This document shows, in pieces, positions 1 to 64,000 of a stretch of DNA of 64,000 nucleotides (its first letter is position 1; each line of letters opens with the position of its first letter). Location of the stretch: NCBI RefSeq assembly GCF_029094545.1, contig NZ_CP117835.1, positions 1,530,001 through 1,594,000 on the forward strand, in the 5' to 3' direction. The position numbers were made by a program, and so were the translations under genes. Under the pieces are notes generated by a model that was given only the letters and a program-made list of their open reading frames with translations, searched no databases and was not told where the DNA came from. Source of the stretch: Alkalihalophilus pseudofirmus. Lineage in GTDB: Bacteria > Bacillota > Bacilli > Bacillales > Bacillaceae_D.

Positions 1-1
1 G

Positions 2-484
2 TTCTTTAATATTCACTGTGAGACAAATGAACATGGTCACTACTTTTTTACTGATGAACAGCTTGTTGTATTAAAAACAATCCAAGCACAGCTTCAAGAA
101 GGCAAAAAAATGAAAGAAGTGGACTTAAGTGAATACTCATCGATCATTTCTAAGAGTCCATCAACGGATACAAAGATCCAAAAGCAAACTAAAGCAGTAA
201 ACGTCCATGCTGGGGTATATGAAGAAAAGCTTGAAAATGTGCTGAAACGAGTAGAGGACCTTGAAGCTGAACTTTCTAAAAAAGCAGATGAAGTGGTAAG
301 TTATCAATTATTAAAGCACCGTTCGGAAATTGAAAATATGATGAAAATGCTTCAAAAGCTGGAGGCTAGGATTGATAAAATGGAGGAAAAAGTAACACCA
401 GACGAGGAAGTGGAATTACCGGTTGCAGCTGGGGCAGAACCGAAAAGAAAGTGGAGGTCGTTTAAGCAGATGTTTTCCTTTTAA
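2..484 (+). CDS. racA: RacA-like polar chromosome-anchoring protein (C-terminal part, partial)
   Basis: The frame is open to the left edge, so the true start lies outside the window and 160 residues are visible. The first part (NEHGHYFFTDEQLVVLKTI) looks like the end of a MerR-type winged helix. A charged coiled coil follows (about residues 70-130) containing SYQLLKHRSEIE, then a basic tail ending KRKWRSFKQMFSF. This layout matches RacA of Bacillus, which binds DNA near the origin and anchors it to the pole through DivIVA when sporulation starts. The nearest internal ATG, at 110, would cut off the DNA-binding part and is unlikely to be the start. A hairpin (485-512) separates it from the next gene. 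Confidence 0.75.
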   Translation, partial: FFNIHCETNEHGHYFFTDEQLVVLKTIQAQLQEGKKMKEVDLSEYSSIISKSPSTDTKIQKQTKAVNVHAGVYEEKLENVLKRVEDLEAELSKKADEVVSYQLLKHRSEIENMMKMLQKLEARIDKMEEKVTPDEEVELPVAAGAEPKRKWRSFKQMFSF

Positions 485-512
485 CCCTTATCGTCATTTG
501 CTATGATAAGGG
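485..512 (+). other. intergenic hairpin
   Basis: CCCTTATC and GATAAGGG form a short stem between the racA-like and yppE-like genes. No T-run follows, so it may be a weak terminator or an RNA-processing structure in front of the yppE-like ribosome binding site. Confidence 0.35.
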
Positions 513-526
513 AGAGGTGAGGAAGA

Positions 527-919
527 ATGCTTTCCAAAGAAGAATTAGATTTAAAAACATACAACGAAGAACTTCTTCGTCTAAATGAAGAAGCAGAATC
601 TTATTATATAAATCAGGTTCGAAAAGAAGGATATGAACCTGATTTTTTTGGTGTGGTAAAACCATTTGCTGATCGCGTTAAAGAAACAAGCGAAAATTGG
701 AAGCCGCTTGCAGAAGCGTTTGTGTTGAAAACAAAGCCTAAGCATTTATATCCGATCCAAATCACTCACACGTTTGATAATTTAGAAGTGGTGGCGATTA
801 AATCCTTTTATCCAAAAACAGGGTTGAAAAAGCAAATTGAAACCTTTAAATCGGTTGCGTTTGTCCTCAATCAGTTAAATCAATTGCTCGATGAAGAACA
901 GGATACAACCCATCATTAA
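527..919 (+). CDS. yppE: YppE-like DUF1798 protein
   Basis: A 130-residue soluble helical protein. The spacing DFF...KPF...NWKPLAEAFV...PK-LYPIQI...FDNLEVVAIKSF matches what I remember of the YppE/DUF1798 family of Bacillus, about 125 residues long and of unknown function. The start ATG has a good ribosome site (GAGGTGAGG). Its end lies about 25 bases before the sulfurtransferase start, so the two are probably co-transcribed. There is no signal peptide or catalytic motif. Confidence 0.65.
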   Translation: MLSKEELDLKTYNEELLRLNEEAESYYINQVRKEGYEPDFFGVVKPFADRVKETSENWKPLAEAFVLKTKPKHLYPIQITHTFDNLEVVAIKSFYPKTGLKKQIETFKSVAFVLNQLNQLLDEEQDTTHH

Positions 920-944
920 AAAGACGGTAAGGAGCTGGATACAG

Positions 945-1793
945 ATGAATCAAAACCTGCCATTTATTAAAACAGCTAAAGAGGTCAAAAGCTTAATAGA
1001 GGATGGGGCTTCGCTCCGTTTAATTGATTGCAGAACAAAGCTTGGTGACCCAAGTGATGGCCGCCGAAGGTATGAAGAAAGTCATCTTCCTAATGCGGCT
1101 TACGTGGATCTTGAAGGGGATCTGACTGGCGAGAAAGGAGAGCATGGCGGCAGACATCCATTGCCAACGCCTGAAGCACTAGGGGAGATGTTCAGCCACT
1201 TAGGAATTGACAAAGAAACAATGGTCGTTGCGTATGATGATGAGGGCGGTGCATTTGCTTCTAGACTGTGGTGGATGTTATCTTATGTCGGCCATGAAAA
1301 CGTCTATATATTAAATGGCGGATTTAAAGAGTGGACGGAGCACGGCTTTCCTGTTACAAAAGAAAAACCTGTTTTCACAAAGAAGGACTTTTCTGTAAAT
1401 GTACAGCCGCATATGACGATTTCAAAAGAAGAAGTAGCCGCATCGCTTAATGAGGCTATTCTGATTGACTCTAGGGAGCTTGCAAGGTATCAAGGGATTT
1501 CAGAGCCTGTTGATAAGAAAGCGGGCCGGATTCCAGGAGCGGTTCATGGCTTCTGGAAGGAAAACTTAGATGAATCTGGAATGTGGAAAGATGAACATCG
1601 TTTAAGAGAACGTTTTGCTGATCTGCATTTTGATGAAGAAATTATCGTCTACTGTGGTTCTGGCGTCACGGCTTGCCCGAATATTCTAGCTCTAAAGGGC
1701 TTAGGTTATCAAAATGTAAAACTGTACCCAGGCAGCTGGAGTGATTGGATTACCTATCCGGATGCCCCGATAGAAAAAGAACCGCAATCATAA
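945..1793 (+). CDS. sulfurtransferase with two rhodanese domains
   Basis: A 282-residue protein with two rhodanese domains. The N-terminal inactive copy carries LIDCRTKLGDPSDGRRRYEESHLPNA. The C-terminal catalytic copy has the loop YCGSGVTAC with the persulfide cysteine at residue 237. CGSGVTA is the loop of 3-mercaptopyruvate-type sulfurtransferases (SseA group), although thiosulfate use cannot be excluded. The protein is cytoplasmic. I place the start at ATG 945 because AAGGAG lies 10 bases upstream; the longer frame from 891 would overlap yppE. The stop codon lies inside a strong terminator. Confidence 0.85.
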   Translation: MNQNLPFIKTAKEVKSLIEDGASLRLIDCRTKLGDPSDGRRRYEESHLPNAAYVDLEGDLTGEKGEHGGRHPLPTPEALGEMFSHLGIDKETMVVAYDDEGGAFASRLWWMLSYVGHENVYILNGGFKEWTEHGFPVTKEKPVFTKKDFSVNVQPHMTISKEEVAASLNEAILIDSRELARYQGISEPVDKKAGRIPGAVHGFWKENLDESGMWKDEHRLRERFADLHFDEEIIVYCGSGVTACPNILALKGLGYQNVKLYPGSWSDWITYPDAPIEKEPQS

Positions 1794-1810
1794 ATTGCGG
1801 TTCTTTTTTT
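1779..1810 (+). terminator. terminator after sulfurtransferase gene
   Basis: GAACCGCAAT and ATTGCGGTTC form a stem followed by a run of T. It overlaps the last codons of the gene. Confidence 0.9.
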
Positions 1811-2420
1811 AGTTTGCTGGCTGTTCAATTTTGCGGTGTGGAAGCTGCCACTGATAATGGACGGACAACATTCTAAGTACAACCATTACAATAAATACCA
1901 GCCACAGCCCGATTGTTCCTGTTACTAAATTAAGACCGATCGCGAGACCCGCAATCAATGTCCAGCCAATATAAATTTCTTTTCGCAAGAATAATGGTTT
2001 TCTGCCTGCTAATACATCTCTAATCATGCCGCCCCCTGTTCCTGTGAGCGCTGCAGCAACAAGAACGGCACTTAGCGGATGTCCCATTTCTGTGGCATAC
2101 ATGGCCCCTTGAATGGCAAAAGCAGCAAGACCCATCGCATCAAACAGGATACCGAATTTCAGCCATCTGTTAATCCAAAGGGAAGGGAAAATAAAGGCAA
2201 CAGTCATAACAATAATAGCAATTGTGAATAAAGTTCCTTGATCCCAAAGTGCTGACACAGGCACCCCGATAAGCAGGTTTCGAATTGCACCGCCGCCAAA
2301 AGCGGTGACAAGGCCGAGGATATATACACCCATTAAGTCGTAATCTTCCTCCATTGCGACAATGACGCCACTCAGTGCAAAGGCGACGGTCCCAATAACA
2401 TTTAACACATCAAACGTCAT
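1809..2420 (-). CDS. TRIC-type (UPF0126) membrane channel protein
   Basis: A 203-residue membrane protein with about seven hydrophobic segments. It carries the two glycine-rich family motifs, TAFGGGAIRNLLIG and LTGTGGGMIRDVLAGRKP, each at the start of a three-helix repeat. This is the UPF0126/TRIC family (B. subtilis YvgT type), whose prokaryotic members form trimeric cation-permeable channels. I chose the ATG at 2420, which has GGGGGC in front; a longer frame from 2474 adds 18 non-conserved residues. Confidence 0.85.
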   Translation of the reverse strand: MTFDVLNVIGTVAFALSGVIVAMEEDYDLMGVYILGLVTAFGGGAIRNLLIGVPVSALWDQGTLFTIAIIVMTVAFIFPSLWINRWLKFGILFDAMGLAAFAIQGAMYATEMGHPLSAVLVAAALTGTGGGMIRDVLAGRKPLFLRKEIYIGWTLIAGLAIGLNLVTGTIGLWLVFIVMVVLRMLSVHYQWQLPHRKIEQPAN

Positions 2421-2497
2421 AGTAATGCCCCCATAATAAAGCTCCTTTGTGTGAATTCTCGGTGTAGTATGCATGTCTTTATTGCATCACATAAATC

Positions 2498-2529
2498 AAG
2501 GGTTTGGTTCATTACCGAACCAAACCCTT
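2498..2529 (-). terminator. strong hairpin after the small membrane protein gene
   Basis: AAGGGTTTGGTTC and GAACCAAACCCTT form a perfect 13-bp stem between the two minus-strand genes. The T-run on the minus strand is poor, so termination may be partial. Confidence 0.6.
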
Positions 2530-2553
2530 AAATCAAACTTTCGTGCGTTCTTA

Positions 2554-2757
2554 TTAGCCGTTATCACGGAATGATAGAAAGATCATGAAAGCAAGAGTTA
2601 CAATTGAAAGTGCAGTTAGCGCCCCAGTGATTAAACCAGATGGTTCAGCATGTGCAGCATCTTCTGCAGCACCGCCGCCTGCTGCTAAAATAGCTTGCGC
2701 TCCCATGAATAATGATGTTAATAAGATCGTTGTCATTAGTGCTAGTTTTTTAAACAT
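2554..2757 (-). CDS. small secreted or membrane protein, 67 aa
   Basis: I do not recognise the family. The protein starts with a signal-like segment (MFKKLALMTTILLTSLFMGAQ), passes through an Ala/Gly-rich linker, then has one clear membrane helix (GALTALSIVTLAFMIFLSF) and ends in RDNG. The start at 2757 is fixed by a good GGAGGG site 7 bases upstream; the frame continues upstream to 2829 without a ribosome site. It is a single-gene unit followed by a hairpin. Its function cannot be inferred. Confidence 0.7.
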   Translation of the reverse strand: MFKKLALMTTILLTSLFMGAQAILAAGGGAAEDAAHAEPSGLITGALTALSIVTLAFMIFLSFRDNG

Positions 2758-3132
2758 ATTCGACCCTCCTCTAATAGATAAACCATAGTAGAAACACATA
2801 TATCGATCTATGTATGACAAATAGGTCATACTCGTTCGTCCACTTTATTATAGTGGCGCTCTAAAAAATAATCAACAAGCAATCGCTTACCAAAGCTGTA
2901 TGCAAAGGATGAATGTTACTGAGGGTGCTGAAAGAAATAGAAAGATGATTGTTCGCTGCATATAGGGGTTCGCAAAAATAAGAGCATATGGTAAGATGAT
3001 GAAGATATTAATGTATGTATGTGCGTTTTAAAGAGTTATTTAAATGTTATAGAATGTATTATATAAACACAATCTTTTAGAGGAATTAAGCTATACCTTA
3101 GCAAAACGAAAGCAAACGAGGGGATTACACAC
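2758..3132. other. intergenic region upstream of ilvA
   Basis: AT-rich DNA between divergently transcribed genes. I looked for a T-box leader (AGGGTGGNACCGCG element, specifier hairpin) and a CodY box in front of ilvA and found neither. No convincing small reading frame is present. The immediate leader has an AGGGG-type ribosome site (3118-3124). Confidence 0.5.
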
Positions 3133-4380
3133 ATGGGAACCTTACACATTGAAGATATCATCATTGCCAATCAACGATTAAAGGATGTCGTTACACACAC
3201 GCCGCTTCAAAAAAATCAAGTGTTATCTGAACGTTATCAATGTAATGTCTATTTGAAACGTGAAGACTTGCAAGTTGTTCGTTCATTTAAAATCCGAGGT
3301 GCTTTCCACCAAATATCAAGCTTGCCAGTAGAAGAATTAAACAATGGGGTCGTATGTGCGAGTGCTGGTAATCATGCTCAAGGTGTTGCTTATTCTTGCC
3401 ATACCCTAAAGATCACTGGCAAGATCTTTATGCCTTCAACTACACCTAGGCAGAAAGTAGATCAAGTGAAATTCTTTGGTAAGGAATATGTGGAAGTCAT
3501 TTTAATTGGTGATACATTTGACGATTCTTTTAATGAAGCAATGAAATATTGCGAAGAGCATCAAATGGCATTTATTCACCCCTTTGACCAAGAAAAAATT
3601 GTAGCCGGTCAAGGAACAGTGGGTATGGAAATTATGAATGATATTGAAGAAAATATAGACTACTTATTTTCATCTATTGGCGGCGGCGGATTAATCAGCG
3701 GAACTGGAACATATATTAAGAGTATTTCACCACGCACAAAGATCATCGGATGTGAGCCTTCAGGCGCACCGGCGATGAAAGAATCGATCGAACAAGGAAA
3801 AGTTATTGAACTTGAAAAGATTGATAAATTTGTGGACGGTGCCGCTGTAAAAAAAGTAGGTGATCTTCCATTTGAGATTTGTCAAAAGATCCTTGATGAT
3901 ATCGTGTTAGTACCTGAAGGGAAAATTTGTACAACCATCCTGGAGTTGTACAACCAGAATGCGATTGTCGCAGAACCTGCAGGGGCTATGCCGATCTCTG
4001 CCCTCGACTTCTATAAAGATGAAATTAAAGGAAAAACGGTTGTTTGTGTAGTTAGTGGAGGTAACAACGATATTGGACGTATGCAGGAAATGAGGGAACG
4101 TTCGTTGATCTATGAAGGGCTGCAACATTATTTTATTGTTCAATTCCCGCAGCGTGCCGGGGCATTAAGAGAATTTATCTCAGATGTGCTTGGGCCGGAT
4201 GATGATATTACACGTTTTGAGTATACAAAGAAAAATAATAAGGCAAATGGACCTGTCCTGATTGGAATCGAACTTAAATGTGATGAAGATTACGATCACT
4301 TAATAGATCGATTGGAGAAAAAAGGATTCGGTTATCATGAAATCAACAAAAATGAAAGTTTATTCAACTTATTAATTTGA
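3133..4380 (+). CDS. ilvA: threonine ammonia-lyase (threonine deaminase)
   Basis: Converts L-threonine to 2-oxobutyrate and ammonia, the first step of isoleucine synthesis. It is a fold-type II PLP enzyme of 415 residues. The PLP lysine is K53 in SFKIRGA, the asparagine loop is SAGNHAQG, and the phosphate-binding glycine loop is SSIGGGGLISG. The C-terminal 90 residues (HYFIVQFPQRAGALREF...) form the ACT-like regulatory module of the short Bacillus-type IlvA. It stands alone rather than beside ilv-leu genes, and a terminator follows. Confidence 0.95.
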   Translation: MGTLHIEDIIIANQRLKDVVTHTPLQKNQVLSERYQCNVYLKREDLQVVRSFKIRGAFHQISSLPVEELNNGVVCASAGNHAQGVAYSCHTLKITGKIFMPSTTPRQKVDQVKFFGKEYVEVILIGDTFDDSFNEAMKYCEEHQMAFIHPFDQEKIVAGQGTVGMEIMNDIEENIDYLFSSIGGGGLISGTGTYIKSISPRTKIIGCEPSGAPAMKESIEQGKVIELEKIDKFVDGAAVKKVGDLPFEICQKILDDIVLVPEGKICTTILELYNQNAIVAEPAGAMPISALDFYKDEIKGKTVVCVVSGGNNDIGRMQEMRERSLIYEGLQHYFIVQFPQRAGALREFISDVLGPDDDITRFEYTKKNNKANGPVLIGIELKCDEDYDHLIDRLEKKGFGYHEINKNESLFNLLI

Positions 4381-4395
4381 TGTCCTTTTATAAAT

Positions 4396-4430
4396 AGCTC
4401 GTTCTCATTGCGAACGAGCTTTCTTTTAAT
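4396..4430 (+). terminator. terminator after ilvA
   Basis: AGCTCGTTC and GAACGAGCT flank a short loop and are followed by TTCTTTT. Confidence 0.9.
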
Positions 4431-4459
4431 CTAAAACTAGTTCAAAAGGTGTGAGTATA

Positions 4460-5368
4460 ATGGCGTTAAATCAAGAGGGGATTTTGCTTGATTCGGGAAC
4501 AAATGAGCTTGAAGTCATAGTGTTTAATGTTGGAAATGGTACGTATGGGATAAATGTGATGAAAGTTCGTGAGATTGTTCAGACGCAAACCGTAACCCAT
4601 ATTCCTAATAGTCATCCGCATATTGAAGGAATGATTCGTCTGCGTGATGAGGTGTTAACAGTTGTTAACTTAAAAGAAGTATTAGGGTGTGTGAGCGAGG
4701 GAGACGACAGTCAAGATAAGTTTATCGTTTCTGAGTTAAATAAAATGAAAGTTGCTTTCCGTGTCAGCGGCGTTTCGAGAATTCATCGTATTTCTTGGGA
4801 ACAAATTGAAAAGCCGACTGAATTATCTCAAGGGCTCCAAAGTGCAACAACAGGGGTCATTAAACTTGACGGACAAATGATTCTGCTTCTTGACTTTGAG
4901 AAAATTGTAGTAGATATTAATCCATCAAAAGGAATCAATGTGGAACAAGTTAGAAAGCTCGGGAGAAGAGAGCGCAGTCATAAAAAAATTGTCGTAGCGG
5001 AAGATTCAGCTATGTTGCGTAAGCTGCTTCATCAGACCTTAGCTGAGGCGGGGTATGAACAAGTAACTTTCTTTGAAAATGGGAAAGAGGCGCTTGATTA
5101 CCTTGAATATCTTCAAACGTCAGATGAGCATACGGTTGAAGAAGAGGTACAGCTTGTTATAACAGATCTTGAGATGCCGAAAATGGATGGACTCCATTTA
5201 ACAAGACGGATAAAAGAAGATGATGATTTTAAACGAATCCCCGTTATTATCTTTTCCTCTTTAATTACTGATGACTTATATCATAAGGGGATTGCAGTTG
5301 GTGCAGACAGACAGGTTAGTAAACCTGAAATCGTAAAATTAATAGAAGAGATTGATCTTTTAGTATAG
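4460..5368 (+). CDS. cheV: chemotaxis coupling protein CheV
   Basis: A 302-residue fusion of a CheW-type coupling domain (about residues 10-155, with the typical GINVMKVREIV and IRLRDEVLTVVNL segments) and a response-regulator receiver domain (about 175-302). The phosphorylated aspartate should be D236 in VITDLEMPKMDG, with acidic residues in VVAEDSAM and lysine in SKPE. CheV links receptors to CheA and tunes adaptation when phosphorylated. I prefer ATG 4460, with AAAGGTG spaced 8 bases away, over GTG 4451. It is monocistronic between two terminators. Confidence 0.95.
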   Translation: MALNQEGILLDSGTNELEVIVFNVGNGTYGINVMKVREIVQTQTVTHIPNSHPHIEGMIRLRDEVLTVVNLKEVLGCVSEGDDSQDKFIVSELNKMKVAFRVSGVSRIHRISWEQIEKPTELSQGLQSATTGVIKLDGQMILLLDFEKIVVDINPSKGINVEQVRKLGRRERSHKKIVVAEDSAMLRKLLHQTLAEAGYEQVTFFENGKEALDYLEYLQTSDEHTVEEEVQLVITDLEMPKMDGLHLTRRIKEDDDFKRIPVIIFSSLITDDLYHKGIAVGADRQVSKPEIVKLIEEIDLLV

Positions 5369-5371
5369 AAC

Positions 5372-5406
5372 AAAACCTCCCCTAATGTAGTGGGAGGTTT
5401 CTTCGT
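5372..5406 (+). terminator. terminator after cheV
   Basis: AACCTCCC and GGGAGGTT stem, then TTCTT. Confidence 0.8.
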
Positions 5407-5671
5407 GTAGTTATAAAAATGTATAAAAAATGTATAGAGAAAAAGACAAAGACGTATGTACAACTAATAAATAAGGATATCTGATAATTCTGATGAATAA
5501 AAATTCAATGAGATACATTGACGGTTTCCTCAAATTGGATTAAGGTTAAATAAGATAATAGAGATGATTACAACATTATACATAGAGATGGATTTGATGA
5601 TAAGAATAAATAGAGAGAAATAAAATTCATTCTAGAAAAGAGAGAAAGTGTGGATAGGAGAGTGTTTGGTA
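5407..5671. other. AT-rich intergenic region
   Basis: About 265 bases with no convincing reading frame. A possible -35 (TTGACG near 5519) lacks a good partner -10. Nothing else is supported. Confidence 0.4.
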
Positions 5672-6304
5672 GTGGAGAGGTATAAAGGCATAGGCCTTGT
5701 TTTGGCAGGGCTGTTATTGACTTCTTTTGGGCTGCGTTTTTTAGCTATGCATGATTTGACGTTTGGCGGTACGGCAGGACTTGCTACAGTGTTAACATAT
5801 ATGAGCCCGTGGAGCTGGGGTTTATTATTTTTCTTAGTGAATTTGCCTTTCTTTATCATTTCGTGGACGAAGCTAGGTAAATGGTTTACTTTATCAAGTT
5901 TACTTTCCATTACTGCTATTTCAGTGATCAGAGATTTCCTTGATGTGATGCCTTTTTTCAATGTTCCTTTATGGCTTGCAACTGCATTAGCTGGGATTTT
6001 CATTGGGATAGGTGTAACACTTGTCTTGAATAATGGGTCATCTCTTGGGGGTATTCATATTTTAGCTCTGTATATGGATCAAAAATGGGGAATTAATCGA
6101 GGGGTTACAATTTTTGTTAGTGATTTCTTAATTATTTTATTTGCTGCCTTGTTAGTAGGCTTCCAACAAGCCTTGTTATCTGTTCTTGTGATTTTTGTGG
6201 CAAGTACCATTATCGGGCGTTACAAGAAGTCCCCGATTCCAAAAGAAGCAGAAAATGGCGAAGACGCTTATGTATCTATGCCTGCTAAAAGCATTCATGA
6301 ATAA
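5672..6304 (+). CDS. YitT-family membrane protein (short form)
   Basis: About 210 residues with five or six membrane helices. The segments GLRFLAMHDLTFGGTAGLATVL and NNGSSLGGIHILALYMDQ match the YitT/DUF161 membrane domain, and the soluble DUF2179 tail seen in full-length YitT proteins is missing. Its substrate is unknown. The start is uncertain: GTG 5648, TTG 5666 and GTG 5672 share the same frame, and GGAG at 5657 best serves 5666 or 5672. Confidence 0.75.
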   Translation: MERYKGIGLVLAGLLLTSFGLRFLAMHDLTFGGTAGLATVLTYMSPWSWGLLFFLVNLPFFIISWTKLGKWFTLSSLLSITAISVIRDFLDVMPFFNVPLWLATALAGIFIGIGVTLVLNNGSSLGGIHILALYMDQKWGINRGVTIFVSDFLIILFAALLVGFQQALLSVLVIFVASTIIGRYKKSPIPKEAENGEDAYVSMPAKSIHE

Positions 6305-6310
6305 TTAGGT

Positions 6311-6342
6311 AACGAACAATCCTTCAGGGTTGTTCGTTTTTT
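6311..6342 (+). terminator. terminator after YitT-like gene
   Basis: AACGAACAA and TTGTTCGTT stem followed by TTTT. Confidence 0.9.
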
Positions 6343-6403
6343 AGTGAATTAGTTAAAGAGAAAATGCTATACTTCAACTAATACATACTGGCGGAGGGGT
6401 ACC

Positions 6404-7321
6404 ATGGAATTTCATTTTTTAGGAACTGGTTCAGGAGTTCCAGCTATTGAGAGAAATGTAAGTGCGATGGCGATACGTTTTTTGCAGCAAAAAGGCACTC
6501 AATGGTTGTTTGACTGCGGAGAAGCGACTCAGCATCAATTATTGCATTCACCCATCACTTTAACAAAAATTGACCGGATTTTTATCACACATCTACACGG
6601 CGATCATATTTTTGGACTGCCTGGATTGATGGGTTCAAGGTCTTTTCAGGGAGCGCTGAGTCCTCTTGTCATTTATGGACCCAGAGGCTTAGCTGAGTTT
6701 ATTGAGGCGTCTCTAGCTGTATCAAAAACTCATCTTCGGTATCCATATGAAGTGATTGAACTTGAAGAAGGCTTCATGTTTGAAACAGAACATCTTTCAG
6801 TGGAAGCATTGGCACTAAATCATGTGATGCCTAGCTTTGCGTTTAAGGTGACTGAAAAAGATAAACCAGGTACATTGGATATTAAGAAAATAGAAGCGTA
6901 CAATATCCCAAAAGGTCCACATTATCAAACGTTAAAAGAGGGAAAAACGATTACTTTAGAAGATGGTCGCACGATCAATGGACAGGAATTTGTCGGCCCC
7001 CAAAAAAATGGCCGGGTTGTGGTGATTGCAGGAGATACAAGGCCTACTAAAGAAATGATTAAATTCAGCAGGGAAGCAGATATTTTGATTCATGAGGCAA
7101 CATTTAGAGCGGATAAAGCGGATCATGCTGTTCAATTTGGTCACAGCACAACACTAGAAGCGGCCTCTCTTGCAAAAGAAGCAAAAGTTAAGACTCTGCT
7201 GCTCACTCATATCAGCTCAAGGTATACAGGTGAGGAAGAGGCGTTTCTCAAAGAGGCTAAAACGATTTTTGAAAACACGCATCTTGCTCATGATTTGATG
7301 GTGTATACGCTTAGTTCATGA
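6404..7321 (+). CDS. rnz: ribonuclease Z (tRNA 3' endonuclease)
   Basis: Cuts the 3' trailer from tRNA precursors that lack an encoded CCA. The 305-residue length fits the short RNase Z form. The zinc motif HLHGDH is at residues 63-68, followed by IFGLPGLMGSRSF. Further zinc ligands lie in LNHVMPSFAF, VVIAGDTRPT and HEATF...HSTTLEAA. The exosite region is about residues 155-180. A good GGAGGGG site precedes the ATG. Confidence 0.95.
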   Translation: MEFHFLGTGSGVPAIERNVSAMAIRFLQQKGTQWLFDCGEATQHQLLHSPITLTKIDRIFITHLHGDHIFGLPGLMGSRSFQGALSPLVIYGPRGLAEFIEASLAVSKTHLRYPYEVIELEEGFMFETEHLSVEALALNHVMPSFAFKVTEKDKPGTLDIKKIEAYNIPKGPHYQTLKEGKTITLEDGRTINGQEFVGPQKNGRVVVIAGDTRPTKEMIKFSREADILIHEATFRADKADHAVQFGHSTTLEAASLAKEAKVKTLLLTHISSRYTGEEEAFLKEAKTIFENTHLAHDLMVYTLSS

Positions 7322-7384
7322 ATAAATTTGTAAACAAAAAGGCATAGTAACATCATTCGCTAAACCAATTTACAGGGGGAGTTA

Positions 7385-7648
7385 ATGATGGCTAACCGTG
7401 ACCAAATGGAATCATGTATGGAGAAAGCAGAATCAGTTATTGAACAAGTTCAAAAAGTGTATGATGACGCTAGACGCGTTCAACCCGGAACAGAAGAAGA
7501 GTATACAAATGCTCAAATGATGTTAGAGGAAATGAGCGGGGAGCTTGATGATGTGCTAAGAGCGGCGACTCCAGAACAGCGTGAGGCACTTAATCGTAAA
7601 CAGCAGCAGATCAGACAGCTGCAAAATAATATGATCCTAAAACGCTAA
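7385..7648 (+). CDS. small DUF2524-like protein (YtzC type)
   Basis: An 86-87 residue, highly charged, fully helical protein (two long amphipathic helices with a QPGTEEEYTNAQ turn). It resembles the DUF2524/YtzC family of Bacillus, which has no known function. Two tandem ATG codons (7385, 7388) follow an AGGGGGAG site. It is monocistronic. Confidence 0.6.
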   Translation: MMANRDQMESCMEKAESVIEQVQKVYDDARRVQPGTEEEYTNAQMMLEEMSGELDDVLRAATPEQREALNRKQQQIRQLQNNMILKR

Positions 7649-7694
7649 AAGCTCACATACTTTCTTGGTGCCTGCTGACTATAAGCAAGAAAGG

Positions 7695-7744
7695 GCTGTC
7701 TTTGAAGATTCATAAAGATCTTCAAGGGCAGCTTTTTGCTTTTT
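7695..7744 (+). terminator. terminator upstream of thioredoxin-like gene
   Basis: A long stem, GCTG plus CTTTGAAGAT pairing with ATCTTCAAG plus GCAGC, followed by TTTTTGCTTTTTG. Confidence 0.8.
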
Positions 7745-7810
7745 GAAGCGCTTCTCTTTTTCGTGCGTAAGCTAACATTATTTGCTACAATAGAAGTGTC
7801 AGGAGTGAGC

Positions 7811-8170
7811 ATGATGGAGAGTATTACGGAACAAGAATTAAATGAACGTCTCAAAAGTAAGGAAGAATTACAATTTGTGTTTGTGACAACCCCTCTTTGC
7901 GGAACGTGTAAATTGGCTAGGAGAATGCTTATGATCCTTGAGGAGTCTGCACCTGAATTTAAACCGCTAGAATTGAATGTCAATACCGCGGCAGGCTTTG
8001 CAAACAGGTGGAAAATTAAAAGTGTTCCCGTATTGCTCGTTTTTAAAAAAGGCTTAGGTGTAGAAAGAATCTATGCTTTTCACTCCATCGCTCATTTGTA
8101 TGAAATGTTAAAACCATATGTAGGCAAAGAAAGCATACATAATCTAGGTGAAGATAAAAAGGGGAGATAG
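7811..8170 (+). CDS. thioredoxin-family protein, YtpP-like
   Basis: 119 residues with a thioredoxin fold. The active site is CGTC at residues 30-33 (TTPLCGTCKLARRML), in place of the usual WCGPC. The cis-proline loop is SVPVLLVFKKG. There is no signal peptide, so it acts in the cytoplasm. ATG 7811 is chosen because AGGAG lies just upstream; the frame upstream overlaps the preceding terminator. It ends 5 bases before brxA, so the two are almost surely co-transcribed. Confidence 0.8.
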   Translation: MMESITEQELNERLKSKEELQFVFVTTPLCGTCKLARRMLMILEESAPEFKPLELNVNTAAGFANRWKIKSVPVLLVFKKGLGVERIYAFHSIAHLYEMLKPYVGKESIHNLGEDKKGR

Positions 8171-8175
8171 TAGTT

Positions 8176-8613
8176 ATGTCAATGCATTATGAAGAATATA
8201 TGAAGCAGGTAGTACTGCCAATGAGAAAAGAACTGACGGATGCCGGCTTTCGTGAATTAACAACAGCTGAGGAAGTAGATCAATATATGAAGGATGCTGA
8301 GGGTACAACGCTTGTTGTTATTAACTCTGTGTGCGGGTGTGCAGCAGGGCTTGCAAGACCTGCTGCGATAACATCGTTATCACACGATCACACGCCAGAT
8401 CATTTGGTGACAGTATTTGCTGGGCAAGATAAAGAAGCAACTGCTACGATGCGTTCTTATTTCAGTGATATTCCGCCATCTTCTCCATCAATGGCAATTT
8501 TGAAAGGATCTGAGGTCGTTCACTTTATCCCTCGTGAGCAAATTGAAGGAGCAGCCCCTGAATCGATTATTCGAAATTTAGCTCTTGCATACAACGAACA
8601 TTGCCAGTCATAA
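8176..8613 (+). CDS. brxA: bacilliredoxin BrxA (YphP/YqiW family)
   Basis: A 145-residue protein with the CGC active site at residues 53-55 (NSVCGCAAGLARPAA). This identifies the family that removes bacillithiol from oxidised protein cysteines. The opening (MSMHYEEYMKQVVLPMRKEL) and VVHFIPR resemble BrxA (YphP) more than BrxB. It shares a transcript with the upstream thioredoxin-like gene, which could recycle it or repair the same targets. Confidence 0.92.
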   Translation: MSMHYEEYMKQVVLPMRKELTDAGFRELTTAEEVDQYMKDAEGTTLVVINSVCGCAAGLARPAAITSLSHDHTPDHLVTVFAGQDKEATATMRSYFSDIPPSSPSMAILKGSEVVHFIPREQIEGAAPESIIRNLALAYNEHCQS

Positions 8614-8664
8614 ATGACAATTGTTTGTTTAGGTCAACCTAGATGTAGGTTATCCAAATAAAAA

Positions 8665-8703
8665 GAAGCCTCCTCACCTTAGTATAAGGCGAAGAGGCTT
8701 TCC
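8665..8703 (+). terminator. terminator after brxA
   Basis: AAGCCTC/CTTCGCC-type paired arms around AGTAT, ending GAGGCTTTCCTCGTTTT. Confidence 0.8.
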
Positions 8704-8751
8704 TCGTTTTAGTAACAATCAATTTTGTACAAGTCGAAAGGAGCATCTATT

Positions 8752-9171
8752 ATGAACTCAACAGCCCCTGATTTTACACTGCCAGCATTAAACGGTACAG
8801 ACTCTGTTACATTAAGTGCATTAAAGGGGAAAGTTGTCCTACTAACTTTCTTTACAACTTGGTGCCCTGATTCGAAAAGAGACATTTTAGAAAAACAGGC
8901 GCTTTTTCAATCGATGAATCGAGACGATGTCAAAATGATTTTTGTTCATGTAACAGGACGAGATTCATCTGTTGATCTAAGTAAGTGGCAAGAAGAGATG
9001 CAGCTTACTCTGCCTGTTTATATGGATCTTGGTACAAAAACGTATGATGCTTACCGTTGTATGGGGGTTCCAACGACGGTGTTGATCGATAAAGACCAGT
9101 CCATTAAAGGCCTCTACAATGATAAAGCTCGTATGATAGACATTATAAAAGGCCTAGGCGGCCTTTTATAA
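8752..9171 (+). CDS. TlpA/peroxiredoxin-like thioredoxin-fold protein with a CXXS site
   Basis: 139 residues with the AhpC-TSA/TlpA fold (TAPDFTLPALNG, VVLLTFFTTWCPDSKRD, GVPTTVLIDKD). The active-site second cysteine is replaced by serine (C38-P-D-S41), so it cannot form the usual intramolecular disulfide and could instead form mixed disulfides. It has no signal or membrane anchor, unlike ResA or StoA. ATG 8752 has AAGGAG in front. The 3' end forms an AAAGGCC/GGCCTTT hairpin. Confidence 0.75.
   Translation: MNSTAPDFTLPALNGTDSVTLSALKGKVVLLTFFTTWCPDSKRDILEKQALFQSMNRDDVKMIFVHVTGRDSSVDLSKWQEEMQLTLPVYMDLGTKTYDAYRCMGVPTTVLIDKDQSIKGLYNDKARMIDIIKGLGGLL
9147..9168. terminator. hairpin at the converging gene ends
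   Basis: AAAAGGCC and GGCCTTTT form a stem with T-rich flanks on both strands. It overlaps the stop of the TlpA-like gene and could also serve the minus-strand phosphoesterase. Confidence 0.6.
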
Positions 9172-9182
9172 TGTGGGGCTAA

Positions 9183-9905
9183 TTATGGTTTTACCCCGTA
9201 AAAGACTACCCGGCCCATCGTTTCAATATTAGGATAACCGCCTTGATGATAAAGCTCTACGACATGCTCTCTGTTATAAGGAACTCTGTGAATCTGCATC
9301 GTGTGACGTCCTTCTTCAAGGTCAGCAATGATATAAGATGCGAGAGGATGGCCGTCAAATGGTAATCCGACGCTCCCTGAGTTAATAACATTTTTGCCGT
9401 GGAAAGAACGAACAAACGGTAAATGGATATGGCCATATGCATAGACGTCTGCTTCATCCTTTTGCATTAATTGGTGCTCAATTTTAGTTGTTTCATCTGG
9501 ATATACATTTTCAAATAAGCTAGTAGGTGTAGCATGAAACGCATGAATTAATTGATCTTGACCGCGGTCTACAATCATTTCACTAGGAAGTTCGCTTAGA
9601 TACGTTAGGTCCTCATCATTTAATCGTTTCAATGTCCAGTCGCGTTCTTTATTTAGGCCATCAAGTGCTTCTTTTGGCACTTCACCTTCATTAAAGCCGC
9701 GCACAAGCCACTCATCTGCATTTCCCTTTACAACGGATGCATCAAGTGAACGAATTAAATTAAGGCATCTTTTAGGTTCAGGTCCTCTAAAAGAGAGGTC
9801 TCCTAAAACAACAATGTGATCGACATCTTTTTTGTTTAAATCGGTAATAACTGCTTCTAGTGCTGTTGCATTGCCATGAATATCTGAAAGAAAAGCAAAT
9901 CGCAT
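9183..9905 (-). CDS. metallophosphoesterase (YfcE/serine-threonine phosphatase-like)
   Basis: 240 residues with the binuclear-metal phosphoesterase motifs in order: DIHGN (D8, H10), GDLSFRGPEP (about 36), GNADE (about 61), HAFHATP and GHIHLP. This is the single-domain DevT/YfcE-like group, often active on phosphodiesters or phosphoproteins; the substrate is not readable. AGGAGG lies before the ATG. A promoter-like TATAGT occurs just upstream on the minus strand. Confidence 0.85.
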   Translation of the reverse strand: MRFAFLSDIHGNATALEAVITDLNKKDVDHIVVLGDLSFRGPEPKRCLNLIRSLDASVVKGNADEWLVRGFNEGEVPKEALDGLNKERDWTLKRLNDEDLTYLSELPSEMIVDRGQDQLIHAFHATPTSLFENVYPDETTKIEHQLMQKDEADVYAYGHIHLPFVRSFHGKNVINSGSVGLPFDGHPLASYIIADLEEGRHTMQIHRVPYNREHVVELYHQGGYPNIETMGRVVFYGVKP

Positions 9906-10072
9906 GATGAAACCTCCTTTTTATAGTAGTATAACAGAGGTTTGTTCCTATTTAACATAACAATTTGGTAAATCTGAAGATTCATTCACTAAATTGAGAC
10001 AAAGGGTCTATCGGTGGAATCCCTTATCAAGCTGTGATAAGATCAAAAAAAAGGTACACAGGAGGTATGAGC

Positions 10073-11209
10073 ATGCATATTTTATCAATTGAACCAACTC
10101 CAAGTCCTAATACGATGAAATTAACATTAAGCGAAAGCTTAGGACAAGGGTCACGTAATAGTTATAACGAAAAAAACAAGGGCGAGGCACCTGAATACAT
10201 ACAAGAATTATTTAACATAGAAGGAGTTAAAAGTGTGTATCATGTAGCTGATTTCCTAGCCATTGACCGCCATCCTAAGGTGGATTGGAAAGTCATTCTT
10301 CCAAAGGTTCGCGAAGTGTTTGGGGAAGATGCAGATGAGACACGTCAACAGGAAAACAAAGCGCAAGATACATTTGGTGAAGTGTATGTAAGTCTTCAAG
10401 TATTCAAAGGCATTCCGATGCAGGTGAAACTGTCTAACGGAGAAGAAGAAAAGCGGGCAGGACTGCCTGATCGTTTTAATGAAGCAATCAGCAAAGCTCA
10501 AAAACCTGAGGACAATGTAGTGATGGAGCGAAAATGGGTGGATCAAGGTATCCGCTACGGTGAACTTGATGATGTAGCTAAAGAAGTAGTAGATGAGGTT
10601 TCAGCGGCTTATTCAGACTCTCGCTTAAATGGGCTGGTTCTTATTGCAAATGGTGAGGCAGGAAAGAATACAGAGCAGGCAGAAAGCAGATTTATTAAAG
10701 TGACAAAAGAAATGCTTGAAGCTTCAGATTGGCGAGAGCGTTATGCGGCTCTTGAGAGAATGGATCCAAAAGAAGAGGATCTTCCTGTGTTAGAGCTTGC
10801 CTTACGTGATGAGAAAGCATCGATCAGACGATTGGCTACTGTTTATTTAGGAATGATTGAAAAGCCGGTTGTCCTTCCATTATTGTATCAAGCTTTAGAG
10901 GATTCTTCAGTCACTGTTCGTCGTACAGCTGGTGATTGTTTGAGTGATATTGGTGATGCTGATGCAGCTGGGGCGATGGAGAAGGCCTTAAAAGATAAAA
11001 ATAAGTTAGTCCGCTGGCGTGCTGCAATGTTTTTATATGAAGTGGGTGACGAGTCCAGCCTTCCTGCATTAAAGGAAGCTGCTGATGATCCTGAATTTGA
11101 AGTGGCGATGCAGGTGAAAATGGCAATTGAACGAATTGAAGGCGGAGAAGAAGCAAAAGGTTCTGTATGGAAGCAGATGACTGATTCAATTTCTAGTGAA
11201 AGGGAGTAG
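10073..11209 (+). CDS. CvfC/YpgR-type protein: NfuA N-terminal-like domain plus HEAT repeats
   Basis: 378 residues. The first 90 (ILSIEPTPSPNTMKLTL...) match the Nfu/NifU N-terminal domain. A middle conserved region follows, and from about residue 225 several HEAT-like repeats (LPVLELALRDEKASIRRLATVYLG, VRRTAGDCLSDIG) run to the end. This is the conserved virulence factor C (S. aureus CvfC, B. subtilis YpgR) architecture; its biochemical role is unknown to me. AGGAGGT at 10060-10066 sets the start at ATG 10073 rather than 10067. In B. subtilis I recall ypgR lying near yphP (brxA), which is also close by here. Confidence 0.82.
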   Translation: MHILSIEPTPSPNTMKLTLSESLGQGSRNSYNEKNKGEAPEYIQELFNIEGVKSVYHVADFLAIDRHPKVDWKVILPKVREVFGEDADETRQQENKAQDTFGEVYVSLQVFKGIPMQVKLSNGEEEKRAGLPDRFNEAISKAQKPEDNVVMERKWVDQGIRYGELDDVAKEVVDEVSAAYSDSRLNGLVLIANGEAGKNTEQAESRFIKVTKEMLEASDWRERYAALERMDPKEEDLPVLELALRDEKASIRRLATVYLGMIEKPVVLPLLYQALEDSSVTVRRTAGDCLSDIGDADAAGAMEKALKDKNKLVRWRAAMFLYEVGDESSLPALKEAADDPEFEVAMQVKMAIERIEGGEEAKGSVWKQMTDSISSERE

Positions 11210-11215
11210 CGGCTG

Positions 11216-11425
11216 ATGAATAAAGAAGAGATCATACAGGAACTTGAAAAAAGAGAAATGGAAGATATTCTTGAACTGATTGAAGATGCGGAAAAGGGTT
11301 ATTTAGAGGAGCTTGAAATTGTTCCTTCTGTTGGACTTCTTTATGATAGAGAGTTAAACGAGGCCATTATCTCTTTATTGAAAGAGCAAGGGGTAGAGAT
11401 TATTTACGTCACTGAAGAAGAGTAA
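11216..11425 (+). CDS. 69-aa protein resembling sigma-70 region 1.1
   Basis: A small acidic helical protein starting 6 bases after the CvfC-like stop. Its C-terminal half (DRELNEAIISLLKEQGVEIIYVTEEE) resembles the end of region 1.1 of SigA, where EFLGEQGVELINENEE occurs. Region 1.1 is an acidic domain that masks DNA-binding surfaces of the sigma factor. A stand-alone copy could act on transcription, but this is inferred from a short stretch only. The ribosome site is AGGGAG. Confidence 0.55.
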   Translation: MNKEEIIQELEKREMEDILELIEDAEKGYLEELEIVPSVGLLYDRELNEAIISLLKEQGVEIIYVTEEE

Positions 11426-11475
11426 GCATAAAGAGTTGAAAGTTACGAGGAGTAACCTTTTAAGGAGGAGTGAAC

Positions 11476-11952
11476 GTGCGCGCTGCACCATCAACCTTTT
11501 TACCTGAAAAAGCACGTTCTGTATGGAGGCTGCAAGCATTCTTTGAAAGTCTGCTTGTAGCTTTATTTCCGATTGCATATGGTGTGCTGATTTATTTTTT
11601 TGATTTTCCACTATGGATTTTATTCAGCTTAATCGGGTTTTATCTTATCTTTGTCCTAATAACTGTATTTATTTTACCTCCTATTCGCTGGAGGCGCTTT
11701 ACGTATGATGTATTAGAGGGTGAGGTAGATATACAATTTGGAGTATTGATTGTTAGGAGACAGTTAATCCCAATGACACGGGTTCAGCATGTTGATACCG
11801 AGCAAGGTCCTCTGCTTAGAAGATATAAAATGGCGGATGTTACGATTACAACTGCAGCAACAAGTCATCGAATTCCTACTCTGTCAGTTGAAGTGGCAGA
11901 TGAATTAAGAGACAGAATCGCTAGACTTGCGGCGGTGGCTTATGATGAGTGA
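11476..11952 (+). CDS. ydbS: PH-domain (bPH2) membrane protein, YdbS-like
   Basis: 158 residues: two membrane helices (about 18-60) followed by one bacterial PH-like domain (RWRRFTYDVLEGEVDIQFGVLIVRRQLIPMTRVQHVDTEQGPLLRRY). This is the YdbS layout. AAGGAGG at 11462-11468 supports the GTG at 11476. It overlaps the next gene by 11 bases. In B. subtilis, ydbS and ydbT form a SigW-controlled operon linked to bacteriocin resistance; I cannot read a SigW promoter here. Confidence 0.85.
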   Translation: MRAAPSTFLPEKARSVWRLQAFFESLLVALFPIAYGVLIYFFDFPLWILFSLIGFYLIFVLITVFILPPIRWRRFTYDVLEGEVDIQFGVLIVRRQLIPMTRVQHVDTEQGPLLRRYKMADVTITTAATSHRIPTLSVEVADELRDRIARLAAVAYDE

Positions 11953-13480
11953 ATTTAAACGGCTTCATCCAGCGAGTATCATTTTGATGTTCTTACAAGG
12001 GTTAAAGGGCATTATTTTACCAGTCATTATTACGTTATTCTTTAGCAGCTCACAAGGGGAGTCTTTTATACGGTTTGAATATATCTGGCTTGTTTTCATT
12101 GTCATTTTATTCATATCGAGCATCCTCTCTTATATCAGCTTTAGATATAAGCTTGAAGATGGAGAGTTATTTGTACAAAAAGGCATCTTTATTAAGAAAA
12201 AGAGATACATACAACAAAAAAGAGTTCAAAGTATCGATATCACAGCGGGACTGCTTCAGCGGATATTTGGACTGGTCAAAGTAAATGTAGAAACAGCAGG
12301 GAGCGGCGGTGAACCTGAAGTTCAATTAAATGCCATTAAAAAACAGGAAGCATCGCTAATTAGTGAAGCATTAAAAGCTGGTAAGCAGAACTTGAAACCA
12401 TCTGATGCAGGTATAGCAGATCATGATTCAAACGATCGTCATGAGCCCGATGCATTAAATGGCAGTGAGTTTAATCCAGACAGTAATGAGCGGTTAGATG
12501 AATCATCGCAAGAGCTAAAACCTTCTGTTAAATGGAATTTATCAACTCAGCACCTGCTTATTGCAGCTCTTACTTCTAGCGGGATCGGTTTAACGATCTC
12601 AGCTGTAGGGGCGTTATTCAGTCAGGTAGAGCAGGTTATCCCTTCAACCCTCTATGAACGGACATTTGGATTTTTAGTTGGGTCTGGTATATGGTTTATC
12701 GCCGCCATTATCTTTTTCATTGTGTTTATTTCATGGATTATATCTTTTATCAATACTGTTTTAAAGTACGGTAATTTTTCGGTTGTCAAACAAAACGATG
12801 ACTTAATCATCAAACGCGGCCTGATTGAAACACGGCAATTAACGATTAACACAGATCGTGTAACTGCTGTAAGGTATGTGGCAAATATCTTCCGACAGCC
12901 GTTTGGCTATACAGCCGTTTATGTTGAAAGTGCAGGTGGAGGGACAGGAGAGGAGCAAGGCTCAACGGTTCTTTTGCCCCTACTCAAGAAAAAAGACGCA
13001 CAGCAAGTTTTAGAAGAACTGCTGCCTGAATATGCAGCAGAGCCAGTCTTTAAGCGGGTGCCGCAAAGAGCCTTAATTAGATATTTAGTGCAGAACACGT
13101 TTATTCCGATTGCAGCGACAGCGGCACTTTTTTACTTCTATCCCGAATTTGCCTACTACGGCCTGATAGCTGTAGCGCTCATGAGTGTGATAGGGTATGC
13201 CCAGTATCGTGATGCAGCGGCTGGTTCACTTTGTGGACAATTATATGTTCGCTATAGAAAACTAAGTCAAGTGATTGTGATATCGAAACATAGGAAAATT
13301 CAATCATTAGAGCGGCATGTGTCATTGCTTCAAGGAAGAAGAGATTTAGCTACAATAAAGTTAGCAGTGCAGTCTAGCTTTAGCTGGAAGTTATTTCGTG
13401 TGGAACATGTAGATGTCAATGATGCGGATCAACTGCTTTATTGGTATTCAAATAAAAACCAACGTGGGCGCTCTGACTGA
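11942..13480 (+). CDS. ydbT: membrane protein with several bPH2 domains, YdbT-like
   Basis: 512 residues with three PH-like modules, each behind membrane helices: about 60-140 (DGELFVQKGIFIKKKRYIQQKRVQSIDITAGLLQRIFG), about 260-350 (VKQNDDLIIKRGLIETRQLTINTDRVTAVRYV) and about 415-510 (CGQLYVRYRKLSQVIVISKHRKIQSLE). A charged, low-complexity insert (about 150-200) is probably a cytoplasmic linker. It is translationally coupled to ydbS by an 11-base overlap. Confidence 0.85.
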   Translation: MMSEFKRLHPASIILMFLQGLKGIILPVIITLFFSSSQGESFIRFEYIWLVFIVILFISSILSYISFRYKLEDGELFVQKGIFIKKKRYIQQKRVQSIDITAGLLQRIFGLVKVNVETAGSGGEPEVQLNAIKKQEASLISEALKAGKQNLKPSDAGIADHDSNDRHEPDALNGSEFNPDSNERLDESSQELKPSVKWNLSTQHLLIAALTSSGIGLTISAVGALFSQVEQVIPSTLYERTFGFLVGSGIWFIAAIIFFIVFISWIISFINTVLKYGNFSVVKQNDDLIIKRGLIETRQLTINTDRVTAVRYVANIFRQPFGYTAVYVESAGGGTGEEQGSTVLLPLLKKKDAQQVLEELLPEYAAEPVFKRVPQRALIRYLVQNTFIPIAATAALFYFYPEFAYYGLIAVALMSVIGYAQYRDAAAGSLCGQLYVRYRKLSQVIVISKHRKIQSLERHVSLLQGRRDLATIKLAVQSSFSWKLFRVEHVDVNDADQLLYWYSNKNQRGRSD

Positions 13481-13496
13481 GCGCTTACGTTGGTTT
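13457..13496. terminator. bidirectional terminator between ydbT and the DUF2777-like gene
   Basis: AAACCAACGT and ACGTTGGTTT enclose a second GCGCTC/GAGCGC stem. It overlaps both stop codons and has T-rich ends on each strand. Confidence 0.85.
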
Positions 13497-14468
13497 ATTT
13501 GATATATTTGATACATACGTCACAACGGAGCGTTTTCCGTTATCAGAAGTAAATTCATACCGGTCAAACACATGGTCACTCGCATCTTCATTAAGTGTAC
13601 GTTCGTAATGATGCTGGACAATAATTTGCCCTGTGTGTGTTCGGTAGGTTAAAAAGTTTACACCCTTAAATGATTTTTGACCGTTAGATTGCAGCAGCTG
13701 AAGCAATAAGCTGTTATGGCAATCGATTAGATCTTTATGATCTATATGATAATCTTTTAATGTCGCTTCAAATAGGTCAAGTGATGAAGGATCTAATTCG
13801 TTCTGTAAAATAAAATAAGGATCAAATTGCTTTTTGTCGATATAAATTGTTTCCCCTTCTGATGGACGATATTCCTCACCGTCATGACTCCTGAATATCC
13901 CTTCACCTACGTAATAGCCGAGCATATCTTTTTTCTTCCCTCTCCATTTAAATTCAAATGGACAGTCGGCTAAATCAAGTGTTGTCTCGTGCTCATCAAT
14001 TAACAAGTACCTTGATCCGCTCTCATAGAAAACATAGGGGATGTGCTCGTGATTCTCATTGGCTGCAGAGTGTAGCAGCCTGTCGAGATTCTCATTTTTT
14101 AAGTAAACTAAAAGTTGATTTTCTTCTACCTGCAGCTCTTTTTGTTCTTTGAAAATGGCAGCTAGACGATCGGCTATGACATTTGCATGAGAATGATCAT
14201 ATGACTCCGGAAGTTTAGCTAAAGAGAGAGGAGCTAATTTATTCCCTGCAAATTCTACGATTTCATTTTCTTTATAAACAGGTGTAGAAATAACCTCAGA
14301 AACTGATGGTTCTCCTAGCTTAACGATATACTTTATTTTCAGTTTCCCCCGCCAAGGCTTTTTCGGCTCTGTTATTATTTCAAGTAATTCACCAATAAAG
14401 TGACCGTGCGGGTCGTCTTTTATGAGCAGGAGTTGATTCATATAACCTTTGGCTTGTATTCTATCCAT
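13485..14468 (-). CDS. DUF2777-like protein
   Basis: A 327-residue soluble protein. Its opening (MDRIQAKGYMNQLLLIKDDPHGHFIGELLEI... EPKKPWRGKLKI) resembles the Bacillus DUF2777 family, which has no known activity. No membrane segment or catalytic motif is evident. I prefer the ATG at 14468, with GCGAGG upstream, over the frame start at 14489. It lies 42 bases downstream of the MBL hydrolase gene on the same strand. Confidence 0.6.
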   Translation of the reverse strand: MDRIQAKGYMNQLLLIKDDPHGHFIGELLEIITEPKKPWRGKLKIKYIVKLGEPSVSEVISTPVYKENEIVEFAGNKLAPLSLAKLPESYDHSHANVIADRLAAIFKEQKELQVEENQLLVYLKNENLDRLLHSAANENHEHIPYVFYESGSRYLLIDEHETTLDLADCPFEFKWRGKKKDMLGYYVGEGIFRSHDGEEYRPSEGETIYIDKKQFDPYFILQNELDPSSLDLFEATLKDYHIDHKDLIDCHNSLLLQLLQSNGQKSFKGVNFLTYRTHTGQIIVQHHYERTLNEDASDHVFDRYEFTSDNGKRSVVTYVSNISNKPT

Positions 14469-14510
14469 GGTAAAAACCTCGCTTTGCAATAAACCTCATC
14501 GTATGTGGAA

Positions 14511-15449
14511 TCAGGTTTGCTTTGATAAATAATCGATGATCCCCATTGAACATACTTTCAGGTCTAGGCGAATGTGTTCATAAGCTGGGTGGTCACGTTC
14601 TACGCCTTTTTTGTCTAATTCATTTTGAACGGCTTCTAAAATGGATGCAGCTAATTCATTTACACCTAAGCCATCTTTAACAGCTTCTTTTCCTTTTTGT
14701 ACAAAGAGCGGCAGCCATTTTTCAATGTGTGAGTAAACCACCTCAGGGTGTGGAGCCAGACTGTAATGACCAAAATAAATTTGTTCAACACCGAACGTTT
14801 GAATTTTCTTCATTGATTGAATCGTCGCTTCTGGGTCAAATTGATTAGGGGATGTAGAAGGAAGAATCAGTTCCACACCATCCTTTGATAAAGGCTCATA
14901 TCTTACACCGAGCGTATCACCTGTAAATATTCCTTTTGATTTTGACTCATAGATACTAATATGATGAGCTGCATGTCCTGGGGTATGTAAAAAAGTTAAT
15001 GTACACGTATCACTTAATGGGAGAGTATCACCATCTTCAACCGTGAGCAGCTTCTCCTCTGCAATAGGAAGAATCGGATCAAATAATCGGTCAAAATCTT
15101 CTTTATACACAGCTTTAGCGCCCATGATTAAGCGAGAAGGATCATGAAGATGTCTTTTTCCTTTTGGATGCACAATCACTTTCGCATTAGGACAATGTTG
15201 AATGAGCAGGCCAGCTCCACCTGCGTGATCAAGGTGAATATGTGAAAGGATAATATATTCAACATCTTCTAGTTTTAAATCTAGCGCCCTAAATCCATCA
15301 ATAATATGTTTAACTGATGGGCTTGGACCTGTTTCAATAATAGTCAGCTTATCCTCATTAAGTATGTAGCTTCCAGTCCTTTCTGGCATACTCATATCAA
15401 AGCCGTCAATAATTGAAATAGAAGGTGTTAAGGATACTGGTGCATTCAT
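14511..15449 (-). CDS. MBL-fold metallo-hydrolase
   Basis: 312 residues. The zinc motif HIHLDHAGG sits near residue 72, followed by FLHTPGHAAHH, GIFTGDTLG and IYFGHYSLAPH. It belongs to the glyoxalase II/YflN-like MBL hydrolases, usually thioester or lactone hydrolases; the substrate is unknown. The ribosome site is AGGGGG before the ATG. It is cytoplasmic. Confidence 0.85.
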   Translation of the reverse strand: MNAPVSLTPSISIIDGFDMSMPERTGSYILNEDKLTIIETGPSPSVKHIIDGFRALDLKLEDVEYIILSHIHLDHAGGAGLLIQHCPNAKVIVHPKGKRHLHDPSRLIMGAKAVYKEDFDRLFDPILPIAEEKLLTVEDGDTLPLSDTCTLTFLHTPGHAAHHISIYESKSKGIFTGDTLGVRYEPLSKDGVELILPSTSPNQFDPEATIQSMKKIQTFGVEQIYFGHYSLAPHPEVVYSHIEKWLPLFVQKGKEAVKDGLGVNELAASILEAVQNELDKKGVERDHPAYEHIRLDLKVCSMGIIDYLSKQT

Positions 15450-15501
15450 TTCATTTCCCCCTTTTTATTGAAATTAACTATTGAATTTAGCTTTACATTA
15501 C

Positions 15502-15538
15502 ATATAAGACCCTTACTAGTAGTGTAAGGGTCTTATAT
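15502..15538. terminator. bidirectional hairpin
   Basis: ATATAAGACCCTTAC and GTAAGGGTCTTATAT form a 15-bp perfect stem between two minus-strand genes. Confidence 0.8.
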
Positions 15539-15584
15539 CGATTTAACAAGTATTAAAGCAAGGTGATACGAAGGTCTGCTTGTT

Positions 15585-16496
15585 CTAAGATTTACGATCT
15601 TGCTCATAGCGGAGCTTTTGAAGTCTTAGCAGGTGGTTCATATGTTCCCTTCGTTTTTCTTCCAGCTGCTCATAAAAAGTAATAAGAGTTAATTCCATTT
15701 GTGATAAAGAAACAAAGACATCTTCTTTATGGTCTAGCTGATTTTTCATTGATAGAGACAAAAAGGTATTCAAGAGGTTGGGGATATCTTCCTTAAGCAT
15801 TCTTCGTACTGTATGCTTTTCTTCATAATCCAAGAGATCAAAATCTTCCTGTAATTTTTCAACTTGCTTAATAATGCGGGTTAATCGGTTTTCAATTAAC
15901 GGGTCTACAGAAAATTTTTTTACTGTATCTAAATATCGAATGGCTTCTTGTCTTATAAGGCCGATATCCTGCTGTTTATTTAATGCAGGAGCTTTTAACG
16001 AATTCACTTCAGCTAATGTTAAAGCAGATGACGTCCCATTTGTATAAGCCTCGTCTAATCGGTGAATCCGATAGAATAACCCATTAAATAGAGTGGATTC
16101 CGCAACTTGTCTGACATGTGCCCGTCCATTTTTTAAATAATGAATACTCGCTTCTCGAATGACACCTACTCCATTTTTAGCCTTCATATATTTTCGGTAG
16201 CATGTGATTGTGATCCGTTTATGAATTGCAGAATTGGTGTATTTAGTATCGTTCATTTTCAAAGTGATCTGCTTGTGAGTCAATTTGATTTTAATGACAA
16301 ACTCTTTATGCTTACGTTTAATGACGCGCTGCTTATTTTGACCATCTGCTTTCTCAATCATTCTCTCAATGAGTGATTCAGCTTCATGAATCAGCTTTTG
16401 ACTGGCTGCATCTTTTAGCAGATGTTCCTCAACAGGACGTTTATGAGCGGGAGTCAAAAAACGAAAGAAAGGGGATTGCAGCAATGTACGACTCAA
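15585..16496 (-). CDS. XpaC-like partner of the TelA-family gene
   Basis: About 303 residues, basic and helical, without membrane segments. The C-terminal half (LLDYEEKHTVRRMLKEDIPNLLNTFLSL...SQMELTLITFYEQLEEKRREHMNHL) resembles the core of XpaC, which sits beside the TelA-type yaaN gene in B. subtilis. The family label is tentative. GGAGGTG is spaced 8 bases from TTG 16496, which I prefer over GTG 16505 that overlaps the ribosome site. It is co-transcribed with the upstream telA gene, 37 bases apart. Confidence 0.55.
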   Translation of the reverse strand: MSRTLLQSPFFRFLTPAHKRPVEEHLLKDAASQKLIHEAESLIERMIEKADGQNKQRVIKRKHKEFVIKIKLTHKQITLKMNDTKYTNSAIHKRITITCYRKYMKAKNGVGVIREASIHYLKNGRAHVRQVAESTLFNGLFYRIHRLDEAYTNGTSSALTLAEVNSLKAPALNKQQDIGLIRQEAIRYLDTVKKFSVDPLIENRLTRIIKQVEKLQEDFDLLDYEEKHTVRRMLKEDIPNLLNTFLSLSMKNQLDHKEDVFVSLSQMELTLITFYEQLEEKRREHMNHLLRLQKLRYEQDRKS

Positions 16497-16533
16497 TACG
16501 ATCACCTCCAGATAAAAAATATCTTTTTATTCA

Positions 16534-17559
16534 CTATTTATCTAATAATTTTGTCTGCATCTCTTTATTAAGAGTATCCATTTCTTCAATAAATTGTTTG
16601 CCGCTCGTAACAATTCGTTCATTGGACTGTTCCGTTAATTCAATCGCTTCAAACACATTGTTATATGCTTTTTTAAACGCTTCGATCGCAATAGCAGGTT
16701 CCTCTAGTGTCTTCAATGTAGCTTCTGTATTCTGTTTTAACATTTCTGCATTAGATAAAAGCATTGATTCAGTTGCTTCATTAACGTTACGAACAGCACT
16801 AATGACTTTTTGTTGATTATTTAAGGCAAGCTGAATGGAAGCCGTGACGGTAATAATATTTTTTGTCATGGTAATGGCATTGAAAATAGCTTCTTCAAGC
16901 TTATCATTATTTTCAATAATCAAATCGACTGAGGCAAGTGATTGCTGTAATACCATAACGGCTTGGGACATGTTTTTTACTCGAGAGACCACTTTTAGCT
17001 GTCCTTTTTTCAATGCATTTGGATTATCTTTCCACTTCTCAGAAGTCATTTCTTCTTCAAGCATGGCGTGCAGCCTGTTACCCGCATCAATTTGTTGATT
17101 TAAGTTTGTAATTCGCTGTTTGGCTACATCTTTTAATTGCTGCAGCATTAATGTATCTTCTTGCAGTTTGTCCTTCCCGCTAAGCAGCCCTTCAATGACT
17201 TGTTCGACTTGAGCTTCAACCGTTTGATATTTTCTAGCATATTGTTCGATCGGGCTTCTTCTTAACAGTTTATTCGTCCACTTTTTTAGCGGACTGTCTT
17301 TTAAGTAATCAGGCTCAAGCTGGCTGACCATTTCTTTTAATTGATGCAGTTGATTAGGCAGCTGATTTGATTGGTCGTTCATCATTTCTTTAACAGGACG
17401 CTTCAGTGCTTCAAGTGATTCTCCTGCCTCTTTTTGTTCTTCCTCACCTAAAGTATTTAATGAAGCAAGCAGTGAATCGATATCTTCTGATTGTCTATAT
17501 TTATTAATCAGTTCCACTTCTTTATTTTGTTGTTCCTGTCTATTATCTTGAGTCATCAT
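16534..17559 (-). CDS. TelA/YaaN-family protein (toxic anion resistance)
   Basis: 341 residues, almost all coiled coil. It shows the conserved TelA segments SPIEQYARKYQTVEAQVEQVIEGL, RLHAMLEEEMTS and AIFNAITMTKNIITVTASIQLALNNQQKVI. Family members were named for tellurite resistance, and in Gram-positives they also affect envelope stress and antibiotic tolerance. GGAGGAGATC precedes the tandem ATGs. The frame is intact at the usual length. Confidence 0.85.
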   Translation of the reverse strand: MMTQDNRQEQQNKEVELINKYRQSEDIDSLLASLNTLGEEEQKEAGESLEALKRPVKEMMNDQSNQLPNQLHQLKEMVSQLEPDYLKDSPLKKWTNKLLRRSPIEQYARKYQTVEAQVEQVIEGLLSGKDKLQEDTLMLQQLKDVAKQRITNLNQQIDAGNRLHAMLEEEMTSEKWKDNPNALKKGQLKVVSRVKNMSQAVMVLQQSLASVDLIIENNDKLEEAIFNAITMTKNIITVTASIQLALNNQQKVISAVRNVNEATESMLLSNAEMLKQNTEATLKTLEEPAIAIEAFKKAYNNVFEAIELTEQSNERIVTSGKQFIEEMDTLNKEMQTKLLDK

Positions 17560-17806
17560 TGATCTCCTCCGTCGTGTGAAAAATAGAGTTTATTTATAGT
17601 ACATACGATTATCCGCATCGTTAGGTTTCGGTTGATTATCCTTCTATTATGTATCAAATAATTTTGAAAGACAATGAATGTGATATGGATTATAATAAGT
17701 GCTTTAGGAAGTTAAAGGAATTAAGATTACGGCGCGTTGTCAGTTTCTAGTAGCAATTTGTCTGGTTCAAGATATACTTGAACATTTCGAAAGGTGGACT
17801 ATATTA

Positions 17807-18589
17807 ATGTGTTTAGTAGCGATCTCATATAAGCAAAATAAAGAGTTTCCATTGATAATGCTGGCAAACCGTGATGAATTTTATGACCGGCCGAGCAAAC
17901 GCGTACATTTTTGGGAAGATCATCCTGACATTTATGCAGGGAGAGATGTAGAGCGCGGGGGGACTTGGCTTGGCGTAACAAAGAGTGGACGATTTGCCTG
18001 CGTAACAAATATTAGAGAACCTCTAAATGAAACGGAGGACCATGAATTTATTTCTAGGGGAGAACTAGTAAGGGGATTTCTATCATCAACGACACCCGCT
18101 AAAGAATATGTTGAAAGCATTCGACAACAAAAAGATGATTTTCAAGGCTTTAATTTGATTGCAGGTACAATTGATGAAGTATATTACTACTCAAATCGCT
18201 TACATGCCCTACAAAAGCTTACTCCAGGAAACTATTATGTAAGCAACAGCACATTAAATGTCACCTGGCCAAAAATAGATACATTAAAAACAGCCGTTGA
18301 AACTGAAATTATGAATGAAACCGCTTATCCCGCTTTAATAGATAAGGGTCTTCACATTTTGCAATCAACAATGACCTACCCTGATCATGTGCTGCCTGAC
18401 ACAGGAGTAGGTCTAGAGTTAGAGCGATTACTCTCGCCTGTATTTATACAAAGCGAAACGTACGGGACAAGAGTATCGACCATCGTTCTATTTGATAAAG
18501 ACGGCAAACGCTTTATAGCTGAACAAGGTTATGGGGAGAATGGGGTTCAAGAAGAAAGAATTGAAAAAATTATACACAGAAACGCTTGA
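17807..18589 (+). CDS. NRDE (TANGO2-like) family protein
   Basis: 260 residues beginning MCLVAISYKQN, with the family signature LMLANRDEFYDRP-type (IMLANRDEFYDRPSK) and GGTWLGVTKSGRFACVTNIR. The N-terminal cysteine and the fold suggest an Ntn-type hydrolase relative; the cellular role is unknown. AAGGTGG precedes the ATG. It is monocistronic with a terminator. Confidence 0.88.
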   Translation: MCLVAISYKQNKEFPLIMLANRDEFYDRPSKRVHFWEDHPDIYAGRDVERGGTWLGVTKSGRFACVTNIREPLNETEDHEFISRGELVRGFLSSTTPAKEYVESIRQQKDDFQGFNLIAGTIDEVYYYSNRLHALQKLTPGNYYVSNSTLNVTWPKIDTLKTAVETEIMNETAYPALIDKGLHILQSTMTYPDHVLPDTGVGLELERLLSPVFIQSETYGTRVSTIVLFDKDGKRFIAEQGYGENGVQEERIEKIIHRNA

Positions 18590-18619
18590 AAACACGTCAC
18601 GACGTGTTTTCTTTTTTTG
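18588..18619 (+). terminator. terminator after NRDE gene
   Basis: GAAAACACGTC and GACGTGTTTTC stem, then a run of T. It overlaps the stop codon. Confidence 0.9.
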
Positions 18620-18767
18620 TAGAACGGGAAAAGGATTTTATACTTTTATAGTAAAGTGATAAGTAGTAAAGAACAATTGTATATTTATTCATTAAATGCA
18701 CTTTATATTCATTATAATCGGAAAAATATTTGAACATTTTTTGAAAAAGAATGAAAAAAACCTTTAA

Positions 18768-18781
18768 AGTAAGCGTTTTCA
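18768..18781 (+). promoter_or_regulatory. putative cre (CcpA) site upstream of gltA
   Basis: AGTAAGCGTTTTCA matches the usual cre consensus at 13 of 14 positions (first T replaced by A). Its centre lies about 66 bases before the predicted gltA transcription start, a position where CcpA can activate. No experimental support is visible here. Confidence 0.45.
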
Positions 18782-18805
18782 TCAAAAGATCTACCTATTT
18801 AAAAT

Positions 18806-18834
18806 TTGCCGAAATGTCAGAAAAATGATATGAT
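18806..18834 (+). promoter_or_regulatory. predicted SigA promoter of gltA with an overlapping CodY-like box
   Basis: TTGCCG and TATGAT are separated by 17 bases. The spacer contains AAATGTCAGAAAAAT (18812-18826), which matches the CodY consensus AATTTTCWGAAAATT at 12 of 15 positions. The start point would be near 18841, giving a leader of about 65 bases. Confidence 0.55.
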
Positions 18835-18906
18835 CCTGTATATTAGCTCGAATGGTTTATGGGGAGAGTTGATTGAATTTACTTTTTGGAGAAAGGTTGG
18901 GTGCTA

Positions 18907-21900
18907 ATGCAGAACGCTAGATATCCTAAAAAACAAGGCCTATATGATCCTCAATTTGAACGTGATAATTGCGGGATCGGCTTCTTAGCACATATGAAAG
19001 GTCAAAAATCTCATCAAGTTGTAGAAGATGCCCTTCATATTCTCAGAAATTTAGAGCATCGCGGTGGTCAAGGCGATGAGGTCAATACTGGAGACGGTGC
19101 AGGAATATTGCTTCAAATTCCACATCGCTTCTTTCAAAAAGTGTGTTTAGCTGAAGGGATGACTCTTCCTAATGAAGGGTACTACGGAGTTGGGATGTTG
19201 TTTTTGCCACAAGATGAACAATTACGTGAGCAGTGTGAAAGAAACGTTGAAGAAAAGGTTCAAGAAGAGGGATTAACGTTTCTAGGCTGGCGTACAGTTC
19301 CTGTTGATGACACCATGCTTGGCAATGCGGCAAAAACAGCCATGCCATATATTCGTCAATTATTTATAAAAAGAGAAGAAAATTGTACGGATAACCTTCA
19401 ATTTGAACGTAAACTATATGTAGTTAGAAAGCGCGCTGAAAAAGAACTTGCCAAGCAAATCCCAATTGATCAATCGTTCTATTTTGCAAGCCTTTCAAGT
19501 CGTACCATCGTTTATAAAGGAATGCTTACAACAGAGCAGGTAAATCAATTTTATTTAGATCTTTGTGATCATGATTTTGAAACCGCCATTGCTCTTGTTC
19601 ATTCTCGTTTCTCAACAAATACATTCCCAAGCTGGGAGCGTGCTCATCCTAACCGTTATATGATTCATAATGGGGAAATCAATACTTTAAAGGGTAATGT
19701 AAACTGGATGCATGCTAGAGAGGCTATGTTTGAGTCGGATGTATTTGGAGCGGACATTAATAAGATCCGTCCGATTGTCGACCAAAGCGGAAGTGATTCT
19801 TCCATGTTCGATAATACATTGGAGTTTTTATCGCTATCTGGAAGAAGAATGTCTCATGCTGCGATGATGATGATTCCTGAACCATGGCAGAATGATCCCC
19901 ATATGTCTCCTGAGAAGAAGGCGTTTTATCAATTCCACAGCACATTAATGGAGCCATGGGATGGACCTACTGCGATCTCGTTTACAGACGGTACGCAGAT
20001 TGGCGCATGTCTTGATCGTAACGGGCTTCGTCCTGCTCGTTATTATGTAACCAAAGATGATTATGTGTTAATGTCCTCTGAGGTCGGGGTGTTAGATATT
20101 GATCCAGAGAATGTATTGTACAAAGAGCGTCTTCACCCAGGTCAAATGCTCTTAGTCGATACAAAAGAAGGGCGCATTATTCCTGATGAAGAAATTAAAC
20201 ATGAAATTGCTGCTGAATTCCCATACAGCGATTGGGTGAGTGAAAATTACATCCAACTAGAGGATGTGTTGGAAACTTCTCATGTACAAGGTTCGCAATT
20301 TTCCAATTTATTAGAGCGTCAGCTTGCTTTTGGCTACACGTATGAAGAATTATCTAAAGTGATTTCTCCTATGGTAACAGAGGGTGTTGATCCAGTTGGT
20401 TCTATGGGATACGATTCGCCTCTCGCTGTATTATCGAAGAAATCACAGCTTTTATATAACTATTTTAAGCAGCTGTTCGCACAAGTTACGAATCCAGCTA
20501 TTGATGCAATCCGTGAAGAAATTGTGACTTCTTATGGTACGACCATAGGTGCAGAGCGTAACTTATTAAATCCAGAGCCAAAAAGCAGCAGACATATTCA
20601 TCTGCCGTATCCAATTTTAAATAATGAAGAACTTGCTAAGCTGCGTCATAACAAATTAGAAGGGTTCAAAGCTTGTACGCTGCCGATATTATTTAAAGCA
20701 GATCATGCGCCAAATCGCTTAGAAGAAGCGCTTAATGATTTATTTGCCCAAGCTGACCAAGCAATTGAAGATGGACACACCCTTCTTATATTAAGTGACC
20801 GCAATATGGACACCGAACATGCAGCTATACCAGCATTACTTGCTGTGTCTGGTTTGCATCATCATTTAATCCGTCAAGGAACTCGTACAAAGGTGAGTAT
20901 CTTGCTTGAATCTGGTGAACCACGTGAAGTTCATCATCATGCAGTGTTGCTTGGGTACGGGGCAGAAGCAATCAACCCATATCTTGTATTCGATTCGATT
21001 GATGAGCGTATTCAAGAAGGTCTGCTTGAAGGATATTCATATATTGAAGCTGTAAACCGTTATGTCTTGGCAGCAACTAAAGGGATCATGAAGGTCCTCT
21101 CAAAAATGGGGATTTCTACGATCCAAAGTTACCGAGGGGCGCAAATCTTTGAAGCTGTTGGGATTGATTCAAGCGTTATTGACCGCTATTTTACTTGGAC
21201 AACATCAAGAATTGGCGGGATTACACTTGAAGTGATCGCAAAAGAAGTTTTAATGAGACATGACCGTGCGTATTCCACTCAAGAAGGCGTCGATCGTACG
21301 CTGGATGCGGGTGATGATTTGCAATGGAGAAGAAATGGGGAGCCTCATCAATACAATCCTCATACAATTCATATGCTCCAGCATGCATGCCGTAACGGTA
21401 ACTATGATTTATTTAAAAAGTATTCTGCGGCCATTAATGAGCAGACAAAAGAGCAAACAACACTCCGTGGATTGCTTAAACTTAAAGCTGCGACTCCTAT
21501 TCCACTTGATGAAGTGGAGCCGGCAGAAGAGATTGTTAAACGTTTCAGAACGGGTGCTATGTCATTTGGATCGATCTCTAAAGAGGCACATGAAACACTT
21601 GCTATAGCGATGAACCGCATTGGTGCAAAAAGTAATACAGGTGAAGGCGGAGAAGATCCGAAGAGATTTACAGAAGATGAAAATGGCGATCTGAAAAGAA
21701 GTGCTATTAAGCAGGTGGCATCAGGCCGTTTTGGTGTAACGAGCCACTATTTAGTAAATGCTGATGAGATTCAAATCAAAGTTGCACAAGGAGCGAAACC
21801 TGGTGAAGGCGGCCAGCTTCCAGGAAACAAAGTGTACCCTTGGGTGGCAGAAGTACGTGGTTCAACTCCTGGGGTTGGATTAATTTCACCGCCGCCGCAT

Positions 21901-23499
21901 CATGATATTTATTCAATTGAAGATTTGGCTGAGTTAATTCATGATTTGAAAAATGCGAATCCTCAGGCAAAAATTAGTGTTAAGCTTGTAGCAGGTACTG
22001 GTGTTGGTACGATTGCTGCCGGTGTTGCTAAAGGGCGTGCTGATGGTATTGTCATCAGCGGGTATGACGGCGGTACGGGTGCTGCTGCAAGAACAAGTAT
22101 TAAACATACGGGTCTTCCTTGGGAGATTGGCTTGGCTGAAACTCATCAAACACTCGTATTAAATAATTTACGTGACCGTGTAACGCTTGAGACAGATGGG
22201 AAATTAATGACTGGTAAAGACGTCGTCGTTGCAGCACTTCTTGGTGCAGAGGAGTTTGCATTCTCTACGGCTCCGCTTGTTGTATTAGGCTGTATCGTCA
22301 TGCGCGTCTGCCACCTTGATACATGTCCAGTCGGAATTGCCACGCAAAATCCTGAGCTTAGAAAGAAATACATGGGAGAGCCGGAACACGTCGTTCACTT
22401 TATGAAATTTATCGCAGAAGAAATCCGTGAACTAATGGCAGAGCTTGGAGTTAAGAGGATTGATGAGCTGATCGGCCGTACGGATTTACTTGAAATGAAT
22501 GAAGAAGTGGATAACTGGAAAGCAAAACATATCGATCTAACTGGGCTGTTGTTCCAGCCTCGTTCAGGTGATCCATCACGTCATTATTGTACGAAAGCTC
22601 AAGATCATCAGTTAGAACTTTCGCTTGATGCTCGTGAATTGCTTAAAGCAAGTGAGCCTGCTTTATACGAGGGCAAGCCAGTACGCGGGTCTTACCCAAT
22701 TAAAAATGTGGATCGTGTTGTTGGTACGATTGTTGGTAGTGAGATCAGCAAACGTTACGGAGCTGAAGGCTTGCCGGAAGATACGATTCAATTTGACTTT
22801 ACTGGTTCAGCGGGTCAAAGTTTTGGAGCTTTTGTACCAAAAGGCATGACCTTGACGCTTGAAGGAGATGCCAATGATTATATTGGGAAAGGACTCTCAG
22901 GCGGAAAACTTGTTGTGTATCCTCCAAAGGTAGCTTCTTATAAAGCAGAAGAAAATATAATTGTTGGTAATACGGCCTTTTACGGAGCGACATCTGGTGA
23001 GGCGTTCATTCGTGGAATTGCGGGAGAACGATTTGCTGTACGTAACTCTGGTGTAAATGTAGTTGTTGAAGGTGTAGGTGACCATGGACTTGAATATATG
23101 ACCGGCGGTATGGTCATCAACCTAGGTACAGTTGGTAAAAACTTTGCTGCTGGTATGTCTGGAGGAGTCGCTTTTGTTCTTGATGAAGAAGGTACGTTCC
23201 CAACAAACTGCAACCTAGAAATGGTCCATCTTGAGACTCTTGCTTCTGTAGAAGATGTGGTACTCGTTAAATCGATGCTTGAGAAACATCTAGCTTATAC
23301 AGGCAGTACACAAGCTGAGAAAGTTTTAGCCAATTGGGATCAATATGCGGCAAACTTTGTAAAAGTTATACCAAAAGATTATAAACGAATGCTTGAAGCA
23401 ATAGAGCGGGTGAAGCAAGAAGGATTGTCACACCGCGATGCGATTATGGTTGCATTCGATGAGAACAAACGTGATAAATCAAGAGTAAGTGGAAAATAA
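18907..23499 (+). CDS. gltA: glutamate synthase (NADPH) large subunit
   Basis: Transfers the glutamine amide to 2-oxoglutarate, giving glutamate. 1530 residues: an N-terminal class II glutaminase whose nucleophile C22 (RDNCGIGFL) becomes residue 1 after propeptide removal; a central domain; the FMN-binding synthase domain with [14 protein letters not shown] and the iron-sulfur cysteines in [17 protein letters not shown]; and a C-terminal GXGXG beta-helix. ATG 18907 gives the expected short propeptide; the upstream TTG 18886 adds only seven residues. It pairs with gltB downstream. Confidence 0.97.
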
Positions 23500-23529
23500 G
23501 CAATTCCAAAATTGAAAGGTAGCGAAAGA

Positions 23530-23560
23530 ATAGAGCGTTAGACAACGCTCTATTTCCTCC
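23530..23560 (+). other. hairpin between gltA and gltB
   Basis: ATAGAGCGT and ACGCTCTAT form a stem followed by TTTCCTCC. It may be a partial terminator or a stabilising structure that sets the large to small subunit ratio. Confidence 0.5.
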
Positions 23561-23640
23561 TATCCTTTCATTAAACTGAAATGTAATAGATGGTGAGATG
23601 ATTTATAAATAGACATTGAGCGTAGTTTGGAGTGATTTTT

Positions 23641-25128
23641 ATGGGGAAGCCAACAGGTTTTATTGAGTATAAGAGAGAGAATCCAGTAAAAAAAGATCCT
23701 TTTGAACGAACAAAGAACTGGCAGGAATTTCAACTGCTTATGCCCGAAGCTAAATTAAGACAGCAAGGTGCACGCTGTATGGACTGTGGAGTGCCTTTTT
23801 GTCAGGCTGGCACCTCTGTTCCTGGTTCAGCTGATATCGGCTGTCCGGTTTATAATTTAATTCCTGAATGGAATGACTTAGTTTATCGCGGTAAATGGCG
23901 TGAAGCGCTGGATCGCCTGCATAAAACGAATAACTTTCCTGAGTTCACTGGACGAGTGTGTCCTGCTCCGTGTGAAGGCTCTTGTACAGTAGCAATCTCT
24001 GATGACCCTGTAACAATTAAGAGCATAGAATACCATATTGTTGAACGAGGCTTCCAAGAAGGCTGGATCACAGCGAACCCTCCAAAAACAAGAACAGGTA
24101 AAAAAGTGGCTGTTGTAGGTTCTGGGCCTGCTGGTTTAGCGGCTGCTGCTCAGTTAAATAAAGCAGGGCACTTGGTTACAGTATTTGAGAGAGAAGACCG
24201 CATTGGCGGACTTTTGACATATGGAATTCCAGATGTGAAACTTGCATACCAAATTGTAGACCGACGCGTGAGAATTCTTGAAGAAGAAGGAATTGAGTTT
24301 AAGCCTAACACAACGGTTGGTCAAGATATCACATCAGAACAGCTTGAGAGTGAGTTTGACGCGGTAATTTTATGTACTGGAGCTACGAAACCGCGTGAGG
24401 TAGAAGTAGAAGGCCGTGATCTAAAAGGTATTCATTATGCTATGGACTTTTTAACGGCTAATACAAAAAGCTTATTAAACTCTGATCATAAAGACGGAGA
24501 ATTTATTTCTGCAAAAGATCAGCATGTGATTGTTATTGGCGGCGGTGATACGGGCGCAGACTGTATTACAACATCAGTCAGACATGGTGCAGCATCCATT
24601 ACACAGTTTGATATTAACCGTCAAAAGGGTGCAGATCGTACAGCTGATAATCCTTGGCCGCTGTTTCCATATGTGCATCAAATTGAGGACGGGCATAAGG
24701 AAGCATTTGCCGTTTACGGGGAAGACCCGCGTGCTTATCAGCTTATGACCACAAAATTTGTTGGTGATGAAGAAGGAAATGTACGTGAACTTCATACGAT
24801 TGCCGTGGAAACGACGATTGGTGAAGACGGGGTGAAAGTGCGTACACCGATTGAAGGTTCTGAGAAGGTTTGGAAGGCAGATTTAGTTTTATTAGCTGTC
24901 GGATTTACAGGACCTGAACAAGAGCTCATTGATCAAATGAAACTTGAAACAACTAAAAGGCAGACTTTAAAAGCTGATTACGGAAAATACGCGACGAATA
25001 AAGAGGGCGTATTTGCAGCTGGAGATAATCGCCGAGGTCAAAGTCTTGTTGTATGGGCGATTCATGAAGGCCGTGAAGCTGCAAGAGAGTGTGATCGTTT
25101 CTTAATGGGAAGCTCGAACTTGCCATAA
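23641..25128 (+). CDS. gltB: glutamate synthase (NADPH) small subunit
   Basis: 495 residues. It feeds electrons from NADPH to the large subunit. N-terminal cysteine groups (ARCMDCGVPFCQ, GCPVYNLIPEWN, GRVCPAPCEGSCTVA) bind two [4Fe-4S] clusters. The FAD site is VVGSGPAGLAAAAQL and the NADPH site VIGGGDTGADC. A C-terminal FAD motif ends in GVFAAGDNRRGQSLVVWAIHEGR. ATG 23641 follows GGAG; an earlier in-frame start at 23632 is less likely. The gap from gltA is 141 bases. Confidence 0.96.
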   Translation: MGKPTGFIEYKRENPVKKDPFERTKNWQEFQLLMPEAKLRQQGARCMDCGVPFCQAGTSVPGSADIGCPVYNLIPEWNDLVYRGKWREALDRLHKTNNFPEFTGRVCPAPCEGSCTVAISDDPVTIKSIEYHIVERGFQEGWITANPPKTRTGKKVAVVGSGPAGLAAAAQLNKAGHLVTVFEREDRIGGLLTYGIPDVKLAYQIVDRRVRILEEEGIEFKPNTTVGQDITSEQLESEFDAVILCTGATKPREVEVEGRDLKGIHYAMDFLTANTKSLLNSDHKDGEFISAKDQHVIVIGGGDTGADCITTSVRHGAASITQFDINRQKGADRTADNPWPLFPYVHQIEDGHKEAFAVYGEDPRAYQLMTTKFVGDEEGNVRELHTIAVETTIGEDGVKVRTPIEGSEKVWKADLVLLAVGFTGPEQELIDQMKLETTKRQTLKADYGKYATNKEGVFAAGDNRRGQSLVVWAIHEGREAARECDRFLMGSSNLP

Positions 25129-25146
25129 GAGTGAATCGTTAAGGAT

Positions 25147-25190
25147 ATGTGTCAGGGCGGCCTTTAAGGTCTCCCATAATGACACATATT
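25147..25190 (+). terminator. terminator after gltB
   Basis: TATGTGTCA and TGACACATA arms with an inner stem, followed by TTTTTTA. Confidence 0.8.
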
Positions 25191-25292
25191 TTTTATGGAA
25201 AATATCGTAGCGTTTTCATAGGTTTCATGAGAAAATAAAGTAGAGTGAAAATTATAATTATAAAATGAAAACTATGAAAGGGCGTGTGTACG

Positions 25293-25943
25293 ATGATGCC
25301 ATGGATGAAAAGGGGTCTCGTTATCTCATCTGCCCTCCTGACCTTAGGTATATTTGTTCCACCAAATGAATATATCAAAGAAGTGCAAGCACAAGCACCC
25401 GCAAAGTCTATAGGAGAGAGTAGTGAGAAACCACTCGTTTATAAAGTTAATGAGACAAGCTATGAGCTGTATCATGACGTCTTACCTTTAAGTACCGATC
25501 ATTATATTCACAGAGATTCCTCCTCACAAGAAGTATTTACTGAATATGTTATGAATTATATGTACGATCAAAGCATGATGAAGTTTGGTTCTGCGATAGC
25601 AGGTAAGATCGAAGAACCATTTAAGCAAGAAATCCTTCCAAAATTAAAAGATATTCTGATTGATACAACAAGCGATTTAACAAAAGAAGAGTGGGAACAA
25701 GTCACTCTCTCTAAACATCCTGCAGCAGGGCTCGGAGAGAAAATTGTCCATTTGTATAATCAAGAGAGCGGAGAAGATCTGCTTCGTTTTCATGTAAGAC
25801 GAGATCACCCGCCTAAACAAGGTTACTTATTTAATTTTCATTACCATACCTACCTAGATCAATTTGAGAAACACCATGACCTAGGTAGCATTTATTGGGG
25901 AAAGGACAGTCCGCCTCAATGGATGTCTGTAAACCGTGTCTAA
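25293..25943 (+). CDS. ypjP: YpjP-like secreted protein
   Basis: 216 residues with an N-terminal hydrophobic segment (RGLVISSALLTLGIFVPP) that looks like a signal peptide or anchor. The rest carries YpjP-type sequence (EVFTEYVMNYMYDQSMMKFG, EEWEQVTLSKHPAAGLGEKI, LLRFHVRRDHPPKQGYLFNFHYH). The family has no known function. ATG 25293 fits GAAAGGG about 10 bases upstream. Confidence 0.75.
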   Translation: MMPWMKRGLVISSALLTLGIFVPPNEYIKEVQAQAPAKSIGESSEKPLVYKVNETSYELYHDVLPLSTDHYIHRDSSSQEVFTEYVMNYMYDQSMMKFGSAIAGKIEEPFKQEILPKLKDILIDTTSDLTKEEWEQVTLSKHPAAGLGEKIVHLYNQESGEDLLRFHVRRDHPPKQGYLFNFHYHTYLDQFEKHHDLGSIYWGKDSPPQWMSVNRV

Positions 25944-25966
25944 TTAGATGCGGTTTTTTTGTATTT
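25937..25966 (+). terminator. terminator after ypjP
   Basis: AACCG and CGGTT arms with TGTC/GATG pairing and a T-run; it overlaps the stop codon. Confidence 0.7.
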
Positions 25967-26095
25967 TATGTGACGACCCACTGACATCTATCCAAGTTAA
26001 TGATAATATAGACCTATGAATATATAAGTGCATTCTGATGTCTTAACTAATATTGTTGATAAAGAATGAGTATAAAGATAGAAAAGAGTGGTGTT

Positions 26096-26491
26096 ATGAG
26101 CAAGCAGATCGTAATGGTTGTCATGTCCGCTGTTATGTTTATAACAGTCTGGGCAATCGTTATTTTTCAATTTAATGCAAAAACGAGTGAACCCATTGAA
26201 TTAAAAGAACCGTTAGACCTCGCGGTGATGGATAGTGAAACCACTTCTGATCGAGTGATTCCGCTGCCTGATTCTATTACAGATGAAAGTCATTCCTTGG
26301 TCGAAGAAAGTATTGATCCATCATTAGAAGTGATAGAAGAAGGGTCATCAGAAGAATTTGTTCAAGAAAATCAGGGGTTAGTAACTGAGTCTGGTGTGCT
26401 GATCGATTTAAGATTATATGATTTCAGTGATATATCTACTGCTGATGGCATACCTATTGAAGGTATTTTATCAAAATTAAACTTAGAATAA
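26096..26491 (+). CDS. hypothetical membrane-anchored protein, 131 aa
   Basis: No family recognised. One N-terminal membrane helix (IVMVVMSAVMFITVWAIVIFQF) is followed by a very acidic outer or cytoplasmic tail rich in Glu, Asp and Ser. The tail ends in a more structured segment (LIDLRLYDFSDISTADGIPIEGI). ATG 26096 follows a modest GAGTGGTG site. It is the first of three small membrane proteins before kapB. Confidence 0.6.
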   Translation: MSKQIVMVVMSAVMFITVWAIVIFQFNAKTSEPIELKEPLDLAVMDSETTSDRVIPLPDSITDESHSLVEESIDPSLEVIEEGSSEEFVQENQGLVTESGVLIDLRLYDFSDISTADGIPIEGILSKLNLE

Positions 26492-26647
26492 CGGTCGATT
26501 AACATAGGAAATTTGTTTAAAAAGCTCTGTTTTACATGAATTCATTAGATTTTCAAGAATTCCCTCTCATCTTTTACATAGTTTTGGTACGATAGTATGG
26601 TAGCCAACGTGTGAAACTTGGGGGGATTTTTTTATGGAAGTGATTTT

Positions 26648-26899
26648 ATGGAAATGAAGAAAGAAACAAAATCTAGTCCGCTATGGCTTAAATGGGCGCT
26701 CAGAGTGGTGCTAGGATATGCCGCTTTGCTTGCTCTTATTTTAGCGATAACGATTATCGTAATCCTTGTAACGTTTACATTAATTGTTATTGACGGGGTA
26801 ACGGAATCGAGCCGATTAGGTCAATTCTCTGAACAATATTTAGTCCCAGTATCAGAGTTCATGTGGAATCTCTTTACATGGTTAGTTCCTGGGCTTTAG
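26648..26899 (+). CDS. hypothetical small membrane protein, about 83 aa
   Basis: No family recognised. A basic start (MEMKKETKSSPLWLKW) is followed by one long membrane helix (VVLGYAALLALILAITIIVILVTF) and an amphipathic C-terminus. The strong GGGGGG site at 26620-26625 is best placed for ATG 26634, which opens a seven-codon frame whose TGA overlaps the in-frame ATG 26654 (ATGA). The gene may therefore be translated by coupling to a mini-leader. Confidence 0.6.
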   Translation: MEMKKETKSSPLWLKWALRVVLGYAALLALILAITIIVILVTFTLIVIDGVTESSRLGQFSEQYLVPVSEFMWNLFTWLVPGL

Positions 26900-26910
26900 G
26901 TGGTGATATA

Positions 26911-27096
26911 ATGGAAGAAGGCCTGATCTTAGTCCTTTTTGCCATGCTGTTTTTTCTTTTAACTGGTGTTTTCGGCGGGATTGGTATTTATCAAGCTCTT
27001 CATAATCAAAAGAAAAAAGCAACGTGGTTTTTAATTATTGGATTTATTTGTATTATTACGTTTATTATTTTTACCTTTTTAGGAGCCATGCATTAA
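26911..27096 (+). CDS. hypothetical 61-aa two-helix membrane protein
   Basis: Two membrane helices (LILVLFAMLFFLLTGVFGGIGIY and WFLIIGFICIITFIIFTFLGAM) are joined by a basic loop (HNQKKKAT). AGGTGGTGATA precedes the ATG. It starts 11 bases after the previous small membrane gene and ends 17 bases before kapB, so all appear to be one transcript. Function unknown. Confidence 0.65.
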   Translation: MEEGLILVLFAMLFFLLTGVFGGIGIYQALHNQKKKATWFLIIGFICIITFIIFTFLGAMH

Positions 27097-27113
27097 GCAG
27101 GAGGTGAGTTCTG

Positions 27114-27482
27114 TTGTCTATTGTTCAAGCAAAGTATAAAACAGGTGTTTATATTGGAGAAGTAGTAGAGATGCGAGAATCAGAACAAAGAGGGCTTATT
27201 AAAGTGCTGGCTGTTTTGAAGCACCCTACTCAAGGCGATCTGCACAATCCTAAACAGACAGAAGGAGTCTTCTTTCATCAACGTAAGGCTTTAGCCGAGT
27301 TTGAGAAGACATGGGTGCCGCTAGCAACAATTAAACCATATGAAGGGAATGTCCCTTCATATTCAGATTCTCTTCGCAGTGCGCTAGAGGAGAAGATCGA
27401 TGAACTTACGCATAAACAGTCAGAGTTTAGTAATCAATCTTTAAAACATCTTCAAGAACTAAAAGACGAGTATGGGTTATAA
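27114..27482 (+). CDS. kapB: kinase-associated protein KapB
   Basis: 122 residues with the KapB-type beta-barrel sequence (AKYKTGVYIGEVVEM, VLAVLKHPTQGDLHNPKQ, VFFHQRKALAEFEKTWVPL) and a C-terminal helix. In B. subtilis KapB supports KinB-driven phosphorylation of Spo0F during sporulation. No lipobox is present, so this copy should be cytoplasmic. The start is TTG 27114, supported by AGGAGGTGA 7 bases away. The stop lies within a terminator. Confidence 0.88.
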   Translation: MSIVQAKYKTGVYIGEVVEMRESEQRGLIKVLAVLKHPTQGDLHNPKQTEGVFFHQRKALAEFEKTWVPLATIKPYEGNVPSYSDSLRSALEEKIDELTHKQSEFSNQSLKHLQELKDEYGL

Positions 27483-27498
27483 TACTCGTCTTTTATTG
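27461..27498. terminator. bidirectional terminator between kapB and pucR-like gene
   Basis: AAAAGACGAGTAT and ATACTCGTCTTTT form a 13-bp stem that spans both gene ends. Confidence 0.85.
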
Positions 27499-29163
27499 TT
27501 CTTCTTGGCCTGCACTCCATAACCTGGTGCTTAAATCTAGAAGAAATAAATCATCTGCATTATCAAGCGAACAACCTGTTAGTGCTTCAATTTTTCTTAA
27601 ACGGTATAAGAGAGACTGCCGATGGAGGTTAAGTGCCCTTGCAGTCTGGCTGACATTCCCTTTATGAGAATGATAAGTCATAAACGTATGCAAAAGATCG
27701 ATATTCCGCTCTTTAGAATAGTGAATCAATGAATCGAGTAAATGATTCGTAAACTCCGTAAGAACCGATACCTCACTCATGGCTTCAATTAACCGGTCGA
27801 TTTTAGTATCTGTAAACAGATTTCTGCTTCCTCGCCCATTTCGTTTTTTTCCTAAAGTCAGGGCTTTCTTTGCTTCTTGATAACATTCTTGAAATAAATG
27901 ATAGCCGTACTGCTTACTGATTCCCCAACTGAACTGAATAGATGGATAGAGAAAAGAAAGACGCTCTTCAAATTCATTAATAAAGCGCATGGCGCACTCT
28001 GCCGCTTGATCAAAAATGACTTCTAAAAAAATAATTAATTCATCTTGCTGATAGGTAATCATCGCTTTTAAAGCTTGTTTTTTAGCGATTTTCTCAGCCT
28101 CTTCTTCAATTTGCCGGATTTGGTAATGAAGCCAGTGATCATACGACATTTGAAGTTTATCCTCTTGTTCAAAACGTTGTTTGAAATATTCAGGAGTGGC
28201 AACAAGAGAGACATATGGCAAGTTCAGTCTGTAACCTAATGATTTAGCGCGTGAAGATAAGGTGTCACTAGAATGAACCCCGCCGCTAGCAAGCTCCCAA
28301 ACAAAATCATCCCGAAGCAGCCATTCGGTTTCTTTGACAGCCGTCTCATGTAAAAAGAAGAGGGCAATCGCCGTAGATACATGCTTAAGAAGCTTGCCCC
28401 ATTCCTCATATTCAGTGCTGGCAAAAGGTTTTGGGCCAAAACCCCCTACAATGATATAGCCTTTCAACTGATTTGCTGATTCAACTCCGAGGACTAGGGC
28501 ATAGTCTTCCTCGTATTGAAACCATTCTATCGTGCTTGAATGATTGAATATGATTCCATTCTCGGTAAGCTGTTTATGAAGATATTGATTGAAGTGGGTT
28601 ATTAAAGAAGAAGTGACTTGTTTGCTTGATCCATATAGACTCCCTCGGTTATCTGTGATAAGAACAGGTGCTTTTAGCGTATTAGCAACATATTCACAAA
28701 CATCCTGCAGCTTTTTTCCTTTTAAAATAAAGTCTAGTAAGGTTTCTTGTAAGGATTCTATTTGATGATAATGCTGCCTCTTTTTCGTATCAAGTAAATG
28801 GAGTGCTTCTTTAATCACATCTGAGAATCTAATATCCCACTCCATTTCAAGCAGAATAAAATTTTCTTTATTTGCTTTTTTAATGATTTTCTCTGGAATC
28901 TGTTTTACAAACTTTCCGACAGCGATAGCCAGCCCGCTCGCTTTAGAGTCAATAATGTCACAGACGAAATCAAATAGTTGCTCATCATCCAAGCAGCCTA
29001 CTGCTGTAGTGAGGATTAATTCATTTGGACGTACAAACTGCTCTACAGGGGCCTCAAGTGCTTGGATCCATTCCACTTTTTTTGTCTGTAAGTCAACGGA
29101 CGTATGATGAACAGCATCTTTTAAAAGTGGTAATGATAACACTTCATCCATCGTGAGCTTCAT
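27493..29163 (-). CDS. PucR-family transcriptional activator
   Basis: 556 residues. The N-terminal PucR domain (about 1-120; MDEVLSLPLLKDAVHH, ELILTTAVG) is followed by a GAF/GGDEF-like middle and a C-terminal HTH_30 domain (NVSQTARALNLHRQSLLYRLRKIEALTG). Such proteins sense metabolites and usually activate neighbouring catabolic genes. It is transcribed away from the PLP enzyme/homoserine dehydrogenase cluster across a 174-base region, which makes that cluster its likely target. Confidence 0.9.
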   Translation of the reverse strand: MKLTMDEVLSLPLLKDAVHHTSVDLQTKKVEWIQALEAPVEQFVRPNELILTTAVGCLDDEQLFDFVCDIIDSKASGLAIAVGKFVKQIPEKIIKKANKENFILLEMEWDIRFSDVIKEALHLLDTKKRQHYHQIESLQETLLDFILKGKKLQDVCEYVANTLKAPVLITDNRGSLYGSSKQVTSSLITHFNQYLHKQLTENGIIFNHSSTIEWFQYEEDYALVLGVESANQLKGYIIVGGFGPKPFASTEYEEWGKLLKHVSTAIALFFLHETAVKETEWLLRDDFVWELASGGVHSSDTLSSRAKSLGYRLNLPYVSLVATPEYFKQRFEQEDKLQMSYDHWLHYQIRQIEEEAEKIAKKQALKAMITYQQDELIIFLEVIFDQAAECAMRFINEFEERLSFLYPSIQFSWGISKQYGYHLFQECYQEAKKALTLGKKRNGRGSRNLFTDTKIDRLIEAMSEVSVLTEFTNHLLDSLIHYSKERNIDLLHTFMTYHSHKGNVSQTARALNLHRQSLLYRLRKIEALTGCSLDNADDLFLLDLSTRLWSAGQEEQ

Positions 29164-29214
29164 CTAATCCCCCCTTTCTTCTTATTGTAAAAGAAAGGAA
29201 TTCAACGCCGCAAT

Positions 29215-29237
29215 CATTTTCAGAACATTTGTATAAT
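29215..29237 (+). promoter_or_regulatory. putative CodY box and -10 element in the pucR/cluster divergent region
   Basis: CATTTTCAGAACATT (29215-29229) matches the CodY consensus at 13 of 15 positions. It is directly followed by TATAAT (29232-29237). Binding there would block transcription of the rightward cluster in rich medium. The matching -35 is poor, which is usual for promoters that need an activator such as the PucR-type protein. Confidence 0.4.
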
Positions 29238-29337
29238 TTATCTAGGGATGCTGGTGTTTTTTCATACAGTTTTGCGAATGATTTTATTTGGCTTACTCGC
29301 GTAGGATGGATGTATAGATGAAAGGGGCTGATCGTCA

Positions 29338-30522
29338 ATGAAACAACACACTCCAAAGGATGGAACAAAAAGCGTATGGTCAGGTGAAAAAGCAGCTCTA
29401 GTGCACGGGGCATCTCAAGTACCTGTTGTAAACAGTGTAGCCTTTACGTATGACGATATAGATGAGTGGTATGAGGTCGCAATAGGAAAAAGGGCTGGCC
29501 ACATATATGGTCGAAACACAAATCCTACCGTTCAAGCGTTTGAGGAAAAACTTCGCATATTAGAAAATGCAGAAGCTTGTACTAGTTTTTCAACTGGAAT
29601 GGCTGCCATCTCTAATTCCCTTTTAACCTTTCTCAAACCTGGTGACCGCATTGTCTCTTTAAAAGACACGTACGGCGGGACAAATAAAATCTTTAGTGAA
29701 TTCCTTCCTCGGTTAAATATTGAGGTGACGTTAGTGAATACAGGTGATCACGATGAAATGGAAGAAGAAATTGCTAAGGGATGCACACTCGTCTATTTAG
29801 AAACCCCGACCAACCCAACAGTTAAGATTACTGATCTTGCGCGTATTATAAAGGCTGCAAAAAAAGTAGGTGCATTGACATTTGTTGATAATACATTTGC
29901 AACGCCTATTAACCAGCAGCCGCTTGCTCTTGGTGCTGATCTAGTTTTACACAGTGCTACTAAATTTTTAGGAGGGCATGCTGATGCGCTAGGAGGGGCG
30001 GCACTTGGCAGCAAGCATCTAGTTGAACAAATTTATCATTATCGTGAAATTAACGGAGCGACAATGGACCCGAATGCTGCCTATCTTTTGCTGCGAGGAA
30101 TGAAAACCTTAAAGCTAAGGGTAGAACAGCAGCAGAAAAATGCCCAGCAAGTAGCCGAGTTTTTGAAGAATCATGATAAAGTGCAAGAGGTTTATTATCC
30201 AGGATTAGAGGATCATCTTCATCATGAGATTGCAAAACAACAGATGACCGGGTTTGGCGGGATGCTAAGCTTTGCTCTAAAAGGTGAACTAGATGCTGTA
30301 AGAGCGTTTCTGCCGAAGCTGAAATTTGCCAATAAAGCAGCTAATCTTGGGGCCGTTGAAACAACTGTAGGGCCTGCTAGAACAACAAGCCATGTTGAAA
30401 ACACTCCGGAAGAGAGAGCGGCACTAGGAATTCCTGAAGGGCTCGTAAGATATTCTGCAGGGATTGAGGATATTTCTGATTTAATAGAGGATCTCAAACA
30501 AGCACTTGATGCCATTGAATAG
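29338..30522 (+). CDS. cystathionine gamma-synthase/lyase family PLP enzyme
   Basis: 394 residues of the gamma-family fold-type I PLP enzymes. Key features are YGRNTNPTVQAFEEKL, the ring-stacking region SFSTGMAAI, the PLP aspartate in VDNTFATP and the PLP lysine in HSATKFLGGHADALGG. Members perform gamma-replacement or gamma-elimination on activated homoserine, methionine or cysteine derivatives. Because homoserine dehydrogenase follows 34 bases later, a homoserine-type substrate is likely here. Its place in a PucR-type cluster suggests breakdown rather than methionine synthesis. Confidence 0.85.
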   Translation: MKQHTPKDGTKSVWSGEKAALVHGASQVPVVNSVAFTYDDIDEWYEVAIGKRAGHIYGRNTNPTVQAFEEKLRILENAEACTSFSTGMAAISNSLLTFLKPGDRIVSLKDTYGGTNKIFSEFLPRLNIEVTLVNTGDHDEMEEEIAKGCTLVYLETPTNPTVKITDLARIIKAAKKVGALTFVDNTFATPINQQPLALGADLVLHSATKFLGGHADALGGAALGSKHLVEQIYHYREINGATMDPNAAYLLLRGMKTLKLRVEQQQKNAQQVAEFLKNHDKVQEVYYPGLEDHLHHEIAKQQMTGFGGMLSFALKGELDAVRAFLPKLKFANKAANLGAVETTVGPARTTSHVENTPEERAALGIPEGLVRYSAGIEDISDLIEDLKQALDAIE

Positions 30523-30556
30523 CAGGAAAGTATTCCATAAAGGCAGGTGATTTTAG

Positions 30557-31585
30557 GTGATCCAAAAAATAGCTCTTATTGGTTTTGGAGGCGTCGGGCA
30601 GGGAGTTGTTAAGCTCCTTAAAGAGAAAGAGTCCTTCCTTTTGAAAAAGTATGATCGTCAATTTAAAGTTGTCTCGATTGCTGATTTGTATAAAGGGGCT
30701 ATCCATCATGATGAGGGTCTTGACCTAGATCGTGTAATTGAGTCCATTGAAAAAGACGGCACTCTTGATCATTATCCAGATCACAGAGGTTTAGTGCGAG
30801 GCCTCTCAAGTGAAGAAACAATTAAGCAAACAAATGCCGACACGATTGTAGAGATGACCTTTACCAATATTGAAACAGGAGAGCCGGCGATTGCCCATTG
30901 CGAACTTGCCTTTACCCACAAAAAAAATGTGGTGATGACCAATAAAGGGCCAGTCGCTTTAAAGAAAAAAGAATTAGAAGTGATGGCTCGGGAACACGGA
31001 GTTAAGTTTTTCTATGAAGGTTCTGTCATGAGCGGTACACCGGCGATCAGGATGCCTAAGCTGACTCTTATGGGAAATGACTTTATCCGTGTGCGGGGAA
31101 TTCTAAACGGAACAACCAACTATATGCTGACCCAAATGGAGGGCGGGATGAGTTATAAGGAGGCTTTAGAGAAAGCTAAAGCTCTTGGATATGCTGAGGC
31201 AGATCCAACTAGCGATGTGAGAGGGTATGATGTGCTTTATAAAGTAATGATCTTAGCATCGGAGTTATTTGACCAAACCGTAACAAAAGATGAGGTGCCT
31301 TGCATCGGCATTACTGAAATAACAGAAGAAGATATTGAGTTGGCCAATAAAGAGGGGAAGCGTTGGAAGTTAATTGGTACGGTTGAAAGGAGAGATGAGG
31401 AAGTTAAAGCATCTGTAAAGCCTGTCAAGCTTGATTTGACAGACCCGCTCGCATCGATTGAAGGGGCATTGAATGCCATTACTTATGAGTGTGATATTTC
31501 CGGTGATATTACGCTGGTAGGTGCAGGAGCTGGTATTAGGGAAACCGCCTTTGCTGTGTTAGTTGATTTACTCCATATTGAATGA
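30557..31585 (+). CDS. hom: homoserine dehydrogenase, short form without ACT domain
   Basis: Interconverts aspartate semialdehyde and homoserine. 342 residues: NAD(P) site IALIGFGGVGQGVVKLL, catalytic region NVVMTNKGPVALKK, and substrate-site segments GSVMSGTPAI, GILNGTTNYML and YAEADPTSDVRGYDV. The ACT domain that gives threonine feedback in the biosynthetic enzyme (about 430 residues in B. subtilis) is absent. This suggests a non-biosynthetic, unregulated copy. The start is GTG with GGCAGGTGA upstream. Confidence 0.88.
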   Translation: MIQKIALIGFGGVGQGVVKLLKEKESFLLKKYDRQFKVVSIADLYKGAIHHDEGLDLDRVIESIEKDGTLDHYPDHRGLVRGLSSEETIKQTNADTIVEMTFTNIETGEPAIAHCELAFTHKKNVVMTNKGPVALKKKELEVMAREHGVKFFYEGSVMSGTPAIRMPKLTLMGNDFIRVRGILNGTTNYMLTQMEGGMSYKEALEKAKALGYAEADPTSDVRGYDVLYKVMILASELFDQTVTKDEVPCIGITEITEEDIELANKEGKRWKLIGTVERRDEEVKASVKPVKLDLTDPLASIEGALNAITYECDISGDITLVGAGAGIRETAFAVLVDLLHIE

Positions 31586-31678
31586 ATATATTGAATGAAT
31601 ATAAATGATTTCATTTAAGGTCTAATAATACAAACATCAACTAAGCTATCTTTATTCGTATAGAAGGAGGGGGATGTG

Positions 31679-33136
31679 ATGAGAGAACAAATGGTTATTG
31701 AAAGAATGCTGCTCGGGGGCAGGTGGGTAGAACGACAAGAATATTTGCAAGTCATGGACCCTGGCTCTAATACTTGTATTGCTACCGTTCCAAAAGCAAC
31801 GAAAAAAGATGTCAAACGAGCGATCGAACTTGCAAAAAAAGGGGCCGGCATTTCAAAAAACTTACCTGTTTATAAAAGACAATCTATCTTAATGGGTGCT
31901 GCAGAATATATTAATGAACATCAAGACCAGTTTGTTAGAACGATTGTTTTAGAGAGTAGTAAAACGGTGAAAGAAGCAGAGAAAGAAGTTAGAAGGTGTA
32001 TAGAGACTATAAGGCTGAGTGCTGAAGAGGCCCGTCGTTTAAACGGTGAGACGATCCCCTTTTCTCAAATGAAAGGCCATGAATCACGTATCGGTTATAT
32101 TACGCATCAGCCAGTAGGTATTGTAGCGGCCATCACACCGTTTAATGATCCGCTCAATTTAGTAGCACATAAAGTCGGGCCTGCGATTGCTTGTGGAAAT
32201 GCAGTGATTTTAAAACCCTCAAGTGAAACGCCTTTAAGTGCTTTGCGTCTTGCTGAAGCGTTTCTAGCAGCTGGATTACCTGATGGCATCCTTTCAGTCC
32301 TGACAGGCAGCGGCAAGGAAATAGGGGATGAACTAGTATCTAATGAAGATGTAAGATTTGTATCATTTACAGGCGGCTATGAAACAGGGGTGGGGATCAC
32401 TCAAAAAGCTGGCGTGAAAAAAATGGCCATGGAGCTTGGTTCAAATGCTCCAACCATCGTTCTTCAAGATGCTGATCTTAAGGAAGCTGTAGAGGCATGT
32501 GTCGATGGAGCTTTTGGTGTGGCTGGTCAGAACTGTATCGGTGTACAGAGGGTCTATGTAGAGAACATGGTGTATGAACGATTTACAAGTCAATTTGTAG
32601 AAAAAACGAAGCAGTTAAAAGTTGGTGAAAAGAAGGATCCTGCAACCGATATCGGTCCTATGATCTCTGAGAAAGAAGCAAGGCGCGTTGAAGCGTGGAT
32701 TAAAGAGGCTGTAACAAATGGTGCTAATCTGCTTTGCGGGGGAGAGCGTTACGGAGCGTATGTAACACCTGCTGTTCTCGTTAATGTTGGCAAAGAGGAG
32801 AAAATCATTCAAGAAGAAGTGTTTGGTCCAGTTGTGTCCATCCTGCCGGTATCATCTCTTGAAGAAGCAGTAAATTTAGCAAATGACAGTTGTTATGGAC
32901 TTCAGGCTGGTTTATTTACATCCAATATCGATGCTGCTTTTTATGCGATCGAAGAACTCGAAGTAGGTGGTGTAATAATTAACGATAGCAGTGATGTACG
33001 AATAGATGGGATGCCTTTTGGAGGTGTAAAACGCTCAGGACTGGGGCGAGAAGGAATTAAATATGCCATGGAAGCAATGACAGAGGAGAAAGTGGTAGCC
33101 TTTCGAGTGAACAATTCGATGAAAAAAACAGATTAA
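31679..33136 (+). CDS. aldehyde dehydrogenase family protein
   Basis: 485 residues. Catalytic cysteine C286 lies in GVAGQNCIGVQR, the general-base glutamate in KMAMELGSNAPTIV, the cofactor loop in FTGGYETG and the NAD-binding lysine in VILKPSSETP. The AxQNC loop resembles lactaldehyde, succinate-semialdehyde-like and GapN-like groups rather than betaine aldehyde dehydrogenases. In context, aspartate semialdehyde or a related amino aldehyde is a reasonable substrate. AAGGAGG precedes the ATG. Confidence 0.88.
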   Translation: MREQMVIERMLLGGRWVERQEYLQVMDPGSNTCIATVPKATKKDVKRAIELAKKGAGISKNLPVYKRQSILMGAAEYINEHQDQFVRTIVLESSKTVKEAEKEVRRCIETIRLSAEEARRLNGETIPFSQMKGHESRIGYITHQPVGIVAAITPFNDPLNLVAHKVGPAIACGNAVILKPSSETPLSALRLAEAFLAAGLPDGILSVLTGSGKEIGDELVSNEDVRFVSFTGGYETGVGITQKAGVKKMAMELGSNAPTIVLQDADLKEAVEACVDGAFGVAGQNCIGVQRVYVENMVYERFTSQFVEKTKQLKVGEKKDPATDIGPMISEKEARRVEAWIKEAVTNGANLLCGGERYGAYVTPAVLVNVGKEEKIIQEEVFGPVVSILPVSSLEEAVNLANDSCYGLQAGLFTSNIDAAFYAIEELEVGGVIINDSSDVRIDGMPFGGVKRSGLGREGIKYAMEAMTEEKVVAFRVNNSMKKTD

Positions 33137-33208
33137 AATCAATGGATCACTGAAAAAGGCATCATTATTTATGTGAAATGAAGCTTGTAATAGGATAGGG
33201 GTGGGGAT

Positions 33209-34393
33209 ATGTTTTCTGTGAAAGAATATGAAGAGCGTTTGAAGAAAACAAAGATGAAAATGGTAGAGTCTGGGATCGATGTTTTATTAATCTCAAACCC
33301 CTCTAATATGTATTATTTAACCAATTACAATGCGTGGAGCTTCTATGTTCATCAAATGATGATCGTTACTCTTGAAGACTCTCAGCCCATTTGGATAGGT
33401 AGACATATGGACGCTACAAGTGTAGCAAAAACAACGTGGCTGGATGAAAATCATATTATTTCCTATCCAGATTATTATGTCCAGTCTACAGAGAGGCACC
33501 CGATGGACTTTGTAGTGAAGATCATTGATGAAATCGGCCATAGCAAACGAAAAATTGGACTTGAAATGGATGCGCATTATTTTACAGCTCTATGTTTTCA
33601 ACGTTTATTAAATGGACTTCCTAATGCGGAGTTTAAGGATGCTACTGTTCTTGTAAACCGGGTGAGATTAATTAAGTCTGACCAAGAAATATCATATATG
33701 AGAAAGGCAGCAAGTATTGTAGAGAGGGCGATGCAGGCTGCTTATGACAGTCTCGGTGCAGGGGTTAGAGAGTGTGATGTGGCAGCAGCGATCTATCAAG
33801 CACAGATCAGCGGGCTTGATGAATATGGGGGAGATTATCCTTCGATTGTTCCTATGCTGCCGACTAACGATAACACATCCTGTCCGCATTTAACATTTAG
33901 TGAACGCAGGTACAAGAAAGGGGATTTTTTAACAATAGAAATTGCTGGTGTGTATAAACGATATCACGCACCCCTTGCAAGAACCCTTGCGCTAGGAGAA
34001 GCTCCTCATCATGTAAAGGAACTCTCAAAAGTGGTGCAGGAAGGAATTGAAAAAACGCTTGAGGTGATTGTACCGGGAATAACCGCTGAAGAAGTGGAGA
34101 GAACCTGGAGTGAGGCTATTGCTAAGTATGGTTATCAAAAGAGCTCACGCCTTGGCTATTCTATTGGAGCAAGTTTTCCTCCGGACTGGGGAGAGCATAC
34201 TGTCAGTTTCCGAACAGGGGATAAATCGATTTTGAAACCGAATATGACATTCCACTTAATGCCTGGTATTTGGTATGAATCCTACGGAGTTGAGATTACA
34301 GAATCAATCTTAATTACTAAAAAAGGTGTGGAAGCACTGACTCAGTTTTCACGTGATTTATATGAAAAGCCAATTATTGAAACAGCATTATAA
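33209..34393 (+). CDS. M24-fold protein resembling ectoine hydrolase (DoeA/EutD)
   Basis: 394 residues with a creatinase-type N-domain and a pita-bread C-domain. Segments YPDYYVQSTERHPMDF, GGDYPSIVPMLPTNDNTSCPHLTF, IEIAGVYKRYHAPLARTL and GYSIGASFPPDWGEHTVSFR closely match what I know of ectoine hydrolase. At the five M24 metal positions the usual aspartates are replaced (IEIAG, APLART) and the first glutamate becomes Met (FHLMPG). Only the last glutamate (VEITES) remains, as expected for this metal-free branch. An ordinary Xaa-Pro peptidase is therefore unlikely. No DoeB or DoeD gene lies in the window. Confidence 0.75.
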   Translation: MFSVKEYEERLKKTKMKMVESGIDVLLISNPSNMYYLTNYNAWSFYVHQMMIVTLEDSQPIWIGRHMDATSVAKTTWLDENHIISYPDYYVQSTERHPMDFVVKIIDEIGHSKRKIGLEMDAHYFTALCFQRLLNGLPNAEFKDATVLVNRVRLIKSDQEISYMRKAASIVERAMQAAYDSLGAGVRECDVAAAIYQAQISGLDEYGGDYPSIVPMLPTNDNTSCPHLTFSERRYKKGDFLTIEIAGVYKRYHAPLARTLALGEAPHHVKELSKVVQEGIEKTLEVIVPGITAEEVERTWSEAIAKYGYQKSSRLGYSIGASFPPDWGEHTVSFRTGDKSILKPNMTFHLMPGIWYESYGVEITESILITKKGVEALTQFSRDLYEKPIIETAL

Positions 34394-34416
34394 ATAGTGT
34401 CAAAATAAATAAAGTG

Positions 34417-34446
34417 AGGCACTAGGGGTTCCTAGTGCTTCTTTCG
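34417..34446 (+). terminator. terminator after the M24 gene
   Basis: GGCACTAGG and CCTAGTGCTT stem followed by CTTTCG. It closes the PLP enzyme-to-M24 transcript. Confidence 0.8.
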
Positions 34447-34564
34447 TAATGCGAAAAAAATCAATGACGTTTTGATTGTCAGGTGGTAAGATACAATAAT
34501 AAAGAAATAGAAAAAGCTAAAATAGAAAAAAGCTTTAATAGAAAATGAAGGGTAGGCGTGTGGA

Positions 34565-35488
34565 GTGGAGAGGCGAGCCTTGTTCCTTACATATGGATTA
34601 ATGTTTTTAGTTATGGTGTCATGGGGATTAAATGTAGTCATGTTAAAGGTGTTAGTAGAAGCGTTCCCGCCGCAGACGATGACAGCATTTAGGATAATGA
34701 CTGCAGGAGTGGTAACAGTATTAATTGTACTTTTTGGACGCTCATTCAGGACTCTTACAAAAAGTGAATGGATGTATATGCTGCTTGGGATGTTGTTTGG
34801 AGTTATTTTACACCATACGTTCCTTGCACAAGGATTAACGATGATTCATGCGTCTAATGCTGTCTTAATTTTAGCTTTGCTTCCTCTTACTACAGCCCTT
34901 TTTGCTGTATGGTTTCTAGGGGAGAGATTAACAAAGTGGCGCCTTTTGGGAATTGCCCTTGCGTTAATCGGGGTGTTGTTTATTCAGGGCGGAGCAGGGG
35001 TATTATCGGTTTCCCTTGGTGAAATTTATTTATTTGTTGCTATGGTCGTTCAAGCGATCAGTTTTATTTTTATTAAAAAAGCTACAGCTACACTAGATTC
35101 AAAGCAAGTAACTGGTATGATGCTGATCATTGGTTCTGCCGGCCTGTTTATCGTGAGCTTGATTGTAGAACCGCAAGGGGTTGCATCAATGGTAGGGGCA
35201 CAGCCCTTTGTGTATGGGGTGTTTTTCTTTTCTGCCGTTGTAGCAACAGCCATTGGTCATTTTGTTTTTAATGCAGCCATTCAAAAAATTGGCGCTGGTC
35301 AGACAGCGATATTTAATAATTTTGTCCCGTTTTTTGGGCTTGTCTTTTCAGCCATCTTTCTCCAGGAAACGATACATATGTATCAATTAATTGGTTTTCT
35401 CTTTATTGTAGCCGGTGTGTTATTTGGTACGGGATATGCTGAGAGATATTGGGTCAGAAAAGTTCCTATTCATGAAAAAAGCATGTAG
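34565..35488 (+). CDS. EamA-family (DMT) transporter
   Basis: 307 residues with ten predicted membrane helices arranged as two EamA repeats. Family marks are WGLNVVMLKVLVEAFPPQTMTAFR, HASNAVLILALLPLTTALFAVWFLGERL and the second-repeat AGQTAIFNNFVPFFGLVFSAIFLQE. Members export amino acids or metabolites. It lies outside the terminator of the preceding cluster, so joint function is only suggested by position. GTG start with a weak ribosome site. Confidence 0.88.
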   Translation: MERRALFLTYGLMFLVMVSWGLNVVMLKVLVEAFPPQTMTAFRIMTAGVVTVLIVLFGRSFRTLTKSEWMYMLLGMLFGVILHHTFLAQGLTMIHASNAVLILALLPLTTALFAVWFLGERLTKWRLLGIALALIGVLFIQGGAGVLSVSLGEIYLFVAMVVQAISFIFIKKATATLDSKQVTGMMLIIGSAGLFIVSLIVEPQGVASMVGAQPFVYGVFFFSAVVATAIGHFVFNAAIQKIGAGQTAIFNNFVPFFGLVFSAIFLQETIHMYQLIGFLFIVAGVLFGTGYAERYWVRKVPIHEKSM

Positions 35489-35512
35489 CCTTTGGGCTGC
35501 ATGCTTTTTAAT
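35475..35512. terminator. bidirectional terminator between the EamA gene and dapA
   Basis: AAAAAGCATGTAGCC and GGCTGCATGCTTTTT stem, with T-runs on both strands. Confidence 0.9.
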
Positions 35513-35534
35513 ATTTATATCGTTGGCATTACCT

Positions 35535-36422
35535 TTAGCTCACAAAAAAGTTCATAGTAGGTTTAATGATACGTACAAGCTCTTGTTTTTGTTCAGCCGT
35601 TAGTGGAATAAGAGGCAATCTGACAGATCCTGTTTGAACGCCGTTTAATTCAAGGGCTGCTTTCACAGCTGTCGGATTAGGGGCCATAAACAATGTGTTC
35701 ATAACAGGTAGAAGCTGGCGGTGCTGCATTGCTGCTGCTTGAACTTGTCCAGCTAAATAATTTTTAACCATTTGCTGCATTTGGCCTCCGACGATATGGG
35801 AGGCAACTGAGACGACACCTGTTCCACCAATTGCAAGAATTGGAAGTGTCAGGCTGTCATCACCGCTGTAAACAGAGAATCCTTCAGGTGCATGCTCAAT
35901 GATTTCAGCAATGGCATCTAAGTCTCCGCTTGCTTCTTTAGTTGAGACAATATTTGGAACCTCCGCAAGGCGAAGAGTTGTTTCGACACTAAGCGTAACT
36001 GCACTGCGGCCAGGAATATTGTAGAGCATAACCGGCAGCTTTGTTGCTTCTGCAATCACTTTAAAATGTTGGTACAAGCCTTCTTGAGAAGGTTTATTAT
36101 AATATGGTGCAACGAGCATAATTCCATCTACACCAATTTCTTCTGCTTGTTTTGTTAATTCAATTGAAGCTTTCGTATTATTCGAACCTGTTCCAGCAAT
36201 CACTGGAACTTGTCCGCCAGCTTCTTCTACCACCGTTTTAAATAATACTAGTTTCTCTTCTGTTGACAGGGTAGGTGATTCTCCTGTTGTTCCCCCGACA
36301 ACCAATGCATCGGAACCATTCTCAATGAGATATCTCACTAGTTTCTTTGTAGAGTCAACGCAAAATTCCCCTTGTTGATTAAATGGCGTTACCATTGCAG
36401 TAAGTATTCGTCCAAAATTCAT
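35535..36422 (-). CDS. dapA: 4-hydroxy-tetrahydrodipicolinate synthase
   Basis: Condenses pyruvate with aspartate semialdehyde, the first committed step to lysine, meso-diaminopimelate and spore dipicolinate. 295 residues with the Schiff-base lysine K162 (STKEASGD), Tyr134 (LYNIPGRS) and GGTTGESPTL. The true start is ATG 36422, with GAGGGTGAA upstream; the frame extends further only because it reads through the riboswitch. Expression is set by the lysine riboswitch just upstream. Confidence 0.96.
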   Translation of the reverse strand: MNFGRILTAMVTPFNQQGEFCVDSTKKLVRYLIENGSDALVVGGTTGESPTLSTEEKLVLFKTVVEEAGGQVPVIAGTGSNNTKASIELTKQAEEIGVDGIMLVAPYYNKPSQEGLYQHFKVIAEATKLPVMLYNIPGRSAVTLSVETTLRLAEVPNIVSTKEASGDLDAIAEIIEHAPEGFSVYSGDDSLTLPILAIGGTGVVSVASHIVGGQMQQMVKNYLAGQVQAAAMQHRQLLPVMNTLFMAPNPTAVKAALELNGVQTGSVRLPLIPLTAEQKQELVRIIKPTMNFFVS

Positions 36423-36483
36423 TCTATTCACCCTCAATTCGTAATAATATCTTTCAAGTATGAGCGGGCTATGTGCCAAGGCA

Positions 36484-36516
36484 CAAAAAAACAACAATGA
36501 GGGAGTCTCATTGTTG
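36484..36516 (-). terminator. riboswitch expression-platform terminator for dapA
   Basis: CAACAATGAG and CTCATTGTTG form a 10-bp stem followed by eight T on the minus strand. It lies between the lysine aptamer and dapA and would form when lysine is bound. Confidence 0.9.
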
Positions 36517-36552
36517 CATGGACATGTTGTGGCTGCACAATCATTCCAATGC

Positions 36553-36729
36553 GTGAGATAGCCCTCCATGCAGACAGTGCTGCATGACAGTCCTGTATTT
36601 GTTAAATACAGTCCCAGCGTAGAAAGAATGAGCATTTGTACGCTTCGGCAAATCCCCCTTTTAAAATGCATCAATGGAGCTCATTCTCCTCCGCATCTTT
36701 ACTCATGACATTTGCGCCTCTACCCTCAC
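36553..36729 (-). ncRNA. lysine riboswitch (L box) aptamer upstream of dapA
   Basis: Read on the minus strand, the region carries the conserved L-box blocks in order: GGTAGAGGCGC, GAGTA, AAGGGGGATTTGCCGAAG, GCTGGGACTGT, ACTGTCA and GGAGGGCTATCTC. The closing P1 helix pairs GTGAG near 36729 with CTCAC near 36553. The order and spacing match the B. subtilis lysC leader. Together with the downstream terminator it should switch dapA off when lysine is plentiful. A likely promoter (TTGATA, 18 bases, AATAAT) precedes it. Confidence 0.95.
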
Positions 36730-36821
36730 TTCAGTATGTGAAGTAAAGATTATTGATTTTGTGAGTTAACCTTATCAAAACTTAAGGGGGATTGCAATGG
36801 ATTTAATGAAAAATTTTCACT

Positions 36822-36986
36822 TTAGACACCTTTCATATCTGTCTCTGGATTTTGTTTAAATTGTACTTGGTTTAAAAGGTCATCAAGTTCTTGGCTGCAT
36901 TTAACTGTTTGTGGAGACGTGAATCCGTATTTTTTTGCTAGCTTAAACATTTGTCTGCGCTTTAATTCAATTTTTATAGTTAGCAT
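36822..36986 (-). CDS. Spo0E-like aspartyl-phosphate phosphatase, 54 aa
   Basis: A 54-residue helical protein, LTIKIELKRRQMFKLAKKYG followed by FTSPQTVKCSQELDDLLNQ. The SQELD motif is the signature of Spo0E, YisI and YnzD, which dephosphorylate Spo0A~P and delay sporulation. The two-helix length fits. AAGGG lies before the ATG. TATAAT occurs about 110 bases upstream on the minus strand. It stands alone upstream of the dapA unit. Confidence 0.85.
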   Translation of the reverse strand: MLTIKIELKRRQMFKLAKKYGFTSPQTVKCSQELDDLLNQVQFKQNPETDMKGV

Positions 36987-37305
36987 ACCCTTCAACTCCA
37001 ATTTTAAACTTTCGAAAGAAGACGGACTATTTTATTTTTTCTGAAGGGTCTTGTTGAAGTCATGTCTTTTTTCACACAAAGATTATTATACCCATTGCAG
37101 GAAAGTTGAAAAGTCATTCTTGCAAAGTAGTCATAATAAGTCGTTATTAGAAAAGGTTCGACAAACATCGCAAGAAGAAAAATGGGATTTATAGGATAAC
37201 AAATGGATTGTTGTCTCATTTGGTAACAACAATTGAACTGATTTGGGTGTTTTTTTGTTTCTTCAGCGAAAAGTTTGCAAACACTAAGGCAAAGGAGGGA
37301 AAAGA
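36987..37305. other. intergenic region between divergent sporulation-related genes
   Basis: About 320 bases. A minus-strand TATAAT (about 37089-37095) could drive the Spo0E-like gene, and GCAAAGGAGGGA at its right end is the ribosome site of the lipoprotein gene. The 71-codon minus-strand frame at 37004-37219 has no ribosome site or recognisable content and I treat it as chance. Confidence 0.45.
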
Positions 37306-37926
37306 ATGAAAAGGATTGTCGTAACGATGCTCTTCTTAATCATCATGAGTGGATGCTCTATAGAACAAAAAGCTACATTAGGAGCGAACTCACATCGTGA
37401 TCAGGGATACAGCGGGTAAGGTGTAGAGCGGGCGAGGAGTTTCGAAGGGCCTTTAATGGATATGATGGTTCCGGATGCTGCCCCGAAAGGCTTAACCGAT
37501 TCAACAGCGAGGCTTACTACCCATTATGACTATGTTTCAGGCAACCGGGATTTAGGGATGAAGCATGAGGGTGTTAATCATATGGGCCGTAGAATTGAAA
37601 ACAGCAGGCCTGGGATTTTAAGAGATAAGGTGAGATATTCTAATCGTACAAAACGGGATATGATTAGCGGTCAATCGATTTTAACTAAACAGCAAGGCCA
37701 AGATGATTTAAAGCAGACACTTGAAAACCTTGAAGAGGTAAATAAAGTATATATGCTATCAGATGATCAAACATTGGTCATAGGTGTTGCAGCAGATAAC
37801 CAAAATCTTAAATCCCTGCAGGATATGATTGAAGGGATGGCAGAGAGCTATTACCCGAAACACGAAATTATAGTGACAAGCGATCGCCAGTTTCTAAGGA
37901 GAATGGAGCGATTGTCTCATCAATAA
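37306..37926 (+). pseudogene. YhcN/YlaJ-type spore lipoprotein interrupted by an in-frame stop
   Basis: ATG 37306 with AAAGGAGGG opens a lipoprotein: MKRIVVTMLFLIIMSGCS has a lipobox ending at Cys17. The frame meets TAA at 37417-37419 (codon 38). The same frame then continues without interruption to 37926, with a C-terminal Spore_YhcN_YlaJ-type domain (DLKQTLENLEEVNKVYMLSDDQTLVIGVAAD...EIIVTSDRQFLRRMERL). No frameshift is needed, so this is a single nonsense codon or a sequencing error. Re-initiation at ATG 37456, which has GAAGGG, would give a protein without a signal. Confidence 0.75.
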
Positions 37927-37955
37927 GGCATGCATCCGCATGCCTTATTTTTTTT
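37922..37955. terminator. terminator between converging lipoprotein genes
   Basis: AATAAGGCATGC and GCATGCCTTATT stem plus eight T on the plus strand. Confidence 0.9.
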
Positions 37956-37976
37956 CATCACAGGTTCCAAGAGAAC

Positions 37977-38540
37977 TTAGTGAAACCCGTAGTCTTCTGA
38001 TAAAGACATAAATTCACGTTCCATTGATTTATGGGAAATCATAATATTTTCATAATGGACACGGGCATTCAAGGCTTGTCTTGGGTCGACTGGTTCTCTC
38101 ATGTCATCTATGACCCGCTCAAGGTCTGTTAATTCAGTGATAAACCCTATATGAATTTGGTGAAAGCCTTCAAATTCATGAGGGATACGTATGTTATGGA
38201 AGCGTTCACTGTTCTGTTTTATCGAATGGATCGTTGATAAAACAGAATGAAGTGAGTCTGCTTGAAATGAATCCTCTTGGAAAGTCGGAGCCAGGTCTTC
38301 TAATTGATTGATCGTTTGCTCTAGGTATACGCCTGCTTCTTTTGCATAAGTTAGGAGTTCCGTGTCAGCACGGCGGATAGCGTGATTCTGGTCTGTATTA
38401 TTTGAAAAACGTTGAGCCCCAAACGTTCCTTCTGTCTGAGATTGCTTAATATCCTCCATCAGATCAGCGCTGTTATCTTGCATACACCCTGCAAAAAGAA
38501 TGCTTATACCAGCAAGGATTAAAAACATTTGTTTTTTCAT
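37977..38540 (-). CDS. hypothetical lipoprotein, 187 aa
   Basis: The signal peptide MKKQMFLILAGISILFAGC has a clear lipobox (LFAGC). The mature part is helical and charged, with segments such as LLTYAKEAGVYLEQTINQLEDL and FEGFHQIHIGFITELTDLERVIDDM. No family recognised. ATG 38540 is preferred because GGGGTGATG is correctly spaced; ATG 38546 lies within that site. Confidence 0.75.
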   Translation of the reverse strand: MKKQMFLILAGISILFAGCMQDNSADLMEDIKQSQTEGTFGAQRFSNNTDQNHAIRRADTELLTYAKEAGVYLEQTINQLEDLAPTFQEDSFQADSLHSVLSTIHSIKQNSERFHNIRIPHEFEGFHQIHIGFITELTDLERVIDDMREPVDPRQALNARVHYENIMISHKSMEREFMSLSEDYGFH

Positions 38541-38674
38541 AATCATCACCCCATATCGTCTAATGCTATTAGTATTTAGAGAAACAGGAAAAATTATGCA
38601 TGAGGACATCTCCTATCTACATACGGTAGACAAAAGAGCAAAACTCGAACTTTGACTACCGGGAGGGATGTGTA

Positions 38675-38833
38675 GTGGTTGTCTTTTTAGTTGTCTTCTT
38701 TTTTACAATTTTCTTTGGGGTCATGATGCTTGGAAATCATATGTCTCATTTAATTGAGCGAACCACTTCAGAAAACGCAGATCAGATGCTTTATGATCTT
38801 AATCAAGAACTTGATGACCAGCTAAAATCTTAA
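38675..38833 (+). CDS. small membrane protein, 52 aa
   Basis: GTG 38675 follows GGGAGGG with 8-base spacing. One membrane helix (VVFLVVFFFTIFFGVMML) is followed by a short acidic tail ending LNQELDDQLKS. It is followed at once by a terminator, which supports a real single-gene unit. Function unknown. Confidence 0.65.
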   Translation: MVVFLVVFFFTIFFGVMMLGNHMSHLIERTTSENADQMLYDLNQELDDQLKS

Positions 38834-38839
38834 AAATCA

Positions 38840-38868
38840 TGCAGAGGAACTCAAGTTCTTCTGTTTTT
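38840..38868 (+). terminator. terminator after the 52-aa membrane protein gene
   Basis: CAGAGGAACT and AGTTCTTCTG stem followed by seven T. Confidence 0.85.
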
Positions 38869-38982
38869 TTATTTATCTATACTTTTGTAACCGCTCACAA
38901 AAGATCCTAAATTTGCGGCTCGTTCTTCACTTGATTAAAATAAGAAGAAAAGGGTAACAGAATAGAAATTGGAGTGGTAAAA

Positions 38983-39837
38983 ATGAAAATGATCGCAATT
39001 GATATGGATGGAACATTATTAGATGATGAACGCAAGGTAACAGTTGAGAATGTTAAGGCGATAAAAGAGGCACAAAAACGCGGAATTGAAGTAGTGATTG
39101 CCACAGGCCGAGATGATAAAGAAGCAAGAATCCCTTTAGATGAAGCAAAACTTACCTGTCCGGTTATCAGTGTAAACGGAGCAGAAGTTCAATCTGCTGA
39201 TGGAAAAGTCTTAGATGTTTATTCCCTTGATAATGAAACCGTAAAAAAGGCTTCAGAAATTTTACATAGACATGAAGTGTATTTCGAATTATATACAAAT
39301 AAAGGTGCTTTTACAGATGATTATGAAAAAGGAATTGAAACAGTCATCGATGTATTACTGTCTTCTGGGTCTACAGACAGCTTAGATCATATGAGAGAAA
39401 TTGCGGAAGAAAGATATGAAACAGGTGCTGTGTCGCATATTGAGAATTATCAAGCACTATTCGATGATCCAACGATCTCATTTTATAAGCTACTGGCTTT
39501 TACGAAAGATGACCAAAAGCGAACTAAGGCTAAACATGAATTAGAGGAGATGGACCATTTAGCCATCAGCTCTTCAGCTTCTGATAACCTTGAAATCACT
39601 CATTGTGAGGCACAAAAAGGCAGAGCAGTTAAACGATATGCGGCTGGTCTCGATATTCCAATGGAGGAAGTTATGGTGATTGGTGACAACGGTAATGACC
39701 TTTCTATGTTTAAAGTAGCTGGCCATGCAGTAGCTATGGGTAATGCGATTGAAGAAGTAAAGAGCCTTGCTCAAGAATTGACAGACACGAATGATAATAG
39801 TGGCGTCGCTAAAGCCATTTATAACATTTTATCTTAA
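38983..39837 (+). CDS. Cof-type HAD-IIB phosphatase
   Basis: 284 residues. HAD motif I is DMDGTLLD (D7, D9), motif II lies in VIATGRD and motif IV in VMVIGDNGNDLSMF, with the C2-type cap between. The family dephosphorylates sugar phosphates, FMN or similar small molecules; the substrate cannot be assigned. ATG 38983 with TTGGAGTGG is preferred over GTG 38974. Confidence 0.88.
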   Translation: MKMIAIDMDGTLLDDERKVTVENVKAIKEAQKRGIEVVIATGRDDKEARIPLDEAKLTCPVISVNGAEVQSADGKVLDVYSLDNETVKKASEILHRHEVYFELYTNKGAFTDDYEKGIETVIDVLLSSGSTDSLDHMREIAEERYETGAVSHIENYQALFDDPTISFYKLLAFTKDDQKRTKAKHELEEMDHLAISSSASDNLEITHCEAQKGRAVKRYAAGLDIPMEEVMVIGDNGNDLSMFKVAGHAVAMGNAIEEVKSLAQELTDTNDNSGVAKAIYNILS

Positions 39838-39868
39838 TCGTTATAAAAGTAGAGATAGGAGTGAGCCT

Positions 39869-40840
39869 ATGCGTTCGTTCGCTAAGCCAAGAGTGGTGGT
39901 TAGTAAATGTCTCGAGTTTGAGGCATGCCGGTATAACGGGGAAAAAATCCCGGATAAGTTAATTGAGAAATTATCTCCATATGTCGAATTTATACCTGTT
40001 TGTCCAGAAGTTGAAATTGGACTAGGTACTCCAAGAGAAGTCATCCGTCTTGTAGCAAGCGGAGATGAAGCAAGACTTAAACAACCTGAAACAGGTCGTG
40101 ATCTTACCGAACAAATGGAGGAGTATTCAAATGACTTTTTGAGTGAACTTGAAGAGGTTGATGGATTTATACTCAAAACAAGAAGCCCTAGCTGCGGTTT
40201 ATATGATGCGAAAGTGTACAGCGGCCTTGAAAAATCTCCTGTTGTAAGAACAGAAGCCGGCTTGTTTGCTAACAAAGTAAAAGAGCATTTTCCAAAAGCA
40301 GCTAAAGAAGATGAAGGAAGGTTAAAGAATTTTATTGTTCGTGAACACTTTTTAACAAGATTGTTTACAGTTGCTGAATTCAAAGAAGTGAAGAAGAGTC
40401 ATTCGATTTCAAAACTGATGCAGTTTCAAGCAAAAAATAAATATTTATTCATGGCTTGTAATCAAGACTCTATGAGGAGACTTGGGAGGATTGTAGCGAA
40501 CCATGAAAAACTTGAAGATGGAGAAGTATTTGACCTCTATGAAGAAGAGCTTGATGAGTTATTTAACCGCATGCCAAAACCAAGTGACCACATTAATGTA
40601 TGTCAACATGTTTTCGGCTATTTTTCTAAGCATTTAACAAAAGCTGAAAAAGACCATTTCCTGCAAGCTCTTGATCAGTTTAAAGACCAAAAAATTCCTC
40701 TCAGCAGTCTATTAACTATGCTCCGTTCCTGGAGTTATCGATTTGAAAATGATTATTTACTGTCCCAAAACTATTTTAGCCCATATCCTGAGGCTCTTGT
40801 GGCGATTTCTGATTCAGGAAAGGGAAGAAGCTTATCATGA
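39869..40840 (+). CDS. DUF523-DUF1722 fusion, RudS-like thiouridine desulfidase
   Basis: 323 residues. The N-terminal DUF523 (TudS-type) domain has cysteines C14 and C20 in VSKCLEFEACRYNG, C45 in PVCPEVEIGLGTPRE and C109 in KTRSPSCG, fitting a catalytic [4Fe-4S] site. The C-terminal DUF1722 domain runs from about 165. This fusion corresponds to RudS, reported to remove 4-thiouridine from tRNA or detoxify thiouracil. ATG 39869 has AGGAGTGAG; the longer frame from 39791 overlaps the HAD gene. Confidence 0.8.
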   Translation: MRSFAKPRVVVSKCLEFEACRYNGEKIPDKLIEKLSPYVEFIPVCPEVEIGLGTPREVIRLVASGDEARLKQPETGRDLTEQMEEYSNDFLSELEEVDGFILKTRSPSCGLYDAKVYSGLEKSPVVRTEAGLFANKVKEHFPKAAKEDEGRLKNFIVREHFLTRLFTVAEFKEVKKSHSISKLMQFQAKNKYLFMACNQDSMRRLGRIVANHEKLEDGEVFDLYEEELDELFNRMPKPSDHINVCQHVFGYFSKHLTKAEKDHFLQALDQFKDQKIPLSSLLTMLRSWSYRFENDYLLSQNYFSPYPEALVAISDSGKGRSLS

Positions 40841-40855
40841 GTATGTAACTTATCA

Positions 40856-40890
40856 AAAGGCATTCGGCTATTGTTGTCGGATGCTTTTTT
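40856..40890 (+). terminator. terminator after RudS-like gene
   Basis: AAAGGCAT and ATGCTTTTTT arms with inner CGG/TCGG pairing, then a T-run. Confidence 0.7.
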
Positions 40891-40953
40891 GCGTTAGGTC
40901 TATATTAGTGACAGCTGTCATACATTTGTAATAATACAACACGAAAAAAGTTG

Positions 40954-40982
40954 TTGACTATTATAGTACAGTTGCATATACT
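40954..40982 (+). promoter_or_regulatory. strong SigA promoter for the 32-aa gene
   Basis: TTGACT and TATACT separated by exactly 17 bases. The start point would be near 40989, about 48 bases before the 32-aa reading frame. Confidence 0.8.
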
Positions 40983-41036
40983 ATGAGTAAGAGAAAAGAT
41001 TGAACATTCGAACAAAAAATAGAAAGGGTGTTGAAA

Positions 41037-41135
41037 ATGGAAAAAATCAAAACGAATTCGGAGCGTAAACCAGTTGAGGTAAAAGAAGAACCGACAATTC
41101 TTGAAATGATCAATGACTATTACAGCCGTAACTAG
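41037..41135 (+). CDS. 32-aa small protein
   Basis: MEKIKTNSERKPVEVKEE followed by PTILEMINDYYSRN. A near-consensus promoter, an AAAGGGTG ribosome site and a strong terminator frame it closely, so it is probably a real, well-expressed mini-gene. It is charged, with a C-terminal amphipathic helix, and has no membrane segment. No family recognised. Confidence 0.6.
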   Translation: MEKIKTNSERKPVEVKEEPTILEMINDYYSRN

Positions 41136-41149
41136 TTATTAAACAAAAC

Positions 41150-41187
41150 ATAACAAAACCACTTATTAAATTAAGTGGTTTTGTTAT
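41150..41187 (+). terminator. terminator after the 32-aa gene
   Basis: ATAACAAAACCACTTA and TAAGTGGTTTTGTTAT form a 16-bp perfect stem around a six-base loop. Confidence 0.9.
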
Positions 41188-41261
41188 GTAACAGACATAG
41201 GCTAATTACATAAATATAGGTAAATACTAAGCTGCTTCTTTCACGTTCAGGAACACTAGAC

Positions 41262-41290
41262 TTGCAAAATAGAATAAAATCAGGTATAGT
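41262..41290 (+). promoter_or_regulatory. predicted promoter of the first cold-shock gene
   Basis: TTGCAA and TATAGT separated by 17 bases. The start point would be near 41296, giving an untranslated leader of about 305 bases. Confidence 0.65.
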
Positions 41291-41295
41291 TTAGT

Positions 41296-41600
41296 TAACA
41301 GTTTAATTCTTCATCAATATCAAGCGCATTTCAATCAGCTGGCGCGGTCATCGGAGCCGCAAGGATGAAAGAGAGGCAGGGCTTTTATTGTTTGGAAGAA
41401 TAGAACGGGATCTTTTATACCTTCTATATTATTATTGGTAAATCATGAGTAACACAAGCAGAGGTTTAGTATTCACATGTTATAAGGGATATTCACTCGG
41501 TTTAGTGACTGATGTTCCTTATAATATGTGAATTTTTATTTACCAAGGATTGTAAATACGATTGGCATATTAAGAAATTATTAAGAATGGGGTTTTAAGC
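41296..41600 (+). ncRNA. long structured 5' leader of the cold-shock gene
   Basis: The leader has a GC-rich structured segment near 41330-41385 and then a long hairpin at 41471-41533. Its arms are ATTCACATGTTATAAGGGA and TTCCTTATAATATGTGAAT, with an inner TCACT/AGTGA stem. The hairpin is followed by TTTTTATTT and so looks like an intrinsic terminator 60 bases ahead of the gene. Long leaders that refold on cooling are known for cspA-type genes. I could not match a known riboswitch class. Confidence 0.5.
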
Positions 41601-41804
41601 ATGACACAAACTGGTACAGTAAAATGGTTTAATGCAGAAAAAGGATTCGGTTTTATCGAAGTTGAAGGCGGAAACGATGTATTCGTACACTTCAGCGCTA
41701 TCACTGGTGAAGGATTTAAATCTCTTGACGAAGGTCAAGCTGTTGAGTTCGAAATCGTTGAAGGCGATCGCGGACCTCAAGCTGCTAACGTTGTAAAACG
41801 CTAA
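41601..41804 (+). CDS. cold-shock protein (CSD family)
   Basis: 67 residues, one OB-fold cold-shock domain with RNP1 (KGFGFIEV) and RNP2 (VFVHFSAI) motifs. It binds single-stranded RNA and DNA and melts RNA structure at low temperature. AATGGGG precedes the ATG. It is preceded by the long structured leader and followed by a terminator. A second family copy is encoded at 44364-44564. Confidence 0.95.
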
Positions 41805-41818
41805 GCTGCACATATACA

Positions 41819-41848
41819 GGTACTGCCCTTATGGGTAGTGCCTTTTTT
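41819..41848 (+). terminator. terminator after the first cold-shock gene
   Basis: GGTACTGCCC and GGGTAGTGCC stem followed by TTTTTTG. Confidence 0.9.
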
Positions 41849-41973
41849 GTTTTTATGCTGAATTTTTAATTCTTCCTTCTTAGTCTACTAGCTTACAGGT
41901 TTAAATGCAGTGCTCTTGTGGAATAGTTACATAAGATTATTTCTAAAATGAACGTATAAATGGAGGAGATAAG

Positions 41974-42132
41974 ATGAAACAAGAGGTTGAACCAAACTTA
42001 TTAGAAATGAGAAAGAAAATTAATATGATGAAAGATGACAGGCACCAATATAAAAGAGAAGCTTTTATTGAGGTGTATGAAGAATACATTGAAATGCTAG
42101 AAGCTCAAATTGAAAAAATGAACCGCTTCTAA
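41974..42132 (+). CDS. 52-aa charged helical protein
   Basis: MKQEVEPNLLEMRKKINMM, then KDDRHQYKREAFIEVYEEY and a final helix. GGAGGAG sits 6 bases before the ATG and a terminator follows. It is entirely helical with no membrane segment, and resembles short regulatory or RNA-associated mini-proteins only in general character. No family recognised. Confidence 0.65.
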   Translation: MKQEVEPNLLEMRKKINMMKDDRHQYKREAFIEVYEEYIEMLEAQIEKMNRF

Positions 42133-42136
42133 TACA

Positions 42137-42175
42137 AATACCCCTGATCAGTCAGATGAAGATCAGGGGTATTTT
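42137..42175 (+). terminator. terminator after the 52-aa gene
   Basis: AATACCCCTGATC and GATCAGGGGTATT stem followed by TTAT. Confidence 0.85.
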
Positions 42176-42292
42176 ATATTTTTACGTATTAAAAACTTCA
42201 TAGTTAAATAGGTGCCGGTAAAAAGAACTAGGATATAACATGATCTTCCTTTATACTTATTTTAATAAGAACATAAAGGGGGAGTTTATGTG

Positions 42293-42424
42293 ATGAAAGA
42301 CTTAGTTAAACAAGTGCAAAAAGAGCTGAGCCAAGAAGGTAGAAAAGAAGCTGTGTTATCTAAGGAAGTGTGTGACAAGATGAATAAGGCCGGTATTCCG
42401 TTTATCGGATATTGCGGAAATTAA
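42293..42424 (+). CDS. 43-aa small protein
   Basis: MKDLVKQVQKELSQEGRK, then EAVLSKEVCDKMNKAGIPF and IGYCGN. It follows AAAGGGGGAG; ATG 42293 and GTG 42290 are both usable. Two cysteines and a GIPFIGYCGN end are its distinctive features. The next bases form a bidirectional terminator. No family recognised. Confidence 0.6.
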   Translation: MKDLVKQVQKELSQEGRKEAVLSKEVCDKMNKAGIPFIGYCGN

Positions 42425-42461
42425 TAAAAAAACATGGACCGAAGCCGGTCCATGTTTTTTT
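42425..42461. terminator. bidirectional terminator between the 43-aa gene and abgT
   Basis: AAAAACATGGACCG and CGGTCCATGTTTTT arms with T-runs on both strands. Confidence 0.9.
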
Positions 42462-42466
42462 GCTTC

Positions 42467-44005
42467 TTATGGGTAGTGAATTGGCGAAGCTGGTCCAAGG
42501 TCGATCCCTAGAAGCATCCACACAATTAACATAAGAGCCCATACGATTGAGAAGACAATTGAGTATGGCAGCATTACTGAAATCAACGTACCAATTCCCA
42601 TTTTTTTATCATACTTTTGAGCGAAGGCAATAATAATTGCAAAGTATGTCATAAGAGGAGAAATGATATTTGTTGTTGAGTCGGCAATACGATATGCCAT
42701 TTGAGTTAATTCTGGTGAATATCCAAGCTGCATCATGATTGGTATGAATACCGGAGCCATAATTGCCCACTTGGCTGATGCGCTTCCGATAAACAGGTTG
42801 ATAAAACCAGCTACGATCATAAAAGCAATGACGAGCGGAATACCGGTGAATTGAACACTTTGTAAGAATTCAGCACCATATACTCCAAGTACGAGGCCCA
42901 TGTTTGTTTCGTTAAAGAAAGCAACAAATTGACCTGCGGTAAATGCGAGTACAATAAACATCCCCATTGAAGCCATTGTATCTGACATTTGGTTTGCAAC
43001 ATCTTTATCGTTTTTAATCGTTTTCGTCATAACTCCGTAAACAATACCTGGAATTAAGAACACAAATAAGATGACAGGACCTAATGAACGCATAAATGGC
43101 GAGTTTACAACTGGGTTAGGACCATCTCCGCGAAGCGGGCCCCATTCTGGCACAATTAATAAAGCCATTACAGCGATTGTTGCCAACATAGAAATACCAG
43201 ACCACAGTAATGCTTTCTTCTCATTAGAGCTTAAGTAGTCAATCTTTTCAGCTTCGTCAGATTCTGTCTTTTTATATGACCCTAAGCGAGGTTCAACTAG
43301 CTTCTCTGTAACGAATGTACCAGCGATTGTTAATACAAATACTGAAACCATAATGAAGTAATAGTTCATGGCAATATTAATCGTTTCAGCGTAAGCTGGA
43401 TCAAATGTTGCAGCGGCTTGTCTTGTTAATTCCCCAAGCATTGGATCTGTTGCCGATAAGAACAAGTTAGCACTGAATCCAGCAGAAACCCCAGCAAAAG
43501 CAGCTGCAAGACCCGCCAGCGGGTGTCTTCCTAAAGCGATGAATAATAATGCACCAAGCGGCGGTAAGACAACATAACCTGCATCAGATGCCACACTTGA
43601 CATAATTCCAGCAAATACAAGTGCTGCTGTAATTAAACGCTTTGGCACGGATGTTACAAGTCCTCTTAGTGCTGCACTTATTAATCCGCTGCGCTCAGCG
43701 ACCCCGATCCCGATCATCGTCGCAAGTACGACCCCGAGTGGAGCGAAATTGATAAAGTTACTTACCATATTAGTGACAATATAATGTATGCCCTCTGATG
43801 AAAGTAAGTTTGTAATAGTCACTTCTACACCAGGTTCAGCTGGGCTCTCTACGCTTATATTCAAGCTTGAGAGAATAGCAGAAGCGAAAACAACCAGCAC
43901 CGCAAGGATCGCAAACAGCGTAATTGGGTGAGGCAGTTTGTTACCGGTGACTTCAATAAAAGTTAAAAATTTATTAAAGGCACCTTGCTTTTTACCTTTT
44001 TCCAT
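42467..44005 (-). CDS. AbgT-family transporter
   Basis: 512 residues with about 11-13 membrane helices. Family segments include GNKLPHPITLFAILAVLVV near the start, SSVASDAGYVVLPPLGAL, GVSAGFSANLFLSATDPML and FIGSASAKWAIMAPVFIP. AbgT proteins take up p-aminobenzoyl-glutamate or export sulfonamides in other bacteria; the substrate here is unknown. A CodY-like box just upstream suggests nutritional repression, fitting uptake of a peptide-like nitrogen source. AGGGGAG precedes the ATG. Confidence 0.9.
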   Translation of the reverse strand: MEKGKKQGAFNKFLTFIEVTGNKLPHPITLFAILAVLVVFASAILSSLNISVESPAEPGVEVTITNLLSSEGIHYIVTNMVSNFINFAPLGVVLATMIGIGVAERSGLISAALRGLVTSVPKRLITAALVFAGIMSSVASDAGYVVLPPLGALLFIALGRHPLAGLAAAFAGVSAGFSANLFLSATDPMLGELTRQAAATFDPAYAETINIAMNYYFIMVSVFVLTIAGTFVTEKLVEPRLGSYKKTESDEAEKIDYLSSNEKKALLWSGISMLATIAVMALLIVPEWGPLRGDGPNPVVNSPFMRSLGPVILFVFLIPGIVYGVMTKTIKNDKDVANQMSDTMASMGMFIVLAFTAGQFVAFFNETNMGLVLGVYGAEFLQSVQFTGIPLVIAFMIVAGFINLFIGSASAKWAIMAPVFIPIMMQLGYSPELTQMAYRIADSTTNIISPLMTYFAIIIAFAQKYDKKMGIGTLISVMLPYSIVFSIVWALMLIVWMLLGIDLGPASPIHYP

Positions 44006-44363
44006 GAGTTAGAAAAGCTCCCCTCTAATATGTAATTTTCTGACGATTAGCATCTTAGATTAGACACGTCATTCATTCTACATCACAAATAAGAGGAGAT
44101 GAAACAAGAATTCTAAAATGACCGAAAAAATGAATCATAAGTCCTATAAATATTCTAAAATAGTATTTGAATAATCTGATAAAGGGGATTTTATCGGAAA
44201 ACTCATAAAAATCTAACGCATAAACGCTTTAAATAGCTGAAGTAACCGACATCGGTGTTAAATTCAAGAGTCTCGCTTTATACCATCATTATTATTTTTA
44301 AAAAGTATTTACAGGAAAATAAAAAACCCCACCGAAGTGGGGTTGTATCTAGGCGATTCTAGA
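44006..44363. other. intergenic region upstream of abgT with a CodY-like box
   Basis: On the minus strand, AATCGTCAGAAAATT (44034-44048) matches the CodY consensus at 13 of 15 positions, 29 bases before the abgT start. The rest is AT-rich with no supported gene; the cold-shock terminator lies at its right end. Confidence 0.5.
44316..44346 (-). terminator. terminator after the second cold-shock gene
   Basis: On the minus strand AACCCCACTTCGGTGGGGTT folds as a tetraloop hairpin followed by TTTTTATTTT. Confidence 0.9.
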
Positions 44364-44564
44364 TTATGCTTTTTGAACGTTAGCAGCTTGCTCGCCACGG
44401 TTACCTTCAACGATTTCAAATGTTACTGCTTGACCTTCTTCAAGAGTTTTGAAACCATCAATTTGGATCGCTGAGAAGTGAACGAATACATCGTCTCCAC
44501 CTTCGCGCTCGATGAAACCGAAACCTTTTTCTGCGTTAAACCATTTTACTGTACCTTCTAACAT
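44364..44564 (-). CDS. cold-shock protein (second CSD-family copy)
   Basis: 66 residues with RNP1 KGFGFIER and RNP2 VFVHFSAI. The TCTAGGAGGAAATACA ribosome site sets the start at 44564; upstream residues in the frame are not conserved. It is about 70% similar to the product of 41601-41804 and points the opposite way. Its leader is much shorter, so only the first copy shows the cold-responsive type of leader. Confidence 0.95.
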
Positions 44565-44782
44565 TGTATTTCCTCCTAGAAGTGCCATACGCACTAATTG
44601 TATTACTATTCTCGTCATTAATAATGTTCAAGAGGAAATCAACATCAGTTTCTTTCTTCTAGCACCTTAAGAACGATCAAAAATAAGTACCTTAACTTTA
44701 CCATAAGAATGGTTTTTCAAGCAAGGTCTTTTTAGCAGAAAGCTGGAAATTATCAATTGGAAAAGGAATTTTGTGATTTTTC

Positions 44783-44811
44783 TTGAAATTAACGTTAACG
44801 TAAATGATAAG
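44783..44811 (+). promoter_or_regulatory. promoter with a palindromic operator for the MerR/acyl-CoA dehydrogenase operon
   Basis: TTGAAA (44783-44788) and GATAAG (44806-44811) flank a spacer containing ATTAACGTTAACGTAAAT (44788-44805), a near-perfect palindrome centred on ACGTTAACGT. An inverted repeat between -35 and -10 is the classic MerR-family operator position. It resembles the LiuR sites described for branched-chain amino acid and fatty-acid genes in proteobacteria. Confidence 0.55.
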
Positions 44812-44844
44812 GTCAAAGTAGAGATTCGAAGGGTTGTGCTGTGC

Positions 44845-45228
44845 ATGTACAAGATTAGGGGGCTCGCAGAAGAGTTTCAGGTGACGACAAGAACAATCAG
44901 GTATTATGAAGAGCTGAATTTACTTACCCCTAAACGATCAAGCGGGAATCAGCGTATCTATACAAAAAAAGATCATGTACGTCTGAGGCTAATTCTTAGA
45001 GGAAAAAGATATGGATTTACATTAGAGGAAATTAAAGAAATGATTGGGTTGTTTGAAGAGGATTCAACCGGGACAAAGCAATTGTCACGAACTATTTTAT
45101 ATGGAGAAAAAAAGATTAAAGAAATTGAGTGCAGGATGAGTGAGCTTGAACAATTAAAAAGTGAAATGACAGACATGTTAACAGATCTAAAAGCAAGGTT
45201 GTGCCAGAAAGGTTTATCTCAAAAATGA
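44845..45228 (+). CDS. MerR-family transcriptional regulator
   Basis: 127 residues. The winged helix-turn-helix is at the N-terminus (MYKIRGLAEEFQVTTRTIRYYEEL...RIYTKKDHVRLRLILRG), with a dimerising coiled coil (about 75-120) and no metal-binding cysteine pair. It sits directly upstream of the acyl-CoA dehydrogenase gene (20-base gap), as LiuR-like regulators of acyl-CoA metabolism do. ATG 44845 follows GAAGGG; the longer frame would read through the promoter. Confidence 0.85.
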   Translation: MYKIRGLAEEFQVTTRTIRYYEELNLLTPKRSSGNQRIYTKKDHVRLRLILRGKRYGFTLEEIKEMIGLFEEDSTGTKQLSRTILYGEKKIKEIECRMSELEQLKSEMTDMLTDLKARLCQKGLSQK

Positions 45229-45248
45229 AGCGTCCAGGGGGAGCGAAC

Positions 45249-46919
45249 ATGAACTTTTATCAGAATGATCCGGTACTAAAAAAAATTTTAAAGGCACATT
45301 TGGATTCACGAATGTTTAATTGGGCTGATAAGCAGCTTGAATCATTTGGTGAAATGTGCGGGACCGTAATTGATGAGCGAGCAAAGCATACAGACCGTGA
45401 AGGGCAGCCTAAACTGGTGAAATACAATCAGTTTGGGGAAGACATATCTCATATTTGGGTGAACGAAGGCTATAAGCAAACGGTAAGAGAGACATATCAA
45501 ACTGGAATTGTTGGGTATGTTCATAAAAAAATACCTGAGCTGAATACAAAAGGAAATTACATGTATTCATATGCACAAGGCTATCTCCTCTCACAATCTG
45601 AGCCTGGTTTCTACTGTCCTGTGACCCTCTCAATGGCAACTGCTCTTCTGTTAGAGAAGTACGCAAACGAAGATGTGAAGGAACGTTTTTTACCACATGT
45701 ATTATCAACGGGTGAATCAGAATTGTATGAAGGGGCAACGTTTCTAACTGAAAGACAAGGCGGCTCTGATGTAGGAGCTAATGAAGTGGCTGCAGTAAAG
45801 AACGGGGACCATTATTTGATCAGCGGGGAAAAATATTTTGCTTCAAATGCGGGGGTGTGCGGCGTTGCCATGGTGCTTGCAAGAGGTGATGGAAGCTCAT
45901 CAGGTACAAAGGGGTTAAGCTTATTTGCTGTACCTTGGAGATTAGAGGGTGGGGAATTAAATGGAATAAGCATCCGCCGTTTAAAAGATAAGCTTGGAGT
46001 AAGGGCTGTTCCGTCAGCGGAAGTGGAATTTACCAATGCTAAGGCTTATTTAGTAGGAGATGAATCTAAGGGTATTTATTACATGATGGAAGCGCTTAAT
46101 TTATCTCGTATTTGTAATGCGGTCGCTTCAATTGGCATTATGAGACGAGCGTATCAAGAGGCCCTTCGTTATGCTTTTAAGCGTGAAGCATTTAAGAAAC
46201 AGTTAATTGATTACCCAATGGTGCAGGAAAGTCTGCTTGCCTTATGTGTTAAACATGAAGTAGAAACTGTCGCTATCTTTGATTTAATAAAGGAATATGA
46301 CCTGCTTATGAATGATGATCAAAAGGATCAAAAGGATCATGAACAGGCAGCATATGTCCGGCTGTTGATTGCCATCTTGAAGAAAGAAACAGCTGAACAA
46401 GCAATTCATTTTTCACATGAGGCGATAGAACTGCTTGGTGGAAATGGGTATATAGAAGATTTTGTGACACCGAGGCTGTTAAGGGACGCACAGGTCCTGA
46501 CGGTATGGGAGGGAACGGCTAATATATTGGGACTTGAGTTGTTACGTCTCATGAAGAAAACGCATGTCCATAAGCAATTCAGTAAGCGTATAAAAGCGTT
46601 TGTGGAAAGTGATTTGAAGCAGTTTGAGCAGGAGAAAGAGATCTTGTCTAAAGAGCTGCATGCACTAAATCGCATGACCACATATATTGAGCGAGCGGAT
46701 GAAGAGACACAAACGTATTACGCTAAAAAAATCGCTGTGAAGATGGTTGGGATTTTTGAAGCGAAAACGGCCATCCAGTGGGCAAATAATGGTTCAGAGC
46801 GTGAAAGGGCTCTATTAAAACGCTATATGCAGCAGACATTTCAACATGATTGTTCATTTGAAGATGCAGCAAGCTTAAAAGAGGATTTCGATAAAGTGGT
46901 CCTGCAGCACGCGTATTAG
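45249..46919 (+). CDS. acyl-CoA dehydrogenase, AidB-like subgroup
   Basis: 556 residues. Segments FLTERQGGSDVGANE, ISGEKYFASNAG, RRLKDKLGVRAVPSAEVEF and LTVWEGTANILGLELLR match the AidB-like branch (FAD-dependent dehydrogenases of about 540-590 residues) rather than the ordinary 380-residue enzymes. GGGGGAG precedes ATG 45249. AidB itself is tied to alkylation damage in E. coli, but with a MerR regulator beside it a role in acyl-CoA breakdown is at least as likely. Confidence 0.87.
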   Translation: MNFYQNDPVLKKILKAHLDSRMFNWADKQLESFGEMCGTVIDERAKHTDREGQPKLVKYNQFGEDISHIWVNEGYKQTVRETYQTGIVGYVHKKIPELNTKGNYMYSYAQGYLLSQSEPGFYCPVTLSMATALLLEKYANEDVKERFLPHVLSTGESELYEGATFLTERQGGSDVGANEVAAVKNGDHYLISGEKYFASNAGVCGVAMVLARGDGSSSGTKGLSLFAVPWRLEGGELNGISIRRLKDKLGVRAVPSAEVEFTNAKAYLVGDESKGIYYMMEALNLSRICNAVASIGIMRRAYQEALRYAFKREAFKKQLIDYPMVQESLLALCVKHEVETVAIFDLIKEYDLLMNDDQKDQKDHEQAAYVRLLIAILKKETAEQAIHFSHEAIELLGGNGYIEDFVTPRLLRDAQVLTVWEGTANILGLELLRLMKKTHVHKQFSKRIKAFVESDLKQFEQEKEILSKELHALNRMTTYIERADEETQTYYAKKIAVKMVGIFEAKTAIQWANNGSERERALLKRYMQQTFQHDCSFEDAASLKEDFDKVVLQHAY

Positions 46920-46920
46920 C

Positions 46921-46972
46921 CAAGACCGCTCCAATGGATGCAGCTATCGATTGGAGCGGTCTTATTTCTATT
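46921..46972 (+). terminator. terminator after acyl-CoA dehydrogenase gene
   Basis: AAGACCGCTCCAAT and ATTGGAGCGGTCTT form a 14-bp stem, then ATTTCTATTT. Confidence 0.9.
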
Positions 46973-47094
46973 TCCATATATTCAACTAGAACCATTGATT
47001 TATTAGGCATTTTTCGTCTATTATTAAAGGTGCGTTGTTTTTACGTTAAGAAATAAAAACAGAAATTGTTCGGATGAAGTAGGAGAGACGGCTA

Positions 47095-48933
47095 ATGACA
47101 ATTAAACGAAATGACCCATGTGTATGCGGCAGCGGCAAGAAGTACAAGAAATGCTGCATGAATAAAGAAACGGTAAAGGTAGTCGCTGAACAACGGCGTG
47201 AGCACTATATTGCGAAACGTAAACAAGTGATTGAAAAATTACGTATGTATGTGAAAGAAACATTTACGGTAAAAGAACGTTTTATGCTTGAAAAAGAATT
47301 TGATGAACGTTCAAACCATGTTGTTCCAAAGGAATTAAAAGCTTCATTTACAGAGCTGTGGCTGTTGTTTTTCAACAAAAGTTCAAAAGGCCGGTTAATC
47401 ACGGCATTTTTAGAAGAACGCAAGGATCTTCTTACTGCTGAAGAATATGAGATGATCCAAAAATGGAGCACGTTAACACCGCGTCTTGTTCAAGCAGTTG
47501 ATCGTAAAGAAAGCAAAGTCACGTTTAAAGATCGTTTAAATGACGATGTATATACAATGACGCTGACAGATGAGGGTGAGCGATCTTTTGCCCCTTGGTA
47601 TGGAACATTTAGTCTAATCGAAGATCTTAATCAAGAATCTATTTTTTACGGTGTGAGAATGTTTGAAGGACCGTTAAATCTTGAAGAAGCAGCTACTTAT
47701 GTAAAAGAGAGAGCAAAACAGACAAAAGAAACAGTTGACACGTTGTTAGTGAATGAATTTCCAGAAATATTGTCTGCCTTCATTAAAGGTCAGCAAAATG
47801 AAGACTCTAATAAAATGAAAATTGTCAAACAATTCAAGGCACAATGGAAAGTCGAAAATGAGAATGAACTTATAACATACCTAGAAAAACAGCCTTCTAT
47901 TTATTTAGAGAACTGGTCAGAGAAGGAAAAAATGGCTAGTTTCATTCTTGACTGGTATCGTTATACAGACTCAGAAATGTCTGGTGATGTTCTGACGACT
48001 GAAGTAAAAAGCACGCTTAAAGTCCAGGATAACATCGTAGAAGTGGAAGCATTCGATTCTGATTCAATGAACGAGGTCAAAAATAGCTTAAATGGACTTA
48101 CTTCTGTCTCGTTTATGAATGAGGGCACGAAAGAATGGGAGATTCCATATCATGCCGAAATGAAAAATATGCTTGTGCAAATGAATCCAGAACTTCCAAA
48201 GCATTTTTCGCTTTTTGCTCAAAATAATATTGAAGCTCAGCTTGATAAGCCATATTCAACTGAAGAAAAACGTACGATAAAAGAACTTGTTCGTGCTGAT
48301 GAAATTGAAAAAGTAGAAGGATGGCTGCGTCAATCTGAATACAATGTATACATCGCTCAAAAAAATAAACTTGGACAAGTAGAAGTAACAGCAGACTATA
48401 ACACGCTTAGAGAAGAGCTGAATCTGCCTATGTCCCCATTTGTAACGGGTGGTCGTAAGAGGGTTACAAAGCATGAACATATCCCAACAGATTTAGATCA
48501 GTCTGAAGCTGCGGACGGGGCAAAAGCCAAACAAGAAGGTCAAGCTTTGGATGATGCTTATGATGAGAAAACAGCGTTAGATCTCTATCTTGAGCTAGAA
48601 ACGTTCAAAGAAGAAAAGACGAACGGAAAGTCTGATGCGACAGTACGAAAGTATTCAAATAGTGTAGAGATCTTTGCTGGCTTATTGAATGCAATGGATA
48701 TAAAAACGTGGAGTGAGCTTACTAAAGAAAAATGGGAAGCTCTATTATGTTCTAAATTAAAAGAAACCTATTCTACTTTGAGCAAAACGCAGAGTAAGGA
48801 CTTTGTCAGCGTCCTAAGAGCTTTTGTTAAATGGCAGGATAAAAAAGAGGGCACGTCTGTTATTGAATGGGTAACACCATTATTAAAAGAAGTCGAATCC
48901 ATGTATGTGAAACAGCCGGCAGCAGCTTACTAA
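47095..48933 (+). CDS. SEC-C motif protein with an integrase-like C-terminal helical domain
   Basis: 612 residues. The N-terminus is a SEC-C zinc knuckle (NDPCVCGSGKKYKKCC, cysteines 9, 11, 20, 21). The large middle part is not recognised. The last 110 residues (ALDLYLELETFKEEKTNGKSDATVRKYSNSVEIFAGLL...TWSELTKEKWEALL...FVSVLRAFVKWQ) resemble the SAM-like core-binding domain of tyrosine recombinases, but no catalytic domain follows. AGGAGAG precedes the ATG. It is a single gene with a hairpin after it. Confidence 0.7.
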   Translation: MTIKRNDPCVCGSGKKYKKCCMNKETVKVVAEQRREHYIAKRKQVIEKLRMYVKETFTVKERFMLEKEFDERSNHVVPKELKASFTELWLLFFNKSSKGRLITAFLEERKDLLTAEEYEMIQKWSTLTPRLVQAVDRKESKVTFKDRLNDDVYTMTLTDEGERSFAPWYGTFSLIEDLNQESIFYGVRMFEGPLNLEEAATYVKERAKQTKETVDTLLVNEFPEILSAFIKGQQNEDSNKMKIVKQFKAQWKVENENELITYLEKQPSIYLENWSEKEKMASFILDWYRYTDSEMSGDVLTTEVKSTLKVQDNIVEVEAFDSDSMNEVKNSLNGLTSVSFMNEGTKEWEIPYHAEMKNMLVQMNPELPKHFSLFAQNNIEAQLDKPYSTEEKRTIKELVRADEIEKVEGWLRQSEYNVYIAQKNKLGQVEVTADYNTLREELNLPMSPFVTGGRKRVTKHEHIPTDLDQSEAADGAKAKQEGQALDDAYDEKTALDLYLELETFKEEKTNGKSDATVRKYSNSVEIFAGLLNAMDIKTWSELTKEKWEALLCSKLKETYSTLSKTQSKDFVSVLRAFVKWQDKKEGTSVIEWVTPLLKEVESMYVKQPAAAY

Positions 48934-48934
48934 T

Positions 48935-48960
48935 CGTCAGCCGTACATCAAAAGGTGTAC
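48935..48960 (+). terminator. hairpin after the SEC-C gene
   Basis: AGCCGTACA and TGTACGGCT stem; the following bases are A/T rich but not a clean T-run. Confidence 0.6.
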
Positions 48961-48970
48961 GGCTATTCAA

Positions 48971-48999
48971 TATATTTATCATAATATTATTATGTAAAC
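48971..48999. repeat. dispersed AT-rich repeat, copy 1
   Basis: ATAATATTATTATGTAAAC (48981-48999) is identical to 61240-61258. Extending left, the two copies share ATATTTA with only two differing bases between. The unit is an imperfect inverted repeat (TTTAC...GTAAA). Confidence 0.5.
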
Positions 49000-49004
49000 T
49001 AAAA

Positions 49005-49031
49005 AGAAAGCTTTTGAAATATCGCTTTCTA
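49005..49031 (-). terminator. terminator of the 57-aa gene
   Basis: On the minus strand AGAAAGC and GCTTTCT pair around a 12-base loop, followed by TTTTTAG. Confidence 0.75.
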
Positions 49032-49037
49032 AATCAA

Positions 49038-49211
49038 TTAAATTCCCATACGTTTTCTTTGGTTATTAGGCTTTTTCGTCAGCTGACTTGTAAGCGGCTT
49101 TGTTTGGTGTGAATTCAGCTGGCGGCCGGCTCCTTGAGATGATTGCTGCTTTTTACGTGCTAGCTGCTGTTTCATCGCTTCTTGTAAATTAATCTTCTTC
49201 TTCTCGCTCAT
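49038..49211 (-). CDS. 57-aa basic protein
   Basis: MSEKKKINLQEAMKQQLARK, then a Gln/Ser/Lys-rich, probably disordered tail ending NNQRKRMGI. GGAGGG is correctly placed before the ATG at 49211 and a terminator follows. It is strongly basic with no hydrophobic segment, consistent with a nucleic-acid-associated or spore protein. No family assigned. Confidence 0.65.
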   Translation of the reverse strand: MSEKKKINLQEAMKQQLARKKQQSSQGAGRQLNSHQTKPLTSQLTKKPNNQRKRMGI

Positions 49212-49416
49212 TCTTTACTTCCCTCCTGTCGTACTCTAAATGGAATAACTTTATCATTATATAGCAAGCCGCATAGCTTGTCATATGTTTTTTGCTGGAT
49301 TGAAAGAGGGAATTTACAGGTTTTGTCTCTTCTTTTAAAGGTAATAGGTACTCATGCAGATCAAATGTGATAAGCAGGCTACATATATCATGAGTCTATC
49401 CGAGGAGGAGTGTTAG

Positions 49417-50109
49417 ATGGAGCAGTTTATGGAAACGGTCAAAGAAGTCGTCTTTGCTGTGCTTCCTATTACCTTAGTTATTGTCATTTTGCAGTTTACT
49501 CTTATATGGCTGCCGCCTGAGGTTTTTATACAGTTTCTTATCGGCGTAGTGATGGTCAGTGTCGGTTTGATTCTTTTTTTAGTTGGAGTGCATGTAGGAC
49601 TTCTTCCGGTAGGAGAAATGATCGGGTCCATTTTGCCTAAATCAAAAAAGATATGGCCGATTATTACAGTCGGCTTTATTTTGGGGTTTGTCGTCACGGT
49701 GGCAGAACCTGATGTTCGTGTCCTTGCGCAGCAAATAGATAATGTCTCAGGAGGGGAGATCTCTCAGATGGTGCTGATTTCTTCGGTAGCCTTAGGGGTA
49801 GGCATATTTGTTGCTCTTGCTATGGCAAGAATTATTTTTAAGATTCGGTTGAAGTGGCTGTTATTAGGCGGATACAGTGTCGTTTTTCTCCTAGCAGCGA
49901 TAACCCCTAATACATTTATCCCCATCTCTTTTGATGCTGGCGGGGTGACTACAGGGCCAATGACGGTTCCATTCATCTTAGCCCTTGGAGTAGGTGTGGC
50001 CTCTGTTCTTAGAAGCAAGTCTTCATCAAGCGACAGTTTTGGTCTTGTTGCTCTGGCATCAATTGGTCCAATCATTTCGGTGCAGATTTTAGGGGTGATT
50101 TACGGGTGA
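49417..50109 (+). CDS. DUF1538 membrane protein, first half-size copy
   Basis: 230 residues and about seven membrane helices. Conserved segments are VGVHVGLLPVGEMIGSIL, VAEPDVRVLAQQIDNVSGGEI and SFDAGGVTTGPMTVPFILALGVGVASV. They match the DUF1538 repeat, which in many bacteria occurs twice in one polypeptide. A transporter or channel role is likely from the architecture but unproven. Its TGA overlaps the GTG of the next gene (GTGA). AGGAGGAG precedes its ATG. Confidence 0.82.
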   Translation: MEQFMETVKEVVFAVLPITLVIVILQFTLIWLPPEVFIQFLIGVVMVSVGLILFLVGVHVGLLPVGEMIGSILPKSKKIWPIITVGFILGFVVTVAEPDVRVLAQQIDNVSGGEISQMVLISSVALGVGIFVALAMARIIFKIRLKWLLLGGYSVVFLLAAITPNTFIPISFDAGGVTTGPMTVPFILALGVGVASVLRSKSSSSDSFGLVALASIGPIISVQILGVIYG

Positions 50110-50840
50110 ATATTACAATCTTTGAAGGCTTTACAGAGGTGTTGGTAGAAGTATTTTTCGCCCTATTGCCGCTGCTCGTATTCTTTTTAGTTTTTCAGTT
50201 TTTCTTTTTAAAACTTGAAAAAGAAAAGATCATAAATATTGGAAAGGGAATGGTTTTATCCTTTTTTGGTTTAGCCTTATTCTTGCAAGGGGTTCATGTT
50301 GGCTTTTTTCCTGCAGGAGAGTTGATGGGAGAAGTGCTTGGCGGCCTTTCTTACAACTGGATTTTAATTCCAATCGGGTTTGTTTTAGGATTTGTAGCAA
50401 CCTTTGCTGAACCTGCTGTACGAATTTTAAATGAGCAAGTAGAAAAGGTTTCAGGTGGCTATATTTCAGAACGTGTGATGCTCTACACCCTATCTATTGG
50501 TGTCGGTGTGTCAATTGCTTTATCGATGCTTAGAATTCTTGTAGGTTTCTCGTTATGGTACTACATCATTCCAGGCTATATCTTGGCCGTTATTTTATTG
50601 TTTTTATCAAGTAATACGTTCTCTGCCATTGCATTTGATTCAGGCGGAGTGGCAACTGGACCGATGACGGTTACGTTTATTTTAGCGATTGCGGTTGGGG
50701 TTGCGTCAGTTACAGAAGGCCGAGACCCGCTCATGGACGGCTTTGGGATGATCGCTTTAGTTGCCCTAGCCCCTATTCTGTCCGTTCTTATATTAGGAGT
50801 ATTATTTGAGAGGCAGGGGAGGGAGTCGAATGAAACTTAG
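50106..50840 (+). CDS. DUF1538 membrane protein, second half-size copy
   Basis: 244 residues and about seven membrane helices. It is a paralogue of the upstream gene, with the same three signatures in the same order: QGVHVGFFPAGELMGEVL, FAEPAVRILNEQVEKVSGGYI and AFDSGGVATGPMTVTFILAIAVGVASV. The overlapping stop/start suggests equal, coupled translation and therefore a heterodimer corresponding to the two-repeat proteins. It overlaps the PII-like gene by 11 bases. Confidence 0.82.
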   Translation: MNITIFEGFTEVLVEVFFALLPLLVFFLVFQFFFLKLEKEKIINIGKGMVLSFFGLALFLQGVHVGFFPAGELMGEVLGGLSYNWILIPIGFVLGFVATFAEPAVRILNEQVEKVSGGYISERVMLYTLSIGVGVSIALSMLRILVGFSLWYYIIPGYILAVILLFLSSNTFSAIAFDSGGVATGPMTVTFILAIAVGVASVTEGRDPLMDGFGMIALVALAPILSVLILGVLFERQGRESNET

Positions 50841-51552
50841 ACGTGAGCACCAGCTATTTGTAAGCATTGTAAAGAAACATCAGGCAAAAAAACTGGTGTT
50901 GGCAGCGAAAAAAGCAGGTGCAGAAGGGGCAACGATCCTATATGCCAAAGGCAGCGGAATACGTGAGAAAAAAACGTTTTTAGGTATACCGGTTCACTAT
51001 GAAAAAGAGGTCATTCTAACAATAGCGAAAAAAAATGTCATGGAGCAAATTATTTACCATGTAACGTTGGCAGGCAACCTGAATCAAAGCGGAAAGGGTA
51101 TAGGCTTTGTTTTGGATTTAAAACAATTAACCGGGATTGCCCATTTATTAGAAGATCCAGCAGATGCAGAAGATACTTTAATAGAGGAGGATGAGGGTGT
51201 AATGCCAAAAGAAGACATTCCTTTTGATTTGATTGTAACAATTGTGAAAAAAGGAGATGCAGGTAAAGTTATTGACTCCTCATTAGAAGCTGGAGCAGAA
51301 GGGGGCACAGTACTCGGAGGCCGTGGTTCAGGTATACATGAAAAAGCATCATTTTTAAATATACCGATCGAACCAGAAAAGGAAGTGGTTCTGACGTTAA
51401 TACACAGAAAGAAAACAAAAGAAGTACTTCATGCCATTGAATTAGGAGTTGGGCTTAATCAATCGGGTAAGGGGATCGCTTTTGTACTAGATGTTGACCG
51501 TGTTGTAGGAATTAACCATGTCATAGACGAATTGAAACAAATAGATGAATAA
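50830..51552 (+). CDS. tandem PII-like regulator (two GlnB-fold domains)
   Basis: 240 residues with two PII-like domains, about 8-105 and 135-232. Each has the T-loop-like GSGIxEKxxFLxIPxxxEKEVxLT region and the C-terminal ending NQSGKGIxFVLDxxxxxGI. PII domains bind nucleotides or other small signals and gate membrane transporters. The fused pair mirrors the paired DUF1538 proteins upstream. ATG 50830 with GGGGAGGGAG is chosen over 50806. A terminator closes the operon. Confidence 0.82.
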   Translation: MKLRREHQLFVSIVKKHQAKKLVLAAKKAGAEGATILYAKGSGIREKKTFLGIPVHYEKEVILTIAKKNVMEQIIYHVTLAGNLNQSGKGIGFVLDLKQLTGIAHLLEDPADAEDTLIEEDEGVMPKEDIPFDLIVTIVKKGDAGKVIDSSLEAGAEGGTVLGGRGSGIHEKASFLNIPIEPEKEVVLTLIHRKKTKEVLHAIELGVGLNQSGKGIAFVLDVDRVVGINHVIDELKQIDE

Positions 51553-51573
51553 AAAGAGGAAACGATTTGATAG

Positions 51574-51608
51574 AAACGAGAGCAAAAAACCTGCTCTCGT
51601 TTCTTTTG
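51574..51608. terminator. terminator after the DUF1538/PII operon
   Basis: GAAACGAGAGCA and TGCTCTCGTTTC form a stem followed by TTTT; it can act on both strands. Confidence 0.9.
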
Positions 51609-51631
51609 TGGTGTGGTATATGATTGCTTTA

Positions 51632-52078
51632 TTAATTTAGTTGAACCCCATTAATTAACAAATTCTTCAAAATTGCTTTCGTTTCATTAACTTTCGATTT
51701 ATCCCCTTGCACTAGATATTCATGAAGCTCGGATAAGTAATAGTCAATTTCATGATATTGAACGACTTTCTTTGTCCTTACTTCTCGTTCTTTCAGCTCT
51801 TTGACCTGTTTCGTATAATCAATGACCCTGTCTAAAATATCAAGTACTTCAACTGAGAGAATGTCTACACTGATTAATTCCATATACCGTTTATGACGTA
51901 CGAATGTTAATTTGTTTTTTAAGTCGGTATTATGAATGGTTAAAATCATCTTCCCGCGGTCAAATCCCCAAAAAACCCCATAACTACGTTCATTCACTTC
52001 TTGAACAATGTCATTTAATTGACTTTTCTTCACTTGGATAGATAAATTGTTAAACTGCTCTCTTGGAAATTGTGACAT
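51632..52078 (-). CDS. hypothetical protein, 148 aa
   Basis: Soluble alpha/beta N-terminal part (YGVFWGFDRGKMILTIHNTDLKNKLTFV) and a long charged C-terminal coiled coil (DRVIDYTKQVKELKEREVRTKK, then YYLSELHEYL). No family recognised. ATG 52078 is supported by GAGGTGAG just upstream. It is monocistronic and converges with the PII operon. Confidence 0.65.
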   Translation of the reverse strand: MSQFPREQFNNLSIQVKKSQLNDIVQEVNERSYGVFWGFDRGKMILTIHNTDLKNKLTFVRHKRYMELISVDILSVEVLDILDRVIDYTKQVKELKEREVRTKKVVQYHEIDYYLSELHEYLVQGDKSKVNETKAILKNLLINGVQLN

Positions 52079-52353
52079 CTCTCTCACCTCGTTTAGCTAA
52101 AAGGTAATGTATAAGCTCAGGTCATATTACAACCATGATCCGCTCTTACCTGGCGGGTTGTTTTTCGAAATTAATTCATCTTATGCACGCGGAGGATAAA
52201 TTATTAAAGGAATCTAAAAGCGATCTCAAGAACTATAGATAGATACGCAGGTGACTGGTTGAAGAAAGGTTTATAGAAGAGATATAACTACTAAAATATT
52301 CTGACAAGTTGTATACTATTAGACAAGACTAGCTGAAGGAGTGAAGAGAGTTT

Positions 52354-53265
52354 ATGAAATTTCTAGTTGTCGGTGCGGGTGCTGTCGGTGGTTATTTTGG
52401 AGGGCGACTGTTAGAAAAAGGGGAAGATGTGACCTTTTTAGTCCGCTACAAAAGGCAAGAGCAGCTCTTAGATCATGGATTAATGTTAGAAAGCGTGAAC
52501 GGGAATTTTAAAACTCAGCCAAAAATGGTTGTGGAAGGTGAGGAAGGCGAGTTTGACGTCGTATTGATTGGAACTAAGGCCTATCATCTTGAGCAGGCAG
52601 TAGAGGCAGTTAAACCATTTGTACATAAGAACACAGTAATCATTCCGATGCTTAATGGAATTTCCCACGTAGATATGCTTAAAAAGGCGTTCAGCGAGGA
52701 GCAGGTAATCGGCGGCTTATGTTTTATTGAGTCTACGGTGACTGAAGACGGAATCATTAAGCAGACGAGCAGTGCTCATCATTTCACGTTTGGTGAATTA
52801 AACGGTGAATATACCGATCGGGTTAAACGCATTGAAGACGCCTTTGAAGGGGTAAATGCCAAGGTGAAAGTGAGTGATAACATCCTCCAAGAAATGTGGC
52901 ATAAATACTTATTTATTACGACAATGTCAGGAGTCACAACACTTTACGGGCAGCCGGTAGGTCCGATTCGTGAGCTTAAAGAAGGCAGTGAGATCGTTAA
53001 GGGCTTATTTAATGAGATTGCAGCTATCATGCGAGCGGAAGGTGCACCTATTGCTGATGATATTGAGAGGGTTCAATATGAAAGATTTATGGAGATAGAA
53101 GGAGCGATGAAATCTTCCATGCAGCGTGATATGGAAAAGCATGCAGCGGTAGAAGCAGATCACCTTCAAGGTTACCTTCTAACAAAAGCTTGCCGCCATC
53201 AATTAGAAACACCTATCTTAAAGAACATTTATGTAAATTTAAAACTATATGAAAACGACCGTTAA
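52354..53265 (+). CDS. panE: 2-dehydropantoate 2-reductase family protein
   Basis: 303 residues. The NADPH site is FLVVGAGAVGGYFGGRL. The catalytic lysine lies in the KYLFITTMSGVT region (MWHKYLF), and the family segments LIGTKAYHLEQAV and PMLNGISHVD are present. ApbA/PanE reduces ketopantoate to pantoate for coenzyme A synthesis. The family is broad and paralogues act on other 2-ketoacids, so the symbol is provisional. Monocistronic with a terminator. Confidence 0.85.
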   Translation: MKFLVVGAGAVGGYFGGRLLEKGEDVTFLVRYKRQEQLLDHGLMLESVNGNFKTQPKMVVEGEEGEFDVVLIGTKAYHLEQAVEAVKPFVHKNTVIIPMLNGISHVDMLKKAFSEEQVIGGLCFIESTVTEDGIIKQTSSAHHFTFGELNGEYTDRVKRIEDAFEGVNAKVKVSDNILQEMWHKYLFITTMSGVTTLYGQPVGPIRELKEGSEIVKGLFNEIAAIMRAEGAPIADDIERVQYERFMEIEGAMKSSMQRDMEKHAAVEADHLQGYLLTKACRHQLETPILKNIYVNLKLYENDR

Positions 53266-53270
53266 ATACA

Positions 53271-53306
53271 AGGCTGATCTTCTCTTTTGGGGATCAGCTT
53301 TTTTCG
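53271..53306 (+). terminator. terminator after panE-like gene
   Basis: GCTGATC and GATCAGC stem followed by TTTTTT. Confidence 0.85.
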
Positions 53307-53373
53307 TTGATAAATGTAGAAAAACAAACAAACATTCGCTACAATGTAACTAACAGAAATCGAGGTGGACCGG

Positions 53374-55680
53374 ATGTTTAAACAATCTTTGCAAGACCTA
53401 TTACATGATTTAAAACATAGTGAGGAATTTAGGGAGCGAATTCGTCATTGGGAAGAAATTGAAGCTGTTGAGGCGGTAACAAAGCCTTTTCCTTCGTTTA
53501 TAGATGAGAGGATTCAAATGTCTCTTCGTAAACGGGGAATCGGCGAGTTATATTCTCATCAGTATGAGGCGATCAACCTCGCACATCAAGGTGAGAATAT
53601 TACAGCAGTCACACCAACTGCTTCAGGTAAAACACTTTGTTACAACATTCCTGTTTTGCAAGAAATCATCAACGATAATGAGAGTCGTGCACTTTATATC
53701 TTTCCAACGAAAGCATTAGCACAGGATCAGAAAAGTGAAATGAATGAACTGATTGAAGAGATGGGCGTGGATGTAAAATGCTTTACGTATGACGGGGATA
53801 CAGCCCCAACCATTCGTCAGGCTGTGCGCAAGGCCGGTCATGTTGTCATTACAAACCCAGATATGCTTCATTCGGCTATTTTGCCTCACCATACAAAATG
53901 GGTCGCATTTTTTGAAAACTTAAAGTATGTCATTATTGATGAGCTGCATACATATCGTGGCGTCTTTGGAAGTCATGTAGCAAACGTCATTAGAAGACTT
54001 AAACGAATTGCTGCTTATTATGGATGCTACCCTACCTTTATTTGTACCTCAGCAACGATTGCCAATCCAAAAGAGCTTGCTGAAGAACTTACAGGTGTAC
54101 CGATGCGGTTAGTGGATAAGAACGGAGCACCTAGGGGTAAGAAGCATTTTATTTTTTATAACCCTCCGATTGTAAACGAAGCGTTAAATATTAGAAAAAG
54201 TGCTACAGCAGAAGTGAATGATTTAGCTGCGAAGTTTTTGAAAAATAAGATCCAAACCATCGTATTCGCTAAGAGCCGTGTCCGAGTTGAGATTATTTTA
54301 AGCCATTTACAAGAGCTCATAAAAAAGAACCTAGGGCCAGATACCATTAGAGGCTACCGCGGCGGCTATCTTCCTAAGCAGCGTCGTGAAATAGAGCGTG
54401 GACTTCGCCAAGGAAATATCATTGGAGTTGTCAGTACGAATGCCTTAGAGCTTGGCGTGGATATAGGCCAGCTTCAGGTGTGTATTATGACCGGATATCC
54501 CGGCTCAATTGCGAGTGCTTGGCAGCAAGCAGGCAGAGCAGGCCGGAGACAAAATGAATCGGTGATTATCATGGTGGCAGGTTCAACCCCTATAGATCAA
54601 TATGTGATTCAACACCCGGATTACTTTTTTGAGCGTTCACCCGAATCGGCCAGAATTAACCCTGATAATTTAGTGATTTTAGTTGATCACTTAAAGTGTG
54701 CCTCATACGAACTTCCATTTAAAAAAGGAGAGACGTTTGACGGAGTGGAGGTTGAGGAAGTATTAGAATTTCTTACTGAAGAGCAGGTTCTTCACCACCG
54801 TGCAGATAAATGGTATTGGATGAACGATGCCTTTCCTGCCCATGGGATAAGCCTGCGTTCTGCCTCACAAGAAAATGTCATCATTATAGACCAGTCAGAT
54901 GTTGCACATCCGACAGTCATCGGAGAAATGGACCGCTTTAGTGCCATGACTCTATTACATGATGAGGCCATTTACCTTCATCAAGGAATCCAGTATCAAG
55001 TGGAGTATTTAGATTGGGATGAAAAGAAAGCATTCGTCCGAGAAGTAGCGGTTGAATACTTTACAGATGCCAATCTTGCGGTGCAGTTAAAAGTTCTCGA
55101 AGAAGATGAAAAGAAGAGAAAAGAGTATGCAGAGGTATCTTTTGGAGATGTAATGGTGAATGCAAAAGCGACTATCTTCAAAAAGATTAAACTTTCAACC
55201 TTTGAAAATATTGGCTCTGGTCCGATTCATCTTCCTGAAGAAGAGCTCCATACAAATGCGATGTGGTTAAGTTTTTCTAACGAGTTAGTCGAAGAATACA
55301 GTGAAGGTGCTTTTGATCAGGCTTTAATTGGTCTTGCGCACCTGTTTCAACATGTCGCGCCGGTATTTGTCATGTGTGATCGCAGCGATTTACATGTTAT
55401 TCCACAGATGAAGGCTGATCATTCAGAGGCTCCGACTATATTTATATATGACCGTTACCCGGGGGGGATTGGACTTTCAAAGGAAGTCTATAAAAATATT
55501 GATGTTATTTTAGAACAAGTGGTCGACCTTGTAAGGTCATGTTCATGTGAAAATGGCTGTCCTGCATGTGTCGGAGCCGAGGGCGAAGCTGGAACAAATG
55601 TAAAATCAACGGTACTAAGACTTGTTTCCATCCTGCGGCAGCTAAAGGTGAGGGGGAATTTTGATGGCATTAAAAAGTAA
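53374..55680 (+). CDS. mrfA: MrfA (YprA) helicase for mitomycin C damage repair
   Basis: 768 residues. Superfamily 2 helicase with TPTASGKTL (Walker A), IDELHTYRG (DExH), CTSATIANP (motif III), NALELGVDIG (motif V) and AWQQAGRAGRRQ (motif VI). The C-terminal MZB/DUF1998 zinc domain has cysteines in SCSCENGCPACVG. In B. subtilis MrfA works with the nuclease MrfB to remove mitomycin C adducts independently of UvrABC. ATG 53374 is preferred, with GAGGTG 7 bases away. It overlaps mrfB by 17 bases. Confidence 0.93.
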   Translation: MFKQSLQDLLHDLKHSEEFRERIRHWEEIEAVEAVTKPFPSFIDERIQMSLRKRGIGELYSHQYEAINLAHQGENITAVTPTASGKTLCYNIPVLQEIINDNESRALYIFPTKALAQDQKSEMNELIEEMGVDVKCFTYDGDTAPTIRQAVRKAGHVVITNPDMLHSAILPHHTKWVAFFENLKYVIIDELHTYRGVFGSHVANVIRRLKRIAAYYGCYPTFICTSATIANPKELAEELTGVPMRLVDKNGAPRGKKHFIFYNPPIVNEALNIRKSATAEVNDLAAKFLKNKIQTIVFAKSRVRVEIILSHLQELIKKNLGPDTIRGYRGGYLPKQRREIERGLRQGNIIGVVSTNALELGVDIGQLQVCIMTGYPGSIASAWQQAGRAGRRQNESVIIMVAGSTPIDQYVIQHPDYFFERSPESARINPDNLVILVDHLKCASYELPFKKGETFDGVEVEEVLEFLTEEQVLHHRADKWYWMNDAFPAHGISLRSASQENVIIIDQSDVAHPTVIGEMDRFSAMTLLHDEAIYLHQGIQYQVEYLDWDEKKAFVREVAVEYFTDANLAVQLKVLEEDEKKRKEYAEVSFGDVMVNAKATIFKKIKLSTFENIGSGPIHLPEEELHTNAMWLSFSNELVEEYSEGAFDQALIGLAHLFQHVAPVFVMCDRSDLHVIPQMKADHSEAPTIFIYDRYPGGIGLSKEVYKNIDVILEQVVDLVRSCSCENGCPACVGAEGEAGTNVKSTVLRLVSILRQLKVRGNFDGIKK

Positions 55681-56989
55681 ATTGGGTCGTCTTAAAAAAC
55701 ATATGAAAATCGAGCCTGAGCGTCCTTCCTCTTTTGAACAAGCTGATCAGGATTGTAATGAGCATCCTAGCAAAACAGAAGACATGCATAAAGAGATTCC
55801 TTTTTTGAACAAGTGGACTGATCAGCAAACTGAGCCTAAATGGTTTGAAGAGCATTATACGATGGTTAGAGAAGTCCGTTATCCTATCGATACAAAACAC
55901 GGACATTATCTCTTTGCCGAGCTTTCGTCCATCATTGATCAATGGCAATCCTATGACGCCGCACACCCTTTATCTTCTCATCCGCTCTCTGCAAAAGGAA
56001 AACGGATGGATGAACTGTTATTTTTTGATACAGAGACAACGGGACTTTCAAGCGGGGCAGGCAATCGGATCTTTCTGCTTGGTTTTGGACAAGTGACCGA
56101 TAAAGAAGTCATTATTAAGCAATATTTTCTCCCAGGACCAGAAGCAGAAGTGAGTTTTTATCATCATTTCTTAACAGATGTAAGCAACATGAAAAATCTA
56201 GTTACGTATAATGGAAAAGCTTTTGATTGGCCGCAAGTGAAAACACGCCATACGTTTGTCAGAGATCAGGTTCCTAAATTGCCGAAATTCGGGCATTATG
56301 ATCTGCTACATGCGTCAAGACGTCTTTGGAAAGAGATTCTGCCCTCTTGTAAACTTTCAGTCGTAGAAAATGAGATCCTTGGGTTTACTAGAGTAGAAGA
56401 TACTCCTGGATACCTGGCTCCAATGCTTTATTTTGACTTTTTACAAGAACAGGATCCAGATTTTGTAACAGGCATTATTAAGCATCACGAATGGGATATG
56501 CTTTCGCTGATTACACTCTACATTCATCTCTCCAAAAGTCTATTTAAAGCTGAGAAAAAGGAAGAATCGCTGCACACAATTGAAAAACATGAGATCGCCC
56601 GTTGGTTTGACTATATCGGTGAAAAAGAAAAGGCGCTAGAATTATATGAAGACATCATATCAAGCGATAGACCTGCTGAGAAAGACATATTATTCAAAAC
56701 GATGCATCAAGCAGCAAAACTTTTGAAACAGAATAAAGACTTTGAAAGTGCAAAATCGTATTTCTATCGGCTCCTAGAACATCAAGCATATGCCATTGAT
56801 AGTGCAATTGAGCTCTCAAAGATCCTAGAGCATAAGGACAAAAATATTAACAAAGCATTCGAACTTGCTGAAAATGGTTATGAGCATTTCCACGCTACGC
56901 TACATCAACGAACGACTAAGGAAAATAAGCGGTTAGAGGCAGAGCTGTTAAAGCGCATTGAACGTCTGCAAAAGAAATTAGTAATCTAA
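55664..56989 (+). CDS. mrfB: MrfB (YprB) 3'-5' exonuclease
   Basis: 441 residues. The DnaQ/RNase H-like nuclease core starts with FFDTETTGLSSG (catalytic Asp and Glu) and continues with LVTYNGKAFDWP and KHHEWDMLSL. A TPR-like helical tail covers about 300-440. It is coupled to mrfA by overlap, with AGGGGGA upstream of ATG 55664. The pair is the dedicated repair operon described in B. subtilis. Confidence 0.92.
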   Translation: MALKSKLGRLKKHMKIEPERPSSFEQADQDCNEHPSKTEDMHKEIPFLNKWTDQQTEPKWFEEHYTMVREVRYPIDTKHGHYLFAELSSIIDQWQSYDAAHPLSSHPLSAKGKRMDELLFFDTETTGLSSGAGNRIFLLGFGQVTDKEVIIKQYFLPGPEAEVSFYHHFLTDVSNMKNLVTYNGKAFDWPQVKTRHTFVRDQVPKLPKFGHYDLLHASRRLWKEILPSCKLSVVENEILGFTRVEDTPGYLAPMLYFDFLQEQDPDFVTGIIKHHEWDMLSLITLYIHLSKSLFKAEKKEESLHTIEKHEIARWFDYIGEKEKALELYEDIISSDRPAEKDILFKTMHQAAKLLKQNKDFESAKSYFYRLLEHQAYAIDSAIELSKILEHKDKNINKAFELAENGYEHFHATLHQRTTKENKRLEAELLKRIERLQKKLVI

Positions 56990-57195
56990 ACTGCACATTT
57001 CCTGGGCAAGCGCATAAACTCTTATCAATCAACAAAATGTGACAAAAATGTGAACCTAGTCATTTTTTCTTATTTCTTCAGAAAAATCAATTGTCAGACT
57101 ATCTAAAAGGAAGTAAAATATGTACTGGAATTGAAATGTACTGCATTTGAATATGGTAGTTCTGGATTTGATTTGAAGAAAAGAGTGATAAAAGA

Positions 57196-57354
57196 ATGAG
57201 TAAGGCGTTGTTAATTTTATTTTTTCTAATGATTGGTGTAACAGTGTTTGTAATGAGTGAGATTCGTGATGAGACATCAAGTTCTCTCTATAGTGCGGAG
57301 TTAATCAGCACCAGCCCAATCACGCCCAATGTCGAGATAAGTGCGTATAATTAG
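57196..57354 (+). CDS. 52-aa small exported or membrane protein
   Basis: MSKALLILFFLMIGVTVFVM is a signal-like or membrane segment, followed by a polar tail rich in Ser and Thr ending EISAYN. The ribosome site is weak. It lies just upstream of the cotD-like gene and might be sporulation-related, but that rests on position only. Confidence 0.45.
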   Translation: MSKALLILFFLMIGVTVFVMSEIRDETSSSLYSAELISTSPITPNVEISAYN

Positions 57355-57431
57355 GTGAAACAACTAGTACACCTGCATACGTTTTTACATAGGTTAATAT
57401 TGACTCACCATTAAAAGGAGGAAGTTAACCT

Positions 57432-57968
57432 ATGAAAAAACATTATAATCATTGTCAGCCGACTTGCACGAAAGTGATGCCTGCGGTTGTACACCCGACA
57501 AAGTGTAATATGACTCAAAAGACTTGTGAATATATCGTACCGGAAATTCACCCAAGTCATACAACGCATGTGACGAACCATGTATATAAGCATGTTCACA
57601 GCTTCCCGCACACAGATTCTTTCCAAGAGACGATCTCTAACCAGCAGTTCGTTGCAAATGGTCCCGGACCGCAAGTAGCAGGTGCAATGATGCCGCCTCG
57701 TCCGCCAATGGGAACACAAGGTTTTGGACCAATGGCCGGAGCAAACATGGGCCCGATGGCCGGAGCAAATATGGCACCGATGGCAGGGGCAAACATGGGG
57801 CCAATGGCAGGAGCGAACATGGGGCCAATGGCCGGAGCAAACATGGCACCAATGGCCGGAGCAAACATGGGTCCGCAAGCAGGAGCAAATATGGCTCCAA
57901 TGGGTTTTGGGCCAATGAGCGGCGGGAAAGGTAAAGGAAACGGAAATTGCGGTTGTAGCTACCGTTAA
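57432..57968 (+). CDS. cotD: CotD-family spore coat protein with an octapeptide repeat tail
   Basis: 178 residues. The first 75 are Cys/His-rich (CQPTCTKVMPAVVHPTKC, EIHPSHTTHVTNHVYKHVHSFPHT) and match CotD, an inner coat protein made in the mother cell. Residues about 101-156 are seven copies of MAGANM(G/A)P (one copy begins with Gln), which B. subtilis CotD (about 75 residues) lacks. The end is a Gly/Lys tail GKGKGNGNCGCSYR. AAGGAGG precedes the ATG. Confidence 0.88.
   Translation: MKKHYNHCQPTCTKVMPAVVHPTKCNMTQKTCEYIVPEIHPSHTTHVTNHVYKHVHSFPHTDSFQETISNQQFVANGPGPQVAGAMMPPRPPMGTQGFGPMAGANMGPMAGANMAPMAGANMGPMAGANMGPMAGANMAPMAGANMGPQAGANMAPMGFGPMSGGKGKGNGNCGCSYR
57732..57899 (+). repeat. 24-bp tandem repeat, seven copies, inside the cotD-like gene
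   Basis: Each unit encodes MAGANM(G/A)P; the copies differ mainly at third codon positions (GGC/GGG/GGT, CCG/CCA). The synonymous variation shows selection on the peptide, not a fresh expansion. Slippage between units could change coat protein length. Confidence 0.9.
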
Positions 57969-57985
57969 TCTTCACATGTTATAGT

Positions 57986-58024
57986 AGGGTCTAAGCCATC
58001 TTTTGGCTTGGCCCTTATTTCTTT
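57986..58024 (+). terminator. terminator after cotD
   Basis: AGGGTCTAAGCCA and TGGCTTGGCCCT arms followed by TATTTCTTT. Confidence 0.75.
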
Positions 58025-58041
58025 GGTAAGAGGTGAAAACG

Positions 58042-58602
58042 GTGAAAGTATTGGCTGTATCCGGTTATAAAGGACATGAACTCGGCATTTTTGATCAAAA
58101 GCATCAAGGTATTACATATATAAAAAAAGCATTAGAACAAAAACTTCGTTCGTATATAGATGAAGGGCTAGAATGGGTGGTGATTAGCGGCCAGCTTGGT
58201 GTTGAGCTTTGGGCTGCTGAAGTAGTTTTAGCATTGAAGAGCGAGTTTTCGGACTTGAAGTTATCGGTGTTGACCCCATTTTATAATCAAGAAGAACGAT
58301 GGAGTGAAGAAACTCAAAACTACTATAAAAACATTGTAAATCAAGCGGATTTTGTTGACAGTATTACGAAACGGCCTTATGATAATCCCGCGCAGCTTCG
58401 CTTGAAAAATGAGTTTATTATAGAAAAATCGGATGCCCTCTTATTATTAGTAGATGAAGAAAAGCCAGGTTCACCTATGTATTATTTAGAGCCAGCTAAA
58501 CAAAAAGCATTAACTACTCATTATCCAATCCACTATATTACTCCCATGGATCTTGATTTTCTTATTCAAGATGAACAAATGAATAACGCAGATTATTGGT
58601 AG
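58042..58602 (+). CDS. ypsA: YpsA (DUF1273, SLOG-fold protein)
   Basis: 186 residues with a nucleotide-binding SLOG fold: VLAVSGYKGHELGIF, WVVISGQLGVELWAAE, RPYDNPAQLRLKNEFIIEKSDALLLL. YpsA affects cell division in Firmicutes and is linked to GpsB, encoded next here. GTG 58042 is spaced correctly from AAGAGG; GTG 58033 overlaps that site. Confidence 0.9.
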   Translation: MKVLAVSGYKGHELGIFDQKHQGITYIKKALEQKLRSYIDEGLEWVVISGQLGVELWAAEVVLALKSEFSDLKLSVLTPFYNQEERWSEETQNYYKNIVNQADFVDSITKRPYDNPAQLRLKNEFIIEKSDALLLLVDEEKPGSPMYYLEPAKQKALTTHYPIHYITPMDLDFLIQDEQMNNADYW

Positions 58603-58705
58603 GGAGATGGATGAGTGCAATAATTCAAATTGACAAGATAGAGAACTTTTGAAAAAATAGAAAGAAATAACCTAAGTTGGTTTATAAGTGTAGGGGTGAT
58701 TTGTG

Positions 58706-59017
58706 ATGAATAATCCAGAGGTTCGACTGTCAGCTAAAGAGATTTTAGATAAAGAATTTAAAACGAGTATGCGCGGCTACAATCCTGATGAGGTAGACAA
58801 GTTTCTTGATTCAGTTATTCAAGATTATGAAGCGTTTCAAAAGAAAGTAGCAGCACTTGAACAAGAGAATCAAAAATTGCGCCGTGAGATGAAACAGCTT
58901 CAGGAAAGACCGCAGCGTCAAACGGCAGCTCCGACTGCAGGAAGTACGAACTATGATATTCTGCAGCGCCTTTCAAACCTAGAGAAAAAAGTATTCGGCA
59001 GCAAGCTGTACGAATAG
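58706..59017 (+). CDS. gpsB: cell-division regulator GpsB
   Basis: 103 residues. The DivIVA-like N-terminal domain ([30 protein letters not shown]) binds the membrane and penicillin-binding proteins. It continues as a coiled coil to about 70 and ends in a small trimerising C-terminal segment ([22 protein letters not shown]). It coordinates elongation and septal peptidoglycan synthesis. GGGGTGA precedes ATG 58706. The order ypsA-gpsB-rnpB is conserved in Bacillus. Confidence 0.95.
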
Positions 59018-59048
59018 AAAGTAGTAACTAGAATAAGGGGAGAGGTCG

Positions 59049-59441
59049 TTGATTGACGTCTATATTGATGGTGCAAGTGCAGGGGATCCTGGTCCATCGG
59101 GGGCAGGAATTTTTATAAATTACAAAGACGGCAGTGTCGGACACTATTCAATTCCTCTTGGCCATATGTCAAATCATGAAGCGGAATATGAGGCATTGCT
59201 GCACGCCCTTAAAATTTGCAAAGAGAAAGGGTTTAAGCAAGTATCTTTTCGTACTGATTCACAGTTGATTGATCAAGCCGTTGAGAAGCGTTATGTTAAA
59301 AATAAGCGCTATAATCAGTATTTAGAAGAAGCGCTTGTCTATATTGATGAATTTGATTTATTTTTTTTGAAATGGATACCAAGTAAACAGAATAAAGATG
59401 CAGATCAATTAGCAAGAAGAGCAATTCAACAAGCAAAGTAA
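59049..59441 (+). CDS. RNase HI-family protein
   Basis: 130 residues. It carries IDGASAGDPGPSGAGIFI (first catalytic Asp), HEAEYEALLHAL (Glu), VSFRTDSQLIDQAV (Asp) and WIPSKQNKDADQLARRA (last Asp). This is the short RNase HI type seen in Bacillus (YpeP/YpdQ group); some members there are weak or inactive nucleases. The start is TTG 59049 with AAGGGGAGAGG. It lies between gpsB and rnpB, an insertion relative to the B. subtilis order as I recall it. Confidence 0.82.
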   Translation: MIDVYIDGASAGDPGPSGAGIFINYKDGSVGHYSIPLGHMSNHEAEYEALLHALKICKEKGFKQVSFRTDSQLIDQAVEKRYVKNKRYNQYLEEALVYIDEFDLFFLKWIPSKQNKDADQLARRAIQQAK

Positions 59442-59450
59442 AATTTACCA

Positions 59451-59479
59451 TTGATTTCATTCAACATAAAACGTATAAT
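59451..59479 (+). promoter_or_regulatory. rnpB promoter
   Basis: TTGATT and a perfect TATAAT separated by 17 bases, with the start point near 59486. It begins just after the RNase HI stop codon. Confidence 0.8.
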
Positions 59480-59486
59480 TAGATTT

Positions 59487-59953
59487 GTCGCTTATGACGG
59501 AATTAACTGTTCAGGTGATCGCTGCACGTTTACGTGTAGAGGAAAGTCCATGCTCGCACTGGCTGAGATGCCAGTAGTGTTCGTGCCTAGCCAATTCATA
59601 AGCTAGGGTAGTCTGGCAGCATGCTGGGCTAACGGCAGGTGACGCACCTAAGTCTTTGGATATGGTGTGATAGCCTTGAAAGTGCCACAGTGACGGAGTC
59701 CATGTGGAAACATATGGAGTGGAACGAGGTAAACCCCGCGAGCGAGAAACCCAAAATATGGTAGGGGCATTTTCTGAACCGGAAATGAACGGGTCAGATG
59801 AACAAGATCTTAGGTCTTGTAGATAGATGGTTACCACCGGAGTACGAGGTTCATCACCGCTTGTAGTACTAAGGTACAGAACATGGCTTATCGAACAGTT
59901 AATAGATGACTTGAATAAGCGCGTTGAGAAATCCCCTCTACAGGGGTTTTTTT
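59487..59953 (+). ncRNA. rnpB: RNase P RNA, Bacillus type B
   Basis: The catalytic RNA of RNase P. The universal blocks are present: GAGGAAAGTCCATGCTCGCAC near 59535 (cited only by its first bases elsewhere), GTAGTGTTCGTGCCTAGC, TTGAAAGTGCCACAGTGACG, GTGGAACGAGGTAAACCCC, GCGAGAAACCCAAA and the final AGATAGATGGTTACC region. Helix P1 pairs TTAACTGTTC (59504-59513) with GAACAGTTAA (59893-59902), and CGCTTAT/ATAAGCG can extend it outward. The mature RNA is about 59499-59908, and the terminator AATCCCCT/AGGGGTTTTTTT ends the transcript. Confidence 0.96.
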
Positions 59954-60039
59954 CATTTACATAAGTTTTTCAGGTATTTGTCAGCTTGATCATAAATTGT
60001 TTATAATAAGGTAACTGTATACATAAGGAGATACGTACA

Positions 60040-61188
60040 ATGAGTAAAGTAACATTAATTGCGACAGCAACGATGGGTCTTGAAGCACTTGTTGCTAGAG
60101 AAGTGAAAGACCTCGGTTATACTGATGTGAAAGTAGAAAATGGGAGAGTAGAATTTACCGCCGATATCTCTGCGATTCCACGTGCTAATTTATGGCTGCG
60201 TACAGCAGATCGTGTGAAATTAAAAGTCGGTGAATTTAAAGCGTTCACTTTTGATGAGCTGTTTGAAAAAACAAAGGCATTGCCATGGGCAGATCTTATT
60301 CCTGTTCATGCAGAATTCCCTGTTATCGGGAAATCTGTGAAATCAAAATTATTTAGTGTATCTGATTGTCAGGCTATTGTTAAAAAAGCAGTCGTTGAAA
60401 GCATGAAAAAAAGATACAAGCGCGGCTGGTTTGATGAGGACGGTCCATTTTACCGAATCGAAGTTGCCTTATTAAAAGATGTCGTGACTTTAACGATCGA
60501 TACGAGCGGTACTGGTCTTCACAAAAGAGGCTATCGTTACTTGCACAACCAAGCACCTCTTAAAGAGACATTAGCAGCAGCTATGGTTATGTTAACGACA
60601 TGGAGACCTGATCGTCCTTTTGCTGATCCTTTTTGCGGGTCCGGAACGCTTCCGATTGAGGCCGCTATGATTGGTCAAAATATTGCACCAGGCTTTAACC
60701 GTGATTTTGTTTCAGAAGATTGGCATTGGATCGGTAAAGAAATATGGAATACGGCTAGACAAGAGGTAGAAGATTCAGCTAATTATGATCAGCCGTTAGA
60801 TATTATGGGATCAGATATCGACCATCGCAGTGTGGAGTTAGCCCAAAATAATGCGATGGAAGCAGGTTTTGGTGAGTTGATTTCATTTAAGCAGATGCAA
60901 GTGAGCGATTTCCGTCATAGGGGAGAATACGGGATTTTAGTAGGTAACCCTCCATACGGTGAGCGTTTAGGAGAGCGAGCAGAAGTGGAAGAGATGTACC
61001 GTGGAATGGGGAAAGCTTTCGAGCTTTTAGATACATGGTCTGTTTACATGCTTACGTCCCATGAAGAGTTTGAAACGTTTTATGGTAAAAAGGCAAATAA
61101 AAAACGTAAGCTTTATAACGGGAATATTAAAACGGATTATTATCAGTTTTTTGGGCCTCGTCCACCTCGTAAGGAAGAAACAAACTAA
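60040..61188 (+). CDS. ypsC: YpsC-type class I RNA methyltransferase (THUMP plus UPF0020)
   Basis: 382 residues. The N-terminal THUMP RNA-binding domain (about 40-155) is followed by a Rossmann methyltransferase with FADPFCGSGTLPIEAAMIG, MGSDIDHRSVELAQNNA and the catalytic VGNPPYGERLGE. This is the RlmL N-terminal/TrmN-like group that makes N2-methylguanosine in RNA; the site (23S rRNA) is inferred from the family. AAGGAGA precedes the ATG. Confidence 0.9.
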   Translation: MSKVTLIATATMGLEALVAREVKDLGYTDVKVENGRVEFTADISAIPRANLWLRTADRVKLKVGEFKAFTFDELFEKTKALPWADLIPVHAEFPVIGKSVKSKLFSVSDCQAIVKKAVVESMKKRYKRGWFDEDGPFYRIEVALLKDVVTLTIDTSGTGLHKRGYRYLHNQAPLKETLAAAMVMLTTWRPDRPFADPFCGSGTLPIEAAMIGQNIAPGFNRDFVSEDWHWIGKEIWNTARQEVEDSANYDQPLDIMGSDIDHRSVELAQNNAMEAGFGELISFKQMQVSDFRHRGEYGILVGNPPYGERLGERAEVEEMYRGMGKAFELLDTWSVYMLTSHEEFETFYGKKANKKRKLYNGNIKTDYYQFFGPRPPRKEETN

Positions 61189-61197
61189 TCAACGAAG

Positions 61198-61228
61198 TAA
61201 AGCTGTTCATAATGAGCAGCTTTTTAAA
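61198..61228 (+). terminator. terminator after ypsC
   Basis: AAAGCTGTTCAT and ATGAGCAGCTTT stem followed by TTAAAA. Confidence 0.8.
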
Positions 61229-61229
61229 A

Positions 61230-61258
61230 AATATTTACTATAATATTATTATGTAAAC
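61230..61258. repeat. dispersed AT-rich repeat, copy 2
   Basis: Contains ATAATATTATTATGTAAAC (61240-61258), identical to 48981-48999, with matching ATATTTA to its left. It lies between the ypsC terminator and the next small gene. Confidence 0.5.
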
Positions 61259-61334
61259 AATTAATAACTCAATGAATATTAAATCCCAAAAAGGTGCATA
61301 GTATGTAAGGAGAACATCGAAACGAGGGATGAGA

Positions 61335-61583
61335 ATGAGTGAGCCGTATAATGAGTTAAAGCAAGTAGAAATGGCGATTAAGTCTGCACAGCGTATGGTC
61401 GGTCAAGCGACAATGAGTATGGACCCTGATCAGCTTCAAGCAGCAACCGATGCTGTAAATCAAGCGAAAGAACAATACAAAAAAGCGGCTTCCCATCAAA
61501 CAGGCGTAGACGCTGCTTTCTTTGAATTTTCAGAAGAGCTGCTTGAGAAGGCAGATACACAATTAAATGAAGCAAAAAAATAA
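61335..61583 (+). CDS. small helical protein, DUF2564-like
   Basis: 82 residues, two to three charged helices (NELKQVEMAIKSAQRMVGQAT, LQAATDAVNQAKEQYKKA, FSEELLEKADTQLNEAKK). It resembles the Bacillus DUF2564 family, which has no known role. GAGGGATGAG sits in front of ATG 61335. Monocistronic with a terminator. Confidence 0.6.
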   Translation: MSEPYNELKQVEMAIKSAQRMVGQATMSMDPDQLQAATDAVNQAKEQYKKAASHQTGVDAAFFEFSEELLEKADTQLNEAKK

Positions 61584-61616
61584 CCGAGCTCCATTGAGCC
61601 GGTTATTTTTTTATTT
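61584..61616. terminator. terminator between converging genes
   Basis: AACCGAGCTC and GAGCCGGTT arms followed by ATTTTTTTATTT. Confidence 0.75.
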
Positions 61617-61929
61617 GTTCGTCTTCTAAATCTGGATGATCGGTCTGCTCGAATTTAGGACTGTAAAAATCGAGGTATCCAAAATCTTCATTGTAATCGA
61701 TTGTCATGCCGTCTAAATACCAAAAATCGTCTTCATTGACAAAAAAGGTAACTCCGTTTTTGTTTAAGGTGTAAGATGTTTTTTGTGGTGAATCTTTAAT
61801 GACCCCAACTGAGAAGCCGCCTGAACCAACTCCACCGACTCGAACAAACAAACGAAGAGTATCTCCTTTTTGTAAAGGAATCTCATTTATATAAAAAGTG
61901 CTTGCGCTGTCTGTTAAATTCAAATCCAT
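61603..61929 (-). CDS. HesB/YadR/YfhF-family protein (YneR-like)
   Basis: 108 residues with the A-type iron-sulfur carrier fold: LRLFVRVGGVGSGGFSVGV, FFVNEDDFWYLDGMTIDYN, GYLDFYSPKF. The C-terminal CGC cysteines that bind clusters in true IscA/SufA carriers are absent, as in the Bacillus YneR branch. Its role is therefore unclear. AGGGGG precedes the ATG. Confidence 0.8.
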   Translation of the reverse strand: MDLNLTDSASTFYINEIPLQKGDTLRLFVRVGGVGSGGFSVGVIKDSPQKTSYTLNKNGVTFFVNEDDFWYLDGMTIDYNEDFGYLDFYSPKFEQTDHPDLEDEQIKK

Positions 61930-62110
61930 TTAATGTACCCCCTTCAATCCTTTCCACAATATCATAAAATTCGACAAGTTCCTAGAAAAAACGTTGCTAA
62001 GAAGCAGGAAATTTGATTCGGATGACGAATTAATGAAAGGAACAAATTTTGAAATTTAAACTTATATAATTAAATGTAAAAGACTTACATAATTGAAAGG
62101 TGGATAAAAG

Positions 62111-62851
62111 ATGAGTGAACGTATCAAAAAAGTAGAACGAGATTTTTTAGCATATACCAAAAAGATGGAGGATTACGGACAGGCTTTATCTCTCCTAGCT
62201 TGGGATGCTAGAACAGGTGCTCCGAAAAAAGGAATTCAGCAGCGTTCAGAAGTGATCGGCACGCTGTCATCAGAGTTGTTTCAATTATCAACATCAGAGG
62301 AGATGGCAAGCTTCTTAGGTGAATTACGGGAAGAGGGTGCAAAAGAGCATCTATCAGAAATTACTCTTAAAAGTGTAGAGCAGTGTCATAAAGAATTTGA
62401 GCGGAACTTAAAAATCCCAAAAGATGAGTATAAGGAATATGTAATGCTTCAATCGCAGTCAGAATCAATCTGGGAGGAAGCTAAGGACAAAGCTGATTTT
62501 GAGATGTTCAAACCGAACTTAGAGAAGCTTGTAGAGTTTAAGAAGCGTTTTGTCGGCTACTTAGGACATAACGGCAACCCATACAATACATTATTAGATG
62601 ATTATGAACCAGGTGTATTTGTTGATACGATCGATAAAGTGTTTGGCGAGCTTCGCGATCAGCTGATTCCTCTTGTCAAAGGAGTCACTGAATCAAGCCA
62701 TCAGCCAAAGACAGACTTTTTATTTAAAAGCTTTCCTCGTGAAGCTCAACAAGCGTTAAGTAAAGATATTTTAAAGGAAATCGGATATGACTTTGGGGCA
62801 GGACGTTTAGATGAAACCGAGCGAACTATAGACACTAAAATTAATTCGTGA
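62111..62851 (+). pseudogene. ypwA: N-terminal fragment of M32 carboxypeptidase, interrupted by an integrated element
   Basis: The full enzyme (Taq carboxypeptidase family) is about 500 residues; this frame stops after 246. Residues 1-233 match the family (YGQALSLLAWDARTGAPKKGIQQRSEVIGTLSSE, GNPYNTLLDDYEPG, then GYDFGAGRLDET). After DETE (codons to about 62821) the expected HPF is replaced by foreign sequence RTIDTKINS and a stop. The zinc HExxH motif, normally shortly downstream, is lost. AAAGGTGG precedes the ATG. The remaining 3' part should lie beyond the window, past the inserted element. Confidence 0.9.
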
Positions 62852-62902
62852 TATTATCATACTTACTAAGTTGATTACTCATTTGAGAGGTATGATAATC
62901 TT
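62815..62902 (+). other. left end of an integrated element (attachment junction and integrase upstream region)
   Basis: The host reading frame diverges around 62816-62822. Between it and the recombinase ATG lies an inverted repeat: ATTATCATAC (62853-62862) and GTATGATAAT (62890-62899). The repeat could be part of the recombinase attachment site or an operator over the integrase ribosome site. Confidence 0.65.
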
Positions 62903-64000
62903 ATGAATATTGAAGATGTTAAACACATAGCAATATATCTTCGTATTAGTGATGACAAGAAAACATCAACAGGTAAGCGTGTTGAAAATGAAGAAACACT
63001 TGCGAACCATAGAGAGAAGCTTGTAGAAATAGCAAAGCAAAAAGGATATACTTATGAAATATTCCAAGAGGTAGTAACAGGCGGTCACTCTGAAATTGAA
63101 AACAGACCGCAACTTCAATCACTCTTAAGCAGAATAGAAGAGTTTGATGCAATATCTGCAATGGAACTTTCTCGTCTATCTAGGAATGGTAAAATATCTG
63201 AGCTTGTGATGGAATACTGTATTGACTATAGAGTCTTTATATTAATTTCAGATACAGCGATATATAACCTAAGCAATGAAATGGATGCGCTTATGTTTAG
63301 GTTAGGCTCAGCTTTTTCTGCACATGAAAGACAGGTTATTGGGAAGCGTATCAAAAACAACAAAATTCAGATGACTAAAATGGGACTAAATGCTTCTGGA
63401 AGTGTTCCACTTGGGTATAAAAGGAATCCTGAAACAAAGAAACTTGAAATAGACGAGGATGCAGCAATGATTGTAAAATACGCATTCCAGCTTTGCCAAG
63501 ATGGATACGGTGCATCTAAAATAAGCCAAGCACTCAACAATTTAAATTACAAAACAGCTAAAGGAAATAGGTTTAGCACTAGAGCAGTCAAAGAGATGTT
63601 GAAAATACAAACATATAAAGGAAACACTGTCTATCATGATTATATAAAAGTTAAGAGAAAAGGTGTAGTAAAAAGAGAGATAGTTGACACATATGTTATT
63701 GAAAATACTCATCCAGCTATCATAGAACCACATATATTCGACTCTGTGCAAGAAGAGAGGGACAAGAGAAGAGAAAGGTATAGTGGTGGACGAGAAAGAG
63801 ATTCTAAGAAATCACCTCCGTCTATACTAAAAGACTTGATTTACTGCAAGCACTGTGGCGGTAAAATGCGTGTATCTTATGAGCACAGTAAAAAAGAACA
63901 CTTAATAAGAAAATGTGTTAAAGACTTGGCACAAAAAGATTCTGAGTGTGTGAATACAGGATACAAGTCAATCTATGTTGAAAGTTCTCTTATGAAGAAT
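62903..64000 (+). CDS. large serine recombinase (integrase), partial
   Basis: 366 residues are visible and the frame is open at the right edge. The resolvase catalytic domain begins HIAIYLRISDDK, with Arg14 and the nucleophile Ser16, and continues with AMELSRLSRNGK and ERQVIGKRI. The recombinase domain has GSVPLGYKRNPETKKLEIDEDAAMIVKYAF and ISQALNNLNYKT. A zinc ribbon starts LIYCKHCGGKM. This is the phage/ICE/skin-type integrase that acts between attP and attB. Its position about 80 bp inside the break in ypwA marks it as the integrase of that element. Confidence 0.95.
   Translation, partial: MNIEDVKHIAIYLRISDDKKTSTGKRVENEETLANHREKLVEIAKQKGYTYEIFQEVVTGGHSEIENRPQLQSLLSRIEEFDAISAMELSRLSRNGKISELVMEYCIDYRVFILISDTAIYNLSNEMDALMFRLGSAFSAHERQVIGKRIKNNKIQMTKMGLNASGSVPLGYKRNPETKKLEIDEDAAMIVKYAFQLCQDGYGASKISQALNNLNYKTAKGNRFSTRAVKEMLKIQTYKGNTVYHDYIKVKRKGVVKREIVDTYVIENTHPAIIEPHIFDSVQEERDKRRERYSGGRERDSKKSPPSILKDLIYCKHCGGKMRVSYEHSKKEHLIRKCVKDLAQKDSECVNTGYKSIYVESSLMKN

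Follow-up and report, generated by a model that had tools for sequence, protein, structure and literature searches.

Three consecutive open reading frames on the forward strand of the window (the whole 64,000-nt stretch of Alkalihalophilus pseudofirmus contig NZ_CP117835.1 that we analysed) encode two DUF1538 membrane proteins, here UmpA and UmpB, and a protein with two PII domains (Table 1). The genes run into one another: a GTGA at positions 50106-50109 is common to the umpA stop and the GTG start of umpB, and the end of umpB (stop TAG, 50838-50840) overlaps the ATG of the PII gene by 11 nt. For the PII gene the list of open reading frames gives a TTG start at 50806; we prefer the ATG at 50830, which has better Shine-Dalgarno-like spacing. 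The three overlapping genes are confirmed as one operon, and the layout read from the letters in a first-pass annotation, a paralogous DUF1538 pair overlapping a two-domain PII gene, is upheld by the reading frames, by PF07556 and PF00543, and by an AlphaFold2 (AF2) model. Terminator-like sites in the region number 8, against 2.6 expected in shuffled sequence, and the stem of the hairpin downstream of the operon is the longest of them. A search for an upstream RNA element returned only two Rfam matches, both at chance level (E 0.52 and 0.55). The cassette recurs in diverged form in the host genome (L009, 4082-6218), where separate genes encode the two PII domains.

Table 1. Features of the umpAB-PII operon and its flanks, in window coordinates.
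Feature	Position	Strand	Basis
Shine-Dalgarno-like GAGGAGGA, 5' of umpA	49402..49409	+	sequence
umpA-like gene, DUF1538 subunit A, 230 aa, predicted N-in/C-out	49417..50109	+	PF07556, NF041627, K/R bias +8
E97 codon (AEP), at break of predicted discontinuous helix	49705..49707	+	conservation; homologous L061 model
D173 codon (FDAGGVTTGP), second predicted discontinuous helix	49933..49935	+	conservation; L061 model
umpB-like gene, DUF1538 subunit B, 244 aa, GTG start, predicted N-out/C-in	50106..50840	+	PF07556, K/R bias -4
Purine-rich Shine-Dalgarno-like stretch 5' of PII gene, within umpB	50816..50825	+	sequence
Tandem PII protein, 240 aa	50830..51552	+	PF00543 (two stretches), AF2 model, Foldseek
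PII domain N, diverged copy, approximate limits	50842..51150	+	tree, model
PII domain C, conserved copy, approximate limits	51205..51531	+	tree, alignments, model
Intrinsic-terminator-like hairpin 3' of operon, 13-pair stem then T-rich tail	51572..51604	+	hairpin scan

Both membrane proteins align with PF07556 over almost their whole length (UmpA, E 6.4e-80, 267.9 bits; UmpB, E 1.1e-78, 263.9 bits; gathering score 22.6) and are 46% identical to each other; the best named match of UmpA, 79% identical, comes from Alkalihalobacterium elongatum. The first-pass annotation had taken the family to be uncharacterised, with no established function, a reading that is not supported as worded: UmpAB of Halomonas zhaodongensis, distantly related to the window pair, is a DUF1538 heterodimer characterised as a Na+(Li+,K+)/H+ antiporter (PMC5484666). 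That work measured antiport with everted E. coli KNabc vesicles (K0.5 for Na+ 0.26 mM), detected the UmpA/UmpB heterodimer by co-immunoprecipitation, predicted seven segments per subunit and reported salt and alkali phenotypes; UmpAB was active in E. coli with no cognate PII supplied (PMC5484666). Against the UmpAB equivalog models NF041627 and NF041628 (cut-offs 490/500) window subunit A scores 125.8 and 120.6 bits and subunit B 120.9 and 116.2 bits; the match of A to NF041627 (E 1.6e-36) falls far under the cut-off. Judged by these profiles, the window pair is only distantly related to UmpAB, sharing its Pfam family and not its equivalog. The genome search covered groups other than Gammaproteobacteria, and in place of the Halomonas proteins we used pairs from the phylum of Pseudodesulfovibrio. 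The window subunits are 29-37% identical to four such pairs, three of them Halomonas-like; with the UmpA/UmpB models these three reach 332-360 bits for A and 316-325 bits for B, below the cut-offs and far above the window, and they have one PII gene each. In a tree of 42 rows the A/B split of the Halomonas-like proteins is distinct from that of the window group.

Two acidic residues run through all of this diversity. Among 241 aligned DUF1538 proteins, 239 have glutamate at E97 of the AEP motif and all have aspartate at D173, and both residues are retained in each group compared; the first-pass annotation had picked out AEPxVRVL and the motif around D173 as likely substrate-path residues, and of these the acidic positions are conserved, whereas the R of AEPxVRVL varies. 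A model of a fused DUF1538 pair (L061; pLDDT 89.8, pTM 0.88) has no match in the PDB at E<=0.001 by Foldseek, so a known transporter fold was set aside. These observations bear on what the pair moves. A somewhat unlikely alternative to cation/proton exchange is that PII gates the pair and that its physiological substrate is another ion or a small metabolite, Na+/H+ antiport not being the main activity of window-type proteins. The window is far from UmpAB in sequence, its predicted fold lacks a solved counterpart at that threshold, many of the best 80 loci come from gut MAGs, and antiport is known from one paper, by a group that reported antiport for several unrelated families from the same E. 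coli KNabc complementation screen; as membrane targets of PII, the excerpted text of a 2023 review names transporters of ammonium, nitrate, urea and bicarbonate. Weighing on the other side are the everted-vesicle antiport with its sub-millimolar K0.5 for Na+, the salt and alkali phenotypes (PMC5484666), and the retention of E97 and D173 in all groups. DUF1538 is also among the top 20 Pfam families contributing to a machine-learning prediction of growth pH, the excerpted text of that study leaving the direction of the effect unstated, and one locus (L062) has a Na+/H+ exchanger gene on one side and a gene for a TrkA-type channel on the other.

The two subunits carry opposite charge bias. We compared the K/R content of loops at matching alignment columns in 108 pairs with at least 200 aa in each half, fused pairs being split mid-way, and found a higher bias in A than in B in 55/55 separate pairs and 53/53 fused pairs (mean A/B, +3.5/-2.6 and +6.7/-3.8, respectively). 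The signs were as predicted in all 53 fused pairs and, among separate genes, in 53/55 A and 51/55 B subunits, the exceptions being two A subunits at or below zero and four B subunits at or above it. Single-copy DUF1538 proteins lie near zero (mean -0.07, range -1 to 2, n=15, of which 14 are under 90% identity) and differ from A (p=9.6e-8) and from B (p=4.5e-7) when kinship is ignored; their loci were hand-picked: nine are from genomes for which one match was listed, two from genomes with three, and four were added afterwards. Near-zero bias in single copies and opposite bias in paired members is the dual-topology pattern, and by this measure DUF1538 behaves like a dual-topology family, which is new in this analysis. 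Each subunit has an odd number of helices, by the published prediction (PMC5484666) and by our reading of the model, and the linkers of fused pairs are short (12-28 aa) and not hydrophobic (mean hydropathy -0.06). From the opposite A/B bias, the near-zero single copies and the short linkers, the transporter is therefore probably an antiparallel dimer. That UmpA and UmpB are instead co-oriented, as a parallel heterodimer whose charge differences reflect other constraints, seems to us very unlikely. It would fit the weakly negative B bias of pairs L130-L133 (mean -0.5, range -2 to 1) and a paper that gives both subunits seven predicted segments and whose text has no word starting with "topolog", "antiparallel" or "inverted" (PMC5484666), but would leave the A-over-B bias in 108/108 pairs, the near-zero single copies, and the combination of odd helix number with short, non-hydrophobic linkers to be accounted for.

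Few sensors of nitrogen, carbon and energy status in prokaryotes are as widespread as the PII proteins. The third protein of the operon scores above the PII family threshold (PF00543, two stretches, 47.9 bits against 25, E 1.8e-12), and its AlphaFold2 model (pLDDT 85.0, pTM 0.81) has two PII-type folds. In a Foldseek search of the PDB the first match is a designed cage protein and those from rank 2 onward are mostly PII/GlnK, among them GlnK complexed with AmtB (2ns1); by sequence, the best solved relative in the PDB reaches only E 0.067. In the PII tree the window C domain groups on the side of the single-PII loci, and the N domain is a diverged copy. Ligand binding and modification in GlnK involve Gln39, Tyr51, Lys58, Lys90, Arg101 and Arg103. 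In a MAFFT alignment of 92 C domains, Lys58 is kept in 90 and Arg103 in 32, with Lys90 found once and Gln39, Tyr51 and Arg101 in none, so the subtype does not carry the canonical set; its T-loop spans 17 residues against 22 in GlnK, about 5 shorter, and the window protein has zero cysteines, hence no CGPxGC motif of the kind seen in some SbtBs. We found four PII domains in the host genome, all of them at its two umpAB loci. We considered whether the host also has a classical GlnK, as it does have amtB, yet PF00543 gives no PII outside the umpAB loci. At plasmid loci, public annotation labels these PIIs "nitrogen regulator"; the label is doubtful because of the replaced residues and the genomic context.

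The PII subtype and DUF1538 travel together. Among 299 genomes of the host's phylum, DUF1538 is present in 101, the PII subtype in 102 and both in 100 (Fisher p 1.9e-76, treating related genomes as independent), and the one DUF1538 genome that lacks the subtype has a remnant with stops. We further examined 109 best-scoring loci, comprising the 29 best-scoring of the 101 genomes (L010-L038) and the best 80 of at least 574 confirmed matches (L039-L118), a tally that is skewed towards relatives of the window because the loci are best-scoring matches, and that includes one duplicate (L020 = L111) and near-copies (L018/L019, L069/L075); structure alignments omit L084, a near-copy, and the PII alignment omits the short L099. 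PII lies directly 3' of DUF1538 in 103 of the 109 (median distance 2 nt), and four of the six others stop at a contig edge (L054, L067, L088, L102). One genome encodes a natural DUF1538-DUF1538-PII fusion in a single frame of 626 aa, with PII at the UmpB C-terminus, and gene order is kept in 5/5 annotated plasmid loci, including two alphaproteobacterial genera. The counts of 103/109 loci and 100/101 genomes rule out chance neighbours; they contradict the case in which DUF1538 never accompanies PII and, with the fusion, support the proposed coupling of transporter and PII. A recurrent third operon gene was rejected: across L039-L118 the neighbouring gene shares the operon's strand in 35/76 cases upstream and 32/68 downstream, and the first 30 downstream proteins look varied, as judged from their N-terminal starts; a rarer partner may still exist. 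The matched pairing of two domains on each side, which the first-pass annotation had read as a heteromeric complex, is common and not general. Two DUF1538 and two PII domains are in view at 92 of the 109 loci (93 with L013, where only one DUF1538 gene is in view), 10 DUF1538 pairs are accompanied by one PII, and each of 15 single-copy DUF1538 genes also has a single PII; a 2:2 ratio is one state among several.

Adjacency and co-occurrence could also arise if PII did not gate the transporter and served as an assembly or stability factor, or reported the cation or pH state to another target, which we consider unlikely. PII is not needed for transport, because Halomonas UmpAB works in E. coli without supplied PII (PMC5484666) and two umpAB genomes (L050, L055) gave no PII subtype with the query that matched 102/299 genomes; a shortened T-loop and replaced canonical residues also fit a PII that does not gate. 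The fusion of PII to the UmpB C-terminus and the near one-to-one co-occurrence argue for gating, as do PII-transporter pairs that work through direct binding in the excerpted text of the 2023 review.

We therefore favour, with moderate confidence, a UmpAB-type monovalent cation/proton antiporter with antiparallel A and B subunits, controlled by a dedicated PII-fold protein. UmpA and UmpB, homologous and with about seven helices each, would insert in opposite orientations (A N-in/C-out, B N-out/C-in) and pair as an antiparallel heterodimer, in which the likely cation/proton-handling residues would be E97 and D173, lying in both subunits close to where two discontinuous helices break. The PII pair would lie in the cytosol, on the side of the UmpB C-terminus, and binding of a small ligand would cause it to bind or release the cytosolic face and so alter transport; the double PII, a near-constant companion of the transporter, may thereby switch it on and off. 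Our computations show the gene order, the families, the PII fold (as a model), co-occurrence, adjacency, one fusion and the opposite charge bias, and others have shown antiport and heterodimer formation for a distant relative; the substrate of the window pair, antiparallel assembly, PII contact, PII gating and PII ligand are what we infer here. Counting against this mechanism are the window's scores of only 116-126 bits with the UmpA/UmpB models, the shorter T-loop (the plugging element in GlnK and SbtB), the single paper behind antiport (PMC5484666), and the bias exceptions among separate genes together with the weak B bias of L130-L133. More tentatively, and a little short of an even call, the ancestral unit may have been one membrane gene and one PII, with a PII homo-oligomer gating an antiparallel homodimer, both sides later having duplicated, diverged and fused into a 2:2 machine in which an asymmetric PII pair reads a ligand and controls cation/proton exchange. 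The first-pass interpretation as a whole is thus partly supported: the operon is a probable PII-coupled cation/proton antiporter, with gating as the inferred element. If true, such coupling would link pH and salt homeostasis with a metabolic signal, and would do so in roughly one in three of the genomes sampled from the host's phylum (101/299). It would also make this a PII-gated ion antiporter and extend PII action to an antiparallel type of partner; the excerpted text of the 2023 review has PII use seemingly confined to transporters able to function as trimers. The single, paired and fused forms of DUF1538 offer a rich natural case for the evolution of inverted-repeat transporters.

Several known systems resemble parts of this one. 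UmpAB of H. zhaodongensis shares with the window its Pfam family, overlapping paired genes and a heterodimer of homologous subunits (PMC5484666; predicted for the window), and its relatives L130-L132 keep the motif E and D; it differs in the equivalog, the window being far below the NF041627/NF041628 cut-offs, and in its separate A/B tree split. The paper's text nowhere mentions PII, which the window has (a comparison by text alone), and our literature search found no report connecting DUF1538 with PII. In GlnK-AmtB, too, a PII-fold protein is encoded next to a membrane transporter, but the partner belongs to another family, the available text describes AmtB as a trimer where an antiparallel dimer is predicted in the window, and GlnK lacks the tandem domains, short T-loop and replaced residues of the window's PII subtype. 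SbtB-SbtA, in the text available, is likewise an operon of a sodium-linked transporter and a PII-like regulator; SbtA, however, is a trimer with two inverted repeats per chain, SbtB docks through its T-loop, and the window PII is without CGPxGC and has a T-loop shorter than that of GlnK. PII-NG, in the excerpted text, is a PII-family protein clustered with a cation/proton antiporter, CzcABC, and by description differs in its partner, a metal efflux system, and in forming a proteobacterial clade (PMC7726332). In pattern only, and as far as the excerpted text goes, the DUF606/small multidrug resistance proteins come close, with near-zero singles, opposite-biased pairs and two-domain fusions (PMC3962082), whereas DUF1538 has about seven helices per unit and a PII partner.

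The operon encodes two DUF1538 proteins of 230 and 244 aa, UmpA-like and UmpB-like, followed by a tandem PII protein of 240 aa. In Pfam, PF07556 matches both DUF1538 proteins (E 6.4e-80 and 1.1e-78) and PF00543 matches the third protein in two stretches (E 1.8e-12); every Rfam match at the operon was weaker than E 0.5. Among the matches listed, the best named UmpA match is Alkalihalobacterium elongatum, at 79% identity, on which basis we assign the host to Bacillota. A second cassette in the 4.2 Mb host genome (L009) keeps the gene order with the PII domains split into two genes, and these two umpAB loci hold all four PII domains that PF00543 finds in the genome (C1:1580839-1581534 and C1:326117-326792). 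Although an ammonium transporter gene is present in the host, the PF00543 search of its genome found no PII beyond the two umpAB loci. Upstream of the operon, the gene at 47095-48933 has an N-terminal start resembling what we take to be a SEC-C motif (NDPCVCGSGKKYKKCC).

Features of the DUF1538-PII operon (window positions)
Feature	Position	Strand	Basis
Three overlapping genes, two DUF1538 and a double PII	49417-51552	+	ORF reading
GTGA overlap of the DUF1538 genes	50106-50109	+	sequence
11-nt overlap of the second DUF1538 gene and the PII gene	50830-50840	+	sequence
Terminator-like 13-pair hairpin, 3' of the operon	51572-51604	+	sequence

The first-pass annotation knew of no established function for DUF1538, which needs correcting because antiport by Halomonas zhaodongensis UmpAB has been published: the available part of PMC5484666 describes UmpA and UmpB jointly conferring Na+, Li+, and alkali tolerance on antiporter-deficient E. 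coli, catalysing exchange of H+ with Na+, Li+, or K+ in everted vesicles, and co-precipitating. The window pair, however, scores only 116-126 bits against the curated UmpA and UmpB models (NF041627/NF041628), whose cut-offs are 490 and 500. Excerpts of two cable-bacteria papers cite homologues as a likely salt adaptation, and a machine-learning study places DUF1538 within its top 20 families for pH prediction.

Within the host's phylum, the association with PII is nearly complete: 101 of 299 sampled genomes have DUF1538, 102 have this PII subtype (called by profile A6 at E<=1e-9), and 100 have both. The sole DUF1538-only genome contains a remnant whose best match is interrupted by six stops, and the two PII-only genomes contribute one weak match (best E 1.2e-10) and one match of 51 residues. 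The first-pass annotation had proposed surveying how often DUF1538 sits beside PII, and PII lies directly downstream in 103 of 109 loci, a set comprising the 29 best-scoring of the phylum sample and 80 picked on UmpA similarity alone, with one sequence occurring in both. Between UmpB frame and PII domain the median distance is 2 nt (range -73 to 159). Two PII domains are present in 93 of the 103 loci (76 carry them in tandem after two DUF1538 domains, 16 have them on separate genes, and in L013 a single DUF1538 gene is in view) and one PII only in 10. Six of the 109 lack PII, four of them reaching a contig end; in Metabacillus lacus and Sutcliffiella deserti (L050 and L055) umpAB is present and no such PII was found genome-wide. 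One genome (G137) carries the umpA-umpB-PII cassette twice in direct tandem (L178:970-4676), a layout that the DUF1538 coordinates of G103 resemble, and in Syntrophomonadaceae (L063:5690-6601, L065:2191-3138, L094:5690-6685) UmpB has a long acidic C-terminal tail ahead of the PII gene.

The pairing extends to other lineages. In the phylum of Pseudodesulfovibrio, DUF1538 occurs in 8 of 198 sampled genomes (centre genome counted), with a clear PII neighbor in five, a 369-381 aa protein in two, and contig ends in one. Three pairs from this phylum are Halomonas-like (UmpA 332-360 bits, UmpB 316-325 bits, below the cut-offs) and have one PII gene each. In L134:331-1437 and L135:290-1432, DUF1538 proteins of 706-713 aa precede the proteins of 369-381 aa, which show three weak PII-like segments; in Pseudodesulfovibrio pelocollis (L062:3668-8498) the cassette is flanked by Na+/H+ exchanger and TrkA-type channel genes. 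Nine plasmid records had a match and six were examined; all five annotated ones, Methylocystis and Chelativorans included, have DUF1538 followed by a 'P-II family nitrogen regulator', and the reading frames of the unannotated sixth follow the same order. On the conjugative Chelativorans plasmid (L146:3513-4851), annotation assigns just 90 aa to the first DUF1538 gene, which is either truncated or mis-annotated, while UmpB and PII are apparently full length. Genome G514 has a single 626-aa DUF1538-DUF1538-PII frame adjoining a separate tandem PII; its PII part scores 70 bits to our PII profile, with no Pfam match at E<=0.01. In G254 (L175:346-1227), the terminal part of a DUF1538 domain shares one 294-aa frame with two PII domains, and other frames beside it contain DUF1538 pieces; this 294-aa frame is either a fusion or a broken gene.

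The loops suggest how the two subunits are arranged. We tallied K/R bias, the lysine/arginine count difference between alternating loops, over matching alignment columns with tails excluded. Mean bias is +3.5 for UmpA and -2.6 for UmpB in 55 separate pairs, +6.7 and -3.8 for the halves of 53 fused pairs, and -0.07 (range -1 to 2) in 15 loci, picked rather than sampled, with one DUF1538 gene then one PII gene (L164-L174, L183, L186, L191, L192), one of them from a one-contig genome holding a single DUF1538 match (G298). UmpA exceeds UmpB in 108 of 108 pairs; among separate pairs, UmpA is at or below zero in 2 of 55 and UmpB at or above zero in 4 of 55. The window pair scores +8 and -4, and the four pairs L130-L133 show the same trend more weakly (+2.5 and -0.5). 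Linkers joining fused halves are 12-28 aa with a mean hydropathy of -0.06, making an extra helix unlikely, and in the AlphaFold2 model of L061, a fused homologue of the window pair (pLDDT 89.8, pTM 0.88), we read each half as having about seven membrane helices. For dual-topology families such as DUF606, the available part of the mini-review PMC3962082 describes this same combination of neutral single genes, pairs of opposite charge, and fused forms. We infer that UmpA is N-in/C-out and UmpB N-out/C-in, paired antiparallel; the cytosolic UmpB C-terminus of this topology agrees with the PII fusion site in G514. Parallel duplications are suggested by a 42-row tree, in which starred branches force three label changes and the Halomonas-like group splits into A and B separately from the window group.

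The first-pass annotation read AEPxVRVL and DxGGVxTGPMT as likely substrate-path residues. Of the acidic positions, E97 is kept in 239 of 241 aligned proteins and D173 in 241 of 241; the R of AEPxVRVL is variable. In the L061 model, one helix is broken at AEP and another right after the D of FDxGGVTTGP. The strongest candidates for residues that handle cations and protons are E97 and D173, in line with the guess of the first-pass annotation. A PDB search with this model gave no match at E<=0.001.

For the window PII, AlphaFold2 predicts two PII domains of ferredoxin-like fold (pLDDT 85.0, pTM 0.81); its PDB match list has a designed cage at rank 1 and mostly PII/GlnK proteins from rank 2. In a 108-row tree built on few columns, where several branches are long and most of these belong to N domains, a branch with support 90/88 separates the first (N) domains from the second (C) domains, singles, and canonical PII. 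GlnK residues serving uridylylation and ATP/2-oxoglutarate binding are unevenly kept in 92 C domains: Gln39 in 0, Tyr51 in 0, Lys58 in 90, Lys90 in 1, Arg101 in 0, and Arg103 in 32. Judged by these counts and roles, classical uridylylation at the Tyr51-equivalent site is excluded, and classical ATP/2-oxoglutarate binding by this subtype is doubtful.

The word 'PII' is absent from the text of PMC5484666. In the open literature, with subscription papers and preprints mostly outside scope, no title or abstract was found joining DUF1538 to PII or to dual topology; DUF1538 texts scanned for PII wording, one for 'P-II' only, had none as a protein, a lone 'pii' being peptide-motif letters. PII-controlled transport and UmpAB antiport are already known separately; in the open literature searched, neither the DUF1538-PII coupling nor the proposed antiparallel architecture was found described. 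The most likely mechanism, we infer, is that a dedicated PII would directly control its own UmpAB-type antiporter, with contact, direction of control, and ligand all putative. PII is not required for transport, going by the available part of PMC5484666 and by L050 and L055, and transport without PII fits a regulator role. Known PII-transporter pairs work through direct binding (available parts of PMC10710835 and PMC8352866), and PMC7726332, in part, describes a subgroup of PII proteins found next to CzcABC, a cation/proton antiporter. The T-loop of the present subtype spans about 17 residues versus 22 in E. coli GlnK, and this shortening argues that its docking differs from that of GlnK and SbtB.
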